Source of the DNA: Natronorubrum sediminis
Lineage (GTDB): Archaea; Halobacteriota; Halobacteria; Halobacteriales; Natrialbaceae
DNA length: 64,000 nucleotides
Reading direction: 5' to 3'
Assembly (NCBI RefSeq): GCF_900108095.1
Contig: NZ_FNWL01000002.1
Span: 1,206,691 to 1,270,690 of the forward strand
Made by a program: the position numbers and the translations under genes
Shown: piece after piece, positions 1 through 64,000 of the stretch
Numbering within the stretch: the stretch's first letter is position 1
Layout of the letters: every line of letters starts with the position of its first letter
The notes under the pieces: model-generated
The model's input: only the letters and a program-made list of their open reading frames with translations
Told to the model about the DNA's origin: nothing
Database searches by the model: none

Positions 1-237
1 TAGTTGAACGACTGAAACGTACTGTACTCTGGCCGTTCTCACCGTTCGTCGAATCGAAATCGCGTGTAGGTTTTCGATGCGATGAATCTCAGCGGGACGA
101 GAACGTCGTCCGAGGTCGCTGCAAAACCGCCTCGGTATCGACGTCACGTTGTACAACGCGTTCGAGCAGTGATTGCTTCGCCGTTCTAACGGACAGACTC
201 GAGAGAGGCGTTTCCGATTGCACTAGGAGGTGACGCG

Positions 238-822
238 TCAACAGAAGTTCTGCGTGGCGTACACCTGTCCGTCGTCGGTGACGTAGACGCCGATGCCCTG
301 GTTCTCCCAGTGTTCGGCGAGGAGGTTCGCTTCGTGGCCCGACGATCCGAGCCACTGGTCGACGACTCCCTCGCCGAGTTCCTGTTCGTCTTCGTAGTGG
401 ACGGTGCCGCGGTCGTCAGTGGCCACCGGCGTGTCGAACCACGTCTGGGCGAGGTTCTCGCCGCCGAGGTAGCCGTTGACGCTGCACTCGTATCCCGCGT
501 CCTCGTACCGGTCGAGGAACCTGTCACCGTCCGGGTCTTCGTGGGCGAAGTAGTTACGCTCGACCATATCCTCGCTGTGAACGTACGCGACGTCTCGGAG
601 TTCGTCGTCGAACTCGAGTTCGTCGACGCCTGCGGCGGCGCGTTCCTCATTTACGGCGTCGTGGATTGCCTGTTCGACGTCGTCGATGTCGACAGATTCG
701 ACCGACTCGTCGGTGTCCTCGGTCGCACTCGAGACGGGTGCTGTAGCCCCAACACCGATCAGGCTTACGACGAGAATAGCGACGAGTAGTCCGGTTCCGA
801 TCGATTTCGATTGTCTCCTCAT
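238..822 (-). CDS. Secreted CAP (SCP/YkwD-like) domain protein
   Basis: 194 residues. An N-terminal hydrophobic stretch (about residues 10-32) after a basic start looks like a Sec signal peptide or anchor. The rest is an extracellular CAP fold: a helix with NEERAAAG, then YFAHEDPDG, GGENLAQ and SSGHEANLL, which hold the two conserved histidines and the GENLA motif of the family. The family's biochemical role is not settled in archaea. The ATG at 822 is preferred over upstream in-frame codons because it opens the signal peptide and an AT-rich box (about 843-855) lies about 27 bases upstream, fitting a leaderless transcript. It is transcribed away from the 447-base gap upstream. Confidence 0.88.
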   Translation of the reverse strand: MRRQSKSIGTGLLVAILVVSLIGVGATAPVSSATEDTDESVESVDIDDVEQAIHDAVNEERAAAGVDELEFDDELRDVAYVHSEDMVERNYFAHEDPDGDRFLDRYEDAGYECSVNGYLGGENLAQTWFDTPVATDDRGTVHYEDEQELGEGVVDQWLGSSGHEANLLAEHWENQGIGVYVTDDGQVYATQNFC

Positions 823-1269
823 CCGAAGTAGGTCTGGAAACAAGTAATAAAAATTATTCGAACGTTCATCAAACCCGGAATCTTCCGTGGTGTCGACGGG
901 TGCTGAGAGTGCCGTGAGAACACGGTTGTCGCTCACGCAATCGGCGGGAAAGCGTGGCAACAGCGCCTCGGTGGCCGACTCAGTCGGTTCGAAGGCGAGA
1001 CTGACTACCCGGGTGGACCACGTCGAGAAGCAATCCTTGCTTCCCGACCGAACTGTTTCAAACACTGAAACAGTTGAACGAGAGTAACTCGAGAGACGAG
1101 TTCGCAGAGGCAATCCATCCGGGAACGGACCAGTGAGGGGGTACCAGCGGTATGTTCGGAAGTCGCTTCGATCACGGGATGATCCGCCGATCTCACCCGC
1201 GTCAACGCCAGAAGTGACGTGGAATTCGAGAACGAGGATGCCCGACAGTCGTGTTCGCCTCCACGTAAT
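823..1269. other. Intergenic region with two adjacent hairpins
   Basis: 447 bases without a convincing gene. It holds the TATA-like region of the CAP gene (about 843-855) and two perfect inverted repeats: GAAGCAA/TTGCTTC at 1027-1043 and AACTGTTTCA/TGAAACAGTT at 1051-1075. Open frames across it have no recognisable domain and lack the acidic composition of the real genes, so none is called. Confidence 0.6.
1027..1075. repeat. Two consecutive perfect stem-loops
   Basis: The first stem is 7 bp with a 3-base loop (1027-1043). The second is 10 bp with a 5-base loop (1051-1075). There is no U-run after either on the strand I can assign, so a terminator role is unproven; operator or remnant-repeat roles are possible. 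Confidence 0.6.
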
Positions 1270-1902
1270 TTACTTCGAAAGGAGACCGTTATAGAATCCT
1301 GACACCTCGGCACTGATCGCCGTACGGTTTCCGGAAAAGAAGTGATCCCCAGCCATCGACGAGACGGTGTCACCGCGATCTCGCGCTCGTTCGACCACGG
1401 GTTCCCACTCCACGGTCGAATCGCGTTCACCGTAGAGTATCTGAACGGGACACTCGAGTGACTCGAGGGCGGCAACGACGTCGAGATCAGGTGCGATCCG
1501 TGCTGTCGGTGCGAGTGCGGAGACAGCGTCGGGATCGGTGTCTGGGGCCGCGAGCAGCGCCATACTCGCTCCGAAACTGTATCCAAAGACGCCGACGGGG
1601 AGCGATTCACATTCGTCGCCGCTCGCGCCGTCGAACCGGTCAGTGTCTCTGGCCCAGCGAATCGCGTTTCGTACGTCCTCGCGTTCGCCGTAGCCGTCGT
1701 CCCACTCGCCGTAGTCGAATCGTAAGCAGGCGATTCCCGACTCGCAAAGCGCCTCCGCGACGGCGACGAGTCGTGCGTCTCGACGCGACCCACCGTGTCG
1801 TGGGTGCGGCGGGCAGGCGACGACGACGGCGCGTGGCTCGTCGTCTGGTTCCTCGAGCGTCCCGCGGACGTCGCGGCCGCCGGGGATCAACACGTCGGTC
1901 AT
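1270..1902 (-). CDS. Alpha/beta hydrolase, dienelactone-hydrolase-like
   Basis: 210 residues. The nucleophile elbow GYSFGAS gives the catalytic Ser; a CPPHPRHGGS segment near residue 30 resembles the oxyanion region of short serine hydrolases; the final GDHFF supplies the His. The strand before it (VQILYGERDSTV) carries the expected acid. This layout matches small cytosolic alpha/beta hydrolases whose substrates are usually unknown. An AT-rich TGATTAG box about 27 bases before the ATG supports this start. The promoter lies at the 3' end of the upstream M23 gene (26 bases between genes, same strand). Confidence 0.85.
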   Translation of the reverse strand: MTDVLIPGGRDVRGTLEEPDDEPRAVVVACPPHPRHGGSRRDARLVAVAEALCESGIACLRFDYGEWDDGYGEREDVRNAIRWARDTDRFDGASGDECESLPVGVFGYSFGASMALLAAPDTDPDAVSALAPTARIAPDLDVVAALESLECPVQILYGERDSTVEWEPVVERARDRGDTVSSMAGDHFFSGNRTAISAEVSGFYNGLLSK

Positions 1903-1928
1903 GGCTGGCGATTACGTGCGACGACTAA

Positions 1929-3497
1929 TCAAGACTCGTGTCGTCGCGAGTCAGTATCGGAGACGGCCCCGAGTCCGTCGAACGCCCGCTGTAACCGACG
2001 CCGATCGTATTCGGCAACAATGACGAGACAGCCGAATCCAAGCAAGAACAGCGCTCCGCCCAGCGTCTGGCGGCCAGCGGCGAACGGCGACGATGCGGCG
2101 TACCAGACGGTCGCCGCCGTGACGGCGAGTCCGATCGGGACGCCCGCGCGTGTCGGTCGTGGAACGACGCCCTCGTCGCGAACGAGCGGGCCGACGAGCC
2201 AGTACACTCCGCCGATCGTGACCGACGCGGCGAGCAGGGCCACCACGGTCGACCACGACGCGACGATCCCGACGAAAAAGGTGATCACCCCGCCGACGGA
2301 GACACCGACTCCCAATCGCTCGAGTCCTGTCGACCAGGTCGGCCGGGCTGCGTGCTGGCTCGACGGCATGCTCGAGGAGTCGTCGTCGCAGGCATCGACG
2401 TAGCTAACGCGCTGGCCAGCCGTGATCGCGACGCGTTCGGGCCCGCCGTCAACAACGGTCGGCGACTGGTCGTCGGTTTCGTCCCCTTCTTCGAGCGTGC
2501 GATCCGCGGCCGTCGAGTCGACTGCCTTACCCTCGAGCCAGGGCGACTCCGTCTCGACGCCCTCGAACGTGATCGGAAGGCTCGCTGCGACGGCGAAATT
2601 CGGGTGGTCCTGTACCTGGAAGTGGAGGTGGGGTTCCGAGGAGTTGCCGGAGTGGCCACAGCGGCCGATTTGCTGGCCGCGCTCGACGTAGTCGCCTGGC
2701 TCGACTGCGACGCTGTTCGGGACGAGGTGGACGAGACTGCTGTACTCGTCGGGCGCGTGTTGGATCACGACGTAGTTGCCACGGATATCTCGCTTCAGGA
2801 GGTGGGAGAGACCGCCGCCGTGGGCGGCCTCGGGATCATCGTCGGAGGCGTCGACGACGGTTCCGTCGGCGGGTGCGAGAACCGGCTCGTCGTAGCAGTA
2901 GTAGTTTTCGACGGCCGTCGGCCCCTCCACCGTCGCCGAGTGGCCGTCGTCATCGGTAATCACGAAGTCGTAGGCGTAGCGCTGGTTCACCGGGAACCAC
3001 GAGTGAGAGTACTCTCGCTCGAGGCTGCCGTTGACGACCGTCCAGGTACCGTCGACGGGAAGTCGGTACGAACCGTGCTGCTCGTCCGTCTCGGGGCCGG
3101 GAATCGAGCCGCGATAGCGCACGAGCGCGACGGCGCTGCCGAGGAGTTGCTGGAGGTCCTGGGCCATCACGAGCGGATTGAGGAACGTCGGCACGAGCAT
3201 GGCGTAGCCGATCGCGTACTCTCGTCCCGTTCCCATGTGGATCCAGTCGGTCGGTTCCGTCGCGTCCGTTTCGTCGGCGTAACGGCCCAAGACCAGTCCG
3301 ACCAGCGGAGCGACGAGCGGCCAGAGGAAAAAGAGAAAGAAGAGCTGGAATATCTGCAAGACGGCGAGCGAGTCGAATAGATAGCCGGGAATCGCGAGCA
3401 CCGAGAGAGCGACGAGATACATCGGCTCGAACGATCGGATCGCACTCCTGAGCCGCGCTGAGGGCGTCGCCGTCTCGGTGGTGGCTTGCTCAGTCAT
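1929..3497 (-). CDS. Membrane-anchored M23 (LytM-type) metallopeptidase
   Basis: 522 residues. Two membrane spans near residues 27-71, an M23 peptidase domain at about 165-330, an acidic linker, then four spans at about 398-496. Zinc-site features visible are D177, the Y-x-x-L-V-H-L strand (H257) and HLHF at 290-293. The first ligand, normally His four residues before the Asp, is Arg (NQRYAYD, 171-177); this variant form is also known in other QRYAYD-type M23 proteins. Haloarchaea lack murein, so the substrate is probably a protein or S-layer component (inference). It could be active or a binding-only homologue. Confidence 0.85.
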   Translation of the reverse strand: MTEQATTETATPSARLRSAIRSFEPMYLVALSVLAIPGYLFDSLAVLQIFQLFFLFFLWPLVAPLVGLVLGRYADETDATEPTDWIHMGTGREYAIGYAMLVPTFLNPLVMAQDLQQLLGSAVALVRYRGSIPGPETDEQHGSYRLPVDGTWTVVNGSLEREYSHSWFPVNQRYAYDFVITDDDGHSATVEGPTAVENYYCYDEPVLAPADGTVVDASDDDPEAAHGGGLSHLLKRDIRGNYVVIQHAPDEYSSLVHLVPNSVAVEPGDYVERGQQIGRCGHSGNSSEPHLHFQVQDHPNFAVAASLPITFEGVETESPWLEGKAVDSTAADRTLEEGDETDDQSPTVVDGGPERVAITAGQRVSYVDACDDDSSSMPSSQHAARPTWSTGLERLGVGVSVGGVITFFVGIVASWSTVVALLAASVTIGGVYWLVGPLVRDEGVVPRPTRAGVPIGLAVTAATVWYAASSPFAAGRQTLGGALFLLGFGCLVIVAEYDRRRLQRAFDGLGAVSDTDSRRHES

Positions 3498-3619
3498 TAG
3501 TGACTCTCGGTCGGGAACGGACGTAATCGCTTTGTGAAGACGATTTCACAACGCGAGTTGATAGTTCCTGACGACGTCGCTCCGGAAGTGACAATTAGCT
3601 ATCGGGAGTAGCCCCGCCC

Positions 3620-4489
3620 ATGACCAGGGACGAGGGGAGCGATGCCGGTTCCGGACCCCAGGTCCGGGAGGCGTTCTCACTGCTCAACCACGAAATCCGC
3701 CTCGAGATCGTTCTGGCGCTGCTCGAGGACTGGCAGGCAGTCTACACGGAGCCGCGGTCGTACGCCGAGTTGATGGAGGCCGTCGGAATGCGCGACAGCG
3801 GCAAGTTCAACTACCATCTCGACAAGCTTCGCGGCGTCTACGTGTGGCAAGTCGAGGACGGCTACGTGCCGACGGCGAGCGTGACGGCGCTCTATCGGGC
3901 CGTACTCGCCCACCAGCCGACTGCAGAGTTCGAGTACGACCAGACCGAGATCGACGCGGCGTGTCCCGGCTGCGACGCGACGCTGGTGTTGGAGTACGAA
4001 CGCGGTTTCGTCTCCGTCGACTGCAGCGCCTGCGACTGGATTGGATTCACGTATCCGTTCCCCCGACGCGGGTTCGACGGTCGAGATGCGGACGCCGTCG
4101 CTCGAGCCGTCACCCGTCGGGCCAGACACCACGTCGCGATGGCCGCCGAAGGCCAGTGTCCGTTCTGTGCGGGGACGACGACGGTCGACCCTCGAGTCGA
4201 CGCCGTCGAAGACGACGAGTACTGGATCAAAATCGACTGTGACGCCTGTTCGTACACCATCGGAACGGCACCGCTCGCGACGGTACTGTACGACGGGCAG
4301 GTCGCTACCGCACTCGAGGAAGTCGGGACTGGTCGCGAGCCATACGACTGGCAACTCCCCGGGGCAACGGTGCGAGTCGAGTCGCGCGACCCCCTCGAAC
4401 TCGCCCTCGAGATCGACGGTGACGACGGGACGGCGACGGTCGTCGTCGACGACACCGTCACGGTGCAGTCGGTGTGTGTAGACGGCTGA
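3620..4489 (+). CDS. Winged-helix transcription regulator with two C-terminal zinc ribbons
   Basis: 289 residues. An ArsR-like winged helix occupies about residues 15-95 (LLNHEIRLEIVLALLE, then SGKFNYHLDKL as the recognition helix). It is followed by two C4 ribbons: CPGC...CSAC near 118-138 and CPFC...CDAC near 179-210. This architecture is common among haloarchaeal HTH proteins of unknown target. An AT-rich box (CAATTAG, about 3592) lies about 27 bases before the ATG. It is divergent from the M23 peptidase with a 122-base spacer, so it may regulate that gene, which is inference only. Confidence 0.87.
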   Translation: MTRDEGSDAGSGPQVREAFSLLNHEIRLEIVLALLEDWQAVYTEPRSYAELMEAVGMRDSGKFNYHLDKLRGVYVWQVEDGYVPTASVTALYRAVLAHQPTAEFEYDQTEIDAACPGCDATLVLEYERGFVSVDCSACDWIGFTYPFPRRGFDGRDADAVARAVTRRARHHVAMAAEGQCPFCAGTTTVDPRVDAVEDDEYWIKIDCDACSYTIGTAPLATVLYDGQVATALEEVGTGREPYDWQLPGATVRVESRDPLELALEIDGDDGTATVVVDDTVTVQSVCVDG

Positions 4490-4663
4490 TCGGGAGTCGA
4501 GTCGACTACGTCACCCGATTTTCGACTATCACGTCGATACTGGCGTTGCTGGTGCGTTCGCGTTCGGTCGGTTTACGTTCGCTACCGCGCCAGAGTCGCC
4601 GGTTCCGTCATCGTCTGTCGATGATGTGATGTTTTTAAGGGTGACGAGCGTTACGTACCTAGC

Positions 4664-5497
4664 ATGGGCATCCTCTCTCGGACCTCCTACATCATCCGGT
4701 CGAAGATCAACTCGGTGCTCAACAGAGCCGAGGATCCAACGGAGACGCTCGATTACTCCTACGAGCAGATGCGGGATCAACTTCAGGACGTCAAACGCGG
4801 CATCGCCGACCTGACCACGCAGAAAAAGCGCCTCGAGATGCAAAAGCGCCGACTCGAGGATAACGTGGAAAAACACAACGATCAGGCTCGAACGGCGGTC
4901 CAACAGGGCCGCGAGGATCTGGGTCGGCGCGCCCTCGAGAAGAAGAAGACGAAGATGAACCAGATCGAAGATCTCGAGCGCCAGATCTCCGAATTACAGG
5001 GCCAACAGGATCAGTTGATCGAGCAGAAGAACGAACTCCAGAACCGCATCGAGGAGTTCCGCACCAAAAAGGAGACGATGAAAGCCCGCTACGAGGCCGC
5101 AGAGGCGAGTTCGACGGTCTCGGAAGCGATGACAGCAACCGGAGAGGAGTTCGAAGACGTCGGTCGCGCCATCGAGCGCGCCGAGGAGAAGACCGAGGAC
5201 ATGGAAGCGCGTTCGGCCGCACTCGACGAACTGCACGAATCCGGGGCGTTCGACAACGTGCTCTCGGACAAGGACAATATCGACCGCGAACTCGAGGAAC
5301 TGTCGACCGACAGCGGCGTCGAAGCCGAACTCGAGACGCTCAAATCCGAGGTTGGAGAGGGTGACAGCGAGGAGGAACCAGCACCGGACGTCGAGAGCGA
5401 CGTCGACGAGGACGAACTCGAGGAACTCGAGGAGGACGTCGACGACAGCGAAATCGATGCCGAACTCGCCGAACTGCAGGACGAAGAGAACGCCTGA
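4664..5497 (+). CDS. pspA: PspA/IM30 family membrane-stress protein
   Basis: 277 residues. An amphipathic N-terminus (MGILSRTSYIIRSKINSVLN) is followed by a long coiled coil at about residues 25-210, rich in Glu/Arg/Gln heptads. This is the ESCRT-III-like PspA/Vipp1 layout. The last 50 residues are a Glu/Asp-rich tail longer than in bacterial PspA. Family members bind and stabilise membranes under stress. A TTTTTAAGG box at about 4631-4640 sits about 27 bases before the ATG. A tandem repeat begins 30 bases after its stop. Confidence 0.93.
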   Translation: MGILSRTSYIIRSKINSVLNRAEDPTETLDYSYEQMRDQLQDVKRGIADLTTQKKRLEMQKRRLEDNVEKHNDQARTAVQQGREDLGRRALEKKKTKMNQIEDLERQISELQGQQDQLIEQKNELQNRIEEFRTKKETMKARYEAAEASSTVSEAMTATGEEFEDVGRAIERAEEKTEDMEARSAALDELHESGAFDNVLSDKDNIDRELEELSTDSGVEAELETLKSEVGEGDSEEEPAPDVESDVDEDELEELEEDVDDSEIDAELAELQDEENA

Positions 5498-5527
5498 TCC
5501 GCCCAGTTTCACACGGAGTAGGCGGTT

Positions 5528-5622
5528 TTACGGAGGGCCACTGTTACTCGAGAGACCAGATCTTACGGAGGGCCACTGTTACTCGAGAGACCAGATCTTA
5601 CGGAGGGCCACTGTTACTCGAG
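5528..5622. repeat. 35-bp tandem repeat, 2.7 copies
   Basis: Copies start at 5528, 5563 and 5598. Each begins TTACGGAGGGCCACTGTTAC and contains CTCGAGAGACCAGATC; the first two are identical, and the last is cut short after CTCGAG. It lies just after the PspA-family stop codon and has no spacers, so it is not CRISPR. Confidence 0.95.
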
Positions 5623-5764
5623 TAGCGCTGGCGTAGGCGTTCTCGTGTGTGGACGGCAACGTTGTGCGTAAGGCTATGTTCTGGAGGGTGACGGCCTGAA
5701 CCCGACATTCACACGAACTGGAGAGAGGAGCAACGACTACCACGGGCGACGTGGAAACGCGCCT

Positions 5765-6109
5765 ATGGGGACGAATCCGGGTTTCGAAACGTTATCGACG
5801 ACCGAACAAGTGGTGTTACTCTGCGTAGCGACGTGCGAGCGAAGCGACGAGACGCCAGTCCAGGCACACGAGGTTCGACACGCCTGTCGAGCACACCTCG
5901 AGAGCGCCGAGACGGACGTCGTCGGCACGGTCTCCGAAGCGGACGTAATGCGTTCGTTGTATCGACTCGAGGACGCGGAGTTTCTCGAGGAAGCCGAAAG
6001 AGACCGGCGGTCGCCGACGGGAAAGGGACGACCGGCGTACTCGCTCGCAATCGACGCCGACGACGTCGAGGCGGGTGTAGACGATCGACTGCTCGAGCGT
6101 GCGGAGTGA
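5765..6109 (+). CDS. Stand-alone winged-helix protein, Cdc6/Orc1 C-terminal-like
   Basis: 114 residues. The sequence LSTTEQVVLLCVATCE, a middle segment starting PVQAHEVRHACRAHL, VSEADVMRSLYRLE and a GKGRPAYSL wing resembles the C-terminal winged helix of archaeal Orc1/Cdc6, without any AAA+ ATPase part. It is therefore either a DNA-binding regulator or a detached initiator domain. The start at 5765 is the only ATG giving the full domain. It sits between two tandem-repeat patches. The assignment rests on pattern similarity by eye. Confidence 0.7.
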   Translation: MGTNPGFETLSTTEQVVLLCVATCERSDETPVQAHEVRHACRAHLESAETDVVGTVSEADVMRSLYRLEDAEFLEEAERDRRSPTGKGRPAYSLAIDADDVEAGVDDRLLERAE

Positions 6110-6150
6110 GCGAGTCGCCGATGGGCTGGCATCGATCGACTGTATCTCGC

Positions 6151-6240
6151 TGACGGTGTCAGCCTGTTCACTGTCTCGAATGCGTGATGACGGTGTCAGT
6201 CTGTTCGGGTCCTGAATGCGTGATGACGTATCGATCAGTT
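6151..6240. repeat. 36-37-bp tandem repeat at a gene end
   Basis: Two copies start at 6151 and 6188 with TGACGGTGTCAG and end GAATGCGTGA. A decayed third copy at about 6224-6240 runs into the stop codon of the minus-strand lipoprotein gene (stop at 6235-6237). Confidence 0.7.
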
Positions 6241-6735
6241 CGGCGTGCCGAGTGCCGTGATATCGTACTCCGCCAGTTCGGCCGGTGGCTCGAGGATGAC
6301 GACCTGGAACTCCCAGGTCGTTTCGCCGTCGAAATCACCGATCGTGTCGAGGTAGCGTCCGAGTTGATCGCCGTCGTCGTTGTACACGCGGACGCGTACT
6401 TCGGCGAGATCGATCCGCTCGTCGCCCGTATTTTCGAGGACCCCCTGGACGGTCGGACCCCGAAAGCCGTCCTCGAGGACGAACTCGTGGCGTTCGAACG
6501 AGAGTTCTCCGAGGGCAGAGACACTCTCGTTGATCTCCTGTTCGGCGAGAGCCTCCGCCGCGGTCAGTTCGGTTTCCGAGCGGTCCTCGGCGTCGATGTC
6601 CTCGATCGGTTCGCGTTCGTAATCGGGTTCACCCTCGACACCCGGCCCACCACCGTTACAGCCGGCGAGGAGGGCGCTCGAGACGGCACCGACGGCGAGA
6701 AGGAGTTGGCGACGGCCGGTTGGCGACGCTGTCAT
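6235..6735 (-). CDS. Tat lipoprotein, FxLYD-like
   Basis: 166 residues from the ATG at 6735. GRRQLLLAVGAVSSALLAGC gives a twin-arginine signal with a lipobox Cys at residue 26. The mature part has a charged helical linker and a beta-rich C-terminal half (GPTVQGVLENTGDERIDLAEVRVRVYN pattern) typical of FxLYD/DUF3426-like surface domains. Upstream in-frame ATG at 6798 would bury the twin arginines deep in the N-region, so the shorter form is chosen. Function is unknown beyond a membrane-tethered extracellular domain. Confidence 0.82.
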   Translation of the reverse strand: MTASPTGRRQLLLAVGAVSSALLAGCNGGGPGVEGEPDYEREPIEDIDAEDRSETELTAAEALAEQEINESVSALGELSFERHEFVLEDGFRGPTVQGVLENTGDERIDLAEVRVRVYNDDGDQLGRYLDTIGDFDGETTWEFQVVILEPPAELAEYDITALGTPN

Positions 6736-6965
6736 CGTCGGCCCCTGTTCGCAGACGAAGACCGTTTCGACGGGGTGTACCCGCGATAACTCATACAAAA
6801 CGCGACACCACGAATGTATTTCAGTGTAGGCCCTGAACCGTCAGCGGTGTCGGCTGTCGATAGAGGCGAGTGGCGACCAGTCCGAACTCGTCACTGTTCG
6901 CTACTGTATCTATAAGCGGGATGTGCAATGCAGGCCTTATTGGTCCATCCGGAAGAAATGAGGGT

Positions 6966-8015
6966 ATGGCCGCTTCAGAGGGAGACGACGCGCTCGAATC
7001 TCACGGCGCTGAGATCGGAAAGCGGACGAGTTCGATCACGAGGGTCAAAGAGTGGGTGCTCGTCGAGGGAGACCGTCTGTTCGTCGCAGCGCTCGTCTCA
7101 CTCGGCGTCTTCGTGTTGTTTCTCGTTCTCAACGAAATTGGGTTCATCGCCGTCACCAACGACGACTCGATTACCAGACTCGCCGGCGGCATGATCGCCG
7201 GTACCTTCTCGCTGGTCACGCTGGTCGTCTCGATCAACCAGCTCATCCTCTCACAGGAGTTCGCCTCCGCGGGCGACGCCCGCGAGCAACTCGGAGGCGT
7301 ACTTGCCTTCCGAGAGAACGTTGCAGAACTAGCTGACGTTCCGGCGAGTCCGGCATCGCCCTCGCTGTTGCTCGAACTCGTCATCGAGACCATCCACCAC
7401 CAGGCCCAAGAACTCGAGGATGCCGTCGGTGACGACCACGAGGCCGCCGAACTGATCGATCGATACACGACTGGAGTTAAAGAGAGCACCGACCGCATCG
7501 ACGATACCCTCGAGCAGACGTCGTTCGGCACGTTTCGGGCGATGTCCGCGGCGGTCGCGTTCAACGCCGCCTGGCAGTTGTACGTGGCCAGACAACTTCG
7601 TGAACGACACCACGAGTCCGTTTCCGACGAGGCGTCCGACTCGTTAGAGAAGTTGATCGAATCGCTCGAGTTGTTCATCACCACGCGCGAACACTTCAAA
7701 ACGACGTATCTACAGCGCGAACTCACCAGATTCTCCCAGTTGACGATCTACTTCGGCGTTCCGGCGATTCTGTCAGCGATGATTCTCGGGTTCGTCTACG
7801 CGGACCTCACCGGACCGACGGTGAGCGTGGCGTACTTGCCGTTCGTCGTCAGCGGCCTCATCACGATCGTAATCTCGCCGCTCTCGTTGCTCGTTGCGTA
7901 CATTCTCCGGACAGCAACCATCACCCGTCGAACGTCCTCGATCGGGCCGATGTTGCCACAGAAGGAACCGGAGGCGGGGCCGTTCGAGGTTTCCTACAGT
8001 GGAGACGAAGACTGA
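6966..8015 (+). CDS. Paralogous four-span membrane protein, copy 1
   Basis: 349 residues from the ATG at 6966, the length of its relatives at 9516 and 10665. Topology: two N-terminal spans, a central helical cytoplasmic-like region of about 150 residues, two C-terminal spans. Shared family marks are (V/I)NQLILSQE after span 2, FGTF near the middle, REHFKT before span 3, and a (K/R)RT...IGP tail. This copy is the most diverged: the SPPEP motif reads SPASP and the end lacks FILR. I do not recognise the family. The 2-region-2 topology recalls bestrophin-like DUF4239 proteins, but only in outline. Confidence 0.82.
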   Translation: MAASEGDDALESHGAEIGKRTSSITRVKEWVLVEGDRLFVAALVSLGVFVLFLVLNEIGFIAVTNDDSITRLAGGMIAGTFSLVTLVVSINQLILSQEFASAGDAREQLGGVLAFRENVAELADVPASPASPSLLLELVIETIHHQAQELEDAVGDDHEAAELIDRYTTGVKESTDRIDDTLEQTSFGTFRAMSAAVAFNAAWQLYVARQLRERHHESVSDEASDSLEKLIESLELFITTREHFKTTYLQRELTRFSQLTIYFGVPAILSAMILGFVYADLTGPTVSVAYLPFVVSGLITIVISPLSLLVAYILRTATITRRTSSIGPMLPQKEPEAGPFEVSYSGDED

Positions 8016-8114
8016 ACAAACGCGTGCAAACGTTCCCCAGCAGTTGCTGGTGGCCCGGCCTACAGCAGGAGATGGCGGGTCGTTTATCCGTCGTTCGAGA
8101 GTACTATAGAGTGG

Positions 8115-8681
8115 ATGGAACTGTTAGAGAAACTGCGACTCGACGCTGGGGAGTCGATCAACCTTCGAGACGACCTCAGCGCGGGAACGAACGTCCTCTT
8201 ACACTTCGTGCTCCTCGGTGGACTCGCCTGGGGGTCGGGACAGCCGTTTCTCTTTCCCAGCCTCGGCCCGTCGGCGTACCTGCTCGCGACCGGTGAGAAA
8301 CCGCGCGCAGAGGGATCGTACCACGTTATTGGCGGGCACGCGATCGCCGCCGTCTGCGGACTGATCACCTATCTCGTCTTCGCCGACGGCCTCGTCGCCG
8401 TCGACGTCTTCGAGCAGGGTGCTCCGTTCTCGAGCGACGTCGGATTGCTCGTCCTCAGTGGCACCCTCGCGATGGTGTTGACGACCATCGGCATGCTCTG
8501 GTCGGATACGAACCATCCGGCTGCCTGTGCGACGACGCTGATCGTCGCGCTCGGACTCATGTCGACGGTACTCGAGGTCATTATCATCGTCGCCTCCGTG
8601 ATCCTCCTCGTCTGGTTTCACGGCATTATCGTCGAACGAGTGCAGGATCTCTTCGGCGTCGAACCGAACGATCCACGCTGA
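8115..8681 (+). CDS. HPP family integral membrane protein
   Basis: 188 residues with four to five predicted spans. FLFPSLGPSAYLLA and NHPAACATTLIVALG match the two signature segments of the HPP family (NHP-A here in place of the strict HPP). Some HPP proteins in cyanobacteria and plants are chloroplast or cell-membrane nitrite carriers, but substrates elsewhere are unknown. It follows copy 1 of the paralogous membrane proteins on the same strand with a 99-base gap. A GTTTATCC box lies about 27 bases before the ATG, so it may have its own promoter. Confidence 0.88.
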   Translation: MELLEKLRLDAGESINLRDDLSAGTNVLLHFVLLGGLAWGSGQPFLFPSLGPSAYLLATGEKPRAEGSYHVIGGHAIAAVCGLITYLVFADGLVAVDVFEQGAPFSSDVGLLVLSGTLAMVLTTIGMLWSDTNHPAACATTLIVALGLMSTVLEVIIIVASVILLVWFHGIIVERVQDLFGVEPNDPR

Positions 8682-8751
8682 TCGGCGGTGTCGCGCCCGC
8701 GAGTCGTGTGGCTATGCGTGTCCTCGAGCCCAAAAAATCCGACAGTGGGAG

Positions 8752-9348
8752 TTACCGACGGCGTTCCGTTCGCGGCGAGTCGTCGGCTTCCCTGAACGGT
8801 GCGTCGACCGTCTCTATTTCCGACGTCATATCGGTAATCAGCGCGAACAACGCGCCCAGCAACAGGCCGTAGAGCAGGTGACCCGTTAGACTCTCGAGGG
8901 CGAGCCCCGGGAATCCCGGATCAGCGCCGCCGCCGACCGTCGTCCACAGGGTCAAGGCGAGTACGGGAAGGACCGCCCAGACTGCGAGGCCGTAGACGAC
9001 GCCGGCGAGCGTCAGCCGAAGACCTGGCCCCATTGCCGAGAGGAAGCCGGTCTCGACGTCGGCGGTGATCGTCCCCAGGATCGGCCCCCTCGTGACCAAG
9101 AGCCCGAAGACGCCGCCGATGACGAGCCCGTGTGCCAGATGGAACAGCCACCCGGCAGTGCCAATCGGCTCGAGGCCGTATATCGCCGGAATCGCGTCGG
9201 TGATGATCGATGGGTCCATCACCCACAGTATCGCGCCGAAGAGCAACGACCCAATAGCGCCACCGACCGCACCACCGACAAGCCAGTTTGCGTACCCGCC
9301 GATGCCGAACGTGGTCGGATCGTCTATCTGGTAGCTCATCGCACGCAT
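8752..9348 (-). CDS. Glycine-rich multi-span membrane protein, uncharacterised
   Basis: 198 residues with about five hydrophobic segments rich in Gly (VGGAVGGAIGSLLFGAIL, HGLVIGGVFGLLV, HLLYGLLLGALFALI). Several starts are possible: 9414, 9348 or 9339. I choose 9348 because a TTTTTTAT box at about 9368-9377 is correctly placed for a leaderless message from there. It is inserted on the opposite strand between copies 1 and 2 of the paralogous membrane protein set. No function is inferred. Confidence 0.75.
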   Translation of the reverse strand: MRAMSYQIDDPTTFGIGGYANWLVGGAVGGAIGSLLFGAILWVMDPSIITDAIPAIYGLEPIGTAGWLFHLAHGLVIGGVFGLLVTRGPILGTITADVETGFLSAMGPGLRLTLAGVVYGLAVWAVLPVLALTLWTTVGGGADPGFPGLALESLTGHLLYGLLLGALFALITDMTSEIETVDAPFREADDSPRTERRR

Positions 9349-9515
9349 CAGTAGGAGCGGGAGCCGGATAAAAAACGTGCCAAATAGCTTGTCCAAGCGC
9401 CGTACGGACCGCACTGCGAGCGGGCACGAATCTCACGTCGAACAGAAATATATCGGCGTGCCGTCACTTCCTGGGTCGGGTGTTTTGCCACTCGCAGTAG
9501 TGGGACTGGTACTCG

Positions 9516-10541
9516 ATGAGCGACACCAATACGAGCGGGAATACCGACGAACAGGATCGACTCGGGGGGATGCGACTGTGGGTCTTGCTCCGACTGAACC
9601 GTTGGGTGTTTACCGGGGCGATCTTGCTCGTCATCTACGTCGTGCTCGTGCTCACCAGCTTTTTGCAGCTGACGCCATTGCGGACGATCGTTGAGAACCA
9701 AGACGGGATCGAGTTCCTCTTCTCGGCGTTCATCGGCGCGATCATCACTGGGACGTCGGTCGTCGTCACGATCAACCAACTCGTCCTCTCACAGGAACTC
9801 GGCGCGATCGGCGACCAGCGCGATCGGATGAGCGCATCGATGGACTTCCAACACGACATCGAAGACACGATCGAAGAGGACATCAGCCCGCCGGAACCCG
9901 CCGCGTTCCTCTGGGAACTCGTCGACGGTATCGAAGAACGAGCCAGGGAACTCGAGGAGGAGATGAAAGACGAACGCGACGAGGGGCTTCAGGCGGAAGT
10001 CACCGATTACGTCGAGGACGTCACCGGGAACGCCCAGTTCGTCAAAGACGGGCTCGAGGACGCCCAGTTCGGGACGTTCGCGGTGATCTGGAACGCGCTT
10101 CGATTCAACTACTCGCGAAAGATTCACGACGCCAGACGGATCCGAACGCACCACCAGGGGGCGCTGTCGGAAGAGGCGAACAAGAAGCTCTCCCGGATGA
10201 TCGAGACGCTGCGCTACTTCGGTCCCGCTCGAGAGCACTTCAAGACGCTATACTTCCAGTGGGAACTCATCAACCTCTCGCGTGCGCTGTTATACATCTC
10301 CGTCCCCGCGCTGACGGTGATGGCGATCATGATCATGTACGTCGACGGGACGACGTTACTCGGAACCACGCTGGGCGTGGACAACCTCGTCTGGGTGACC
10401 AGCGCCGGCTTCGTTGCGGGCATCTCTCCGTTCATCGTCTTCATCACCTACATCCTGCGGATCGCGAGCGTCGCCAAGCGCACGCTCGCGATGGGGCCGT
10501 TCATCCTCAGAGAGTCCGCTCGAGACGAGGATCTCGGGTAG
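9516..10541 (+). CDS. Paralogous four-span membrane protein, copy 2
   Basis: 341 residues. Spans at about residues 30-55, 70-95, 255-280 and 290-315; the region between spans 2 and 3 is a charged helical block. Motifs shared closely with copy 3: VVTINQLVLSQELGA, ISPPEP, DAQFGTF, AREHFKTLYFQWELINLSRA and KRTLAMGPFILR. The two share long identical runs at the C-terminal spans, so they are recent duplicates or under strong constraint. Substrate and role are unknown; the conserved soluble block suggests a gating or signalling part (inference). Confidence 0.85.
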   Translation: MSDTNTSGNTDEQDRLGGMRLWVLLRLNRWVFTGAILLVIYVVLVLTSFLQLTPLRTIVENQDGIEFLFSAFIGAIITGTSVVVTINQLVLSQELGAIGDQRDRMSASMDFQHDIEDTIEEDISPPEPAAFLWELVDGIEERARELEEEMKDERDEGLQAEVTDYVEDVTGNAQFVKDGLEDAQFGTFAVIWNALRFNYSRKIHDARRIRTHHQGALSEEANKKLSRMIETLRYFGPAREHFKTLYFQWELINLSRALLYISVPALTVMAIMIMYVDGTTLLGTTLGVDNLVWVTSAGFVAGISPFIVFITYILRIASVAKRTLAMGPFILRESARDEDLG

Positions 10542-10664
10542 CCTCGAACCACGCTGGTCGGGCGCTCGAGGGGCGTCTCCACGCCGGAAACCGAGGCGAG
10601 AAGCGCTGAGATTCGCCGGCTGCCACATCTATTTCTGACCGTCCCTGTTTGGTCTGCTCGAGCG

Positions 10665-11714
10665 ATGAGTAATGACGGTTCCGCGCCGAGTGACACGATG
10701 GCAGAGCGAAGCGACGATCCGACCTGGAAACACGAGTTCCTGTTGAACGCGAATCGCTGGCTCGTCACGACCGGGTTGATGGTGTTCGTCTTCGTCGGTC
10801 TACTCGTCGTCAGCCATTTCAGCCCCGTCTCGCTCCCGGCATTGATGGACGAGAAAGAACCCGTTCACACGCTCTTTCAAGCGCTCGTAACGGCCCTGAT
10901 CACCGGCGTCACCCTCGTCGTGACGATCAACTCGCTCGTGCTCTCACAGGAACTGGGTGCCGTCGAAGACCAACGAGGCCGACTCGAGGGCGCACTCGAG
11001 TTTCGGGAAGATATCGAGAAATCGATCGACGCGCCGATCAGCCCGCCGGAGCCGTCGTCGTTCATGCAAGCGATTATCGCCGCCTCACAGGAGCGTGCGA
11101 CCGAGTTCAAGCGAGCCGTTTCGGATAGCCACGACGACGAACTCATCGAGCGCGTCGACGACTTCACCGATAACCTGACGACCCACGCCGACTCGATCGA
11201 AGCCGACCTCGAGAACGCCCAGTTCGGCACGTACGGCGTGATCAAGTCGGCGCTCGACTACAACTACTCCTGGAAGATCTTCCGCGCCCGTCGGATCAAA
11301 AACGCCCACGTCGACTCCTTCGACGAGGAGGCGACCGAGGCCTACGAGGACCTCCTCGAGTCGCTCAAACTGTTCGGCCTCGCTCGCGAGCACTTCAAGA
11401 CGCTGTACTTCCAGTGGGAACTCATCAACCTCTCGCGAGCGATGATGTACGTCGCGGTCCCCGCGCTGGTCGTCACGATGTCCATGTTGCTCTTTTTCGA
11501 CGCGGACGCCGTCGGTGGGACCTTGCTCGGCATCGACGCCACCGTCTGGGTGGTCGCGTTGACGTCGACCATCGCCGTCACCCCCTTCCTCCTGTTGATC
11601 GCGTTCGTCCTCCGCATCGCGACGATGGCCAAGCGAACGCTCGCCATCGGTCCGTTCATCCTCCGGGACTCGAGTCGCGGGGAGGAGATCGACTGGAGTA
11701 ACGACTCGGAGTGA
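10665..11714 (+). CDS. Paralogous four-span membrane protein, copy 3
   Basis: 349 residues with the same layout as copy 2, from which it is separated by 123 bases. It keeps VVTINSLVLSQELGA, ISPPEP, NAQFGTYG, AREHFKTLYFQWELINLSRA and KRTLAIGPFILR. The ATG at 10665 is followed by an acidic polar N-terminus before the first span (about residues 32-55). The gene ends 59 bases before a small soluble-protein gene on the same strand. Confidence 0.86.
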   Translation: MSNDGSAPSDTMAERSDDPTWKHEFLLNANRWLVTTGLMVFVFVGLLVVSHFSPVSLPALMDEKEPVHTLFQALVTALITGVTLVVTINSLVLSQELGAVEDQRGRLEGALEFREDIEKSIDAPISPPEPSSFMQAIIAASQERATEFKRAVSDSHDDELIERVDDFTDNLTTHADSIEADLENAQFGTYGVIKSALDYNYSWKIFRARRIKNAHVDSFDEEATEAYEDLLESLKLFGLAREHFKTLYFQWELINLSRAMMYVAVPALVVTMSMLLFFDADAVGGTLLGIDATVWVVALTSTIAVTPFLLLIAFVLRIATMAKRTLAIGPFILRDSSRGEEIDWSNDSE

Positions 11715-11773
11715 CGGCTCACGCTCGCGCCGCGGGGCCGGGTTACTTCGGCCCCGCCGTCGAAGACAAGTTT

Positions 11774-12058
11774 ATGGCTGACACAGCCACCGACGAGGTT
11801 CGTGTCTGGTTAGTCGAACGAACGTATTCGGACGACGAGCAAAACCTGATCATCCTCACCTACGCGACGACCGACGGCGAACGCTACTTCCGCAAGGAAC
11901 GCGCGCTCACCTCGTTTACGGACGCTCGAGAGACAACCGCCGCCGTCGAGGTCGAACCCACGAATCTCGGGGACGTCGACGATCCCGACCAGCGAGCGAA
12001 CTACGCTGCCGAGGCAAAACGGATGGCGGAGGTCCACGACCCCGACGACGTCATCTGA
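11774..12058 (+). CDS. Small conserved-looking haloarchaeal protein, uncharacterised
   Basis: 94 residues from the ATG at 11774; an upstream in-frame start would add a low-complexity Ala/Gly segment. The chain is acidic, with a two-strand start (VRVWLVERTY, NLIILTYATTDGERYFRKERA) and a helical tail (QRANYAAEAKRMAEVH). No cysteine, signal or membrane span. I do not recognise the family. Confidence 0.72.
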   Translation: MADTATDEVRVWLVERTYSDDEQNLIILTYATTDGERYFRKERALTSFTDARETTAAVEVEPTNLGDVDDPDQRANYAAEAKRMAEVHDPDDVI

Positions 12059-12097
12059 AACGTACGGCCGGGCGCTCGACACTCGAGACCTGCGAGG

Positions 12098-12442
12098 TTA
12101 CAGTGGTGCGCCCACGAGCACCAGTTTCACGCGCTCGTCGCCGCGATTGAAGATCTGTCGTGATTCCTCGGAATCGAGTCGGAGTAGGTCGTCTTCCTCG
12201 AGCGTCACCGTCTCGTCTCGATCGGTCAGTTCGACCTCGGCACTGCCGCTCGCGACGTAGTAGATTTCCTCCTGGTCAGTGTGAGTCTCGTCGTGTTCTT
12301 TCCCTTTCCCGCCCGGCTCGAGTTCGAGGATCGAGAAGCCGATGTGGTCGGTTTCGAGTTCGTCTTTGAGAAACCACATGCCGCCGAACTCCTCGGGGAC
12401 GACTGACTCCGGATCGGTCTTGGACGCAGTATCGTAGCCCAT
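12098..12442 (-). CDS. Single-domain cupin protein
   Basis: 114 residues. The cupin motif 1 is present as G-x-x-x-x-x-H-x-E-x-H-x-D-x-E-E with G-K-x-x-E-H-D-E-T-H near residues 47-56, followed by EEIYYVASGSAEV. Motif 2 is weaker (SEESRQIFNRG), with no clear second-half His. Small cupins of this kind bind a metal and act as sensors, isomerases or dioxygenases; nothing here tells which. A relative-like cupin lies at 56747. Confidence 0.85.
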   Translation of the reverse strand: MGYDTASKTDPESVVPEEFGGMWFLKDELETDHIGFSILELEPGGKGKEHDETHTDQEEIYYVASGSAEVELTDRDETVTLEEDDLLRLDSEESRQIFNRGDERVKLVLVGAPL

Positions 12443-12574
12443 AGCTGGCCAATCGGTCGGCGTCGCTAAATCGGTGGGGGAAGCGGAAATCGGGCTGCCG
12501 GAGGAGTCGCCACGGCGCTCCGCCGTCGGGCCCTACTTGAGTCGCCGATACGCACTCAAGTCGGTGACAGGAGT

Positions 12575-15500
12575 TTACTCGAGGGCCGCGTCGACGAGTT
12601 CGACCGGGGTTGGGGGCTCCTCGTTGGCACCGGGTCGGTTCTCGAGTTGGGTGCGACAGGACGCGCCGGGGGCGACGACGCGCTCGCCGTCGCTGTCGTC
12701 GACTTGCTCGTAGAGGATGGAGGCGATGGCATCGCTCATGGAGGCGTGTTCGGCCTCGTAGCCGAAACTGCCGGCCATGCCACAACAGCCCGAATCGAGG
12801 GGGTCGACGGCGTAGCCCGCCCGGCGAAGGACGCCGACGGCGTGGTGGTCCTTCGCGACGGCCTTCTGGTGGCAGTGGCCGTGGTAGACGAGGTCCGACG
12901 CGGCCCCGTCAGCGAACGCCATCTCCTCGTCCAGTCGGAACGTGTCGACGTACTCGCAGACGCCGTAGGTCGCGTTCGCGACGCGTTCGGCCCGGTCGCT
13001 CGAGAGGAGGTCGAGGTAGTCGAGTTGGAACATGACCGCGTCCGAGGGCTCGATGACGACGACGTCCCAGCCGTCCTCGACGAGCGGTTCGAGCCTCGAG
13101 ACGTTCTTTCGAGCCGTCTCGCGAGCCTGCTCGAGAAAGCCCTTCGAGAACGCGGGTCGGCCCGTATCGCCGAGTTCGTCGGGAACCGTGACGTGGACGT
13201 TCGCGGCCTCGAGCACCCGAACGGCGGCTTTGCCGGCCTCGGGATGACTGTGATTGGTGTAGGTATCGGGATAGCAGACGACTTTTCGGTCCGCCTCCGC
13301 TTCGCTCACCTGCGCGCCGCCTCGTTTCTCGAACCAGTCGCGGAACGTCTCTGAGTGGAACGTCGGCAGCGAGCGACTCGCGTCGATTCCGATCGTCTTC
13401 TCGAGGACCGTTCGCGCGCCCGGCACCTTCGCCATCGTGTTCGAGAGGGGGGCAAGACGGGAGCCCCACGCCGAGAGTGTGCCGACGTTCGCGAAGAGTC
13501 GATCACGGAGCGTCGCCCCGTGTTCTTGGTGGTACTCGTGGGTCACCTCGGCTTTGAGCTTCGCCATGTCGACCTCGCTCGGGCAGTCGATCGCACAGCC
13601 CTTACAGCCGATACACAGGCCCATCACCTCCTCGACGAACTCCTCGGAGGTCGCCTCCTCGGGCTCGAGATCCCCGCTCATCGCCTGCCGGAGCGCGTTC
13701 GCCCGGCCACGGGTGCTGGTGATCTCCTCGCGACTCGCGCGGAACGTCGGGCACATGACGCCGCCCGTCGTCTCCTGCTCGCCGCGACAGCCCCCACAGC
13801 CGTGACAGAGCTCGATCATGCCCTGCATGCCGTTGTCGTTCTCCCAGTGGAGTTCGGGTTCGAACCCGGATTCGAAGTGGTAGTCGGTGTCGAAGCGGAG
13901 GTGCTCACGTAGGTCGGTCGGATCGTCGTCGCGGAAGACGACCTGTCCCGGATTCAAGAGCCAGTCGGGGTCGAACGCCGTTTTGAGGTCCTGAAAGCGC
14001 TCCCAGAGTTCGTCGCCGTAGAGCTTCTGATTCCACTGAGTGCGAGCGCGGCCGTCGCCGTGTTCGCCCGACACCGAGCCGCCCAACTCGACCACGAGGT
14101 CGGTCGCGTCGTCAGCGATGCCGTGAAGCTGGTCCATTCCGACCTCGCTCTTCGTGTTCACCAGCGGACGGATGTGCAACACGCCGGGGCCGGCGTGGGC
14201 GTAGAAGCTGGCGTACGTGTCGTGGTCCTCGAGAATCTCCTCGAACCGTTCGACGAACTCGGGCAACTGCGCCGGCGGAATCGCCGTGTCCTCGATGAAC
14301 GAGATGTGCTTCGCGTCGGTCGTCCGCGAGAGCAAGATCGGCAGGCCGGACTTGCGGAGCTTCCAGAGCTGGGCGCGCTCTTCTTTGTCGTAGGCCTCGA
14401 GCGCCTCGAGTGCGAGGGTCTCGGCCTCGTCCTCGGGCGTCGATGGCGCGTCGGCTGGCACGTCGCCGGTCGGGGTCGCCGAGGGGACGCGGTCGGCGAG
14501 TAAGCCAGCGACCTGTTCCTTCCCGTGTTCGGCGTCGTCGGCGTAGAACTCGACGAGTAAGACGGCGTTCGTCCCCTCGGGCAACATTGCGGCGACGGGG
14601 CCGAACTCCGCCGTGTCTCGCGCGAGATCGATCAACACGTCGTCTAACACTTCGACTGCTGCGGGTTCGTGCTCGAGAATCGGCGCGACGTCGCGCATTG
14701 CGTCGTGGAGGTCGGAATAGCACAGGAGAGAGACCGACTTCGTCTCGGGGACGGGCTCGAGCGAGACGGTCGCTTCGGTGACGATGGCGAGCGTTCCCTC
14801 GCTGCCGGCCAACAGACGCGCGAGGTTGACGGTCCCTGCTTCCCCGGTCTCCTGGCCGCCGGGCAAGGGCTTCCCCCGAGCTTCGGCGACGAGTCGGTCG
14901 AGGTTGTACCCCGAGACGTTTCGCTTGAGGTCGGGGTAGGCCTCCTCGATCAGGTCGCCGTCCTCTTCGACGAGCCGGCTCACTTCGGCGTAGATTCGCG
15001 ACTCGAGGTCGCCGTCCGGATCACCGCGCTCGGCGAGTTCCTCGAGCGTCACCTCGCCGAATGTGGTCTGGGTCCCGTCGGCGAGGACGGCCTCGACGGA
15101 CTCGATGTAGGCGTCCGTCTTGCCGTACTTCAGCGAGTGCGAACCCGTCGAGTTGTTCCCGATCGCGCCGCCGATGGCGCTTTTGTCGCCCCACGCGGGG
15201 TCCGGCGCGAACTTCAGGTCGTGCTCGGCGAGCGTTTCGTTGAGCGTTCCAAGGATCGTTCCGGGCTGGACCGTCGCCGTTCGGTCGCGGGTGTCGATCT
15301 CGAGCACGTCGTTCAGGTGACGCGTGAAATCGAGCACGACGGCACGGTTGACGGTCTGACCGGCGAGGCTCGTTCCGCCGCCCCGCGGGAGCACGGGGAT
15401 CTCTCTCGTGTTGCAGTACTCGACGATCCCGACGACGTCGGCCGTCGATTCCGGGAACGCGACGGCGATCGGCGTCATCTCGTAGGCGCTCGCGTCGGTC

Positions 15501-15655
15501 GCGTAGAGTTCCCGGGAGTACGAGTCGGCGCGAACCGAACACTCGACGAGTGCCTCGAGGTCGTCGACCAGCGCCGGACGGTCGACGTCGTCGCTCCCAT
15601 AGTCGTAGTTCGCGCGTCGGTCGGTAGCCGGATCAGCGCTCGGCTCCAGAGACAT
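12575..15655 (-). CDS. FAD-linked oxidase fused to Fe-S and CCG domains (D-lactate/glycolate dehydrogenase type)
   Basis: 1026 residues. N-terminal FAD-binding domain with PRGGGTSLAGQ near residue 90, FAD-oxidase C-terminal domain to about 570, then cysteine clusters CHGCGGC...CP (about 614-636) and CIGCKGCAIDCP (about 679-690), and two CCG domains (CHQK and SGCCGMAGSFGYE near 955). This GlcD+GlpC/GlcF fusion oxidises a 2-hydroxyacid, usually D-lactate, passing electrons through Fe-S centres to the membrane chain. The exact substrate cannot be read from the sequence. It is a single gene with no lactate permease next to it. Confidence 0.9.
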   Translation of the reverse strand: MSLEPSADPATDRRANYDYGSDDVDRPALVDDLEALVECSVRADSYSRELYATDASAYEMTPIAVAFPESTADVVGIVEYCNTREIPVLPRGGGTSLAGQTVNRAVVLDFTRHLNDVLEIDTRDRTATVQPGTILGTLNETLAEHDLKFAPDPAWGDKSAIGGAIGNNSTGSHSLKYGKTDAYIESVEAVLADGTQTTFGEVTLEELAERGDPDGDLESRIYAEVSRLVEEDGDLIEEAYPDLKRNVSGYNLDRLVAEARGKPLPGGQETGEAGTVNLARLLAGSEGTLAIVTEATVSLEPVPETKSVSLLCYSDLHDAMRDVAPILEHEPAAVEVLDDVLIDLARDTAEFGPVAAMLPEGTNAVLLVEFYADDAEHGKEQVAGLLADRVPSATPTGDVPADAPSTPEDEAETLALEALEAYDKEERAQLWKLRKSGLPILLSRTTDAKHISFIEDTAIPPAQLPEFVERFEEILEDHDTYASFYAHAGPGVLHIRPLVNTKSEVGMDQLHGIADDATDLVVELGGSVSGEHGDGRARTQWNQKLYGDELWERFQDLKTAFDPDWLLNPGQVVFRDDDPTDLREHLRFDTDYHFESGFEPELHWENDNGMQGMIELCHGCGGCRGEQETTGGVMCPTFRASREEITSTRGRANALRQAMSGDLEPEEATSEEFVEEVMGLCIGCKGCAIDCPSEVDMAKLKAEVTHEYHQEHGATLRDRLFANVGTLSAWGSRLAPLSNTMAKVPGARTVLEKTIGIDASRSLPTFHSETFRDWFEKRGGAQVSEAEADRKVVCYPDTYTNHSHPEAGKAAVRVLEAANVHVTVPDELGDTGRPAFSKGFLEQARETARKNVSRLEPLVEDGWDVVVIEPSDAVMFQLDYLDLLSSDRAERVANATYGVCEYVDTFRLDEEMAFADGAASDLVYHGHCHQKAVAKDHHAVGVLRRAGYAVDPLDSGCCGMAGSFGYEAEHASMSDAIASILYEQVDDSDGERVVAPGASCRTQLENRPGANEEPPTPVELVDAALE

Positions 15656-15814
15656 GTGCGTCCCTTACGCACAGGTGGCTAAAAGGATCAGCATTACCGA
15701 AGGTACCGCGAACGACCGCGTTCGTGTCTGAAATACAACTCGAGTGGGATCGACATCACGGCGAAAATAGCTGCAATCGACGCTCGCGCAAAAACGGTAT
15801 CGCTCGACAACGAA

Positions 15815-16333
15815 TTACTCGTAGTCGACGGAGACGGACTCGAGGACAACGTCCTCTCGTGGCTGATCGTTCGCGTCGGTGTCGACGTTGCCGATCTCGT
15901 CGACGACGTCCATGCCGTCGGTAACCTTCCCGAAGACGGAGTGACGGCCGTCGAGGTGTGGCTGGGCGTCGAGCGTGATGAAGAACTGCGAGCCGTTCGT
16001 GTTCGGGCCGGAGTTCGCCATGCTCAGGATACCTGCGTCGTCGTGACGGAGGTCGTCGTGGAACTCGTCGTCGAACTGGTAGCCGGGGCCGCCGCGACCG
16101 GTTTCGGTCGGGTCGCCGCCCTGAATCATGAAGCCCTCGATGATCCGGTGGAAGGCAACGTCGTCGTACAGCGGCTCGCCGTCGACTTCTTCGCCCGTCT
16201 CGGGGTCCTCCCAGGTCTTGCCCCCAGTCGCGAGTCCGACGAAGTTGTCGACCGTGCTCGGTGCGCGTTCGTCGTACAGTTCGACATCGATGTCTCCCTT
16301 GTTCGTGTGGAGTGTCGCAGTAACGTCTCCCAT
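15815..16333 (-). CDS. ppiA: Cyclophilin-type peptidyl-prolyl isomerase
   Basis: 172 residues from the ATG at 16333. All cyclophilin landmarks are in order: a DNFVGLA segment, FHRIIEGFMIQGGDPT with the catalytic Arg, GILSMANSGPNTNGSQFFIT, and LDGRHSVFGKV. There is a short acidic insertion typical of haloarchaeal forms (KTWEDPETGEEVDGEPLY). It is cytosolic, speeding proline cis-trans steps in folding. The 89-residue upstream extension of the frame lacks homology to the family and is left out. Confidence 0.95.
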   Translation of the reverse strand: MGDVTATLHTNKGDIDVELYDERAPSTVDNFVGLATGGKTWEDPETGEEVDGEPLYDDVAFHRIIEGFMIQGGDPTETGRGGPGYQFDDEFHDDLRHDDAGILSMANSGPNTNGSQFFITLDAQPHLDGRHSVFGKVTDGMDVVDEIGNVDTDANDQPREDVVLESVSVDYE

Positions 16334-16529
16334 ACGCACGACGACGGTCGGCCGAGTGAAAACGGTAGTGGTCTCGGGTCGCCGAAACCGAACGTTTTGT
16401 GCGTGAGTCGATCCGGATTCCGCGTCCGTGAGTCGTATTGGAACGCTAGACGCAACTGGCGAGCCACCGAGAGTTCCATGCGTGACAGACGGCCGCAGGT
16501 ACATACGAACGGCCGTGGAACACCCGGCA

Positions 16530-17501
16530 ATGACGGATGGAACGCATACGATGGAGGAGGTGACCCTCGCACGTCTCCCCTCGGGCGTGGCGCTGAGCAC
16601 GACGATTCACACGTACGTGGGCGACGAGGACGGCCCGACGCTCTACGTGCAAGCCGCCCAGCACGGTCGCGAGATCAACGGAACCGAGGCGCTCCGACGG
16701 TTTCACGACCGACTGCCACTCGAGTCGCTGTCGGGAACGGTCGTCGCCGTTCCCGTCGCGAATCCGCTCACGTTCGATCTCGTCTCCTACGTCACGCCGG
16801 AGGAATTCGACAGCGTCAATCCGAACATGAACCGCGTCTGGCCGGGCAACGAATCGGGCAGCCTCCACCAGCGCATGGCCGCCCGCCTCTGGGAAGAAGC
16901 CAGCCGAGCCGACGCCATCGTCGACTTGCACACGGGCAGCCCAGACATGCAGACCCACGTCGTCTACCGGGAGGGCGACGAGCGAGCGCGCCAACTCGCG
17001 CGGGCCTTCGGCACCGACCTCTTGCTCTCCGAGCAGGCTGACGACGACGCCGACGACGAGTGGCACCAGCGCGCATTCTCGGGGAAGCTCCGCGTCGCCG
17101 CCGCCGAGGAGGGTATTCCGTCGATTACACCCGAACTCTCGCACAAAGAACACATCCTCGAGACGGCCGTCGAAACGGGCGTCGAGGGCCTCCTCGACGT
17201 CTGTCGCTCCCTCGAGATGCTCCCCGGCGAGGTGCCAGCACGCACACAGACGGTCGCGCGAAATCACCTCGGGCAGGTGACAGCGACCGACGCCGGATTG
17301 TTTCGCGCGAACCCGGGACTCGAGGTGGGAGAACACGTTACCGAGGGAACGGCGCTCGGAACGGTCTACGACCCGACGACGTACGAATCGCTCCAGGAGG
17401 CGAGTGCGGATCGGGACGGAATCCTCTACGCGCTCACGCAGGAAGCGACCGTCGTCGGCGGCGACCAACTCGCGAGCGTCGCAGAAATTCGAGACGTGTA
17501 G
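16530..17501 (+). CDS. Succinylglutamate desuccinylase/aspartoacylase-family metallo-hydrolase
   Basis: 323 residues from the ATG at 16530. Zn-binding motif HGREINGTE (near residue 47), NPNMNRVWPG (near 90) and DLHTG (near 130) define the M14-like AstE/AspA fold. The C-terminal third (TATDAGLFRANPGLEVGEHV) is the beta-barrel domain of the family, with a lipoyl-like 'GxxVxxGxxLG' look. Haloarchaeal members are usually of unknown substrate: N-acyl amino acids or similar. It is divergent from the cyclophilin gene and convergent with the SDR gene. Confidence 0.88.
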   Translation: MTDGTHTMEEVTLARLPSGVALSTTIHTYVGDEDGPTLYVQAAQHGREINGTEALRRFHDRLPLESLSGTVVAVPVANPLTFDLVSYVTPEEFDSVNPNMNRVWPGNESGSLHQRMAARLWEEASRADAIVDLHTGSPDMQTHVVYREGDERARQLARAFGTDLLLSEQADDDADDEWHQRAFSGKLRVAAAEEGIPSITPELSHKEHILETAVETGVEGLLDVCRSLEMLPGEVPARTQTVARNHLGQVTATDAGLFRANPGLEVGEHVTEGTALGTVYDPTTYESLQEASADRDGILYALTQEATVVGGDQLASVAEIRDV

Positions 17502-17518
17502 CGTACACCGACGCGAGC

Positions 17519-18277
17519 TTAGGCAGAGAAACCGCCGTCGACGACCAGTCCGTGACCGTTGACGAACGAGGACTCCTCGCTGGCCAGAAACAGGATGGCG
17601 TCTGCGATCTCTTCGGGCTCTGCAAGGCGTTTCAGCGGGTACTGGGCGATCATCTGTTTGCGGGCTTTCTCCGGATCATCCTGTCGCTCGAGGTACTGAT
17701 CGAGCAGCGAGGTTTCGGTGAAGCCGGGACAGACCGTGTTCGCGCGAACGCCGTAGGGGCCGGCCTCGGAGGCGACGGCGCGAGTCATGTTCAGGACTGC
17801 TCCCTTGGTCATCGAGTACGCAGCCTGCTTGGGGAGGCCGAGAATGCTCGCCAGCGAACCGACGTTGACGATGGCTCCGTGGCCCTGTTCTTTGAGGTGT
17901 GGCAGCGCCGCGTGACAGCCGTTCCAGACGCCTTTGATGTTGATGTCGATGACGAAGTCACGGATTTCGTCCTCGAGGCTCTCGAGGCTGCCGCCGGGGT
18001 GGCCGGTCCCGGCGTTGTTGACCAACACGTCGAGGCCGTGCGTTTCGACGACGGCGTCGATGACGGCGTGGAACTCCTCGCTGTCGGTGACGTCGAGTTC
18101 GTAGAAGGTCGCTTTCCCGCCGTCGGCTTCGATATCCGCGGCGACCTCCTCCCCGCCGTCGGTGTCGACGTCGGTGACGATAACGTGTGCGCCCTCCTCG
18201 GCACAGCGTTCGGCCGTTGCCTGTCCAATTCCCGCCGCCGCACCGGTGATGACTACTGTCTTGTCCTCGAGTCTCAT
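17519..18277 (-). CDS. SDR-family NAD(P)-dependent oxidoreductase
   Basis: 252 residues. The Rossmann glycine motif TGAAAGIGQ is at residues 11-19, NNAG near 87-90, and the catalytic pair Y-x-x-x-K at about 154-158 (YSMTK). The acidic residue after strand 2 (VTDVDTDGG) favours NAD+. The C-terminal SSFVNGHGLVVDGGFSA is the classical-SDR ending. Substrate unknown (3-oxoacyl/alcohol type). A GAATTTATG box about 27 bases before the ATG indicates a leaderless transcript. Stop codon lies 18 bases from the convergent hydrolase gene. Confidence 0.92.
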   Translation of the reverse strand: MRLEDKTVVITGAAAGIGQATAERCAEEGAHVIVTDVDTDGGEEVAADIEADGGKATFYELDVTDSEEFHAVIDAVVETHGLDVLVNNAGTGHPGGSLESLEDEIRDFVIDINIKGVWNGCHAALPHLKEQGHGAIVNVGSLASILGLPKQAAYSMTKGAVLNMTRAVASEAGPYGVRANTVCPGFTETSLLDQYLERQDDPEKARKQMIAQYPLKRLAEPEEIADAILFLASEESSFVNGHGLVVDGGFSA

Positions 18278-18368
18278 ACTCGCGTATCACACGGCGGACA
18301 CATAAATTCGTTCATAGAACGCAACGTATTCAAACCAATGTTTCGAGAGGCATTCGGGTTAGTGAACA

Positions 18369-18464
18369 GTGGTAAACATCGCCTTAGAACGAGTGGTAAA
18401 CATCGCCTTAGAACGAGTGGTAAATGCAGCCTTAGAGCGAGTGGTAAACGTCGCCTTAGAACGA
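18369..18464. repeat. 24-bp tandem repeat, 4 copies, including a stop codon
   Basis: Copies at 18369, 18393, 18417 and 18441; consensus GTGGTAAACATCGCCTTAGA followed by ACGA. The fourth copy contains the TAA (plus-strand TTA, 18456-18458) of the minus-strand TrpD-like gene, so the unit covers that gene's last codons. Because 24 is a multiple of three, each copy carries the same stop in the same frame. Confidence 0.95.
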
Positions 18465-19523
18465 TCGAAGGTCCTCGAGCACCGCCGTCGCGCTGCCGTC
18501 GGCGATCACGTCACGAGCGCGTTCGAGGCCGTCCTCGAGACTCTCGACGTCCTGACGGGCGTACATTCGGAACGCGGCGTTGAGGGCGATGGCGTCGGCG
18601 AAGTGGTCGTCGCGCTCGCCCGAGAGCACGTCCTCGGTGATCGACGCCGAATCCGCGGTGACGTCGTCGACTTCGAGGTCGTCGTTTTCCATCTCCATGC
18701 CGTACTCGTCGGTCTCGATCTCGTAATCCTCGAGTTCCTCACCGTGGTCCCACTCGGCAACCTTCGTGTAACCGGGTCGGATGTCGTCGTAGCCTTCCAT
18801 TCCCTGGAAGAAGATCGCGCGGGAGTACTCGAGTTCCGTGCTCTCCCCGATGAGATCGGTCATCTTCTTCGCGAACGCGAGGTGGTAGAACGAGCCGAGG
18901 TGAACGTCGGCGTTCGCGGGGTTAGCGACGGTTTCGATCGTATTGACGAACGTCCGAACGCCCATCTGATCGCGACGAGCGTAGAGGCCGTGCACGCCGG
19001 GGTTGAACGACGGCTGGTAGTAGAAGCCGAAACCGGTTTCGTCGACCATCTCGGCGCTCTCCGTCGGCTCGAGTTGCGTTCGAACGTCCAGTTCGTCGAG
19101 GACGTGCTTGTAGGCGGTCGCCTTCTGCGTCGGGACGCGGTCGCCGGAGTGGACGACGATCGGCGTCCCGGCGGCCGCAGCGACGAGGCCGGCACCGACA
19201 CCGAGGACGGCAGACGTGTGCTTGCCGTCGTAGTTCGCCCCGCAATCGACCGGATTCGCGTCGGGTTCGGCGGTGATGACCGACTCCTCGCGCATGACGT
19301 CGGTGTATCCAGCCAACTCCTCGGGATTGTTACGCTTCCAGCGATTCGCGAGGAAAAACGCGCCGAGGGTCGTCTCGTCTGGCTCGCCGGCCAGAATGCG
19401 CTGGAAGGCCTCTCGAGCCTGCGCTCGAGTCATGTCGTCTGCGGACTTGGGACCGGAGCCGACGACTTCGGTCATCAGCCGTTTGAGCGGCCACTCGCCG
19501 AACGTCTGGGAAGTCTGCGCCAT
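18456..19523 (-). CDS. Anthranilate phosphoribosyltransferase-like (TrpD/YbiB-like) protein with altered substrate motif
   Basis: 355 residues from the ATG at 19523. The N-terminal helical bundle and the nucleoside-phosphoribosyltransferase class III core fit TrpD-like proteins. The PRPP-binding GTGGD loop reads DCGANYDGK (residues 93-101), and the later anthranilate-type loop reads VVHSGDRVPTQK (123-134). True TrpD activity is therefore unlikely; YbiB-type DNA-binding paralogues or another phosphoribosyl reaction are alternatives. No other trp genes are in the window. Its 3' end is embedded in a tandem repeat. Confidence 0.8.
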   Translation of the reverse strand: MAQTSQTFGEWPLKRLMTEVVGSGPKSADDMTRAQAREAFQRILAGEPDETTLGAFFLANRWKRNNPEELAGYTDVMREESVITAEPDANPVDCGANYDGKHTSAVLGVGAGLVAAAAGTPIVVHSGDRVPTQKATAYKHVLDELDVRTQLEPTESAEMVDETGFGFYYQPSFNPGVHGLYARRDQMGVRTFVNTIETVANPANADVHLGSFYHLAFAKKMTDLIGESTELEYSRAIFFQGMEGYDDIRPGYTKVAEWDHGEELEDYEIETDEYGMEMENDDLEVDDVTADSASITEDVLSGERDDHFADAIALNAAFRMYARQDVESLEDGLERARDVIADGSATAVLEDLRSF

Positions 19524-19622
19524 GTGCGTTCGTTGGAAAGCGCCGTGCAAAAACGTCCCGTTTCCGGGGAGGCAGCGGTGACGTCTGGGGCGAGTTTCCC
19601 GGTATGAATGACGGGGAAGCCG

Positions 19623-20567
19623 TTAGTCTGCGGCTGGGGTGTCGACGTCGATCCCGACCGATTCGGGCGTCATCTTCTCGGGGACGTCCACGTCTTCGCC
19701 GCGGATATCGTCTAACACCGGTTTGAGGTACTCGATGAACAACTCGGGGTTTTCACTCATCGGGAAGTGGCCGATGCTCCCCATGTCGACCGCCTGGGCC
19801 TGCTCGCCGATTCCCTCGGCTACTTCGCGAGCGTCGTCCGGATCGGTCGCGAAATCGTACTCGCCGTTCATCACGTAAACGGGACACGACGGGTTGACCT
19901 GATCCAGTTTTCCCCTGTAGTCGTGGTCGACCGAGTAGTAGTAGAGGTCGCCACGGAACAGGCCCGTCGATCCCTGTTCGTAGAGGTGCATCGTCTCTCG
20001 TCGCATCGATTCGGGTCCCTGTGGTGCCATCAGCCCCCAGCAGGCGTAGGCACTGGCTTCGGCGATATTGACCTGTGGATCGTGGAACCAATCGAGGTAG
20101 TAGCCCGGACTGTAGGTCCCGACCTCGAGACCGATGAGCGCGCGGAATCTGTCCGGGTGCCAGTCACCGAGTTGGAGAATAATGTTTCCGCCGATGCTCG
20201 AGCCCATGTAGACAGGATCGTCGAGGTCAAGGGCGTCCGCGATGCTAATGATACTCTCCGCGAACTTCTCTTCGGTCAGCGTGTAGTCTTCGTTCCACCA
20301 CGCTTCACTCGTCGGTGGAAGCGATTTTCCGTGGTGGGGGAGGTCGTACGCGATGACGCGGAAGTGCTCGGTGATCTCCTCATCCTCGAGAAGGTGTCGC
20401 CACTCGTGTCCGTGATTTCCGGCCGTATGTTGACAGAGCAGCGGAATGCCATCCTCGGGGCCACTTTCTTCGTAATACACGCGGTGATTGACCCCGTCTA
20501 TTTCGACGCCGATGTATTGACCGGTAATCGAGACGCGTTCGCCGTGTTCGGGTGCTTGAATACTCAT
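19623..20567 (-). CDS. Alpha/beta hydrolase
   Basis: 314 residues. An N-terminal substrate-facing strand pair (GVEIDGVNHRVYYEES), oxyanion-hole HTAGNHGHEW, the nucleophile elbow GSSIGG, an acid after strand 7 (NGEYDFATDP) and the late His in GSIGHFPMSE give a complete triad. The fold matches haloalkane-dehalogenase/esterase-type hydrolases. Its start lies 4 bases after the stop of the SCP2-like gene (20572-20991), so the two are very likely one operon. Substrate unknown. Confidence 0.9.
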   Translation of the reverse strand: MSIQAPEHGERVSITGQYIGVEIDGVNHRVYYEESGPEDGIPLLCQHTAGNHGHEWRHLLEDEEITEHFRVIAYDLPHHGKSLPPTSEAWWNEDYTLTEEKFAESIISIADALDLDDPVYMGSSIGGNIILQLGDWHPDRFRALIGLEVGTYSPGYYLDWFHDPQVNIAEASAYACWGLMAPQGPESMRRETMHLYEQGSTGLFRGDLYYYSVDHDYRGKLDQVNPSCPVYVMNGEYDFATDPDDAREVAEGIGEQAQAVDMGSIGHFPMSENPELFIEYLKPVLDDIRGEDVDVPEKMTPESVGIDVDTPAAD

Positions 20568-20571
20568 TTGC

Positions 20572-20991
20572 TTACGATTGATGGGTTTCTCGCATCAGTT
20601 CGAGCGCTCGCTGGAAAGGACGGAGATTCTGAAACACCTTCTTGTTGTTTCCGTGTAACTCGAGGTGCCCCTCGTCGCCTCTCACCGCGGTGCGATAGTC
20701 CGACGCGATGATTTCGTTGTTGTGTGCGGGCGGAACGTCCTGGAGGAACTCTTCCCACGCGTCCTGCTTTCCTTCGACGCCGAAGGACCAATCCCCGTTG
20801 ATACCGGGGTTCTCCACGACGTCGACGACTTCACCGCCGTACATCTCGATCAGATACCGATCGTCGTCGATTTGAACGAAGAAATTGTCGTCGAAGCGGT
20901 CGTGCCCGCGAACGCTCATCTCCTGGTCCGAGTTTACGTTCTCCTTGTACGTTTGCCACCATTCGGAACTGGCTAACTCATCATCTGACAT
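20572..20991 (-). CDS. Small SCP2-like protein in an operon with a hydrolase
   Basis: 139 residues, acidic and soluble. The stretch GDWSFGVEGKQDAWEEFL, then HGNNKKVFQNLRPFQRALELMR, resembles the strand-helix pattern of SCP2 sterol-carrier-like domains. The match is by eye only. It is first in a two-gene unit with the alpha/beta hydrolase, which suggests it carries or presents a hydrophobic substrate (inference). The upstream spacer (20992-21192) is AT-rich and holds a TATA-like AAGTATAAGG on the minus strand. Confidence 0.7.
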   Translation of the reverse strand: MSDDELASSEWWQTYKENVNSDQEMSVRGHDRFDDNFFVQIDDDRYLIEMYGGEVVDVVENPGINGDWSFGVEGKQDAWEEFLQDVPPAHNNEIIASDYRTAVRGDEGHLELHGNNKKVFQNLRPFQRALELMRETHQS

Positions 20992-21192
20992 GTATTGTTG
21001 ACTCCATTCATTGGCAGATAGTATCTACCAAGACACACAGAGTGCCAATAGGCGTCGCCTTATACTTATTTTAGAAGATAGTGAGGTACTTTCTTTTCTA
21101 AGGGATATCCGTCCAAATACATCAAATTAATATCAAATCGGCAAAGAGATCCGAACGTCGAGACCATCTAATCGAACACTCGAGCGAGCCAG

Positions 21193-22395
21193 TCAATCGT
21201 CGAATTCGACCGCCAACAGGTGCTCCCGGAGGTCGTCACCAGCCCCTCGAGGATTCGTCGGCAAGCGTCGTTCCTGCAAGAGCGTGTTCTCGACGATCGT
21301 GTCCACGTCGGATCGCTCGAGGCCGAGCGCTCGCATCGAGGTCGGTAGGTTCAGCGACCGCCGAAGTCGATCACACTCGTCGACGAGCGCCTGGGCGGCC
21401 TCGTCGTCCGTCGCCTCCACGGTGGCTACCTCGAGTGAGCGCGCGATATCGGCGTACGCCTCCTGGCGAACGGGCAGATTGTACGTGAGTCCGGCCACGA
21501 TCGACGCGGCCAGACAGGCACCGTGTGGGTCGTCAGTAAGGCCCCCGAGCGTGCTCGCGAGGGCGTGAACGATACCCAGCCCGGAGATCGAAAACGCCGT
21601 CCCCGCGAGGTGCGAGCCGACGCTCATCGCCTCCCGCGCGTCGCGGTCGTCTCCGTCGAAGGTGGCCCGCTCGAGTGCGCCGTGAACCTGAAAGAGGGCC
21701 TCTCGAGCCAGTCCACGCGAAGCGGGGTTCGCTCCCTGATAAGTGATCGGGCGCGACTCGATCCAGCGGTGATCGCGAGCCGTCAGGGACTCGAGGGCGT
21801 GGACGAACGCGTCGAAGCCGGAGCGAGCGGTCTGTCGAGGCGGCAAATCAGCGGTGAGTTCGGGATCGACCAGCGCGTAATCCGGCCGAAGGGACTCGTC
21901 GCTGATTCCGCGTTTGACGCCGTCGTGCGTGAGGACTGCGGTCTGGGTCGCCTGCGATCCGGTTCCGCTCGTCGTCGGGATTGCCACGAGCGGGGCGACC
22001 GAACCGGGAACGGCGTCGACCCCGAGGTAGTCGCTCGCGTCGCCGCCGTGTGCCAGGAGGATCGAACGGACTTTGGCCGTGTCGACGACGGAGCCACCGC
22101 CGAGAGCGACCACGCCGTCGAACTCCTCGTTCGAGACGGACTCGAAATCGGTCGTCGAGGGTTCCGTCGTCGCGTACTGAATCGACACGTCGCCGGCGAG
22201 TTCCGCGACCAGTGGCTCGAGCAAGCCGGCCGCCTCGATCCCCTCGTCGGTCACGACGAGCGGGTTCGTGATCCCCTCGCGCTCGAGGAGGTCGCCGACG
22301 GTCTTCGAGACGCCGGCACCGAATCGGGTATCCGTCGCCGTGAACGTCACTGCACTCGAGTCGAGCCCCGACTCGCCTGTGTTTGGTGGAGACAT
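21193..22395 (-). CDS. Iron-containing alcohol dehydrogenase
   Basis: 400 residues from the ATG at 22395. NAD-binding GGGSVVDTAK near residue 97, TTSGTGSQATQTAVL, and metal-site segments GFDAFVHALES and GLGIVHALAS identify the Fe-ADH (type III) fold. The last His-containing metal segment is DDPHGACLAA. A longer frame up to 22563 adds a GTC-repeat-like hydrophobic tract and is rejected. The substrate is not readable. A second member of the family is at 23960, with a transporter in between. Confidence 0.92.
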   Translation of the reverse strand: MSPPNTGESGLDSSAVTFTATDTRFGAGVSKTVGDLLEREGITNPLVVTDEGIEAAGLLEPLVAELAGDVSIQYATTEPSTTDFESVSNEEFDGVVALGGGSVVDTAKVRSILLAHGGDASDYLGVDAVPGSVAPLVAIPTTSGTGSQATQTAVLTHDGVKRGISDESLRPDYALVDPELTADLPPRQTARSGFDAFVHALESLTARDHRWIESRPITYQGANPASRGLAREALFQVHGALERATFDGDDRDAREAMSVGSHLAGTAFSISGLGIVHALASTLGGLTDDPHGACLAASIVAGLTYNLPVRQEAYADIARSLEVATVEATDDEAAQALVDECDRLRRSLNLPTSMRALGLERSDVDTIVENTLLQERRLPTNPRGAGDDLREHLLAVEFDD

Positions 22396-22669
22396 ACCGC
22401 ATCGGTTTCCGAGCCTGCTACTAGATGATTGTGGTGTGAAACCACGAGACTGAATTACGGTGGCGAGGGAGACGACCACGGCGGCGGGGTGTGCGACCAC
22501 GACGACGGTGGACACCGTTATGGTAATGCGGGACGCCGCGACGGCGACGAGGAACGCCACCACGACGAAATCGTGAGGGCGGTGACGGTGGAAACCGGTA
22601 GCCAGCCGGGGTGATCGACAGCTATACCCGCGGATGGCAGAAACGTTCGGGCGGTCGATCGTCGTAGCT

Positions 22670-23842
22670 ATGGCCTGGCGCTACCGTGATACGGTCCTCG
22701 TCTGTTGTACGCTGGCGTTTTTCGTGACGATGGTCGGACGGCTGGCCGTCAGCCCGGTCATCCCGGAGATCATCGCCGAGTTCGAGGTCTCGAACACGCT
22801 CGTCGGCGTCGCGATGACCGGCATGTGGCTCGCGTACGCCCTCACGCAGTTCCCCAGCGGCGTCCTCGCGGATCGCCACGGCGAGCGACTGATCATCCTC
22901 GCCTCCGTCGTCGGGACGGGCCTCACGAGCCTGCTGATCGTCCTCGCGCCACACTTCGCGATCTTCCTGGTCGGCACGGTGCTCGTCGGCGGTGCCGCGG
23001 GACTTCACTACAGCGTCGCGACGGCACTGCTCACGCGAACGTACGACGATATCGGGACGGCTATCGGGATTCACAACGCGGGAGCACCCGCTGCCGGGTT
23101 GATCACGCCGGTTATCGTCGCCTGGATCGCCGTCCGCTACGGCTGGCGCCCCGCCGTCGCGATCACGGCCGTCGTCACCGTGCCGATTGCCGTGCTCTTC
23201 GTCTGGCGCGTCCGGCCGACGCCGCCTCGATTCCCCGAACGACGGCTTCGGGACAGCATCTCCCCCGAACAGAGCCTCGAGATTCTCTCGCGGCCCTCGA
23301 TCGTCTACACCGGCATCATCGCCATCATCTGTGACTTTATTTGGCAGGGCGTCGCCACGTTCCTGCCGACGTTTCTGGTCGAATTTCGTGGCTACTCCAC
23401 GACGACGGCGAGCATCCTGTTCGGCTGTTACTTCGTCGCCTTAGGAGTGCTCCAGATCGTGATCGGGAACCTCTCCGATCGGTTTGGCCGGGATGCAGCG
23501 ACCGGGGTCTGTGCCGTCACCGGAATGCTCGGATTCGGCCTGCTGATCAGCCCCACTGGCCCGGCCGGCGTCTTCGTCGGCATCCTGCTGGTCGGCTGTG
23601 GGATGGGATGGGGTGCAGCGGTCTTGCCCCGGTTCATGGACCACCTCTCGGCCGAGGAGCAAAGCGTCGGGTTCGGGATGATCAGAACCGTCTACATGAT
23701 CGTCGCCGCGTCGGGGTCGATCGCCATCGGGCTCTTCGCCGACCTGTTCGGCTGGGCCGTCTCCTTTGGCATCTTGATCGGCATGCTCGCCGTCGTGCTC
23801 GCGCTCATCGTCGCGAACTGGGCGTTGGATCTCCGATACTGA
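22670..23842 (+). CDS. Major facilitator superfamily transporter
   Basis: 390 residues from the ATG at 22670 (an ATG at 22634 is possible). Twelve predicted spans in two halves. The loop 2-3 motif reads GVLADRHGER and its echo in the second half GNLSDRFGRD, both the MFS motif A. A TATACC box at about 22622 favours the downstream start with a short leader. The gene is flanked by two iron-type alcohol dehydrogenases, so an alcohol, polyol or organic acid substrate is possible but unproven. Confidence 0.9.
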   Translation: MAWRYRDTVLVCCTLAFFVTMVGRLAVSPVIPEIIAEFEVSNTLVGVAMTGMWLAYALTQFPSGVLADRHGERLIILASVVGTGLTSLLIVLAPHFAIFLVGTVLVGGAAGLHYSVATALLTRTYDDIGTAIGIHNAGAPAAGLITPVIVAWIAVRYGWRPAVAITAVVTVPIAVLFVWRVRPTPPRFPERRLRDSISPEQSLEILSRPSIVYTGIIAIICDFIWQGVATFLPTFLVEFRGYSTTTASILFGCYFVALGVLQIVIGNLSDRFGRDAATGVCAVTGMLGFGLLISPTGPAGVFVGILLVGCGMGWGAAVLPRFMDHLSAEEQSVGFGMIRTVYMIVAASGSIAIGLFADLFGWAVSFGILIGMLAVVLALIVANWALDLRY

Positions 23843-23959
23843 CCCGCGGACCATTTTCGCCGGAAGGAAGCCTCTCGAGCGCCCATCAGTCGCTCTCTCA
23901 GGGACCGACTGCGTGAAGCTGTATCGTTAAGTGATCGCTCGCTGAACCTCTGGCTACGA

Positions 23960-25192
23960 ATGCACGACCCAGAGACGGTGTGGGACTTCGCGATGGCGGA
24001 TCAGCTCAAATTCGGTCTCGAGGCCAGTACGGAATTGGGAGCCGAACTCGAGGCGCGCGGCGTCGACTCGGCCCTCGTCGTCACCGACGAACAGCTTCGA
24101 GAAACCGGCGTCGTCGAGGACGCGCTGTCGTCGGTTCCTGCCGACCTCGAGGTCACAATTTTCGAGGGCGTCGAACCGGACCCGGCCGTCGATGTCTACG
24201 AAGCGGCCCTCGAGGCAGCCGCTGACACCGATCCGGACGCGATCGTTGGCGTCGGCGGCGGGAGTTCCCTCGACGTCGCGAAAGTGACCGGCGCGCTCGT
24301 CGGTACGGAGCGCGACCTCCTCGAGTACATCGCGCCGCCAATCGGGGGCGGAGAACCCGTTCCAGCGTCCGAAACCGTCGTGTTCGCCCTCCCCACGACC
24401 GCCGGCACCGGAGCCGAAAGCTCGCCAGCCGCGGTCGTCTCCCTCCCGGATCGGGAACTGAAAGTCGGTATCTCGAGTCGCTATCTCTACCCTGACCTCG
24501 CTATCGTCGACCCGCTGTTGACCGTCTCGCTCCCGCCGTCGATCACCGCGGCGTCCGGGATGGACGCGCTCACCCACGCTATCGAGGCCTACACGACGCG
24601 TCGATACGACACCAAGGAAACACCCACGCACGCCTCCGAGCGGGCGAATTACGGGGGTCGAACGGGGATGACCGACATGTACGCGAAACAGGCCATCGAA
24701 CTGATCGGCGGCAGTCTCCAGCGCGCGGTCAACAACGGCGAAGACGTCGAGGCCCGTCGCGACATGGCACTCGGCAGCGTACTCGCCGGAATCGCCTTCA
24801 CGAACGCCGGACTCGGCGCGACCCACGCCATGGCCTACCCGGTCGCCGGCGAAAATCATACGCCACACGGCGTCACCGTCGCCGCCTTGTTGCCATCGGT
24901 GATGCGCTACAACGCCTCGACGGCGTACGATCGCTACGGAACCATCGCCGAGTTGTTGGGAGAGTCCCTCGAGGGTGCGAGCGACCGCGAAGCCGGCGAG
25001 CGAGCCGCAATCGCAGTCGAATCGCTGTGTGCCGACATCGGCATTCCCGACGGACTCGCGGAACTGGGCGTCGAAGACGACGACATTCCGCGACTCGCGG
25101 AGAAAACGGCCGAAATTCAGCGACTGCTAGTCGGGAACCCGCGACGCGTCACTACGGACGACCTCGAGACCATCTTCGCGGACGCGTACTGA
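23960..25192 (+). CDS. Iron-containing alcohol dehydrogenase (hydroxyacid-oxoacid-transhydrogenase-like)
   Basis: 410 residues. GVGGGSSLDVAK (about residues 94-105), TTAGTGAESSPAAV, MDALTHAIEAYT and GATHAMAYPVAGENHTPHG give the complete Fe-ADH metal and NAD sites. The insertion HASERANYGGRTGMTDMYAK before the second domain and the NAGLGATHAMAYPV segment resemble ADHFE1/HOT-type enzymes, which couple 4-hydroxybutyrate oxidation to 2-oxoglutarate. That assignment is tentative. A TCGTTAAGTG box lies about 27 bases before the ATG. Confidence 0.9.
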   Translation: MHDPETVWDFAMADQLKFGLEASTELGAELEARGVDSALVVTDEQLRETGVVEDALSSVPADLEVTIFEGVEPDPAVDVYEAALEAAADTDPDAIVGVGGGSSLDVAKVTGALVGTERDLLEYIAPPIGGGEPVPASETVVFALPTTAGTGAESSPAAVVSLPDRELKVGISSRYLYPDLAIVDPLLTVSLPPSITAASGMDALTHAIEAYTTRRYDTKETPTHASERANYGGRTGMTDMYAKQAIELIGGSLQRAVNNGEDVEARRDMALGSVLAGIAFTNAGLGATHAMAYPVAGENHTPHGVTVAALLPSVMRYNASTAYDRYGTIAELLGESLEGASDREAGERAAIAVESLCADIGIPDGLAELGVEDDDIPRLAEKTAEIQRLLVGNPRRVTTDDLETIFADAY

Positions 25193-25378
25193 GAGCGCGG
25201 TTACGATTTCGGTGATTCACAGGAAGGCCGTTTCGAGCCCGACAATTCGCGTCTCGAGAGCGCGTGCGAGGGCGAACTGCTTCGAGGTTCGAGGGTGAGT
25301 CCTCGAGTGAACCATGCGTGCACACGAGTGTGCCCGGGACCCGAAAGCAATACGGTGGCCATGTCCCTAGACGGACCA

Positions 25379-26416
25379 ATGAGCAGCCTCTCGGGGGACT
25401 GGCGCGAGCAGGTCGACGACGTCGATGCGGCCATCATCGACGGCTACCAGAGTGGCATTCCCGTCGAAGAACGCCCGTTTCGACGAATCGGTCGCGAACT
25501 CGAGATCGACGAAGACGAGGCCGTCGAACGTGTCAGCCGACTCCACGACGCGGGGATAATCCGGCGGTTCGGTGCCGTCCTCAATCCGCCGGTGATCGGT
25601 TCGTCGACGCTCGCGGCGGTGAGCGCGCCCGAAGATCGCTTCGAAGAGATTGCGGCGATCATCAACGAGTACCGGCAGGTCAACCACAACTACGCCCGCG
25701 ACCACGAGTGGAATATGTGGTTCGTCGTCACCGCTGGCTCGCGGGCGAAACGCGACGAGATACTCGCCGAAATCGAGGAGCGAACCGGCTGTTCGGTGCT
25801 CAACTTGCCGATGCTCACCGACTACTACATCGACCTCGAGTTCCCCGTCGTCAACGACGACCGATTCGCTCGCGAATCACTCGAAACGGCGACCGACTCG
25901 TCGGCGACGCGAATCACCGAGTCGGCGGCCGGCGACCTGCGTGCCTTCGACGCCGACCTGTTACTCGCGATTCAAAACGGCTTCCCGATCTCGAAGACGC
26001 CCTACCGAGAGATTGCCCGCGCGCTCGAGGCCGACGTCGAACGTGTTCTCGAGGGGATCGAACGCCTTCTCGAGAACGGCTGCATCAAACGGGTTGGCTG
26101 CGTGATCAACCACATCGTCACCGGGTTCGACGCGAACTGTATGGTCGTCTGGGACGTTCCCGACGGCCGACTCGACGAGTGGGGGGAGCGCGTGGGCGGG
26201 CTGGCGTCCGTCACGTTGTGCTACCACCGACCCCGTCGACCGGACCAGGAGTGGCCGTACAACCTGTTCACGATGATTCACGGCCGTGATGCCGACGCCG
26301 TCGACGCGAAGATCGACGAACTGGCTACCGAGTACCTCCCCGTCGACCACGACCGACTGTACTCGACCGAGACGCTGAAACAGACGGGTGCGCGCTACGA
26401 AGAACTCGTCGAGTAA
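25379..26416 (+). CDS. ahbAB: Fused siroheme decarboxylase (AhbA-AhbB type, Lrp/AsnC fold)
   Basis: 345 residues from the ATG at 25379; a TATA-like CAATACGG about 27 bases upstream favours it over 25361. Two tandem Lrp/AsnC-like halves: each has an HTH-like segment (RPFRRIGRELEIDEDEAVERV; TPYREIARALEADVERVLEGI), then IIRRFGAVLN or CIKRVGCVINH and an effector domain. The second half ends YHRPRRPDQEWPYNLFTMIHG, the siroheme-binding signature of Ahb/Nir proteins. The enzyme removes two acetate carboxyls from siroheme, making didecarboxysiroheme in archaeal heme synthesis. Bacterial partners are two chains; here they are fused. Confidence 0.9.
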   Translation: MSSLSGDWREQVDDVDAAIIDGYQSGIPVEERPFRRIGRELEIDEDEAVERVSRLHDAGIIRRFGAVLNPPVIGSSTLAAVSAPEDRFEEIAAIINEYRQVNHNYARDHEWNMWFVVTAGSRAKRDEILAEIEERTGCSVLNLPMLTDYYIDLEFPVVNDDRFARESLETATDSSATRITESAAGDLRAFDADLLLAIQNGFPISKTPYREIARALEADVERVLEGIERLLENGCIKRVGCVINHIVTGFDANCMVVWDVPDGRLDEWGERVGGLASVTLCYHRPRRPDQEWPYNLFTMIHGRDADAVDAKIDELATEYLPVDHDRLYSTETLKQTGARYEELVE

Positions 26417-26530
26417 TCCCAGTCGTCGGCGACTCGACTCGTTCGTGTCGGTGTACCGAGTTATCCGAGCGATCGCCGGACAGACGACTGGTCGCGGCCC
26501 TCTGGAACCGACTTTCGGTAGACCTCTCAC

Positions 26531-26728
26531 TCAACCAAACAGGCCGAGAAGCACCAATCCGAGCCCCGCAAAAAGGAGTACTCCCGCGAGCATCGCCGTC
26601 AACATTCGCAGCGAGGACTCGGCGTCCTCAGTGACCTCGAGTCGCGGATAGAGCTGTCGCGCGCCGACGAGGACGGCGATACCCGTGGCGAGCGACAGCA
26701 GTCCGAACGCGAGCAACTCGGCGTTCAT
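26531..26728 (-). CDS. Small two-span membrane protein
   Basis: 65 residues with two hydrophobic segments (about 5-25 and 43-63) joined by a charged loop with an RLEVTEDAESS segment. A TTTTTTCACC box lies about 27 bases before the ATG, supporting a leaderless real gene. No family recognised. Confidence 0.72.
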   Translation of the reverse strand: MNAELLAFGLLSLATGIAVLVGARQLYPRLEVTEDAESSLRMLTAMLAGVLLFAGLGLVLLGLFG

Positions 26729-26910
26729 CTCCCAGTACTACCGGTTCCGTGGTGAAAAAACGGCCTGCCCGTCTCGGTCGGTGAGGAAAATCGCTGCGCT
26801 CGCCGATTGAAACGGGGAAATCGAGAGACGACATGTCGAATTGCCTCGACGCTGATCGCCCATCACTGCGCAGGGAAAAGCCCATGCTGTCGGGCATGCA
26901 ACGATCGGTT

Positions 26911-27507
26911 ATGAGCGATCGTTCGGACGAGGTCACGCGTCCCCGTGACACGGACGACCTTCTCGAGGAGACGGAGGACTTGCTCTCGGAGTCGGGTTCC
27001 GGGAGCGCATCCTTCGAGTCGGGAGACTCGTCCGAAACGGGCTCGAGGGCGACCGAGAGCGGGTCCACATCGGCAGCCAAGGGTGGCACTGACGCCGACG
27101 CCGGTGGCTTGTTCTCCGGGCTGAGATCCCGGTTCTCACGAACCGCCTCGCGACCCCCGATCAGCGAGTACTTCGCGCCGAAGCTGTTTCTCGCGTTCGC
27201 CCTCCTGTTTGGGTTCGGTCTGTTCGCCGGCGGGATGACCATCCCCATTGCGGGCCGGGTGCTCGGCCTCTTCGGCGTCGCGTTCGCCCTCGGCATGGTG
27301 ACCTCGAAACGACGCTACCTCGAGGTGGGAGCGGCCGGAACGACCGTCGGCGCGCTGTCGGCCGTCTCGGGAAACCTCTATCTCGCGATGGCCGGCTCGT
27401 TCCAGACTGTCGTCGCGATCGGCATCGCGTTCAGCCTTCTCGCGTGTCTCAGCGGCTACTACTTCGGTCGGGACTTACGAGACGGCCTCTTCCGAGATGT
27501 CGAGTGA
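26911..27507 (+). CDS. Membrane protein with acidic low-complexity N-terminus
   Basis: 198 residues from the ATG at 26911. The first 85 residues are Ser/Gly/Glu/Asp-rich and probably disordered. They are followed by four hydrophobic segments at about residues 90-195 (FLAFALLFGFGLFAGG, VLGLFGVAFALGM, AGTTVGALSAVSGNLY, VVAIGIAFSLLACLSG). Earlier in-frame ATGs at 26833 and 26884 would add a non-acidic tail. Uncharacterised; possibly a haloarchaeal envelope protein. The stop is followed by a 20-bp repeat patch in a convergent spacer. Confidence 0.75.
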   Translation: MSDRSDEVTRPRDTDDLLEETEDLLSESGSGSASFESGDSSETGSRATESGSTSAAKGGTDADAGGLFSGLRSRFSRTASRPPISEYFAPKLFLAFALLFGFGLFAGGMTIPIAGRVLGLFGVAFALGMVTSKRRYLEVGAAGTTVGALSAVSGNLYLAMAGSFQTVVAIGIAFSLLACLSGYYFGRDLRDGLFRDVE

Positions 27508-27551
27508 GTGCTGGAAAATCCGTTGGGACGGATGTCGATACAACGAGGTCT

Positions 27552-27625
27552 GAAGAGAGACGACCAAGTCCGAAGAGAGACGGCCAAGTCCGAAAAGACA
27601 CGAGACTCTGAAGAGCCACGAGGAG
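27552..27625. repeat. Imperfect ~20-bp tandem repeat in a convergent spacer
   Basis: Units start GAAGAGAGACGACCAAGTCC at 27552, a one-mismatch copy at 27572, and decayed copies at 27592 and about 27610. It sits between the stop codons at 27507 and 27647. Confidence 0.85.
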
Positions 27626-27646
27626 AAACAGCCACGTCGTTCGGCC

Positions 27647-28312
27647 TCAGTTGCCGGTCGTCAGCTCCCAACCGCGTTCGGTCCGGCGAACGACGCCGTC
27701 GTCCGCCATGGACTCGAGCAACTCGGCGACGAGTTCGCGAGGTGCGTCGACGTCGCTACTGAGGTCGCCGACCGATTTCGGCTCGGATCGAATGCTCGCC
27801 AGGAGGTCGGCGTAAATTCGACTTTCGGGGCCAGTTCCGACGGTTTCGGAGATTGCATCGAGGACGCCACTGAGTCGGCCCTGGACCCACCGCTGGGCCA
27901 ACGACAGTTCGTTTTCGAGTTGTTCGAGCGTCTCGAGCGCCCTGAGCAACTCGTCGAGTTCGCCCGTTTCGTCCCAGGAAACGTCGAGTGAGAGGTGTCT
28001 ACAGGTCGTAATATCGAAACTGCTATTTGCGGGATAGGCACTCTTACTCGCGAAGCCGTAGGGGGAGACGTTGACCTCGAGTCGGACGTGACGAGCGATG
28101 TGGAAGTACTTTCGACGCTGATCGTCGACGCGACTCTCGATCAGTCCGGCCTCCTCGAGTTTCCGGAGGTGTTCGATCACCGCTTTGGGGCTCACGCCGA
28201 GGTACTCCGAGATTTCGGTCACATAACAGGGTTTGCGGGCGAGTAACCGGAGGATTCGTCTCCGATTTTCGTTCCCCAGCAAATCGAGCAACGCGGCGGA
28301 GTCCATCGTCAT
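27647..28312 (-). CDS. ArsR-family winged-helix regulator
   Basis: 221 residues. An N-terminal winged helix (NRRRILRLLARKPCYVTEIS then SPKAVIEHLRKLEEAGLIES) and RRKYFHIARHVRLEVNVSPYGF are followed by a helical middle and a second small winged-helix-like segment near the C-terminus (KSVGDLSSDVDAPRELVAELLESMADDGVV). A CCCTTTTCAG box about 27 bases upstream supports the ATG at 28312 rather than 28306. The secreted coiled-coil gene ends 86 bases upstream on the same strand; the order may reflect co-regulation. Confidence 0.88.
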   Translation of the reverse strand: MTMDSAALLDLLGNENRRRILRLLARKPCYVTEISEYLGVSPKAVIEHLRKLEEAGLIESRVDDQRRKYFHIARHVRLEVNVSPYGFASKSAYPANSSFDITTCRHLSLDVSWDETGELDELLRALETLEQLENELSLAQRWVQGRLSGVLDAISETVGTGPESRIYADLLASIRSEPKSVGDLSSDVDAPRELVAELLESMADDGVVRRTERGWELTTGN

Positions 28313-28398
28313 CTCGTTGGGGGTCGTCGCTGAAAAGGGTGTCTGCTCGCTTCGAGAACGAATGGTCGACGGAGCGTGGCCGAGCGAGGGTTTAGCGC

Positions 28399-29061
28399 TT
28401 ATTCGTCGCCGTTCGGGGTCTCTGCTGGAGGACCAGAATCAGTCGACTGTGGGCTCTCGCCTTGTCCACGGTCGGAAGACTCCGCAGACGAACCGGCATC
28501 AGGGAGCGATCCACCGCCAGGAGTGCCACTCGGTCCAGTGAGTTCCTGAGCGAACGCAGCGACATCCGGACCGGCCATCTCAGAGGCGTTTTCCTGCAGG
28601 GCATCGAGTCGGTCGTCGTCGACGCCAGCCTCTGCAGCCTGCTGTTCGGTCTGGTTGATCGAGCGCTCTAAGGCGTTGATCTGAACGGTCAGTTGCGTCA
28701 TCCGCGCCTGATACTCACCGTCGGTCGAGTCGCTTTCTTCCTGCAACGTTTCGTACTCGTCTTCGAGGGATTCCTGTTGATCCTCGAGTTGGTCCGTTCG
28801 GTCGTGGACGACCTCGTCTCTGTCGTCCTCGGCGGATTCGTACTTCGATTCGTACATGCCAGCGTCGACCTCGCTTTCGGCATCTGCCGCGCTCGATTGC
28901 ATAAACGTGGAGACGTTCGTGTCCGGACTCTCTGCAGACTCGTTATCGATAGACGGACTGGAACTCACCGAACTATCGACGACACCTCCTGCAGCGGGTG
29001 CCATCGTGAGCCCGAGGACTGCGAGGAAGACGAGCAGGATAACCGGCCGTCTGGTGGTCAT
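28399..29061 (-). CDS. Secreted coiled-coil protein with low-complexity tail
   Basis: 220 residues. Residues 1-25 form a Sec signal (RRPVILLVFLAVLGLTMAPAAGG). Residues about 65-150 are a coiled coil rich in Glu/Gln/Asp (ESLEDEYETLQEESD, LTVQINALERSINQTEQQ). The last 50 residues are Gly/Pro/Ser-rich. It is probably exported and tethered or free outside. A TTTTAGGATATT box about 27 bases before the ATG fits a leaderless message. Same strand as the ArsR regulator that follows. Confidence 0.82.
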   Translation of the reverse strand: MTTRRPVILLVFLAVLGLTMAPAAGGVVDSSVSSSPSIDNESAESPDTNVSTFMQSSAADAESEVDAGMYESKYESAEDDRDEVVHDRTDQLEDQQESLEDEYETLQEESDSTDGEYQARMTQLTVQINALERSINQTEQQAAEAGVDDDRLDALQENASEMAGPDVAAFAQELTGPSGTPGGGSLPDAGSSAESSDRGQGESPQSTDSGPPAETPNGDE

Positions 29062-29536
29062 TGACTGAGCGTTGGCTCGAATATCCTAAAAGGGATGTCT
29101 TCGTTTGGATCGTTTACGACTGTAAACGGGTGTTTCTGAGTATCTCAACGGTTTCGACCCGCACAGTTGCCGTCTGCGCTGTCCAACTACCGCTTGAATC
29201 TCACGAACGGCAGACTCACACGTGGAGTACGCTGATTTGGTGGCTATTCCTCGAAAATGTGGGTGAAAACCCGCGTCGACGCATCCTTTCCAGCGAGACG
29301 TATCGTTTCATGGAGTCACTAACTGACGTGAACGACACTGTGAACTGTTCGAGAGCGTTTTCGACGCCGTTTTCCGGGTTTCGGACGCGTATACGACCCA
29401 GAACAACGAGACAATTGTTCGGACGATAACCGTCCACCAGCGCACAAGTCGACGGACGGCAGTCTTCACTGATAGTCCTCTGACTTAACGTTGTCCGAAA
29501 ATAGTTATATTCTATCCGACCATGGTACTAACTACC
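29062..29536. other. Gene-poor intergenic stretch
   Basis: 475 bases. An open frame at 29061-29429 on the plus strand is rich in Arg, Ser and Thr, lacks acidity and matches nothing, so it is not called. The right end carries an AATAGTTATATTC box (about 29500-29512) that serves the DUF5802-type gene. The left end serves the divergent secreted protein. The middle 300 bases show no feature I can name. Confidence 0.55.
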
Positions 29537-29911
29537 ATGTTCGAGCGCTTTTCGCAGGGATACTACCTCGGTCGACTCTACGTCACCCCGACCGACGGCA
29601 CCCGTGCGCTCATGCACAGGGACCAACACGAGCAGATCAACGAAGCGGTGTACGCCACCGGTTCGGGCGTCGAACGTCTCGATACACCGCTCGTGATGAA
29701 ACTCGAGAACCACCACTTCGCGGTACACGGCGACGAGAACGTGCCGACGGACACCCTCGCTCTCCCCGAATCGATGGTCGAAGAAGCGAACGTCAGAAAC
29801 CCGCCGTCGCTTCGAGAGATTCTCCTCGCGCGACGCGAGCGCGCCCATCAGCTACTCTCCTGGGCCGGTGAAACGGACGACGACGCGGGGGGTCACAACG
29901 TCGGAACCTAG
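29537..29911 (+). CDS. DUF5802-type small haloarchaeal protein
   Basis: 124 residues from the ATG at 29537. It opens MFERFSQGYYLGRLYVTP and continues AALMHR/QHEQINEAVYA-like, with MKLENHHFAVHGDENVPTDTLALP in the middle. This pattern matches the haloarchaeal DUF5802 family as I recall it. The function is unknown. A TAGTTATATTC box about 27 bases upstream fits a leaderless start here. Confidence 0.8.
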   Translation: MFERFSQGYYLGRLYVTPTDGTRALMHRDQHEQINEAVYATGSGVERLDTPLVMKLENHHFAVHGDENVPTDTLALPESMVEEANVRNPPSLREILLARRERAHQLLSWAGETDDDAGGHNVGT

Positions 29912-29940
29912 AAGTGTTTTCGCTTCGCGTCTGTGGGTAG

Positions 29941-30873
29941 ATGCTCGACGAGTTGCTCGGCCGCGCCTCGCTCAAGGACCGAATCGACGACCTCGAGGAG
30001 GAAAACGACCGCCTCGAGAAGCGCTACGAGGCAGAATCCGAGCGTCTAGCAGAGGCGACGACGGCCAGACAGGACGCCGAAGAGCGGGTGAACCGACTCG
30101 AGGACCGCATCGCCCAACTCGAGGGCGAACTCGAGCGAGTCGACGACGACGGACAGTCGCTCTCGCTTCGTCGTCGCGAACGCCTTCGGGGCAGTCGACT
30201 CGAGGACGTCCTCGACCGACTCGCATCCTTCCAGACGGCACCCGAAGGAGCCACGACGGCCGTTCTCGAGGCCGACGACGCACTCGAAGACCTCGAAGAC
30301 GGGTTCGGTGACGACCTCGAGGACGTCCTGGGCGACCGGCGCGGACTCGTCGCCGACGCCGCGCCCTGTGTTCTGTGCGTCGACGACGCCGGCCTCGTCG
30401 CCGTCACGCTCGAGCCACCGGTGCTCCCGGAGAGCACGCCGAAACTCGAGTGGGACGATCGGTTCGCGCTCGAACGCGAGTGGTTCCTCCCGACCGGGGA
30501 GTACGCGCTCGCGCTTCTCAGAGCCGACCTGTTCGCACTCGGCGTCTACGAGGACGGCGAGCGCGTCGACTATCAGGGGTTCGAGAGCGACGTCAAGGGC
30601 AACCACTCGAAAGGCGGCTTCTCGCAGGCCCGATTCGAGCGGATTCGCAACGATCAGATCGACGACCACCTCGAGCGCTGTGAGCGCGCGTTGGCCGACC
30701 ACGACGTCGAGCGACTGTTCGTCGTCGGCCAGCGTGGCGTGATCGATACCCTCGTCTCGGAATCGGACCTCGAGCCGACCGGAACGGCCGCCGTCGACGC
30801 CACGGGAAGCCCGAAATCGGCACTCGAGGACGCTCACCACTCGTTCTGGACGACCGATCTCCGAGTACTGTAG
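29941..30873 (+). CDS. Vms1/Ankzf1-family peptidyl-tRNA hydrolase-like protein
   Basis: 310 residues. An N-terminal coiled coil spans about residues 12-75. The C-terminal release-factor-like domain carries KGNHSKGGFSQARFERIRNDQ, with the GGFSQ loop at residues 225-229 (Q229 is the expected catalytic Gln). In eukaryotes Vms1 frees nascent chains from stalled ribosomes; archaeal members are thought to act similarly. Gene starts 29 bases after the DUF5802-type gene. Confidence 0.9.
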   Translation: MLDELLGRASLKDRIDDLEEENDRLEKRYEAESERLAEATTARQDAEERVNRLEDRIAQLEGELERVDDDGQSLSLRRRERLRGSRLEDVLDRLASFQTAPEGATTAVLEADDALEDLEDGFGDDLEDVLGDRRGLVADAAPCVLCVDDAGLVAVTLEPPVLPESTPKLEWDDRFALEREWFLPTGEYALALLRADLFALGVYEDGERVDYQGFESDVKGNHSKGGFSQARFERIRNDQIDDHLERCERALADHDVERLFVVGQRGVIDTLVSESDLEPTGTAAVDATGSPKSALEDAHHSFWTTDLRVL

Positions 30874-30935
30874 CGGGACCCACAACCCTGACTGGAAGTG
30901 TCTACCGTTAAGTGGACACTCACCAATGGGCAGGT

Positions 30936-31955
30936 ATGAACGTCGCAATTCTTGCACACGAGAAGTTTCCAGACCGCGCGAAGACCGCCCTGGGCGTACT
31001 TCGCTACGCCGATCACGACGCCGTCGCCGTGCTCGATTGGGACAACGCCGGCCAGCGCGTCAACGATTTCGTTCCGGACGTACAGGATGCCCCGATCCAC
31101 GAGGGAATGGCAGACCTCGAGGCCGACGAGGTCGACACGCTGCTCATCGGCATCGCTCCCATCGGCGGCGGCTTCGTCGAAAGCTGGCGCGAGGACGTCC
31201 GGACGGCACTCGAGTACGGTTGTGACGTCGTCTCGGGCCTACACTACTTCCTGAGCGAGGACGAGGAGTTCGTCCGCCTCGCCGACGAGCACGACTGTGA
31301 ACTGCGAGACGTCCGGAAGCCGCCGGAGGATCTCACGGTCGCTCAGGGAATCGCCGGCGAGGTCGACGCGGAGATCATCCTCACCGTCGGCACCGACTGC
31401 TCGGTCGGCAAGATGACGACGACGATGGAACTGGCTCGAGACGCCCGCGAGGCGGGCCACGACGTCGGCGTGATCCCGACCGGCCAGACCGGAATCATGA
31501 TCGAGGGCTGGGGGAACCCGATCGACCGCGTCGTCTCGGACTTCACCGCGGGCGCGGTCGAGGAGATGATCCTCGAGAAGGCGGCCGAACACGACTACCT
31601 CTTCGTCGAGGGACAGGGCAGCATCGTCCACCCGGCCTATTCGGCCGTCACCTGTGGCATCCTCCACGGCGCGATGGCAGACAAACTCGTCCTCTGTCAC
31701 GTCGCCGGTCGCGAGGAAATTCACGGCTACGAGTCGTTCGACATCCCCGAACTCTCGACGTACGTGGACCTCTACGAAGGACTCTCCGCCCCCGTCGCGG
31801 ACGGCGAGGTCGTCGCCGGCGCGTTGAACACGACGACCCTCGAGGACGACGCCGCTGCCCAGGAGGCAGTCGAGGCGTACACCGACGAACTCGGCGTCCC
31901 CGCGACGGACGTGATTCGCTTCGGAACCGACGACGTACTGGAGGCCCTGTTCTGA
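30936..31955 (+). CDS. dgcN: DgcN-type (DUF1611) D-glutamate N-acetyltransferase-like protein
   Basis: 339 residues from the ATG at 30936. N-terminal Rossmann-like domain and a C-terminal P-loop domain with GTDCSVGK (about residues 152-159), PTGQTGIMIEGWG and EGQGSIVHPAYS, the DUF1611 signature. Bacterial DgcN is described as acetylating D-glutamate to N-acetyl-D-glutamate. The next gene, starting 2 bases after its stop, is the matching epimerase (DgcA type), which strongly supports the assignment. Both lie next to gatD. Confidence 0.88.
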   Translation: MNVAILAHEKFPDRAKTALGVLRYADHDAVAVLDWDNAGQRVNDFVPDVQDAPIHEGMADLEADEVDTLLIGIAPIGGGFVESWREDVRTALEYGCDVVSGLHYFLSEDEEFVRLADEHDCELRDVRKPPEDLTVAQGIAGEVDAEIILTVGTDCSVGKMTTTMELARDAREAGHDVGVIPTGQTGIMIEGWGNPIDRVVSDFTAGAVEEMILEKAAEHDYLFVEGQGSIVHPAYSAVTCGILHGAMADKLVLCHVAGREEIHGYESFDIPELSTYVDLYEGLSAPVADGEVVAGALNTTTLEDDAAAQEAVEAYTDELGVPATDVIRFGTDDVLEALF

Positions 31956-31957
31956 CG

Positions 31958-32998
31958 ATGTCCCTCGAGACGCGCTTCGAACGCCACACGCTGCCCCTCG
32001 AGTACCCGTTCACCATCGCTCGCGGGACGACGACCGAGACGGAGGTCGTCACGGTCCGCATCGAAGACAGCGACGGAAACGTGGGTATCGGCGGCGCGGG
32101 ACCGTCCGCACACTACGGCGAGACCGTCGATACTGTGAGCGCCGTGTTGCCTGACCTGCTCGCCGTCGTCGAAGACGTGGGCGACCCGCACCAACTCGAG
32201 CGAATCGAGCGGCGAATGCGCGAGACGGTGAACCGGAATCCGGCCGCACGCTGTGCCGTCAGCATCGCGCTCCACGATCTGGTCACGAAATCGCTCGACG
32301 TGCCCCTCTACCAGTACTGGGGCCTCGATCCGAGTGAGACGCTCGAGACCTCCTACACCATCGGAATCGACGACACGGAGACCATGCGCGAGAAGACCGA
32401 GACGGCACTCGAGCGTGGCTTCTCGACGCTAAAGGTCAAACTCGGCACGGATCGAGATCGGGAGATTATCGAGACGATCCGGTCCGTCGCCCCCGACGTG
32501 ACGCTCTTCGTCGACGCGAACGAGGCCTGGTCGCCCCGGGAAGCGGTCTCGAAGATCGATCGACTCGCCGAGTACGACCTCGCGTTCGTCGAACAGCCGG
32601 TTGCCGCCGAAGACCCCGAAGGCCTCGAGTTCGTTTACGAACGCTCCGCCCTCCCCATCGCGGCCGACGAGTCCTGCATCACGCTCGAGGATATTCCGCG
32701 GATCGCCGATCGCTGTGACATCGCGAACCTGAAACTCATGAAGTGTGGCGGCCTGCGGGAAGCGAAACGGATGATCCACGCGGCCCGCGCGCACGGCCTC
32801 GAGGTCATGTGTGGCTGTATGACCGAATCCAACGCCTCCATCGCCGCTGCCACCCACCTTGCGCCGCTACTCGACTACGCCGACCTCGACGGCTCGCTGT
32901 TGCTCGCCGCTGACCCCTACGACGGCGTGCCGGTCGACGACGGCGAGATCGACCTCGCCGGACTCGAGCGAGCGGGAACCGGCGCGGTGCTCGAGTAA
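31958..32998 (+). CDS. dgcA: Enolase-superfamily epimerase, DgcA type
   Basis: 346 residues. Muconate-lactonizing/dipeptide-epimerase fold. Catalytic K159 and K161 (KVK), metal ligands D186, E212 and D237, and the second-face base K262 are all readable. DgcA is proposed to racemise N-acetyl-D-glutamate; related enzymes epimerise L-Ala-D/L-Glu dipeptides, a real alternative. It is translationally close-coupled with dgcN (ATG 2 bases after TGA) and followed by gatD after 49 bases. Confidence 0.9.
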   Translation: MSLETRFERHTLPLEYPFTIARGTTTETEVVTVRIEDSDGNVGIGGAGPSAHYGETVDTVSAVLPDLLAVVEDVGDPHQLERIERRMRETVNRNPAARCAVSIALHDLVTKSLDVPLYQYWGLDPSETLETSYTIGIDDTETMREKTETALERGFSTLKVKLGTDRDREIIETIRSVAPDVTLFVDANEAWSPREAVSKIDRLAEYDLAFVEQPVAAEDPEGLEFVYERSALPIAADESCITLEDIPRIADRCDIANLKLMKCGGLREAKRMIHAARAHGLEVMCGCMTESNASIAAATHLAPLLDYADLDGSLLLAADPYDGVPVDDGEIDLAGLERAGTGAVLE

Positions 32999-33047
32999 GA
33001 ACGAACGAAAGCGTGCCTTCAAGTCCACCGCCGCGCAACGCCAACCC

Positions 33048-34295
33048 ATGAACCCAGGCGATCGCGTTCGCGTCGACCGCGCGGATCGCACGTACGAAGG
33101 CGTGTTGCTCCCCTCGAGCACCGACGAGCACCTCGTCGTCAAACTCGAGGGCGGCTACAACGTCGGTATCGACAGCGCCGAGGCCGACGTCGACGTGCTC
33201 GAGGAGGACGTCTACGAAATCGACGGCGACGGTGCCGAAGAGGAGACGGGCTCCGAAGTCGAGTTCGACGAGGACCTGCCGACGATTTCGCTGATTTCGA
33301 CGGGCGGCACCATCGCGTCAACAGTCGACTACCGCACCGGCGCGGTGACGGCCCAATTCGACGCCGAGGACGTGCTTCGGGCGGTGCCGGATCTCGCGGG
33401 TCGGGCGAACTACCGTGGGCGCGTCGTCGCGAACATCCTCTCGGAGAACATGGAACCGCCGCTCTGGCAGGACCTCGCCCGGGCCGTCGCCGAGGAGATC
33501 GAAGCCGGTGCCGACGGCGTCGTCGTCATGCACGGCACCGACACGATGCAGTACTCCGCCTCGGCGCTTTCCTTTATGCTCGAGACGCCCGTCCCGATCG
33601 TTTTCACGGGCAGCCAGCGGTCGGCGGATCGACCGTCCTCGGACAACGTGATGAACGCCGTTTCGGCCGTCGAAGCCGCCAAGAGCGACTGCGCGGAGGT
33701 GCTGGTCTGTATGCATGGCTCCGAGAGCGACGATATCTGTGCGCTCCACCGTGGGACTCGCGTCCGGAAGAATCACACCTCCCGGCGCGACGCCTTCGAG
33801 ACCGTCGGCGCGGAGCCACTGGGGACCGTCGACTACGACACCGAAGAGATCGAGTTCCGTCGTGAGTACCAACAGCGAGACGAGACCGAACTCGAGGTTC
33901 GAGACGGACTCGCGAGCGACGTCGAACTCCTCAAATTCACGCCCGGCATGGACCCCGCCTTCCTCGACGTGGTCGAGGGAAGCGACGGGCTGGTCATCGA
34001 GGGAACCGGCCTCGGGCACGTCCACACCGATCTGATCCCCCGCATCGAAGCGCTAATCGAAGACGGCACGACCGTCGTCATGACCAGCCAGTGTCTCGAG
34101 GGCAGAGTCTGTGATCGCGTCTACGATACGGGTCGAGACCTGCTCGAGGCCGGCGTCGTCGAGGCCGGCGACACCCTGCCGGGGACCGCGAAAGTGAAGC
34201 TCATGTGGGCACTCGAGAACAGCGAACACGTTGAGGAAGCCATGGGAACGTCGCTCGCAGGCGAGATTCAAGAGCGATCCGTTCCCTGGGAGTAA
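33048..34295 (+). CDS. gatD: Glutamyl-tRNA(Gln) amidotransferase subunit D
   Basis: 415 residues from the ATG at 33048. An N-terminal GatD barrel (about 1-75) precedes a type-I L-asparaginase domain. STGGTIAS holds catalytic Thr85, and HGTDTM (162-167) holds the second catalytic Thr and Asp; GSQRSADRPSSDN and GLGHVHTDL complete the site. Partners GatE to form the archaeal amidotransferase that turns Glu-tRNA(Gln) into Gln-tRNA(Gln); gatE is not in the window. Same strand as dgcNA, 49 bases apart. Confidence 0.95.
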   Translation: MNPGDRVRVDRADRTYEGVLLPSSTDEHLVVKLEGGYNVGIDSAEADVDVLEEDVYEIDGDGAEEETGSEVEFDEDLPTISLISTGGTIASTVDYRTGAVTAQFDAEDVLRAVPDLAGRANYRGRVVANILSENMEPPLWQDLARAVAEEIEAGADGVVVMHGTDTMQYSASALSFMLETPVPIVFTGSQRSADRPSSDNVMNAVSAVEAAKSDCAEVLVCMHGSESDDICALHRGTRVRKNHTSRRDAFETVGAEPLGTVDYDTEEIEFRREYQQRDETELEVRDGLASDVELLKFTPGMDPAFLDVVEGSDGLVIEGTGLGHVHTDLIPRIEALIEDGTTVVMTSQCLEGRVCDRVYDTGRDLLEAGVVEAGDTLPGTAKVKLMWALENSEHVEEAMGTSLAGEIQERSVPWE

Positions 34296-34677
34296 GCTGG
34301 CAGGCGCTTCGGTCGCACTCGTTTTCGGTCGCGTTCGTCACCCGAGATTCGTCGCTGTGAGAGCGCAATTTGTGCAGTGGCGCGCGCTGGATCGCAGCGA
34401 GCAAGAGCGAGGTGCGATCCAACGCCGCGCGAGGGATGAGCGACGAAGGAGCGAATCGGTTGGGGAGGACGTGGAAATCCCCGTCGCCACGATAGCAGGA
34501 CACGGTTTTGATTCGGATACTGTGACAACTCGGTCAACAGGACACGATAGTGACTCGGTCACTACGAACGAGCGACAGCCTGTCGAGCCCTTTTACGTCG
34601 TTCGATGCCACGTCGTGTGAGAAACACCACATCATCGGATAGTGAGGCCTTTCTCGAGGGACGCCGAATCACCGGGC
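34296..34677. other. Intergenic region with a haloarchaeal-type repeat fragment
   Basis: 382 bases. An open frame 34231-34620 on the plus strand overlaps gatD and is dominated by Arg/Ser, so it is not called. The middle is a structured repeat-like segment (see 34360-34500). The right end carries ATCATCGGATAGTG and the leader of the acetyltransferase gene. Confidence 0.6.
34360..34500. repeat. Haloarchaeal interspersed repeat-like segment with hairpin
   Basis: Contains GGATCGCA (34389-34396) and its complement TGCGATCC (34413-34420) around a 16-base loop, flanked by CGCGCG arms, then GCGCGAGGGATGAGCGACGA and GAATCGGTTGGGGAGGACGT. I recall closely similar text (..GCGCGAGGGATGAG..GAATCGGTTGGGGAGG..) repeated between genes in many haloarchaeal genomes. 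It is probably a mobile or structural intergenic repeat, not a gene. Confidence 0.6.
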
Positions 34678-35673
34678 ATGAACGAGCGGACCGACGATGC
34701 TGATGGAGACGCCGACGCGAGAGTCGCCGCAAGCGAGTTCGACCTCGAGATTCGGCGTGCGACTCACGACGATTACGACGGCGTCGTCGCCTTCACGAGC
34801 GACATCTGGCCGGATCGAGGCGGCGACTACATCCCCGACGTCTACCACGACTGGCTCGAGGACGACGAGGAGACGGGGAAGAAGACGTTCCTCGCCGAGG
34901 TCGACGGCGAGGCGGCCGGAATCGTTCAGGGCGTCATGCTTACTGACGACGAAGCGTGGTTCCAGGGGATGCGCGTCGCGGCCGACCACCGACGCAAGGG
35001 CGTGAGCCACCGATTGAACGAGTCGTTGTTCGAGTGGGCCCGCGAGCAGGGGGCGACGGTCGCTCGCGTCATGATCTTCTCGTGGAACCAGGCCTCGCTC
35101 GGCTCCGCGCGCTACAGCGGCTACGAACCGCTAACGGAGTTTCGCTTCGCCCATCCTGAACCCGACCCCGAACCCGACACTGATACCGACACAACGGGAT
35201 CGGTACGGGTCTCGAGCGATCCTGCGGTGGCCTGGCGCTACTGGACTCACAGCGACGCACGCGAGCACCTGAGCGGGCTCGGACTCGCGCCCGAAGAGTC
35301 CTGGGCGATGCGCGAACTCACTCGAAGTGATTTCGAGCGCTTCGACGACGAGACGGCCGTCTTCGTCGTCGAACGCGAGGACGGCGTTGCCGGCGTTTCC
35401 TACCGTACGCGGACGTACGACCGTCCCGTCGAAGACGACGGTGAGGAGACGACGGAAACCTGGGCCGAGTACGGCATCGGCGCGTGGGAGGACGTCGAGG
35501 CCGCCCGTTCACTGTTCGCAGCCATCGCTCGAGACGCGGCAGAGTGTGGCGCAGACGAGACGCGCGTGTTGATTCCGGAGACTGCACGATACGTTAGCGA
35601 CGCGCCCTTCGCCGGAGCCGAAATCGCCGAGGAGCCGGATTTCGTTCTCGGAACCGACCTGACTGTTTGGTGA
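34678..35673 (+). CDS. GNAT-family N-acetyltransferase with two GNAT-like halves
   Basis: 331 residues from the ATG at 34678. The first GNAT domain (about residues 20-150) shows FLAEVDGEAAGIVQGV and the acetyl-CoA loop MRVAADHRRKGVSHRLNESL. The second half (about 180-330) repeats the strand-helix order (FVVEREDGVAGVSYRTRT) but lacks a clean R/Q-x-x-G-x-G/A loop and is probably degenerate. The linker is Asp/Glu/Pro-rich. Target unknown. Confidence 0.88.
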   Translation: MNERTDDADGDADARVAASEFDLEIRRATHDDYDGVVAFTSDIWPDRGGDYIPDVYHDWLEDDEETGKKTFLAEVDGEAAGIVQGVMLTDDEAWFQGMRVAADHRRKGVSHRLNESLFEWAREQGATVARVMIFSWNQASLGSARYSGYEPLTEFRFAHPEPDPEPDTDTDTTGSVRVSSDPAVAWRYWTHSDAREHLSGLGLAPEESWAMRELTRSDFERFDDETAVFVVEREDGVAGVSYRTRTYDRPVEDDGEETTETWAEYGIGAWEDVEAARSLFAAIARDAAECGADETRVLIPETARYVSDAPFAGAEIAEEPDFVLGTDLTVW

Positions 35674-35850
35674 TGTCTTTCCGACGATTGCAAACGTAAC
35701 GAACGGAACGCGGCGGCGAAATAGGCGTTATCGGTCGTGTGTCCCACCTCGCTCGAGGAGCAAAATCAGTTAGTAGGTTGTCGGGTGATTCGACGCGAGC
35801 GGAGTTTCTGAGGGAGAACACGCTCGTTTGCATTCATATTGTATTGAGAC

Positions 35851-35869
35851 GTTCTTCGAAACGAAGAAC
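35851..35869. promoter_or_regulatory. Perfect inverted repeat between TATA and start codon
   Basis: GTTCTTCG, AAA, CGAAGAAC: an 8-bp perfect stem two bases before the ATG at 35872. A TATA-like ATTGTATTG lies at about 35838-35846, which puts the palindrome across the expected transcription start, a classic operator position. A 5' UTR hairpin is the alternative. Confidence 0.6.
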
Positions 35870-35871
35870 TC

Positions 35872-36240
35872 ATGCAACACCCTCCATACGAACCGGACGA
35901 TATCGTCGACGGCGGTGCACTCTCCTTTACCGACGACGGCCTCGAAACGCCAGCGCGCTACGTCGGCTTCGACGGCACGCTCGTCGTCGTGACGCCGGAC
36001 CTACGCTCCCACGTCACGCCCATCGACGCGGTAAGCGAGCACACGCCCCTGCTACAGAGCTACCCCGTCGCTGCCGAGTGGTTCCAGGAGCCCTACTGTG
36101 ACGACAACACCGTGTTGATCCACCCCGAAGGCGAGACGACGATTCATCGCTACCGGGTCGTCGACGAACGCCACGAAAGCGGTGCTCGAAGCCAATCAGA
36201 ATCGACGCGACAGCAGACCCAGACCGCTACCCCCCGCTAA
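35872..36240 (+). CDS. Small uncharacterised haloarchaeal protein
   Basis: 122 residues. Soluble, with strand-rich segments (PPYEPDDIVDGGALSFTDD, RYVGFDGTLVVVTPD) and a Gln/Ser/Thr-rich tail (SQSESTRQQTQTATPR). No catalytic motif recognised. The 3' end overlaps the convergent SAMP1 gene by 14 bases. A palindrome lies two bases before the ATG. Confidence 0.7.
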   Translation: MQHPPYEPDDIVDGGALSFTDDGLETPARYVGFDGTLVVVTPDLRSHVTPIDAVSEHTPLLQSYPVAAEWFQEPYCDDNTVLIHPEGETTIHRYRVVDERHESGARSQSESTRQQTQTATPR

Positions 36241-36508
36241 CCGGCGGGAACAACGCCAGTTCGTCCTCCGCCTCGAGTTCGGTCTCGAGGCCATCTTCTT
36301 CGACTAAGACGTTCGTTCCGTTGCGCAGTACGTTGATCTGCGATCGCAACTCGCCGTCGTCGTCGCGAACGCGCTCGTCGAGGTCGGGTCGGCCCGCGAG
36401 GAGTTCCTCGAGTGCGTCTCCGACGGTATCCCCGGCGGAGGCGTCGACGGTGACGTGTTTGTCGCCCGCACGTTCGGCGAGGTCCGCGAACAGTTTCCAC
36501 TCCGTCAT
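36227..36508 (-). CDS. samp1: Ubiquitin-like small archaeal modifier protein SAMP1
   Basis: 93 residues from the ATG at 36508. MTEWKLFADLAERAGDK at the start and INVLRNG and the DELALFPPVSGG end match Haloferax volcanii SAMP1 as I know it (beta-grasp, ThiS/MoaD family). The C-terminal di-glycine is the site activated by the E1 enzyme UbaA for protein sampylation; SAMP1 also supplies sulfur for molybdopterin synthesis. The upstream extension to 36535 adds a Pro/Ala tail and is left out. Confidence 0.94.
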   Translation of the reverse strand: MTEWKLFADLAERAGDKHVTVDASAGDTVGDALEELLAGRPDLDERVRDDDGELRSQINVLRNGTNVLVEEDGLETELEAEDELALFPPVSGG

Positions 36509-36703
36509 AGGTGGCGCTATCGCCGCCGCGGGCAAGTAGCTACCGCTCTCGAGTGGATCGCGCCCCTCGGTTCAGTGTAACGCGAAGGTGGTTGTATGAG
36601 GGTTGCGCGGGGGCGTTCCGGTAGCGCTCGAATCCGTTCTCGATCTGCTTCGTCTTCGATGGGTACCGACGGTGTTTAACTAATCGCGTGATGGAACAGC
36701 GAT

Positions 36704-37885
36704 ATGGTCGGTGAGGCGTTGTTCCAGCGGCTACCCAAAAACTGGAAGCGAATCGTCACGGTTCGTGCAGCCGTTGTACTCTCGCTCCTCGTCGCGCTTC
36801 TCTCGGTCGTCACCGGCGTAGTGCACATCGGCCAGGACGTCGTCGTCGACGGTCCACTCGTTGGCATAGTCCCCGAAATCGTCCAGCGATCGGTCGGCTT
36901 CACGGGGGCGTTGACCGGGTTTTTAATGGTCGGCAGCGCCCTCGCGTTGCGCCGTGGGCTGCGTGCCGGCTGGTACGCGACGTTGATTCTCCTGCCGGTG
37001 ACGGCGATTCAGGGCGTGTTGCAGGTAAGTCGGTACTCGGCCCCACTGGTCGTCCTCTCGCTCGCCGCGATTCCGTTCCTGTTGATTACGCGCGACCGCT
37101 TCGACAAGACGATCTCACTGACGACGACGCAACTGGCCGCCGGCGGCGCACTCGTCGGCGTCCAGGCCTACGGCACCGCCGGTGCCTACGCCCTTCGTGA
37201 GGATTTCGACGGCGTCGAAAACATCCTCGACGCGTTTTACTTCACGCTGATCACCTCGAGCACCGTTGGATACGGCGATATCGGCCCTCAGACACCCGAA
37301 GCGATCTTGTTTACCATGTCCGTCGTCGTCCTCGGCGTGGCCAGCTTCGGTATCGCCATCGGAGCGCTCGTCGGCCCGGCGATCCAGGCGCGGATCTCGA
37401 AAACCCTTGGAAAAATGTCCGACTCACAACTCGAGTTGCTCGAGGATCACCTCCTCGTGCTCGGCTACGGCAAACTGACGGAACCGATCGTCGACGAACT
37501 CGCGGGCAGCGGCCGAAAGTTCGTCGTCGTAACGAACGACCGGGACGCAGCGTCGGAGCTCTCCGAGCGAGACATCCCCGTCGTCACGGGCGACCCGAGC
37601 GACGAGAAACCCCTCCAGCGGGCGAAGATCGGCCGCTCGAATGCCATCGTCGTCGCGACGAATCACGACGCCCAGGACGCACTCACAATCCTCACCGCCC
37701 GACAGTTCGCACCCGAGACGCGTATCGTCGCCGCCGCGACGGATAGCGAAAACAGCGAGAAACTCGAGCGTGCGGGCGCGGATACGGTCATCAGCCCGAC
37801 CGTGCTTGGCGGTCACCTGCTGGTTCGCTCGGCGCTCGGCAGCGACGACACCGAACTCATCGATCGACTCGCAGGTGACGAGTAG
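36704..37885 (+). CDS. Potassium channel with TrkA-N (RCK) domain
   Basis: 393 residues. Membrane spans at about residues 22-48, 60-85, 100-120 and 140-165, then the pore loop with TVGYGD at 187-192 and a further span. An RCK/TrkA-N NAD-binding domain follows from about residue 245 (VLGYGKLTEPIVDEL). It passes K+ under ligand control. A GTGTTTAACTAATC box about 27 bases upstream fits a leaderless start. Convergent with deoC. Confidence 0.92.
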   Translation: MVGEALFQRLPKNWKRIVTVRAAVVLSLLVALLSVVTGVVHIGQDVVVDGPLVGIVPEIVQRSVGFTGALTGFLMVGSALALRRGLRAGWYATLILLPVTAIQGVLQVSRYSAPLVVLSLAAIPFLLITRDRFDKTISLTTTQLAAGGALVGVQAYGTAGAYALREDFDGVENILDAFYFTLITSSTVGYGDIGPQTPEAILFTMSVVVLGVASFGIAIGALVGPAIQARISKTLGKMSDSQLELLEDHLLVLGYGKLTEPIVDELAGSGRKFVVVTNDRDAASELSERDIPVVTGDPSDEKPLQRAKIGRSNAIVVATNHDAQDALTILTARQFAPETRIVAAATDSENSEKLERAGADTVISPTVLGGHLLVRSALGSDDTELIDRLAGDE

Positions 37886-37925
37886 CGGAGGGGGTACGAA
37901 TCGAGCGAAGACGGCAGATTGCGAC

Positions 37926-38561
37926 CTACTCCGGTGCGCCCTCGAGAATGTCCACGCCGCTCGAGGCCCCGATTCGCTCGGCTCCGGCCTCGAGCATGGC
38001 CATCGCCTCGTCGTAGCTGCCGACGCCACCGCTCGCTTTGACGGGACGGTACTCACTCATGAGTTCGACGTCCGAGATGGTCGCCCCTCCATCAGCGAAG
38101 CCCGTCGACGTCTTGACCATCGCCGCGTCGGCCGCGTCTGCCGCCCGGCAGGCTCGGTGTTTCTCCTCGTCGGTGAGCAACGCGGTCTCGATGATGACCT
38201 TGACCGGGATCGGCACGGCGGCGACGACTTCGGCCAGTTCGGCCCTGACGACGTCTTCTTCGCCCGCTTTCAGTCGACCGATATTGACGACAACGTCGAG
38301 TTCGTCGGCTCCGGCCTTCCAGGCGAGGACGCCCTCCCGTCGTTTCACGTCGTGATCGTTCTGGCCGTGGGGAAAGCCGATCACCGTCGCGAGCGTCACG
38401 TCGGGGGCGTACTCGTCCGCCTCCTCGAGCGCGTACGGCGGGATACAGGCGTTCATTCCGTACTCGGCTGCCTCCTCGAGGACGGTTCGAACGTCAGCCA
38501 TCGTCGTCTCGGGGCCGAGGACGGTGTGGTCGATCAGCGGGGCGAGGTCGCTGCGGTTCAT
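37926..38561 (-). CDS. deoC: Deoxyribose-phosphate aldolase
   Basis: 211 residues from the ATG at 38561. [27 protein letters not shown]-like ([10 protein letters not shown]), [16 protein letters not shown] (Schiff-base Lys) and KASGGV mark the full (beta/alpha)8 DeoC set. It splits 2-deoxyribose-5-phosphate into glyceraldehyde-3-phosphate and acetaldehyde. It is divergent from the ribose-1,5-bisphosphate isomerase gene with 71 bases between, and lies in a nucleoside-sugar salvage neighbourhood. Confidence 0.94.
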
Positions 38562-38632
38562 ACCCAAGGCTCTCACTCGACAGGGAAAAACCCGACCGAT
38601 CACTTTTGGCCGCCCGGATGAAACGAGAGCAT

Positions 38633-39610
38633 ATGACCGACCGTCATCACGCCGTCGACTCGGCAGTTGCGTCGACGGCCGACGACATCGCCGAGATGCG
38701 GACCCGCGGGGCGGCGACGATCGCGGATGCGGCCGCCGGCGCACTCGCGACGCAGGCCAAGCGATCCGAGGCGACGACGGAAGCGGCGTTCCGGACGGAG
38801 CTTCGGGCCGCGGCGAAAACGCTCTACGAGACGCGACCGACGGCAGTGAGTCTGCCGAACGCGCTTCGGTACGTCCTCCGCGGAATGGAGGGAGCCACCG
38901 TCGCCGAGTTGCGCGCGTCGACGATCGATCAGGCCGAGGCGTTCCAGCGAGAGCTAGCCCAGGCACAATCGAAACTCGGCACGGTCGGGTCGAACCGGCT
39001 CAGAGACGGCGACGTCGTGATGACCCACTGTCACTCGACGGACGCCCTCTCGTGTGTCGAAGCCGCCCTCGAGGACGGCAAGGAGATCGAAGCGATCGTC
39101 AAGGAAACTCGGCCGAGAAAGCAAGGCCACATCACGGCGCGGCAGTTGCGCGAGTGGGGAGTTCCGGTGACGCTCGTCGTCGACAACGCGGCGCGTCGGT
39201 ACCTCGACCGGGCGGATCACGTCCTCGTCGGCGCGGACAGCATCGCGGCCGACGGCAGCGTGATCAACAAGATCGGAACGAGCGGGCTTGCAGTCAACGC
39301 GCGCGAGCGCGGCGTTCCGGTGATGGTCGCCGCACAGACGATCAAACTCCACCCGGACACGATGACTGGCCACACGGTCGAAATCGAGATGCGCGCGGAG
39401 AGCGAAATCGTCTCGGACGACGAACGAGCCGACATCGACGACGAGTACACCGACGACGGCCTCGTCGTCGAGAATCCGGCGTTCGACGTCACCCCGCCGC
39501 GCTACGTCGACGCCATCGTCACCGAGCGCGGCCAGTACCCGCCGGAGAGCATCGTGACACTCATGCGAGAGCTCTTCGGCGAGACGACCAGCGAGCCGTG
39601 GGAGCCCTAA
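38633..39610 (+). CDS. Ribose-1,5-bisphosphate isomerase
   Basis: 325 residues from the ATG at 38633. eIF2B-related fold. HCHSTDAL puts the catalytic Cys at residue 133 and [10 protein letters not shown] the Asp at 202, the same numbers as reported for the Thermococcus enzyme. It converts ribose-1,5-bisphosphate to ribulose-1,5-bisphosphate. In haloarchaea it has been placed in a non-carboxylating pentose bisphosphate route of nucleoside breakdown, fed by nucleoside phosphorylase and ribose-1-phosphate kinase; both candidate partners are nearby. Confidence 0.94.
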
Positions 39611-39728
39611 CTCCGAGAATCAGGCGTTGATACTGTCGCCTTCGAGGAGTCCACCGGGACAGAGACGTGATCGATTTGAGTTGTTGTCAATCGGAAATTG
39701 TTTGGTAATGGTGTGTGCCAGTAGCTAT

Positions 39729-40550
39729 ATGGTAGTACCTGAGGGGTTTGTGCTTCCACCGTGGTATCTTCTCGTCCCGCTTTTAGTCGTGCTGGTGGGG
39801 ATCGTGGCACTGCTGTGGGCACTCGGACCGCCAGTGACCGATCGAACGGTTCTGGCGTTCGCACCGTGGATGATGTTCGGATCGACGCTCCACGTGTTAC
39901 ATCGCATCGACGCCTATCCGGACAACCTCGAGTCGTTGTTCGCCGCGCCGAGCGTCTACCTCGTGACGGCGGTGATCGCCGGTAGCGCCTGGATCATCGG
40001 AATCTTCCTCTACGCAGGTGGCTTGCAGCCGACGATCGAACGATTCGTCGGGATCTCGGGGACCGCGTTCTTTGCCGTCTTCGTCATGATCTTCCTCAAC
40101 ATCGGCTGGGCGGTTGGGAACTTTGAACTGTTCTGGCCCGTCATCAGCGTCGTCATCGCCGGCGCCGTCACTGCCATCGCCTGGATCGCACTCAGCCTCC
40201 GCTACACCGGCGTCGCTGCGACGACGAGTATTACCGGCGTGATCGTCGTCTTCGGCCACGCCCTAGACGGCGTCTCGACCGCAATCGGTTACGACGTCCT
40301 CGGCGCCGCAGAAGAGGTCCCGCTCTCGAGGCTCATTCTCGAGGCCGGCGAGTCGCTGCCGACGGACGAGTACATCGGTGCCGGCTGGGTGTTCATCGTG
40401 GTCAAAGTCCTGCTCGCAGTGGTGATCCTCGGACTCTTCAAGGAGTACGTCGACGAACGGCCACAGCAGGCGCGAGTGGTGCTCGCCCTGATCGCAGCGG
40501 TCGGCCTCGGGCCGGGCGTTCACAACGTCTTACAGTTTGTTATCACCTAG
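39729..40550 (+). CDS. DUF63 family membrane protein
   Basis: 273 residues from the ATG at 39729 (39708 possible). MVVPEGFVLPPWYLL at the start and about seven spans, with FGHALDGVSTAIGYD and PGVHNVLQF segments, fit DUF63 (archaeal integral membrane proteins of unknown role). Found between the R15P isomerase and the PfkB kinase, same strand. No function is claimed. Confidence 0.85.
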   Translation: MVVPEGFVLPPWYLLVPLLVVLVGIVALLWALGPPVTDRTVLAFAPWMMFGSTLHVLHRIDAYPDNLESLFAAPSVYLVTAVIAGSAWIIGIFLYAGGLQPTIERFVGISGTAFFAVFVMIFLNIGWAVGNFELFWPVISVVIAGAVTAIAWIALSLRYTGVAATTSITGVIVVFGHALDGVSTAIGYDVLGAAEEVPLSRLILEAGESLPTDEYIGAGWVFIVVKVLLAVVILGLFKEYVDERPQQARVVLALIAAVGLGPGVHNVLQFVIT

Positions 40551-40588
40551 ATTTTTTTCGGAGACCCCCGTCTTTGCTGTCGTATCGA

Positions 40589-41470
40589 ATGGGCCCCACC
40601 GTACTCGCCGCCGGCCACGTCAACTGGGATGTGACGCTTCGCGTCGACCGACTCCCCGAAGCCGACGGTGAAGCGACGATTCGCTCGCAACGTCAATCCG
40701 GCGGCGGCAGTGCCGCGAACGTCGCCGCCGCCCTCGCCGGCCTCGAGGTCGAGACGGGACTGATCGGTAGCGTCGGTGACGACGACAACGGCTTGCTCGC
40801 GAGACGCGAACTCGAGGAGGCTGGCGTCGCGTTGTCGGGGGTACAGGTCGTCGAGGACGCCAGTACGGCCGTCAAGTACCTGCTCGTCGACGATACGGGC
40901 GAAGTATCGATTCTCGGCACCGACGGCGTCAACGAAGCCATCGAGCCGTCGGACCTCGAGCCGACCCGTATCCGTACGGCCGATCACGTGCACCTGACGA
41001 GCCAGCGTCCCGAAACTGCCAGCGCGATCGCGAGCACCGCTGGGGACGCCGGCGTCACCGTCAGCTTCGACCCCGGACGTCGATTCGGCGACCGCGAGTA
41101 CGGAGAGACGCTCGAGCACACCGATATCCTGTTCGTCACCGATCGGGAGGCGACGGCACTGGTCGACGAACCTGCGAAACACCGAGGCGGTGAGCAGTTG
41201 CTCGTGACGACCTCCGGCGACGACGGCGCAACGGTCAGACGCGGGGCAAAAACGTACACCCACCCCGGCTACGACGTGACGGCGGCAGACAGCGCAGGTG
41301 CCGGCGACGCGTTCGCGGCCGGATTCATCGCATCGCGACTCGAGGGAGCCGATCTCGAGCAGGCGCTCGAGTACGCAAACGCCTGTGGAGCATTGACGGC
41401 GAGTCGAGACGGGGCGCGAAGCGCACCGACGGCGACGGCACTCGAGGAGTTTCTCAGTGAACGATCGTGA
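40589..41470 (+). CDS. PfkB-family carbohydrate kinase (candidate ribose-1-phosphate kinase)
   Basis: 293 residues from the ATG at 40589. GGGSAANVAAALAGL is the N-terminal sugar-binding signature and DSAGAGDAFAAGF the C-terminal PfkB motif with the catalytic Asp. Other features: VSFDPGRRF and LVTTSGDDGA. The family includes ribokinases and, in haloarchaea, ribose-1-phosphate kinase of the pentose bisphosphate pathway. Neighbouring R15P isomerase and a nucleoside phosphorylase make the latter attractive, but cytidine or other kinases cannot be excluded. Confidence 0.88.
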   Translation: MGPTVLAAGHVNWDVTLRVDRLPEADGEATIRSQRQSGGGSAANVAAALAGLEVETGLIGSVGDDDNGLLARRELEEAGVALSGVQVVEDASTAVKYLLVDDTGEVSILGTDGVNEAIEPSDLEPTRIRTADHVHLTSQRPETASAIASTAGDAGVTVSFDPGRRFGDREYGETLEHTDILFVTDREATALVDEPAKHRGGEQLLVTTSGDDGATVRRGAKTYTHPGYDVTAADSAGAGDAFAAGFIASRLEGADLEQALEYANACGALTASRDGARSAPTATALEEFLSERS

Positions 41471-41548
41471 CCAATAGACCTTTTATCCAGCCAAGAGCCC
41501 CCCAAACCCGTCGCCGTCTGGCAATTATCACCGATCGTTGTCTGACGG

Positions 41549-41562
41549 TAATTATATAGTCC
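41549..41562 (+). promoter_or_regulatory. TATA box upstream of uORF and HalOD1 gene
   Basis: TAATTATATAGTCC is a strong archaeal TATA element. It lies about 25 bases before an ATG at 41581 (short ORF) and about 56 before the HalOD1 start at 41612, so the transcript likely begins at or near 41581. Confidence 0.7.
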
Positions 41563-41580
41563 GAGCCGTTGGCCGTTCAT

Positions 41581-41631
41581 ATGGAACGTCACGGAAACGT
41601 GACGGAGAGACATGACGGAAGGAAGGATTAG
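41581..41631 (+). CDS. Possible 16-codon upstream ORF overlapping the HalOD1 start
   Basis: ATG at 41581, TAG at 41629-41631, coding MERHGNVTERHDGRKD. Its start is correctly placed for a leaderless message from the TATA box at 41549-41562, and it overlaps the HalOD1 gene in another frame. It also contains a 7-bp stem with a GAAA loop (41587-41604). It could act as a leader ORF; coding is unproven. Confidence 0.35.
   Translation: MERHGNVTERHDGRKD
41587..41604 (+). promoter_or_regulatory. Leader hairpin with GNRA-type tetraloop
   Basis: CGTCACG, GAAA, CGTGACG forms a perfect 7-bp stem. It ends against GGAG (41604-41607), the likely Shine-Dalgarno of the HalOD1 start at 41612, so folding could limit access. 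Confidence 0.55.
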
Positions 41632-41914
41632 CGAGTCCCACGGATGCGAATTTGCACGTCGCGTCCGCTACGATCGAGAGACCAACGAACCGCCAAGTAT
41701 CGCAACCGCAACAGCGCTGGCCCAATACTACGGTGAAGACGTCGCGGCAACCAGCATGCGGCTGTACGACTACATCGATCCCGATGCACTCGATGCCCTC
41801 TTCGCGGACACTCACAGCGGAACGACGCGGGCCGCAGGGAGTGTCGAATTCACGGTCGAAGACGTTCAGGTAACGATTCAGCCCGGACAGATCGAAATCC
41901 GTCCGGCCGAGTAA
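41612..41914 (+). CDS. HalOD1 output-domain protein
   Basis: 100 residues. PPSIATATALAQYYGED, LYDYIDPDALDALF and SVEFTVEDVQVTIQPGQIEI match the haloarchaeal HalOD1 output domain, found alone or after receiver domains in signalling proteins. Here it is alone. Its role is regulatory by analogy only. Its leader carries a TATA box, a short overlapping ORF and a hairpin. Confidence 0.85.
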   Translation: MTEGRISESHGCEFARRVRYDRETNEPPSIATATALAQYYGEDVAATSMRLYDYIDPDALDALFADTHSGTTRAAGSVEFTVEDVQVTIQPGQIEIRPAE

Positions 41915-42115
41915 GAGGTATTCACAGCCGAGTGAACGACCCAGTGGGTGGAACGGGGACGACGCAGGTCGCGATCCGACGGACGTTCGGGACCCGTCCT
42001 CGAATATTTTTCTCACCGAAACTGAGTCGGCCGCTAGTCATGTATCACGGAGAGTACGGGCTATCCTCGAGTCGCTCCGGAAATGACTTACAGTAGTCGG
42101 CATGAAACGGAGGGT

Positions 42116-42844
42116 ATGGCAACGCAGCCACACCTGTTAGTCGATGACGGAGAGTTGACGGATCGGGTACTCATTCCGGGCGACCCCGGTCGCGTCGACC
42201 GCATCGCTACTCACTGCGACAGTTCGGAAACGGTCGCCGAAAACCGCGAGTACAAGGTCGTCAACGCGACCTACGAGGGAACTGAGTTGACGATTTGTTC
42301 GACCGGAATCGGCTGTCCCTCCGCAGCAATCGCGGTCGAAGAACTCGCGAACGTCGGCGTCGAGACCTTCATCCGCGTCGGGACGACCGGAGCGCTCCAG
42401 TCGGACATCGAAATCGGCGACATGGTCGTCGCGACCGGTGCCGCGAAGAACGAAGGAACCTCGAAACGCTACGAAGACGTCGAGTACCCGGCCGTGCCGG
42501 ACTACGACGTCGTCTCGAGTCTCGTCGACTCCGCCAAGGCCAACGACGAAGAGATCCACGTCGGACCGATCGCCTCCGACGACGCCTACTACGCCGAAAC
42601 CGACGAACACGTCGCCGACTGGGAAGACGCCGGCTTGCTCTGCGTCGAGATGGAAGCCGCCGCCGTCTTCACGCTCGCGCGCCGGAAGGGGCTCCGCGCC
42701 GGTGCCATCTGTACCGTCGACGGCAACCTCGTCGAAGGCACCCAGAAGGGAACCGACACCGAAGACGACGAACTCCCGGACAAAGCCAAAAACAACGTCG
42801 GCCGCGCCATCGACATCTCGCTCGAGGCCATCACGCAACACTAA
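42116..42844 (+). CDS. Nucleoside phosphorylase (uridine/purine type)
   Basis: 242 residues from the ATG at 42116. The PNP/UDP family-1 signature is visible: VLIPGDPGRVDRIA, STGIGCPSAAIAVEEL, IRVGTTGALQ and the ribose-site VEMEAAAVFTLA. It releases ribose-1-phosphate from a nucleoside. Base choice is not readable. Together with the PfkB kinase and R15P isomerase it would supply the first step of nucleoside-derived pentose degradation (inference from proximity). Confidence 0.93.
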   Translation: MATQPHLLVDDGELTDRVLIPGDPGRVDRIATHCDSSETVAENREYKVVNATYEGTELTICSTGIGCPSAAIAVEELANVGVETFIRVGTTGALQSDIEIGDMVVATGAAKNEGTSKRYEDVEYPAVPDYDVVSSLVDSAKANDEEIHVGPIASDDAYYAETDEHVADWEDAGLLCVEMEAAAVFTLARRKGLRAGAICTVDGNLVEGTQKGTDTEDDELPDKAKNNVGRAIDISLEAITQH

Positions 42845-42887
42845 CGCGGAAAATCGCCGCATCGACACGGAAGCTCGTTTCTCGAGT

Positions 42888-43760
42888 CTAGTGTGCTTTC
42901 TCGCCAGAGAGCGCCTCGGCGAGCGTCGTCGTTTGCTCGGTCAGCGTCTTCGTCGTCCCCGACGCGGCCTGCAACTCGCTATTGATCGCCGCGAAGAGCC
43001 GTTCGAACGCGAGCGTTCCGTCCGGATCCTCCCACTCGCTCGTCGCTCGAGACTCGAGTCCACACGTCGAGCACGAACCGTCCTGAACCATGTCGACGCA
43101 CCCGCTACATCGCTCGAGGCCGGCCGGAACCGTTTCCGCTCGCTCGACGACGGTGCGAAGCGTCGACTGGAGGGAGCGTCCCGATTCGACCACCGACGCG
43201 AGCGACGTGCGAACGTCGGTATCGAACGCCGTCTCGTCGACCGTTTCGAGTGCCTCGAGATGGGCGTCAGCGAGGTCGAGTGCGAGGATAGCGTCGCGAC
43301 GCGTTCGGCAGTACTCCTCGAGGGGGTCGCTAGCTGCGTTCTCGGCGGCAGTCTGACTCTCGTCTGCCGACCCGCCGTTCGTTTCGTCGACCGACTTTGC
43401 AGGTATTTCGTCGGCCTCGAGCGCCGACGGAAGCGACGTCGTGAGCGACGCGAACGAAGCGACGTCGGAGATCGCCTCGCCCTGAATTTGCGTCGTCTCC
43501 CGGACGTGTCGAAACAGCTCCGCCGGTGTTTCGGGGAGCGCGGCGTGGTTACCCTGTAGCGTCGTCGCACAATCCGAACAGACGGTAACGAAGGTGCTTT
43601 CGTGGGCGTGTGTTCCGGGTCCAGATCCCGCCGTGTCGACAGGATACATCTCGAGGGCCGTTCGGGAATCCTCGACGTCCTCGAATCCACAGGATCGACA
43701 CGCGTACTCGTCTCGGTCGACGACTGCTCGTCGCTCGACCTGCCAGTCGCGAGAGGTCAC
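42888..43760 (-). CDS. HNH/zinc-finger-like protein with cysteine clusters
   Basis: 290 residues from the GTG at 43760 (an upstream GTG at 43793 is possible). An HNH-like N-terminus (VERRAVVDRDEYACRSCGFED, HAHESTFVTVCSDC) holds CxxC pairs and a His; a long acidic helical middle follows; a second cysteine set CSGC...CSTC near residue 230 looks like a zinc ribbon. HNH nucleases of haloarchaea have this start, but catalytic HNN residues are not fully clear. Function uncertain: DNA-binding, nuclease or scaffold. Confidence 0.72.
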   Translation of the reverse strand: MTSRDWQVERRAVVDRDEYACRSCGFEDVEDSRTALEMYPVDTAGSGPGTHAHESTFVTVCSDCATTLQGNHAALPETPAELFRHVRETTQIQGEAISDVASFASLTTSLPSALEADEIPAKSVDETNGGSADESQTAAENAASDPLEEYCRTRRDAILALDLADAHLEALETVDETAFDTDVRTSLASVVESGRSLQSTLRTVVERAETVPAGLERCSGCVDMVQDGSCSTCGLESRATSEWEDPDGTLAFERLFAAINSELQAASGTTKTLTEQTTTLAEALSGEKAH

Positions 43761-43842
43761 GAGCGTGAGCAGACAGTGTGACGACAAAAACACACCGGCT
43801 CACCCGCTCGCAGGCGAACTCCACGCTCGGGGAGTCGACTTG

Positions 43843-43927
43843 TTGGCTCGAGTCCGACACGCACAGTAAGCATGCTGGCTCGAGTCCGACCACACGCAAT
43901 CGACATGCTGGCTCGAGCCCCACACGG
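43843..43927. repeat. 33-bp tandem repeat, 2.6 copies
   Basis: Copies start TTGGCTCGAGTCCGACACGC (43843), TGGCTCGAGTCCGACCACAC (43876) and TGGCTCGAGCCCCACACGG (43909). Between the divergent starts of the HNH-like gene and the amphi-Trp gene. No spacers, so not CRISPR. Confidence 0.9.
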
Positions 43928-43973
43928 CCCTCGCACGGTTCATCACTAACTCGCTGCTCGTCGTTGCCCAGAT

Positions 43974-44552
43974 ATGGCCGATCACGACGACGAACGACGA
44001 AGCAACGAGAGCGAGATCGACGACGAAGACGAAGACGAAGACGAGACCGACGAACTCGAACTCGAACGCACGGACGACCGATCCGCCGTCGCCGAGATGG
44101 TACGAACGCTTGCGAACGCGCTGACAGACGGTCGATCGATTCGGGTGAGCGCCGAGGAGTACACGGCGTCGGTCGCGATCCCCGAACGCATTCGAACGGA
44201 GGTCGAGGTCGAGTACGAAGCCGATTCCGACCCGCCCGTCGCCGAATTCGAACTCGAACTCGAGTGGGACGATCCCGACGGCTCGAGTATCGACCTGTCA
44301 GAACGGGAGTCTGATACTACCGGAGTGACGCTCGCGGACGAGTCAGCGGAGAACCGAAACGGGCGAACCAGTCGATTCGAGGTCTACGAAGACCGCGCGG
44401 AGGAGTGGCGCTGGCGACTCGTTCACTGGAATGGCAACATCGTCGCCGACAGCGGCGAGGGGTACGCCTCGCGCTCGAACGCCCGGCGAGCCGTTCGCAA
44501 TATGCGCGAGATCGTTCCGTCGGCTCGGTTGGAGGACGCCCAGTCGGAGTAA
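43974..44552 (+). CDS. Amphi-Trp plus HVO_2922/DUF1508-type protein
   Basis: 192 residues. A very acidic N-terminal tail (residues 1-30), an amphi-Trp domain (VAEMVRTLANALTDGRSIRV, then EVEYEADSDPPVAEFELELEW, about 38-100), and a DUF1508/YegP-like domain (SRFEVYEDRAEEWRWRLVHWNGNIVADSGEGY, about 130-175). Both domains are known in haloarchaea, and the second occurs as paired repeats in bacteria. Function unknown. Confidence 0.87.
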   Translation: MADHDDERRSNESEIDDEDEDEDETDELELERTDDRSAVAEMVRTLANALTDGRSIRVSAEEYTASVAIPERIRTEVEVEYEADSDPPVAEFELELEWDDPDGSSIDLSERESDTTGVTLADESAENRNGRTSRFEVYEDRAEEWRWRLVHWNGNIVADSGEGYASRSNARRAVRNMREIVPSARLEDAQSE

Positions 44553-44568
44553 CCGATTGGAGACCGGG

Positions 44569-45303
44569 CTACGGGTGAAAATCGTCCAGTTCGATGTCGA
44601 ACTCGAGGTCGGGCGTGTACGGACCGGACTCGTACTCGAGTGACGGCTTCGCGTCGTCCGGGATCGCGTTGTAGGTCCGGAGGAAGTCGACGATGCCGCG
44701 AACGCCGCCGAAGTCGCCGCGGTAGCGACTGAAGAGCCGTGGAATCGTGGCGATGTTCGAACGCGAGTCGTAGGAGACGTGTTCGGCCAGGAACCACTCG
44801 ACGGCGATGTCCAGTGTTTCGTCGACGTCGTCCGACGAGTAGACGGTGACCGGCGGACAGTGTTCAGCGCCGCGACTGATCACGAAGTGCGTCCGCGGAT
44901 CGCAGGCGGGCAAGCGAAACTCCCGTTCGAACGTCGAGGGGAGCGGTCGCGGAACGTACCCGAATCCCCAGGGGTGTTTCGAACAGCGCAGAAGCCCGTG
45001 CTCGATGTCGTTGAGGCTCAGCCAGACGCCGGCAACCGGAATCTGATCGCGAGTTGCGAACTTCCACCGGCGGACCGGACTGCCCTCGAGCGACGCCGGA
45101 TTCGACTCGAGAAGCAACTGCGCGTAAGCGTTGTAGCAGTTGAGCCAGAACGATAGTTTGGCCTCGCGCGTCGCCAGTGCTCGTCGGAGCGGCGCTCGCT
45201 CGAGTGTCGCGAGATGTTCTTGCAGCCAGGCCGTCTCACCCTCCGTCTTGACCGTATACAACAGATCGGCCGAGAGAGAGAGTGGGTCGAGCTGGGTCGA
45301 CAT
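44569..45303 (-). CDS. DUF547 family protein
   Basis: 244 residues from the ATG at 45303. FWLNCYNAYAQLLL (near residue 50) and WLSLNDIEHGLLRC and HFVISRGAEHCPPV segments match DUF547, a family with a papain-like fold of unknown role. No signal peptide. Overlaps none; 16 bases from the amphi-Trp stop on the opposite strand. Confidence 0.85.
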   Translation of the reverse strand: MSTQLDPLSLSADLLYTVKTEGETAWLQEHLATLERAPLRRALATREAKLSFWLNCYNAYAQLLLESNPASLEGSPVRRWKFATRDQIPVAGVWLSLNDIEHGLLRCSKHPWGFGYVPRPLPSTFEREFRLPACDPRTHFVISRGAEHCPPVTVYSSDDVDETLDIAVEWFLAEHVSYDSRSNIATIPRLFSRYRGDFGGVRGIVDFLRTYNAIPDDAKPSLEYESGPYTPDLEFDIELDDFHP

Positions 45304-45418
45304 TCGTCTGTAGATTGGCGTAGGAGCCTCTTGAACCCGTGTGGCGAGTGCGTACGACAGTCGTGGGGACAAATATGTCTGGTCTAGTCTTTTCCGAGAT
45401 GGCGTCGAGGTATGGGCC

Positions 45419-46444
45419 ATGAACCGGAGCAAAGGCTATCTGCTGGTGCTCGTCACCATCTTTGCGTACCTCTCGTGGCAACTCGTGACGCCGTTCTTAC
45501 AGTTCGTTCTCGCTGCCGTGCTCATCGCGTTCGTGCTCTACCCGCTACAGCGTCGACTCGAGAAACACGTGGGACCAACGATTTCGGCGTTCGTCTTGCT
45601 CCTGGTGGCGATTGCCGGTTTTATCGTTCCGTTCGTGCTCGTGGCCGCGATGATCGCCGACGACGCGGTCAGAATTCTCCAGAATGCCGACGCGGAGACG
45701 CTCCAACTGACGGAAATCGAGGACCGCATCGAAGAGCAGGTCGGACTCGACGTCGACATCGCTGATTCCGTGATGGACTCGGCTCAAGAGATCGGGACGA
45801 TTCTGCTCGAGCGCTCGACGGAGTGGTTCAGCATGCTCACGCACACGCTGATCGGCCTCGGACTTACGCTCTTTCTCATCTACTATCTGCTCAAGGACGG
45901 CGACAAACTGATGACGTGGCTCCGGGACAAGACGCCACTTCCCGAGGACGTACAGGACGACCTCTACGGCGAACTCAACGAAGTCATGTGGGCCGTTCTC
46001 GCCGGACACGTCCTGATCGCCATCATCGAGGGCGTCATCGCCGGATTGGGGCTGTTTGCGACCGGAATTCCCAACGCGGGCTTCTGGACGTTCGTCATGG
46101 TGGTCCTCTCGCTCGTCCCGCTGATCGGTGCGCCGCTGGTCTGGATTCCGGCGTCGATCTACCTCCTGATGATCGGCGAACCCATCCTCGCGCTCGCGCT
46201 GGCGATCTACAGCGCCATCGTCGTCGGCATTGCCGACGACTACCTCCGGCCCATCGTGGTCGATCGCTACGCCGAGATCAGTCCCGCCGTGATCATCCTC
46301 GGCGTCCTCGGCGGCATCTACGCGTTCGGCATCATGGGGCTCTTCTTCGGACCCGTGATCCTCGGCGCGTTCCTCGCGGTCGTCGACGTCATCGACGAGA
46401 ACTACGACCGACTCGGGGGCGATTCCGAACCGAGGGAGACGTGA
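45419..46444 (+). CDS. AI-2E family (UPF0118) transporter
   Basis: 341 residues from the ATG at 45419. About eight spans with a charged cytoplasmic block (DADAETLQLTEIEDRIEEQ-like region) after the first three. Signature stretches are GLGLTLFLIYYLLKDGDKL, LIAIIEGVIAGLGLF and PLIGAPLVWIPASIYLL. Family members include AI-2 exporters and Na+/H+ antiporters; in a haloarchaeon the latter is as likely. Starts upstream at 45341 and similar are not supported by a membrane-first layout. Confidence 0.9.
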   Translation: MNRSKGYLLVLVTIFAYLSWQLVTPFLQFVLAAVLIAFVLYPLQRRLEKHVGPTISAFVLLLVAIAGFIVPFVLVAAMIADDAVRILQNADAETLQLTEIEDRIEEQVGLDVDIADSVMDSAQEIGTILLERSTEWFSMLTHTLIGLGLTLFLIYYLLKDGDKLMTWLRDKTPLPEDVQDDLYGELNEVMWAVLAGHVLIAIIEGVIAGLGLFATGIPNAGFWTFVMVVLSLVPLIGAPLVWIPASIYLLMIGEPILALALAIYSAIVVGIADDYLRPIVVDRYAEISPAVIILGVLGGIYAFGIMGLFFGPVILGAFLAVVDVIDENYDRLGGDSEPRET

Positions 46445-46575
46445 TTCGTGACCGGTAGTCGAGGGTGCAATTCATTTCGACCTCGAAGGGATGATCGACG
46501 ATGAGACCAAGCTCGCCGAACAGTGAATAGCTGTCAGAATTCGATAATATAGTTTTGTGATGCTCACTGTATCGT

Positions 46576-47736
46576 GTGCTTTCCACCGTGACAGATATAG
46601 TACCAACAGTCGTTACAAACGCTGTGCGTCGACGTGACATACTCGGGACGATCTCCACGGCTGCGATTGTAAGTTCGGTGAGCGGGTGCACTCAATCGAC
46701 GGTCGAGGAGGGAACTCGTCTCATCGGCTCGTACCCCGGCGACGACGCCACCTCACCGGAACGCTATCGCCCCTTCGAGAAGTGGCTCGAGACGCGCTTC
46801 GGCGTGCTCACGCTCTACGTGAACGCGGACGACGACGAGCGTGTCCGCCAGAACTTCCTCTCGGGACTAACGGACGTCTGGCAGACGGGTCACGTCCCCA
46901 TGGTGACCTGGCTTTCTTACGTCGATTCGGAGTCGGAGACGCCGTCGACGATCACACGCCAGATCCGCGATGGTGAGTACGACGCTGTCCTCGAGTGGTG
47001 GGTGGACGAACTTTCGGCGTGGTTGGCGGCCGACGACCCAGTGATCGACGGGCCACGCCGACTCTATTTTAGGCCGTTTCCGGAAATGAACGGGGACTGG
47101 CTTCCCTGGAGCGTCCTCGAGGACGACGACGTCGAACCGTTCGTCGACGCGTGGCGCTACGTTCACGAGCGGTTGATGGACGCAGTCGATGCGGACGATC
47201 CACGTGAACGCGTCCAGTGGATCTGGAATCCGAACGCAACAGAACACACCGACGTTCCAACCGAAGCGAGTTATCCGGGTGAGGAGTACGTCGACTGGAT
47301 CGGAATCGACGGCTACAATTTCGGTGATAGTTCGATGGGAGACGGCTGGCAGTCGCCGGAGTCAGTTTTCGAACCGATGCGAACCAGGCTCGCCGATCTC
47401 AGCGATCGACCCGTATCGATCCCCGAATTTGGATCGACGTCCGTCAGAGACGGTGAGCACGACGTATCCGCCAAAGACGAGTGGATCGACGATGTCTTCG
47501 AGTACATCGAGGCGAACGATATCCGAATGGTATGTTGGTTCAACATCGACAAGGAAACCGACTGGGCGGTCTTCGGCGGTGCTCGCGGCACGGATACGTT
47601 CGAAGACGAACGCAGAGACGAACGTTATCGCGTCTACGATAGCTTTCGGGAACGGGTCCAGCGGGGTGACTACGTCGGCGGAAGCACCCAGACGCCCGGC
47701 GTCCTCTCGAGCAATCACTTCCAGGGCCGGTTTTGA
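46576..47736 (+). CDS. GH26-like glycoside hydrolase, Tat lipoprotein
   Basis: 386 residues from the GTG at 46576 (46588 and 46624 are also possible GTG starts; no ATG fits). The RRRDILG segment followed by a hydrophobic stretch and SVSGC is a twin-arginine lipoprotein signal. The barrel shows YFRPFPEMNGDW with E170 as acid/base and VSIPEFGS with E284 as nucleophile, the GH26 (beta-mannanase) pattern. It is probably lipid-anchored outside. It is convergent with the polysaccharide operon, 110 bases from its last stop. A GATAATATAG box is at about 46543-46552. Confidence 0.85.
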   Translation: MLSTVTDIVPTVVTNAVRRRDILGTISTAAIVSSVSGCTQSTVEEGTRLIGSYPGDDATSPERYRPFEKWLETRFGVLTLYVNADDDERVRQNFLSGLTDVWQTGHVPMVTWLSYVDSESETPSTITRQIRDGEYDAVLEWWVDELSAWLAADDPVIDGPRRLYFRPFPEMNGDWLPWSVLEDDDVEPFVDAWRYVHERLMDAVDADDPRERVQWIWNPNATEHTDVPTEASYPGEEYVDWIGIDGYNFGDSSMGDGWQSPESVFEPMRTRLADLSDRPVSIPEFGSTSVRDGEHDVSAKDEWIDDVFEYIEANDIRMVCWFNIDKETDWAVFGGARGTDTFEDERRDERYRVYDSFRERVQRGDYVGGSTQTPGVLSSNHFQGRF

Positions 47737-47846
47737 GTGACGACACGAGAGCTACCGCGATCACGGCGATACTCGATCAGGTCGCCCTCGAGTCAGTCAC
47801 GGAGGGAGACTCGTACTCTGAGATGTAAACCGACTCAGTGCACTCG

Positions 47847-49532
47847 TTATTCGGTTTCGTTGTTCTCGAGTGAAAACCGATAGGTGTCAATCTCGCCGTG
47901 CTCGTAGTACTCGTACTCCGCCGCTGCGGCCTCGAGGTCGGTGATCCATTCGTCCTCGTGTTCGTACGCCTGCGGGGCGACGACCCAAAATTGGGTTCCG
48001 TCACCGGGTGTCTCAGCGAGTGCAGTTTCAGTCTCATTGATCGTCTCCTCCGGCGAAACGAACGGATCCTGTGAATCACCGACTGCAGCGTCGGGCGGAT
48101 CCAGCACGGTTTCGGGCGGCCGATCCGTATAGGCGACGAGCGCGTCTGCAGTATACCCCGGCGTGACGAAAATTGGTTCGTCCGGACTCGCGTCGACCGT
48201 CGCTGCCGTTCCCGGCCAATCTTCCTGCGTCTCCGCACCGACGTAGACGCCCGCGGAAGCGACTAATCCGACGAGCAGGAGTGTTACGAGAAGCCAGCGG
48301 AGTGAACGCCGGTCGATCCGAGTCACTCCGTGTGCGGCGACCAACGCGAGACCGCCGAGCGAGACGAACGCGTACTCGAGGTGAAAGACCGGTACGAAGA
48401 CGTGCGAAATGACGTACGGAGCCAAAATCGGGACGAAAGCCCAACACAGGACGACGTACTCGCGTTGAAGGTAGGTTCTGACGACAGTGTCGTCGGCGTT
48501 CGCGTCGCCTGAACGAACGATTCGCTTCGTCACGATTGTACGGTCGTCGTCGGGTTCCTCTGCGGTGAACGGTGCGTTTTGGTGCCACTCGCGGACGTTT
48601 TCCGGCGTGTAGGTGATGAACGAGTACGCCCCGAGCACCACGAGACAGCCGAGGACGACGATAGAAAGGGTGTGGCTGACCGGATCGTGAACGGCGAATG
48701 GGTAGGTCGCAAGCCTCCCGGCGTACACGAGGAGCGTCTGAGCGAACTGGCCCAACGTTGGCGGCGCGAACCACGAGAACGGTTCGGTGTTCCCCAGACG
48801 AACGTGCCAAACGAACGTTCCGAGCCACGGGAGCGATCCAACGACGATCAGCGCCTGCGCTGTGAGCCACGCTCGACCCGGGATTCGATCTGGCCACCCT
48901 CGAGGGAGTATCCATCGAACGACGAGGACGTTGTGCGCGAGGATGACGAACACTCCGGTGACGTGAGTACAGACGAGCAACACGCACGAGAGTACGTATC
49001 CGGCCCACACGGTCCGCGAGCGATCCCCGGATAACAATCGCGCAAAGAAATAGAACGAGAGTGTACTACAGAGAAACAACAACGCGAGGAAACGGGCTTC
49101 CCGCGAGTACTGAATGTGGAGTGGTGAGAGCGCGAGAACGAGAGCAGCGAGAACGCCGACGCGTCGGTCGAACAGCACACGTCCGGTCGCGTACAGGAGG
49201 TAGACCGAGGCAACCCCACAGAGAACCGAGAACGACCTGGCGAGGAAGGTTGTCGAACCGACGAGTCCGAGCCACCCCTGTACGAGCATGATATGCAGCG
49301 GCGATTCGGGGACGTTGCCCGCGACAATCGCTTCGATCGTACTCGAGGGGTTGGGTGTCCATCCCTCGAGGGCTGCGATTTCGTCCAACCAGAGGCCGTC
49401 CGTCGTCAGTCCGTGAAACCGGATGACGCCGGCGAGGAGCAAGACGATGGCCATCGATAACTGCGGCCAATACGCGACGAGAACGTCCGACACACGCGAA
49501 CGCGACAGCACAATGGAAGAATCGACTGCCAT
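47847..49532 (-). CDS. GT39/ArnT-like membrane glycosyltransferase
   Basis: 561 residues. About ten to twelve spans. The catalytic first-loop acidic pair is D50-E51 in GLWLDEIAAL, as in GT39/GT83 polyprenyl-sugar enzymes. The last 110 residues (after about 450) are a soluble beta-alpha part with a GYTADALVAYTD segment. It uses a lipid-linked sugar to decorate a polymer or protein outside. Last gene of a three-gene unit: its ATG overlaps the TAA of the GT2 gene by one base (TAATG). Confidence 0.9.
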   Translation of the reverse strand: MAVDSSIVLSRSRVSDVLVAYWPQLSMAIVLLLAGVIRFHGLTTDGLWLDEIAALEGWTPNPSSTIEAIVAGNVPESPLHIMLVQGWLGLVGSTTFLARSFSVLCGVASVYLLYATGRVLFDRRVGVLAALVLALSPLHIQYSREARFLALLFLCSTLSFYFFARLLSGDRSRTVWAGYVLSCVLLVCTHVTGVFVILAHNVLVVRWILPRGWPDRIPGRAWLTAQALIVVGSLPWLGTFVWHVRLGNTEPFSWFAPPTLGQFAQTLLVYAGRLATYPFAVHDPVSHTLSIVVLGCLVVLGAYSFITYTPENVREWHQNAPFTAEEPDDDRTIVTKRIVRSGDANADDTVVRTYLQREYVVLCWAFVPILAPYVISHVFVPVFHLEYAFVSLGGLALVAAHGVTRIDRRSLRWLLVTLLLVGLVASAGVYVGAETQEDWPGTAATVDASPDEPIFVTPGYTADALVAYTDRPPETVLDPPDAAVGDSQDPFVSPEETINETETALAETPGDGTQFWVVAPQAYEHEDEWITDLEAAAAEYEYYEHGEIDTYRFSLENNETE

Positions 49533-51040
49533 TATTCGGTGGCTGAGTCGTCGGCTTCTCGTTGATCAATTCGCTGTGCGTGCGTCCAGTCGAGGTCCCG
49601 ATCGGAGACGACGTCGAACAGACACTTGAGGTTCAACGCATCGTGAAAGTGCTTGTATCCGATAACGAAAAGAGGCGCGTAGATGATCAACCGCCAGTCC
49701 TCGCCCTCGATGAGAATGCCGAGCGCTGCGATGAGGACGATGATGCTCGTAAAGAAGACGAACAGTGCGAGCACCTGAACGACCTGTCCGACCAGGAGCA
49801 ACCAGGCGATGAACCCAAGTATAATCCAGGTGGCGACAGGCAAGAAGAACAACTCGACCAACCGAAATGGAACCGCAAGTCGATGAAGGAGCCCGTAGGA
49901 GGAGTCGACGACCACCCGAATGTGCTTGAACAAGGTCATGTAGTTACCGCGATACCACCGGAGTCGCTGGTTGTAAAGCGACGTCCAGGTGTCCGGAGCC
50001 TCGGTATAGACGCGGGCATCGCTAACGGAAACGCGATACCCTGAGCGGAGTATTTTCATCGTCACGTCAAAGTCCTCGGTTAGCGTCTCCGGATCGTACG
50101 CGAAGACGCCCTCAATCGCCTCGCGGCGATACGCGCCGAGACACCCTGGAACGATCAGAACGATGCCGAAGTAATCGAGCATTCGACGGTAGATGTTGAC
50201 CCCGATGGTGTACTCGAGTTGCTGACAGCGCGTGATCAACGAGTTGCGGTTCCAAATCGTCACGTTACTCGCGACGGCACCAATTTCTGGATTCGACGCG
50301 AACGGCGCGACGATCTGTTTGAGGGCGTCGGTTGCGACGATGCTGTCCGCATCGGCCGTGACGATAACCTCCCCTTCGGCGAACAGTAGTCCGTAGTTGA
50401 GAGCGGAGTACTTGCCGCCGTTTTCTTTCGTCACGACGCGAACTCCGTCGGATTCGAACGAACGTGCTTCCTCGGCCGTTTCGTCCGTACTTCCGTCGTC
50501 GATAACGATGATCTCCAATTGTTCTTCCGGGTAGCGCGCCTCGAGTAACGACGCGACCGTTCGACCGACGTAGCCGGCCTCGTTGTACGCCGGAACGAGA
50601 ACGGTGATCGACGGAAACGGTGGTGACGGAGTGAACTTCGCGTGATCGACCTGATCGTGATAGAGTGCGATGAGGGCAATGAACCAGTAGTACACGAAGA
50701 TGAGTGCAATCGCGAAGAGGTGAACGAACTGGATGGGAGTTGGATAGACCCAGCCAATCGTGACGACGCCGATCGCATAACCGCACAGAACGACCACCAG
50801 TGCCCCGACACCGAAGACATCTCGGTACCACGGTCTGTACATAACCACGTAGTACGACCACCCGACGTAACAGGCCATGATCAGTCCGAATCCAGCGACC
50901 GCGTACACCGAGCCATCGTCCATTACGCCGGCGAGCAACCAGAACGGAAGCAACGCCGAGAGAAACAACGCGACCGAGAGCCACCTGACTGACCGAAGTA
51001 TCGACCAAAGTCGGAAGCCGACGGTTTGAGGGGATTTCAT
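49532..51040 (-). CDS. Processive GT2 polysaccharide synthase (PgaC/IcaA-like)
   Basis: 502 residues. Four N-terminal spans, a GT-A domain (about 140-370) and three C-terminal spans. Motifs: DDGS at 181-184, DAD at 230-232, TEDFD at 321-325 and QRLRW at 358-362, the D,D,D,QxxRW set of processive beta-glycan synthases. IcaA/PgaC make poly-N-acetylglucosamine; cellulose- and hyaluronan-synthase-like alternatives exist. Overlaps by one base with both neighbours (deacetylase upstream, GT39 downstream), so translation is probably coupled. Confidence 0.93.
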   Translation of the reverse strand: MKSPQTVGFRLWSILRSVRWLSVALFLSALLPFWLLAGVMDDGSVYAVAGFGLIMACYVGWSYYVVMYRPWYRDVFGVGALVVVLCGYAIGVVTIGWVYPTPIQFVHLFAIALIFVYYWFIALIALYHDQVDHAKFTPSPPFPSITVLVPAYNEAGYVGRTVASLLEARYPEEQLEIIVIDDGSTDETAEEARSFESDGVRVVTKENGGKYSALNYGLLFAEGEVIVTADADSIVATDALKQIVAPFASNPEIGAVASNVTIWNRNSLITRCQQLEYTIGVNIYRRMLDYFGIVLIVPGCLGAYRREAIEGVFAYDPETLTEDFDVTMKILRSGYRVSVSDARVYTEAPDTWTSLYNQRLRWYRGNYMTLFKHIRVVVDSSYGLLHRLAVPFRLVELFFLPVATWIILGFIAWLLLVGQVVQVLALFVFFTSIIVLIAALGILIEGEDWRLIIYAPLFVIGYKHFHDALNLKCLFDVVSDRDLDWTHAQRIDQREADDSATE

Positions 51041-52413
51041 TAGAACAGCACGCTCCGGATTTCAGTCCACGGGTTCGGTGTGATCGACTGTGAGGAGTCA
51101 TCGTCCGCAGTTTCGCTCACAGTTTCTTCGATCGGTTCGAGAACCCGCCATCCGTCGTCCGTTTCTTCGATATCACCCGACTCGAGGCCATCACCGAACT
51201 GTTCGAGCGTCATGAACGTGACGTCGTCTGTCGCGTTCATGTGCTCGATAAGCGATCGCAACATCTCGAGTTGGTCCTCGCTCGTGAAGTACTGGTAGTG
51301 AAGCATTTGGACGTACGGTTCGTTGTCTTCGACGGCCTCGTCGAACGAATCTGTCAGCGTCTCGAGGTCGTGGAAGGGGACCTCGTCGGAGTCGTTATCC
51401 GCGTTCGACCAGTCCTCGAACGCCTGCGTCTCTGGCACGTGTGTGATACCGTCCTTCACAAACGGCGCTTCCTCCTTGTAGTACGCTGACGTGAACCACT
51501 CTCCCCCAGAGACGATCGGATACCCCTCCTCGACGAGGACTTCCACCGTGTTGTCATCGTACGTGTTCATTGGCGGAATGAACGTCTGAGAGGGTCTATC
51601 GACGCAGTCGTGCATGATCTCCTCACCAGCGACGAGCCATTCGTGTTGGGTCGTGATCGAGACGTTCCCGAACTCACTTCCGTTGTAAAAATCGGTCTGT
51701 TCTTCGTGTGTATATCCGTGAATCGCCATCTCGAATTGGTCGGGATACTCGGACTCGAGTGAGCGGAGGTACGAGCAGGTTTCGTCGTCGTCGGTAATCG
51801 CGTTCTCACCGGCTACCTTTGGGATGATCCCGAGCGTAACGGGAACTTCCTCGTCGATGAACACCTGGTCGACGGCTCGCATCTCTTCTTGGTTGTACCA
51901 CGGCTGAATGTCGTCGTTCCTGAAGATGACGATCGTCTCGTGTGTTTCCCACGACCGATCGACTGATTGGTGGTCGCTCGATTCCGAATCGAGTATCGTG
52001 CTGACCGAGACGGTGCCAGCGATTCCAGCCAGCAGGATGGCGATGACCAGCGCCGAGACCATCAGTTGCTGTCCGCGCTCCGTGTTCGGTCGATACCGAT
52101 CCGGGATCCAAGACAGTTCACCACCGGGCGTCGGCGTCGGTAGATCCGGAAACTGAATCCGTCTATTCGTAGCCGGTGTTTCCTCCGTTTCTCCCTCGAG
52201 TTCGAACCGCCGTCCGCACTCGAGACACCGGCATACGGAATTGACCGCGTTCAGGTCTCCAAGCGGTTCAGCGTGGCCACACTTCGGACACTCTCCCTCT
52301 TCGAAAACCGTTATCGGTCCAACGTGCCCACAGTCGTGTTCAACGATTCGTTCAGTAGTTAGCCTGAGAGAACCACACCGTTGGCATCCCTCATTCGGAC
52401 CACCAGTCATCAC
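51040..52413 (-). CDS. DUF2334-like polysaccharide deacetylase with N-terminal zinc-ribbon head
   Basis: 457 residues. CQRC (10-13), C28, CPKC (42-45) and CRCLEC (61-66) form cytosolic zinc-ribbon-like knuckles before a single span (about 117-140). The exterior half is a deacetylase barrel: IFRNDDIQPW with D167-D168, TLGIIPKVAG, and HGYTH with H232 and H236 as the metal set. Family enzymes remove N-acetyl from surface polymers. First gene of the operon; the ATG is about 27 bases after a TGATTACAAAAC box. The ribbons facing the cytosol are unusual for an exported enzyme. Confidence 0.88.
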   Translation of the reverse strand: MMTGGPNEGCQRCGSLRLTTERIVEHDCGHVGPITVFEEGECPKCGHAEPLGDLNAVNSVCRCLECGRRFELEGETEETPATNRRIQFPDLPTPTPGGELSWIPDRYRPNTERGQQLMVSALVIAILLAGIAGTVSVSTILDSESSDHQSVDRSWETHETIVIFRNDDIQPWYNQEEMRAVDQVFIDEEVPVTLGIIPKVAGENAITDDDETCSYLRSLESEYPDQFEMAIHGYTHEEQTDFYNGSEFGNVSITTQHEWLVAGEEIMHDCVDRPSQTFIPPMNTYDDNTVEVLVEEGYPIVSGGEWFTSAYYKEEAPFVKDGITHVPETQAFEDWSNADNDSDEVPFHDLETLTDSFDEAVEDNEPYVQMLHYQYFTSEDQLEMLRSLIEHMNATDDVTFMTLEQFGDGLESGDIEETDDGWRVLEPIEETVSETADDDSSQSITPNPWTEIRSVLF

Positions 52414-52805
52414 AATGTCAATACCCAGATCCGGGTTTTGTAATCACCTACATACAACCTGGTAATTCTGCTTTTTTCTCTCATATTTGTAATTGGGGTA
52501 AAAACACAGCATAGGAGCCTAGAATCGTTCGGTTTGATCTCACCGATTTTCGATACAACTCCCAATATGAAATATATAAATCACATTCTGCCATAAGGTT
52601 CTCGACGCTAGACCATTTATTTACATATCCTAGATAGATCATCTAGCTGTATTTCGTTTGGACGATTATCAGGCGACTGAGAGAGATGAAGTCGAATTCC
52701 TTCAGCAAGAATACACGAGTTGCTCCGAGGAGCCACCCCGGGGTGAGGCGAGTGAAGCGATTCGCCGCGCTTTTGGCCTGTGAGGTCGGATACTCTCTCA
52801 CGCGA
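52414..52805. other. AT-rich intergenic region upstream of the polysaccharide operon
   Basis: 392 bases, markedly AT-richer than the window (runs such as GAAATATATAAATCA and CATTTATTTACATATCC). It holds the operon promoter on the minus strand (about 52433-52445) and, at the right, the plus-strand promoter GCTTTTGGCC for the MiaB-like gene. No gene is seen. The low GC suggests insertion or relaxed composition around a transferred block. Confidence 0.65.
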
Positions 52806-54059
52806 ATGGCCCGGTATCACATCGAAACCTACGGCTGTACGTCCAATCGCGGCGAGAGTCGCGAAATCGAGCGACGGCTCCGTGACGCGGGCCATCACCA
52901 GGTCGAGGGGCCAAGCGAGGCCGACGTCGCTATTTTGAACACCTGTACGGTCGTCGAGAAGACCGAGCGAAACATGCTCCGCCGGGCCGAGGAGTTAGCC
53001 GACGAAACCGCCGATCTGTTCATCACGGGCTGTATGGCCCTCGCACAGGGCGAGGAGTTCGCGAAGGCGGAAGTCGACGGCCAGGTGCTCCACTGGGACG
53101 AAGTCCCCGAGGCCGTCACCAACGGCGAGTGTCCGACGACGACCCCCGACGCCGAACCCATTCTGGACGGCGTCGTCGGCATCCTCCCCATCGCTCGAGG
53201 CTGTATGTCTGATTGCTCGTACTGCATCACGAAACACGCCACGGGCAAAATCGACTCCCCCTCCATCGAGGAGAACGTCGAAAAAGCCCGCGCGCTGATC
53301 CACGCCGGCGCGAAGGAGATCCGAATCACGGGCCAGGACACCGGCGTCTACGGCTGGGACGAGGGCGAACGCAAACTCCACCGCCTGCTCGAGCGAATCT
53401 GTGAGATCGAGGGCGACTTCCGCATCCGCGTCGGCATGGCCAATCCGAAGGGCGTCCACGGCATCCGCGAGGAACTCGCTTCGGTCTTCGCCGAAAACGA
53501 CGAACTCTACAACTTCCTGCACGCCCCCGTCCAATCCGGGTCGGACGACGTACTCGGCGACATGCGTCGTCAACACCAGGTCTCCGAGTATCTCGAGGTC
53601 ATCGAGACGTTCGACGACGCACTCCCATACTGGACGCTCTCGACGGACTTCATCGTCGGGTTTCCGACCGAAACGGACCACGATCACGCCCAGTCGATGG
53701 CCTTGCTCCGCGAGACGCGCCCGGAGAAGGTCAACGTCACCCGCTTCTCGAAGCGGCCGGGGACCGACGCCGCCCAGATGAAGGGACTCGGCGGGACGAT
53801 CAAGAAGGAACGCTCGAAGGAGATGAGCGCCGCCAAGCGCGACATCGTGGGTTCGGCCTACGAGGACATGGTCGGCGATACGCGCACGGACTGTCTGGTC
53901 GTCGAAGAGGGCACCGCAGACTCCGTCAAATGTCGCGACGCGGCCTATCGGCAGCTCATCGTCCAGCACGCGAGCGAGTACGGCCTCGAGCCCGGCGATT
54001 TCGTCGACCTCGAGGTGACGGCCCACGAGACGATGTACGCGTTCGGCAAGCCGATCTGA
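52806..54059 (+). CDS. Archaeal MiaB-like tRNA methylthiotransferase (t6A to ms2t6A)
   Basis: 417 residues from the ATG at 52806. The N-terminal UPF0004 domain has C11, C47 and C76; the radical-SAM cluster is C133, C137 and C140 (CMSDCSYC); a TRAM-like C-terminal domain ends with EVTAHETMYAFG. This is the CDKAL1/MtaB-type enzyme that adds a methylthio group to t6A37 of tRNAs, cytosolic. The start at 52806 is chosen because the preceding 40 residues of the open frame have no domain match and a GCTTTTGGCC box is about 27 bases upstream. Confidence 0.93.
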   Translation: MARYHIETYGCTSNRGESREIERRLRDAGHHQVEGPSEADVAILNTCTVVEKTERNMLRRAEELADETADLFITGCMALAQGEEFAKAEVDGQVLHWDEVPEAVTNGECPTTTPDAEPILDGVVGILPIARGCMSDCSYCITKHATGKIDSPSIEENVEKARALIHAGAKEIRITGQDTGVYGWDEGERKLHRLLERICEIEGDFRIRVGMANPKGVHGIREELASVFAENDELYNFLHAPVQSGSDDVLGDMRRQHQVSEYLEVIETFDDALPYWTLSTDFIVGFPTETDHDHAQSMALLRETRPEKVNVTRFSKRPGTDAAQMKGLGGTIKKERSKEMSAAKRDIVGSAYEDMVGDTRTDCLVVEEGTADSVKCRDAAYRQLIVQHASEYGLEPGDFVDLEVTAHETMYAFGKPI

Positions 54060-54079
54060 ATCGCGTCGCGAAAACGCTC

Positions 54080-55746
54080 TTACGACGATGACGACATAAC
54101 CCACTCCCGAATCTCGCCGTCGACGACGACTTCCTCCCCGACATCGTCGAACGTGATACCACCGTAGGCCACGCTGCTCTCGGGTCCCGAATAGATGCCC
54201 ACGGTGCCACACTTCGCCGCTCGAGCGGTCGTTAGTGTCGCCTCGGCGTTCTCCCGGAATCGGAACGCCTGGTGGTCCGCACCACTCGCTGTAACCGTGC
54301 TCAGCTTCAGGTCGTCCATATCGTCGAAGATAATCGAATTCGTGAACGGGCCGTCGACGATGAGGTTCGAAATTGAGGTGCCGTCGAATCCGCTCGCGTA
54401 CAGCCCCGAACCCGATGCCAATTCACTGTCGTCAGTTCTGATCGTGACGTTCGTGATCGTCAGCGCTCGCCGTCCGCTCTCGACGTGACCCAACGAAATG
54501 CCTCTCGCGTTGTCGAGACACGAGACGCCTTCGATCGTCAGATCGTCGATTAGATCGCCAGGGTCCGACCTGATGGCCGAGTGTCGACAGCCGGTGACGT
54601 GGCCATCCGAAATCGTGATCGACTCGTTTCCGTCGCGGTGGATGTGGATCCCGTACTCCGGATCGTTCGTCGGATCGATTTCGAAGTTCTTCAGGGTACA
54701 GTTGCTGGTCGGGGTGCCGTCGTCGTTCGCACGCGCATCACGTTTCCCGTCCCAGATCCCGTTCGCAGCCGTCCCGGAGACCTGATTGTCGAACTGAATC
54801 GGCGCGTCCGAGTCGCCCTCCCCGCCACACGTCGCCCAGTAGCCGTCCACGACCACGTTTTTCGACGAGACGACGTCGATGTGGTGGTAGTAGATGGCGT
54901 CGCCGTAGATCTGTTCTAGCCGGACGTTCTCCGCGTGTGCGGGCAGAATTCCGTTCGTCGCCGGCGAGTCGATCCGGACGTTACAGACGCCCCAGTTCGA
55001 CGCGCCGTCGTACCCGCCCGCGTCGTAGCCCACGTTGGAGAGGAGCGCAAACCCTTCGTTACCATCTGCGCGCACCCCCTCGAGGACCGTCGAGCGACCG
55101 GCACCAAGTACAATCGTCTCGTCACCAATCAGCGGCGTCCGCTCGAGGCGGTACCGTCCGGGCGGGAAGTACACGATACCGCCCCCGGCCTTGGCGACCG
55201 TCTCGAGGAGATCGTGGACGGTCTGTCCGACGTCAGTTGTGCCGTCACCTTCGATGCCGTGTGCCTCGACGTTCCAGACGGGAGTTTCCTCGGTCCGTGC
55301 GTCGACGAGACTCGCCGTTTCGACGCTCGTCTCCTCGAAGTAACTCGTTCCAGGTACCGGATGGTCGGCGCTTCCGCGACCGCCGAAATACGCCCAGTCC
55401 TCGCTCGAGGCATCCCAGCGCCAGGTGATCCCCTGGTCGGTCGCGTGGTAGAGTTCGTCATCGTACTCGCCTTCTACCGGCCGGTCGGCGATGGGCCCAC
55501 GAACCAGTGCGTGCTCGTCGAGCGCCTCGACCGTGTCAGTGTGATCCCACTCGTCTCCCGGCTCGTACGTCCCCAATCCGAGTCGCGGCGTTTCGTCGGC
55601 CACACTCAATCGGCCCCGTATTCGTTTCCGTACGCCGCTCCGTATCCGGCTCGGGTGGCCGAGAGTTCCGAACAGCCTGCGAGAGCCACACACCCGCCCG
55701 AAACGGCGACGAGAAGGTCTCGCCGCCGTAGCTCGGTACGTTTCAT
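54080..55746 (-). pseudogene. Beta-helix (pectate-lyase-like) Tat lipoprotein, frameshifted after its signal
   Basis: Body: an open frame 54080-55693 of up to 537 residues. A pectate-lyase-superfamily start (HGIEGDGTTDVGQTVHDLLE, FPPGRYRLERTPLIGDETIV) is followed by repeated right-handed beta-helix turns (NVRIDSPATNG..., ITNVTIRTDDSEL, ISNLIVDGPFTNS). Signal: a separate frame 55606-55746 encodes MKRTELRRRDLLVAVSGG then CVALAGC, a Tat lipobox, and ends in TGA. The two overlap but are one base out of phase near 55606. A TATA-like TCTTTATGCG about 27 bases before 55746 shows that the signal start is used. So either a one-base indel broke the gene, or the sequence has an error, or a -1 frameshift joins them. 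Confidence 0.78.
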
Positions 55747-55853
55747 ATCATCTGGCTATCTCGATGGCGCATAAAGATACTCATGTCCCGAATTGACCAA
55801 GAGCGTCCCACCCAAAGTGCGCTACCGTCAGTCAATGTCTCGATGGCACGAGG

Positions 55854-56333
55854 TTACAACCCTTCGACAGCGCGTTCGATTTCTTCCCGTGGTAACGGTG
55901 AGATCCAGTCGTCGGCGACGAAGGCGTAGTGCACCTCGAGGTCGGCGTCGAGGACGAACGCCGACCGCCACGGCGTCGAGACGTTCGCCATGTGCTCGCG
56001 CGACTCGAGTAACTCGAGGGAGTCGCTGATCGCGCCGTTCACGTCCGCGAAGAACTGGAAGTCGGGTCGGTCCAACCAGCGCAGGAACTCATTTTGGGCG
56101 TAGGGCCCGTCGCGGCTGATACCGAGTACCGAGACGTCGTCGAACTCGTCCCAGCCGGCGCGAACGAAGCGCTTCCACCAGTTCTGTGCGATCGCACTGA
56201 ACGCAAAGCCCGTACAGATCACGACGCCGCCGCGGGGCCCGAGGGCGTCCGAAAGCGCCGTCGATCGGAACGTCTCCCCGTCACACAGCGGTGCCTCGAA
56301 GTCCGAAATCGTCTCGCCCGCCGTCGGTGGCAT
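55854..56333 (-). CDS. Redoxin (AhpC/TSA-like) lacking the peroxidatic Cys
   Basis: 159 residues from the ATG at 56333. Thioredoxin fold with AGETISDFEAPLCDG and GVVICTGFAFSAIAQNWW. In peroxiredoxins the Cys sits at the residue after F-x-F-S-x-I; here it is Ala49. Remaining Cys are C17 and C40. It is therefore probably not a standard peroxidase; a degenerate or regulatory redoxin is suggested. Divergent from the glutaredoxin-like gene (start at 56424, 90 bases between). Confidence 0.85.
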   Translation of the reverse strand: MPPTAGETISDFEAPLCDGETFRSTALSDALGPRGGVVICTGFAFSAIAQNWWKRFVRAGWDEFDDVSVLGISRDGPYAQNEFLRWLDRPDFQFFADVNGAISDSLELLESREHMANVSTPWRSAFVLDADLEVHYAFVADDWISPLPREEIERAVEGL

Positions 56334-56423
56334 GCTCGGAAACTCACGGCGGGGAGACAAAAACGTCCGTTCTGCGGCAGACACGCACACAGGCTTTTGG
56401 GGACCCGCGGCGAACTCCCGTCT

Positions 56424-56660
56424 ATGGTCACGCTGTACCGACTGGAGGGCTGTCCGTACTGCGAGTTCGTCGTCGATCGCCTCGAGGAACTCGCGGTCGA
56501 CTACGAGAGCGTCTGGGTAGAGGGACTTCACTCGCGACGAAACGAAGTCAAACGAATCTCCGGCCAACGGCAGGTTCCCATCGTCGTCGACGACGAGCAG
56601 GGTGTGACGATGGCCGAATCAGAACACATTCTCGAGTACCTCGATTCGACGTACGCCTGA
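56424..56660 (+). CDS. Glutaredoxin-like / GST N-terminal domain protein
   Basis: 78 residues from the ATG at 56424; longer frames overlap the redoxin gene on the other strand. CPYC at 10-13, RQVPIVVDDEQ (the cis-Pro loop) and ESEHILEYLDSTY give a single glutaredoxin fold. It would shuttle electrons for reduction or act as a small redox adaptor; haloarchaea use gamma-glutamylcysteine as a main thiol. Short intergenic gap and a 21-bp repeat follow. Confidence 0.9.
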   Translation: MVTLYRLEGCPYCEFVVDRLEELAVDYESVWVEGLHSRRNEVKRISGQRQVPIVVDDEQGVTMAESEHILEYLDSTYA

Positions 56661-56700
56661 ACCGCTGGAAACGGCCGTTCGCGCTATTCGCCGCCGGTTC

Positions 56701-56763
56701 CGTGTCGCTCGTCGTCGGCACCGCGTCACTCGCCGTCGACTCCGCGTTACTCGTCGTCGATTC
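56701..56763. repeat. 21-bp imperfect tandem repeat, 3 copies, spanning a stop codon
   Basis: Copies at 56701, 56722 and 56743: CGTGTCGCTCGTCGTCGGCA-like, CGCGTCACTCGCCGTCGACT and CGCGTTACTCGTCGTCGATT. The third contains TTA (56747-56749), the stop of the minus-strand cupin gene. Because 21 is a multiple of three, copies keep the frame; the second has a TGA, the first has lost its stop. Confidence 0.85.
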
Positions 56764-57151
56764 CGTGTGGATCCAACCCCGGGTCGTCGACGGCTGGGGC
56801 ACCGATTGCGAGGACGACGCCCTGCTCGTCGCCGACGTTGCGGTGGCCGTGGCCGATCTCTGGTTTGGCGATCCAGAACGTTCCCGCGTCGGCCTCCACG
56901 AACTCCTCCTCGCCCGATCGGCCGAGTTTCAACGAGAACTCTCCCTCGAGGACGTAGAAAATCTCTTCCTGTTCACTGTGGGCGTGATACTGGATCTCCT
57001 CGCCGGGTTCGAAATACCAGAGTTTGAGTTGTACGTCGTCGGTGTCGAGAACCTCGTCAAGCGCCCGAATTTGTAGGTCCGGCGGGACGTCGTCGGTCTC
57101 GGAGAGATCAGTGAGCGGAACGTCGTCGGTGTGTACGACCTCGTACTCCAT
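56747..57151 (-). CDS. Cupin-domain protein
   Basis: 134 residues from the ATG at 57151. Motif 1 FEPGEEIQYHAHSEQEEIFYVLEGE is complete (H, H, E, and E following), motif 2 FWIAKPEIGHGHRNVG ends with a His. A full metal-binding cupin, unlike the one at 12098, which lacks a clear motif-2 His. An ACTTTTGAC box about 27 bases upstream fits the start. The end is overlapped by the 21-bp repeat. Confidence 0.88.
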   Translation of the reverse strand: MEYEVVHTDDVPLTDLSETDDVPPDLQIRALDEVLDTDDVQLKLWYFEPGEEIQYHAHSEQEEIFYVLEGEFSLKLGRSGEEEFVEADAGTFWIAKPEIGHGHRNVGDEQGVVLAIGAPAVDDPGLDPHGIDDE

Positions 57152-57286
57152 GCTACAATAGTGCACGACAACGAGTGTCAAAAGTGTACAGTCGACCGGC
57201 ATCGATTGCTGCTTTTGGGTGCTCGATTTCGAGCGCTCGAGTCCGTTTCGGGTGCGAACGTGATCCGAGTCGGCCGCGAAAACAAC

Positions 57287-57826
57287 TCACTCGAAGACGA
57301 CTGCACGCTCGTCGTCGGGAACCGTCGCACCCTCCTGAGCCGCGAATGCATCGTGGACGCGCCCGTAGGTCTCCTCGAGTGCCTCGACGATCACCGACGT
57401 ATCGCTGAGGACGGGCATGAAGTTGGTATCGCCCTGCCAGCGCGGGACGACGTGGGTGTGGAGGTGGTCACCGATCGACCCACCCGCGCCATCACCGAGG
57501 TTCAAGCCCGCATTGAAGCCGTCTGGCTCGAGTGCGACCTCGAGAGCGTCGAACGTTCGCTGTTTCAAGCGGGCGTGATCGAGCAGTTGCTCGTCGGTAA
57601 GGTCGCTGTACGAGCCGGTGTGTGCGTGAGGAATTACCATCGTATGGCCCGGATTGTAGGGGTAGTTGTTCAAGAGGACGAAGGCGTGTTCGCTGCGCGC
57701 GACGAGCAAATTGTCCCGCTCGGCGGGGAGAGCCGGCAGTTCACAGAAGACGCACTCGTCGATATCGGGGTTTTTCTCCTCGCGCCTGATCCACTCGATT
57801 CGCCACGGTGCAAAGACCTGCTCCAT
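57287..57826 (-). CDS. HIT-family nucleotide hydrolase
   Basis: 179 residues from the ATG at 57826 (the frame continues to a GTG at 57835). APWRIEWI at the start, a CVFCELP zinc-like pair, NNYPYNPGHTMVIPHAH and HLHTHVVPRWQGDTNF, which holds the HxHxHxx triad. It hydrolyses dinucleoside polyphosphates or AMP-lysine-like adducts. A TAAAACGTTTT box about 27 bases upstream fits a leaderless start. Confidence 0.93.
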   Translation of the reverse strand: MEQVFAPWRIEWIRREEKNPDIDECVFCELPALPAERDNLLVARSEHAFVLLNNYPYNPGHTMVIPHAHTGSYSDLTDEQLLDHARLKQRTFDALEVALEPDGFNAGLNLGDGAGGSIGDHLHTHVVPRWQGDTNFMPVLSDTSVIVEALEETYGRVHDAFAAQEGATVPDDERAVVFE

Positions 57827-58071
57827 ATCCTCCACCCACTCGAGAGCCGCCTAAAACGTTTTACTCCGGCCGGTTAGATCGAACATTAGTCTCCATCGGA
57901 GGATGATATCGAATACCAAATTAGTACGGTCGAGGGGTTTCCAAGGAGTGACTGTACGGTAGCAACGATTAGTAGAAGGTTTGCTATACGTGACTATCAA
58001 CACCTCTTGTGGCGGAGAGGGCCACTTCGGTGTCGTTCTATCATATGATCCACATACCGGTCCGAATCAAA

Positions 58072-58091
58072 GGGGGGTTTTAAGTCCCCCC
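58072..58091. promoter_or_regulatory. Palindrome centred on a TATA box
   Basis: GGGGGG, TTTTAAGT, CCCCCC (stems 58072-58077 and 58086-58091). The TTTTAAG in the loop is the TATA-like element 27-30 bases before the ATG at 58111. A regulator binding the arms would cover the TATA; alternatively it is a G-run stem with no role. Confidence 0.6.
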
Positions 58092-58110
58092 TATCAGAAG
58101 AAGTGGATTA

Positions 58111-58311
58111 ATGGCAACGACTGACGACTCTGTCAACGGGCTAACTGAACACTGTGACGACTGCGACCTCGAGACGCTCCACGAAGTGTCCGTCCAGCTC
58201 CGAACGGAAAGTGGAAAGGAAGAAAACGCCGAGTTCTCCCGCGAGCCGTACCGCGTCGCCGAATGTCAACGGTGTGGGTCCCGTTCGAGTCAGCGAATGA
58301 ACAACGCCTAA
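58111..58311 (+). CDS. Small zinc-ribbon protein (DUF7835-like)
   Basis: 66 residues. CDDC near 15-18 and CQRCGS near 51-54 form a two-knuckle zinc site in a short acidic protein, as in haloarchaeal DUF7835-type proteins as I recall them. The start is well placed 27-30 bases after a TTTTAAG element inside a palindrome. Role unknown. Confidence 0.8.
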   Translation: MATTDDSVNGLTEHCDDCDLETLHEVSVQLRTESGKEENAEFSREPYRVAECQRCGSRSSQRMNNA

Positions 58312-58386
58312 CGTTGCGCAGGGAGAGCATCTGTAGTTAGTCAATCTATCAGTAGCAGTGAATAGCGCTCACTGCTGACAGTCTGC

Positions 58387-59283
58387 TTATGCAGTCGTCA
58401 CTTCACAGCCGTCTTCGGTGACGATGATCGTGTGTTCTTTCTGGCTGACGAGGAAGCCGTCGTCCTCTTTGAGAACCGGGTAGCCGTGGACGATGTTGTT
58501 GCGTTTGAGTCGGCGCAGCGCCATCTCGGCTCGATCCGTCTCGAGCCAGCGCGTCGCGAACGGTAGCGTGCGGAATTCTTCGGTGATCTGCTCGAGTGCG
58601 TTCCGAGCCTGCCGGTTTCGGATGGAACCCTCACGCTCGAGGGAGAAGATTTCCTCGCTGGCACCCTCGGTGACCTTGCCGCCGCCGTCGGTCGCGAACG
58701 GCTCGATCGCGACGACGTCGCCAGCCTCGAGTTCCGTGCCCTGGGAGACGGCGCGGTTCGGGATGTTCGGACTGGTGTGTTGTTCCCAGTGCCCCAGTCC
58801 GTGGCCCGTCAGATTGACGACTGGGTTGAAGCCGTAGCCGTCGATGACGTCCTCGATTTCGGCACCGATCTCGCCCGTCTCGACGCCCGGCTCGATCACG
58901 TCGATCGCGGCCTCGAGGGCTTCTCCGGGTGCCTCGGCGAGTTCGGGATTCCCGGAGAGGTCGACGGTAATCGCCGTGTCTGCGAGCCAGCCGTCGACGT
59001 GAACGCCGATGTCGAGGTTGATCATCTCCTCGCCGAAAGTCGACTCGTCGTCGATCGACGGCGTCGCGTGGGCTGCCTCTTCGTCGATGGAGATATTGAC
59101 GGGGAACGCTGGTTTCCCGCCGAGTTCGCGGATCCGATCCTCGGCGTACTCTGCGATCTCGAGGTGGCTCGCGCCGACCTCGACGCGCTCGGCAGTCTCT
59201 TCGCGCACCTGCGAGAGAATCTCCCCTGCTTCGCGGTGCTTTTCGTACATCTCGGACTCGAGGTCCACCTCGGATTCGGCCAT
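58387..59283 (-). CDS. map: Type II methionine aminopeptidase
   Basis: 298 residues from the ATG at 59283. Metal ligands can be read in NLDIGVHVDGWLADTAITVD, GHGLGHWEQHTSP, IEPFAT and SQKEHTIIV (D, D, H, E, E order), and the insert of the archaeal/eukaryal type-II form is between the third and fourth. It removes initiator Met from nascent proteins. The preceding frame to 59511 is low-complexity and excluded. A small zinc-finger gene precedes it on the same strand, 70 bases away. Confidence 0.95.
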   Translation of the reverse strand: MAESEVDLESEMYEKHREAGEILSQVREETAERVEVGASHLEIAEYAEDRIRELGGKPAFPVNISIDEEAAHATPSIDDESTFGEEMINLDIGVHVDGWLADTAITVDLSGNPELAEAPGEALEAAIDVIEPGVETGEIGAEIEDVIDGYGFNPVVNLTGHGLGHWEQHTSPNIPNRAVSQGTELEAGDVVAIEPFATDGGGKVTEGASEEIFSLEREGSIRNRQARNALEQITEEFRTLPFATRWLETDRAEMALRRLKRNNIVHGYPVLKEDDGFLVSQKEHTIIVTEDGCEVTTA

Positions 59284-59353
59284 GGGTCGGGGTTGTACCG
59301 GTCGACAAAAAGAGGTTCCGTCTCTCGTCGGCGTCATCGACCCCGTCGGCTGT

Positions 59354-59488
59354 TCAAACCGACGGCTGAACGCGAGCGTCGGCGTCGATCCACTCACACT
59401 CCGGACACGCAGCGAGACCTTGGACGTTCGAGAGCGTCGACGAACACTGCGGACACTGACGTGAGGCGTAATACGGCGTTTCGAGCAT
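59354..59488 (-). CDS. 44-residue zinc-finger protein
   Basis: Reads [20 protein letters not shown], then [20 protein letters not shown] and QPSV, followed by TGA. Two knuckles CPQC and CPEC sit 16 residues apart, the classic small CPxCG-type haloarchaeal zinc-finger protein. A TTTTATTATTG box at about 59508-59519 is 27 bases before the ATG, strong support for a leaderless gene. It precedes map by 70 bases on the same strand, so they may be co-transcribed. Too short for usual ORF cut-offs. Confidence 0.82.
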
Positions 59489-59568
59489 ACGTCCGACGAC
59501 GGGAACGACAATAATAAAACTACTTCACGTCGATCGTCGAAAATTTCGAGGGGTGCCGCGTGGATTGT

Positions 59569-60468
59569 TTACGAGTGACGCGTCGCTCGAGCGGTCTGCA
59601 TCGCATCGCTGTTGTACGCCGACCCCAGATTGCCCTGCGCGTCGATCGCGATGACGCCTGCAGTCGCACCGGTAAGTTCGGCAAACTCCTCGATCGCAGT
59701 CCTCGCCGCGTCCTGGGCGTCTCGACCGCGCTCGACGTGTCGGGCGACGCGTCTCGAGAGCGTGACGCGAGCGATATCTTCGCCGGCACCGGTCGCGCTG
59801 ACGGCCGCCGCAGGCGAGCAGTAAAAGCCCGATCCGACCTGCGGAACGTCTCCGACGCGACCCGCGAGCGCGAGCCACCGACCGCCAGTCGAGGTCGCCG
59901 CAGCGAGTGAGTTGCCGTCGAACGCGACTGCGCCGACAGTGTCGTGATCCTTCGGATTCCTGTCTTCGGCACGACCGCCCGGGTCCGACTGGCCGTAGCG
60001 CTCGCGGATCCACTCGAGGTGGTCGCCAGCGTCGCCGTCGGGTGCCTCGAGGTCGGTCCACTGTCCGCGGGTGCGTTCGGACCAGAGGTCGACACCGGTC
60101 TCGATATCGAACGCCTCGGCGAGGGACACGGCGTGTTCGCCCGAGACGAAGCCGTGTGGAGTCTCTTCCATGACGACTCGCGCGACGCCCAGCGCGTGTT
60201 CGACGTTCGGCATCGAACAGGCCGCGCCGACCTCCCGGTCGTCGGTCATGATTCCCGCGTCCGTGCGGATCGTGCCGTCGCTCTGGACCGCGCTGCCGAC
60301 GCCGGCATTGAATCGTGGGTCCGACTCGAGGACGGCGACGGCGGCCTCGAGCGCGTCGACGGGGGTCGTCTGTGATGCTCCGACGTCTGCGGCGCGGTCG
60401 AGGACCGTCTGCCGGGATTCGGGGTCGTCAGGATCGCTGCCAGCGCCGCCGTGAACGAGTACCTGCAT
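59569..60468 (-). CDS. Isoaspartyl peptidase/L-asparaginase (Ntn-hydrolase, type III)
   Basis: 299 residues from the ATG at 60468. VHGGAG at the start, PRFNAGVGSAVQ and, in HDTVGAVAFDGN, the nucleophile Thr177 exposed by autocleavage; the motif STGGRWLALAGRVGDVP follows. It cleaves isoaspartyl peptides from damaged proteins and can act on asparagine. The precursor is cut between Asp176 and Thr177. Same strand as the small zinc-finger gene and map. Confidence 0.93.
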   Translation of the reverse strand: MQVLVHGGAGSDPDDPESRQTVLDRAADVGASQTTPVDALEAAVAVLESDPRFNAGVGSAVQSDGTIRTDAGIMTDDREVGAACSMPNVEHALGVARVVMEETPHGFVSGEHAVSLAEAFDIETGVDLWSERTRGQWTDLEAPDGDAGDHLEWIRERYGQSDPGGRAEDRNPKDHDTVGAVAFDGNSLAAATSTGGRWLALAGRVGDVPQVGSGFYCSPAAAVSATGAGEDIARVTLSRRVARHVERGRDAQDAARTAIEEFAELTGATAGVIAIDAQGNLGSAYNSDAMQTARATRHS

Positions 60469-60567
60469 ACGTAGCTTCCAGTGGGTCACTCCGACAGGAA
60501 CGGTTTATCGGTTCGTCACGCCGAAATCCCTACACTTACCACAGCGGCCTGTGTACCGCTGACGACA

Positions 60568-60849
60568 ATGACACCAGTCGTGATTCTCGCCGCGTTCTGC
60601 GGGGCGATGGCAGTGATTGCGATCGGTCGACTGGTGCTCAATGCACAGCGAGACTGGGTCGATATCGGGTCCGTGCTCGTCGTCGTCGGCATTACCGTGC
60701 TCGCCACGTTCTGGGCTGCACTCGAGGAAGGGTGGTTCTCACCCGTCGGGCAAGCCTTACTGGCACTCATCGGCACCTGCATCGTCGGCGCGGGTGTCGC
60801 GGTGATGGTCCGATACTGGAACACTGTTCAACTGTCAAACGCGTCCTGA
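60568..60849 (+). CDS. Small three-span membrane protein
   Basis: 93 residues from the ATG at 60568. Spans at about 2-22, 35-55 and 64-84. No conserved motif. Its final codons, QLSNAS then TGA, are repeated 6 bases after the stop (see 60829-60875). Confidence 0.75.
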   Translation: MTPVVILAAFCGAMAVIAIGRLVLNAQRDWVDIGSVLVVVGITVLATFWAALEEGWFSPVGQALLALIGTCIVGAGVAVMVRYWNTVQLSNAS

Positions 60850-60875
60850 ACCCTCAACTGTCCAACGCGTCCTGA
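60829..60875. repeat. Duplicate of a gene end including its stop codon
   Basis: CAACTGTCAAACGCGTCCTG (60829-60848, then A) ends the small membrane protein gene; CAACTGTCCAACGCGTCCTG (60855-60874, then A) repeats it with one mismatch after a 5-base spacer. The period is 26, so the second copy is out of frame. Confidence 0.9.
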
Positions 60876-60908
60876 CGCGAATTTCGTCGCTCGCCCGTCT
60901 CTGACATC

Positions 60909-60918
60909 TTATATAATG
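60909..60918 (+). promoter_or_regulatory. Strong TATA box upstream of icd, not at the icd start
   Basis: TTATATAATG is a near-ideal archaeal TATA, about 165 bases before the icd ATG, while a separate CCTTTTACC box (about 61046-61055) is correctly placed for icd itself. It may drive a long leader, a small RNA, or a 34-codon open frame (60932-61036, MGSCASTTESGEKLELFELC...). A GAAAAG/CTTTTC stem lies at about 60965-60982. Confidence 0.5.
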
Positions 60919-61080
60919 AACAATACAGCCGATGGGAAGTTGCGCTTCGACAACCGAATCGGGTGAAAAGCTCGAACTTTTCGAGTTGTGTGTGGCTCTT
61001 CGGGCGTGTCGTCAACTGTTCGTCGTCCGTCGATAGAAATGGGAGACCTTTTACCCCCATCGAAGAACCGTACACACGAG

Positions 61081-62321
<1,241 letters not shown>

Positions 62322-62343
<22 letters not shown>

Positions 62344-62470
62344 GCCGGTTTTTCGAGCAGTCAGAACGCACCGCGTTCTGACGATATCGAGAACCGTTCG
62401 TCGAACGGTTCTCGTCCTCTGGCGACGGAGCCGCCAGAACATCGAACAGCTGGCGTATGCCAACTGTTCG
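62322..62470. repeat. Cluster of four stem-loops and duplicated icd 3' end
   Basis: The icd end at 62322-62346 (GAACATCGAAAAACTGGCGT, then AAGCC) is repeated with three mismatches at 62437-62461, where the stop TAA has become TAT. Stem-loops: TCAGAACGC/GCGTTCTGA (62361-62381), GAGAACCGTTC/GAACGGTTCTC (62389-62413), CTGGCG/CGCCAG (62419-62437), CGAACAG/CTGTTCG (62443-62470). A T-run (GTTTTTCG) follows the icd stop. Confidence 0.8.
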
Positions 62471-62751
62471 GACAGGTAGGTCGCTTCGGTCGACCATTTT
62501 TCGTTGCCGTCTTTGGGTTGTCGTCACTCTGGCCCGTGACGTTCGTCGAGCCCGTTCTCGAGTGTCCACGACTCGACAGCGAAGGTTCTCGAAGGCAGTG
62601 ACGGCAATGGCGGATGATAACGGTCAGTCCCCGGAGAGTACCTCGAGCCGATTTGTCGGCTATCGAGACCGTGCTAGAACCCTGACGTAGCGTTCGTGGA
62701 ACCATCGAATACTGTTATTCGCTGACACGGAATTGTAGCGAATTGACACGT
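62344..62751. other. Gene-free region after icd
   Basis: 408 bases. It holds the stem-loop cluster (62361-62470), then a GC-rich stretch with no coding signature, and ends with a TACTGTTATTCG box (about 62711-62722) and the leader of the hydrolase gene. Frames across it are Arg-rich shadows and are not called. Confidence 0.6.
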
Positions 62752-63834
62752 ATGCCAACCCGCGACATGCTACCGACACCCCGCCGAGCGTTCCTCGCTG
62801 GGGCCGTTGGAACGACGCTCGTCGGAACCACCGGCGTAACAGCCTCGAGTCACCGTGACGACACTCGAGACGAACCGAACGAGAACCGAAAGCGTCCGTC
62901 GTGGAAACCGCCGGCCCACGACCTGAAGATGGACGACGGTCATCGGCTACGCGTCTGGGAACGGTCGCCCAAGGACCCCGAGGAAGCCGTGCTCTTCGTC
63001 CACGGGATGACCTACGGTGGCGTCCCGATGTTCGACCCGCCCGTCGCGAAGGACTTCGGGTGGTTACCCGACGCCGCGGCGCGCGGGCAAGCAGCTTTCG
63101 CCCCCGATATGCGCGGCTACGGCGAGTCGGAGCCACCACGCGAGTACAGCGAACCCCCGGAGGCGAACACGCCCCCGCTCTCGTTCGAACGCGAGGCACG
63201 CGATTTGCTCGAGGTGACGCGCTGGCTGCGCGAGGACCGCGGCTTCGAGCGCATCCACTACGTCGGATTGTCCGGAGGCACCTGGCGCGGCCGAGCGGTT
63301 TACGAACTCGCCGACCCCGGCTACGAAACCGTCACGCTCGCGGGCGGATCCTTCGACACGCTCGAGGTGGGCGCGGATCCGGACGGGCCAGCGTATCTGC
63401 CACACCAACGAGAGGAATTTCTCGCGGGCTGGACCGGCGAAATTCCGGAGGGAAGGGATCACGACGAGTGGATCGGCGGAGGACTGTTCACGGCTTCGGA
63501 GATCCAAACCGCCGTTTGGCAGGCCATTTTCGAGAGCGAGCAGGCTCTCGAGTCGGCGTCGAAATCGAACGCTGCAGAGACGATCATCGCGCCGCTCGTT
63601 CGCCAGGAACGTGAGTACCACCCGAAACAGATCACCGACCCGACGCTGGTCGTCCGCTCCTCGAGCGACGAGACCATCTCCCGGGAGGGTGCGTTGAACC
63701 TCTACGACGCCGTCGGTGCGGCCGACGACCGAAAGGAATACCGCGAGATTGCGGGCGGAACACACTTTAGCTTCCTCGAGCGAACCCGCCACGAGTTCTT
63801 CCACGCGGTACACGACTTCCAGCGACAGCACTGA
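62752..63834 (+). CDS. Tat-exported alpha/beta hydrolase
   Basis: 360 residues from the ATG at 62752 (a TTG at 62743 is possible). PRRAFLAGAVGTTLVGTTGV is a twin-arginine signal (no lipobox Cys), so export is likely. The hydrolase shows HGMTYGGVPMFD (oxyanion region), GLSGGTWRG (Ser nucleophile) and GGTHFSFLE (His), with an acid in the preceding strand. The substrate is probably an ester or lipid outside the cell; not readable. Confidence 0.87.
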   Translation: MPTRDMLPTPRRAFLAGAVGTTLVGTTGVTASSHRDDTRDEPNENRKRPSWKPPAHDLKMDDGHRLRVWERSPKDPEEAVLFVHGMTYGGVPMFDPPVAKDFGWLPDAAARGQAAFAPDMRGYGESEPPREYSEPPEANTPPLSFEREARDLLEVTRWLREDRGFERIHYVGLSGGTWRGRAVYELADPGYETVTLAGGSFDTLEVGADPDGPAYLPHQREEFLAGWTGEIPEGRDHDEWIGGGLFTASEIQTAVWQAIFESEQALESASKSNAAETIIAPLVRQEREYHPKQITDPTLVVRSSSDETISREGALNLYDAVGAADDRKEYREIAGGTHFSFLERTRHEFFHAVHDFQRQH

Positions 63835-63910
63835 CAGGAGGGTCGTACTCCCCACTGCCCTCCTCGCAGTGTCGTAACGCTCTCGGTACGGCAGTTCGAA
63901 CGAGAGCGTA

Positions 63911-64000
63911 ATGGTCGAGGTACGAACGGTCGAGACAGCAGGGGAACGCGAGGACGCGTTCGCGGTCCGGCAGGTCGTCTTCGTCGAGGAGCAAGGCGTC
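63911..64000 (+). CDS. Partial GNAT N-acetyltransferase (cut by window end)
   Basis: The first 30 residues (MVEVRTVETAGEREDAFAVR, then QVVFVEEQGV) match the start of ElaA/PhnO-type GNAT acetyltransferases, which open with R-x-x-V-F-V-E-E-Q-G. The C-terminal part is beyond the window. Confidence 0.8.
   Translation, partial: MVEVRTVETAGEREDAFAVRQVVFVEEQGV

Follow-up and report, generated by a model that had tools for sequence, protein, structure and literature searches.

A putative synthase-dependent exopolysaccharide module with a TackOD1-type zinc ribbon in a haloarchaeal genome

Within a 64-kb stretch of the Natronorubrum sediminis genome (hereafter, the window), we identified a block of four adjacent genes for a GH26 lipoprotein, a GT39-type transferase, a membrane GT2 glycosyltransferase and a membrane-anchored deacetylase (Table 1). 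As the original prediction had noted, successive minus-strand genes share a single base (position 49532 for GT39 and GT2, and 51040 for GT2 and the deacetylase) and face a Tat lipoprotein with an E170/E284 pair, here GH26, which converges on GT39 across a gap of 110 bp. The description of the block as AT-richer than its surroundings applies mainly to the deacetylase and GT2 genes (GC content, 0.563-0.566), whereas GH26 and GT39 (0.597-0.606) are nearer to the 0.621 of the whole window. The AI-2E/MiaB interval that holds the block is variable across the genus, and sister species have nearly empty versions. This variable insertion site and the patchy distribution of the block lend partial support to the proposed horizontal transfer; a search for flanking repeats of the kind expected at a mobile element found none, and there is no tRNA within the window. 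A pectate-lyase-like gene lies close by (54080-55693).

Table 1 Features of the gene block and positions in the window
Feature	Position	Strand	Details
GH26 Tat lipoprotein	46576-47736	+	386 aa; Pfam PF02156
GH26 catalytic residues			Acid/base E170, nucleophile E284; Pro169 replaces canonical His
GT39/PMT_2-type GT-C transferase	47847-49532	-	561 aa; Pfam PF13231, WLDE (DE) motif
Putative processive membrane GT2 synthase	49532-51040	-	502 aa; D182, D230xD232, E322-D323, QRxRW 358-362
Membrane-anchored deacetylase	51040-52413	-	457 aa; Pfam PF10096 (DUF2334)
Predicted extracytoplasmic CE4-fold (DUF2334) domain, residues about 153-427	51133-51957	-	Model and Foldseek
Predicted single TM helix of deacetylase, residues 117-135	52009-52065	-	Hydropathy; model helix 112-141
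TackOD1-type zinc ribbon of deacetylase	52204-52395	-	CxxC-EH-CG-CxxC-CxxC
Divergent intergenic region, deacetylase/MiaB	52414-52805	.	AT-rich, 43.7% GC; probable promoter region, from composition

The GT2 protein scores 115.2 bits against Glycos_transf_2 (Pfam cut-off, 23.3), and its D, DxD, ED and QRxRW motifs are invariant in 33 sequences. Its structure model (pLDDT 90.7) best matches hyaluronan synthase in Foldseek (8smn; TM 0.67), followed by cellulose synthases. The complete set of D, DxD, ED and Q(Q/R)xRW motifs, combined with the membrane channel fold of HAS and BcsA, suggests a processive synthase. The best NCBIfam match is PgaC/IcaA (TIGR03937), but the score of 188.6 bits is below the equivalog cut-off of 422, and on this score we rejected an identity as a poly-N-acetylglucosamine (PNAG) synthase. 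The originally proposed likeness to PNAG systems is therefore retained as an analogy, in the set of synthase, deacetylase and hydrolase. The protein also does not qualify as the cellulose synthase BcsA, as it lacks PilZ and reaches 67 of the 699 bits needed for CelA (TIGR03030). No PgaD-like gene was noticed.

The deacetylase belongs to DUF2334 (84.6 bits; Pfam cut-off, 26), is below the cut-off for PF01522 (14.6 versus 23.1 bits) and has invariant residues at D167, D168, H232, H236 and H372. Its model (pLDDT 84.3) retrieves CE4 deacetylases in Foldseek (best match 3rxz; E = 1.9e-12), and D167/D168, H232 and H236 match the D-H-H metal site of that fold. From the hydropathy and the model, we predict a cytoplasmic Cys-rich N terminus, one transmembrane helix and a CE4-fold domain outside the cell. 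The GT39 protein scores 46.1 bits for PMT_2 (Pfam cut-off, 26.1) and has a conserved WLDE motif in its first outer loop. No sequence relatives of the deacetylase or of GT39 were found in the PDB.

The N-terminal zinc ribbon of the deacetylase had been missed in the original prediction. It has 10 invariant residues in 22 sequences and aligns with full-length TackOD1 proteins (hhalign, 99.0%; E = 2.5e-18). The window copy contains only the zinc-ribbon half of PF18551 and scores 17.9 bits (threshold, 32); homologues in the genome of locus L011 score 33.7 and 33.6 bits. The ribbon is fused to the deacetylase or, elsewhere, is a small standalone protein directly upstream of GT2. In a genome-wide search, 21 of the 22 zinc-ribbon-only matches, a count that leaves aside full-length TackOD1, adjoin GT2. 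Full-length haloarchaeal TackOD1 proteins have mostly unrelated neighbours, such that a general link between TackOD1 and GT2 fails for them and holds for the zinc-ribbon-only form. TackOD1 proteins of Dehalococcoidia are encoded upstream of the pilus ATPase PilB.

Membership of the lipoprotein in GH26 is supported by its Glyco_hydro_26 score (48.2 bits; Pfam cut-off, 20.2) and by E170 and E284, which are invariant in 41 aligned haloarchaeal rows; a twin-Arg stretch (RRRDIL) is also present, as is a lipobox (VSGC). The label 'mannanase-type' was not sustained, as the closest solved relative is the lichenase CtLic26A, which the family profile scores at 158 bits, against at most 68 bits for solved mannanases. 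Classical GH26 enzymes, including Lic26A, have a His immediately before the acid/base Glu. All 18 rows of the type linked to the GT2 of the block, including two without an adjacent synthase, have Pro169 here, and rows linked to a second GT2 family have His; residue and synthase type match in 27 of 27 rows. We considered three independent switches of residue and partner, but a single origin is not rejected by the data (p-AU 0.60 for one clade), so we claim no independent replication and the correlation may stem from one evolutionary event.

Haloarchaeal-type GH26 genes adjoin a membrane GT2 synthase (within 2 kb) in 28 of 31 examined loci, with the block-type GT2 as the partner in 17 and the second family in 11. 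Two loci have no adjacent synthase, and their genomes carry the zinc-ribbon deacetylase and GT2 elsewhere. We propose that GH26 is a putative synthase-coupled endo-hydrolase.

Comparison with hundreds of related genomes showed that the genes are not scattered, and looking for the block in other haloarchaea, the check by which the original prediction could have been refuted, came out in its favour. Many loci were chosen for holding one of these genes; this bias weighs less on the adjacency counts and on the genome-wide search for the zinc ribbon. The four-gene order also occurs in Halogranum rubrum and in a distant congener, giving three lineages with the full block, and all four genes rank their relatives in the same order. 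These other blocks (L073 and L011/L074), in which GT39 has the same position, are at other genomic sites. Natrialbaceae, Halalkalicoccus and Haloferacaceae-type loci have the zinc-ribbon deacetylase next to GT2, and a third GT2 branch pairs with another CE4 deacetylase (PF01522). Because GT39 is absent from most of the loci and all four partners are missing from 14 haloarchaeal GT2 relatives, of which three have that other CE4 enzyme, the parts of the block appear to be optional. Across the genomes compared, GH26 and the zinc ribbon travel with the putative polymer-making GT2s.

The gene order, motifs and folds, and the recurrent linkage of GT2 with the zinc ribbon, deacetylase and GH26, support well a module of synthase, deacetylase and hydrolase, and we consider it likely that the block makes an exopolysaccharide by a synthase-dependent route. 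GT2 would polymerize a UDP-sugar in the cytoplasm and export the chain via its own membrane channel; once the chain reaches the outer face, the anchored deacetylase would strip it of acetyl groups, although another glycan could be the substrate of this enzyme. The cytoplasmic zinc ribbon may dock on or regulate the synthase. We propose that GT39 decorates the polymer with sugar from a polyprenyl-phosphate donor, the polymer being the presumed acceptor, and that the outward-facing GH26 cuts or trims the chain in the manner of bacterial BcsZ, PgaB or PelA. As a guess, an alternating beta-1,3/beta-1,4 polymer would fit a hyaluronan-synthase-like GT2 and a lichenase-like GH26.

The same three enzyme classes could instead modify a glycolipid or glycan, much as ArnC, ArnD and ArnT handle L-Ara4N: GT2 would charge polyprenyl phosphate, the CE4-like enzyme would deacetylate and GT39 would pass the sugar on to a lipid or an S-layer glycan. 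The fold search with the deacetylase also retrieved ArnD (8t0j; E = 1.1e-8), ArnC-type GT2s match the GT2 catalytic domain, and the nearest other GT39s adjoin Mannosyl_trans4 and epimerase genes. We nevertheless regard this as unlikely: ArnC is non-processive, whereas this GT2 combines the QRxRW signature with a hyaluronan/cellulose-synthase fold, and ArnD acts inside the cell, whereas the deacetylase domain is predicted to lie beyond the transmembrane helix. Moreover, most deacetylase-GT2 loci lack GT39, and GH26 would have no role.

Somewhat less probable still is a chance position beside the operon, in which GH26 would be a catabolic enzyme, secreted to break down plant polysaccharide as a beta-mannanase or beta-glucanase. 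Haloarchaeal mannan utilizers carry GH26 mannanases (PMC10963439) and the pectate-lyase-like gene is near, but the block has no other gene for plant-polysaccharide hydrolysis, GH26 is a lipoprotein rather than a free enzyme, and its linkage to membrane GT2s, in 28 of 31 loci, extends across several families. More than 100 haloarchaeal GH26s fall in a clade that has very little homology to confirmed mannanases (PMC10963439). Gene neighbourhood and profile scores led us to reject a catabolic mannanase. It is very improbable that the block unites two unrelated neighbours, a deacetylase-GT2 operon and a GT39/GH26 pair, in a hypervariable insertion site. The variability of the interval would fit, as would a sister locus (L010) that has the deacetylase and GT2 without GT39 or GH26, and a genome (G116) with GH26 alone beside MiaB and the deacetylase-GT2 pair on a different contig. 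However, the recurrence of the same order at other sites with a similar divergence rank for all genes, and the general GH26-GT2 linkage, argue against it.

Bacterial exopolysaccharide systems of the synthase-dependent kind have been studied in depth. In the literature searched, which does not prove absence, we came across no account of such a module for haloarchaea or other archaea and nothing on point for DUF2334 deacetylases or for GH26 with exopolysaccharide synthases; a paper on the Romboutsia mixed-linkage glucan synthase does not mention GH26. If our reading is right, haloarchaea gain a defined, genetically testable polymer module, and a large group of haloarchaeal GH26s of uncertain function (PMC10963439) would have a likely part in producing polymer rather than in consuming it.

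TackOD1 (PF18551) is an output domain of REC proteins that also occurs in thaumarchaeal pilus loci, and its function has been called obscure (Galperin 2018, PMC5847659). The module would offer a first functional lead, in that the zinc ribbon may be a PilZ-like control module. More tentatively, and with the balance somewhat against it, TackOD1 ribbons could be the archaeal equivalent of PilZ/MshEN, a general module that controls, or docks on, haloarchaeal polysaccharide synthases and type IV pilus ATPases of Dehalococcoidia (and in thaumarchaeal pilus loci). In this block, the ribbon would physically hold together the synthase, the deacetylase and a GH26 trimming enzyme of a new type as a single archaeal exopolysaccharide machine. 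If true, this would give a function to a domain previously without one.

Compared with known systems, the block resembles PNAG machineries (PgaABCD and IcaADBC) in its putatively processive membrane GT2, CE4-fold deacetylase and hydrolase (a domain of PgaB), but has no PgaD/IcaD that we noticed and no outer-membrane parts, has a zinc ribbon on a DUF2334 deacetylase and GH26 as the hydrolase, and adds GT39. It shares the GT2, CE4-like and PMT-like trio with the Arn pathway, from which it differs in the putatively processive GT2, the predicted outer position of the deacetylase and the added GH26. GT2 shares its whole-chain fold, including the membrane helices, and the D, DxD, ED and QRxRW motifs with hyaluronan and cellulose synthases, but identity is only about 17-20%, PilZ is absent and the partners are different. 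The zinc ribbon has the Cys spacing and EHxCG motif of the corresponding half of TackOD1, but is joined through a transmembrane helix to a deacetylase or stands alone beside GT2. GH26 presumably belongs to haloarchaeal 'clade I' (PMC10963439); it shares the domain, the two catalytic Glu residues and a best PDB match to Lic26A, but has Pro169 for the canonical His and is linked to synthases rather than to catabolism.

The four genes lie as the original prediction had them, each with a Pfam match above the curated cut-off, and one-base overlaps join the deacetylase to the GT2 and the GT2 to the GT39-type protein. The last is a PMT_2 protein with the DE motif typical of polyprenyl-phosphate-sugar-dependent transferases. 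Looking for the same block in other haloarchaea, as had been proposed, we found the four genes together again in a close relative (G120), in a member of the same genus at a different genomic site (G293) and in Halogranum rubrum. Identities to the window proteins are higher in G293 than in Halogranum for all four genes: 48 and 37% for the deacetylase, 67 and 57% for the GT2, 38 and 31% for the GT39 and 51 and 46% for the GH26. Next to the G293 block lies the gene for a GH18 chitinase that has CBM5/12 and fn3 domains. Among 391 Halobacteria genomes, 35 carry the GH26, 34 the deacetylase and 49 the GT2 subfamily of the window (>290 bits); the zinc-ribbon deacetylase and GT2 occur head to tail in Natronococcus, Natrialba, Natronorubrum, Halobiforma, Salinadaptatus, Halalkalicoccus, Halobium and others.

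Coordinates of the block genes and related features (window positions, or positions in fetched loci with the prefix L)
Feature	Coordinates	Strand	Length
Deacetylase	51040-52413	minus	457 aa
GT2	49532-51040	minus	502 aa
GT39-type protein	47847-49532	minus	561 aa
GH26-domain Tat-type lipoprotein	46576-47736	plus, convergent	386 aa
Beta-helix protein (PF12708)	54080-55693		
AI-2E/MiaB interval	46444-52806		
UDP-glucose dehydrogenase near GT2-deacetylase or GH26-c4 pair	L008:10629-11936, L065:6446-7750, L088:8553-9845		
Response regulator and histidine kinase (example)	L001:5417-7682		
TackOD1 near PilB or pilin-like gene, Dehalococcoidia	L146:2815-7092, L147:3337-6298, L145:4732-7186		
Full-length haloarchaeal TackOD1	L093:9456-10565, L094-L107, L111		~325 aa
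Convergent GH26 pair with c4	L053:9633-12413, L054:9140-11469		
GT2 with PF01522 deacetylase	L123:8868-11706, L125, L126		
GH18 chitinase beside the G293 block	L073:13295-15103		

Sister species differ in the length of the interval between the AI-2E and MiaB genes that holds the block, from 0.3 to 11 kb. Two congeners have almost nothing there (0.34 and 0.63 kb), three have other sequence, and in G116 the interval is rearranged, with the GH26 alone beside MiaB; the block is therefore an insertion in a variable site. No flanking repeats were found around it. The AT-rich composition that had suggested transfer applies mainly to the GT2 and deacetylase, and less so to the other two genes. A pectate-lyase-like right-handed beta-helix protein is encoded close to the block and has no cluster match in the sister locus L010.

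The GT2 is present as a single copy in the genome, the next paralogue reaching only 63 bits over partial length. All of 33 relatives share its residues D182, D230, D232, E322, D323 and Q358-R359-x-R361-W362, the signature of processive synthases. The AlphaFold model (pLDDT 90.7) comes closest to hyaluronan synthase 1 of Xenopus (TM-score 0.67); the next matches are the hyaluronan synthase of Chlorella virus and cellulose synthases of bacteria. PgaC/IcaA is the top NCBIfam match, but the score of 188.6 bits falls short of the 422-bit cut-off and the protein is not a member. One branch of the GT2 subfamily is paired with another CE4-type deacetylase (PF01522), which suggests that deacetylases were recruited repeatedly.

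The deacetylase comprises a cysteine-rich N terminus, a single transmembrane helix and an outer domain; its model (pLDDT 84.3) has the CE4 polysaccharide-deacetylase fold (top match 3rxz, E 1.9e-12), and D167, D168, H232, H236 and H372 are invariant in 20 sequences. The N terminus (residues ~1-65) carries a zinc ribbon, CxxC-EH-CG-CxxC-CxxC, invariant in 22 sequences. At 9-10 loci, mostly with GH26 and lacking a fused deacetylase, a small standalone open reading frame with this ribbon lies directly upstream of the GT2. A genome-wide search of 242 Halobacteria returned 22 ribbon-only matches, 21 of which adjoin a window-type GT2, and 27 longer matches; almost all of the longer ones that were retrieved proved to be full-length TackOD1-like proteins (~325 aa). 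Profile-profile comparison links the ribbon to these proteins (99.0%, E 2.5e-18), and two homologues exceed the PF18551 cut-off. The haloarchaeal full-length proteins share a conserved C-terminal extension and have mostly unrelated neighbours; the genome studied here encodes one (G000:C2:113995).

TackOD1, whose function is obscure, is an output domain of response regulators and also occurs in loci for type IV pili of Thaumarchaeota (PMC5847659). Among Dehalococcoidia, two genomes encode a TackOD1 protein immediately upstream of PilB (T2SSE with MshEN), a third has one next to a pilin-like gene, and a fourth has one immediately upstream of a GT2 with 42% identity to that of the window. These neighbourhoods suggest that TackOD1 may be a control or docking module common to surface machines, much like bacterial PilZ.

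The two catalytic glutamates of the GH26 are invariant. The hydrolase had been called mannanase-type, but its family profile favours the lichenase CtLic26A (158 bits) over mannanases (≤68). Sorokin and colleagues noted a clade of more than 100 haloarchaeal GH26 proteins whose homology to confirmed mannanases is very low (PMC10963439); the window protein very probably belongs to this clade. Across 31 GH26 loci (a convergent pair counted once), a PgaC-like GT2 lies within 1.8 kb in 17, and c4, a second membrane GT2 family (PF13632, with QRxRW), within 160 bp in 11; one has a weaker GT2 relative 2.7 kb away, and two have no GT2 nearby, both genomes carrying the zinc-ribbon deacetylase and GT2 elsewhere. 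Two convergent GH26 genes adjoin one c4-type GT2 in one genus. Residue 169, preceding the acid/base E170, is Pro in all GH26 proteins linked to a PgaC-like GT2 and His in all c4-linked ones (27/27 rows with an assigned partner), and Pro in both unlinked proteins. This match is consistent with co-specialisation; because the Pro form may have arisen only once, which a tree test did not reject (p-AU 0.60), the correlation should not be read as independent replication.

At many Natrialbaceae loci, histidine-kinase genes and the gene for a response regulator that carries an HxlR helix-turn-helix diverge from the deacetylase-GT2 pair, which fits regulated production. UDP-glucose dehydrogenase adjoins the GT2 in Halalkalicoccus, and in sister genomes it is found next to the GH26-c4 pair; this hints that the chain may contain uronic acid. 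These neighbourhoods look as if one site had exchanged two polymer modules.

From gene order, motifs, folds and linkage, we infer that the GT2 would polymerise and export a chain, which the deacetylase would deacetylate outside the cell, the zinc ribbon probably tying this membrane-held enzyme to the synthase; the GT39 may decorate the chain and the GH26 trim or release it. The block is not categorically new, operating like known synthase-dependent exopolysaccharide systems, from which it differs by its DUF2334 deacetylase with a TackOD1-type ribbon and its lichenase-like GH26 hydrolase.
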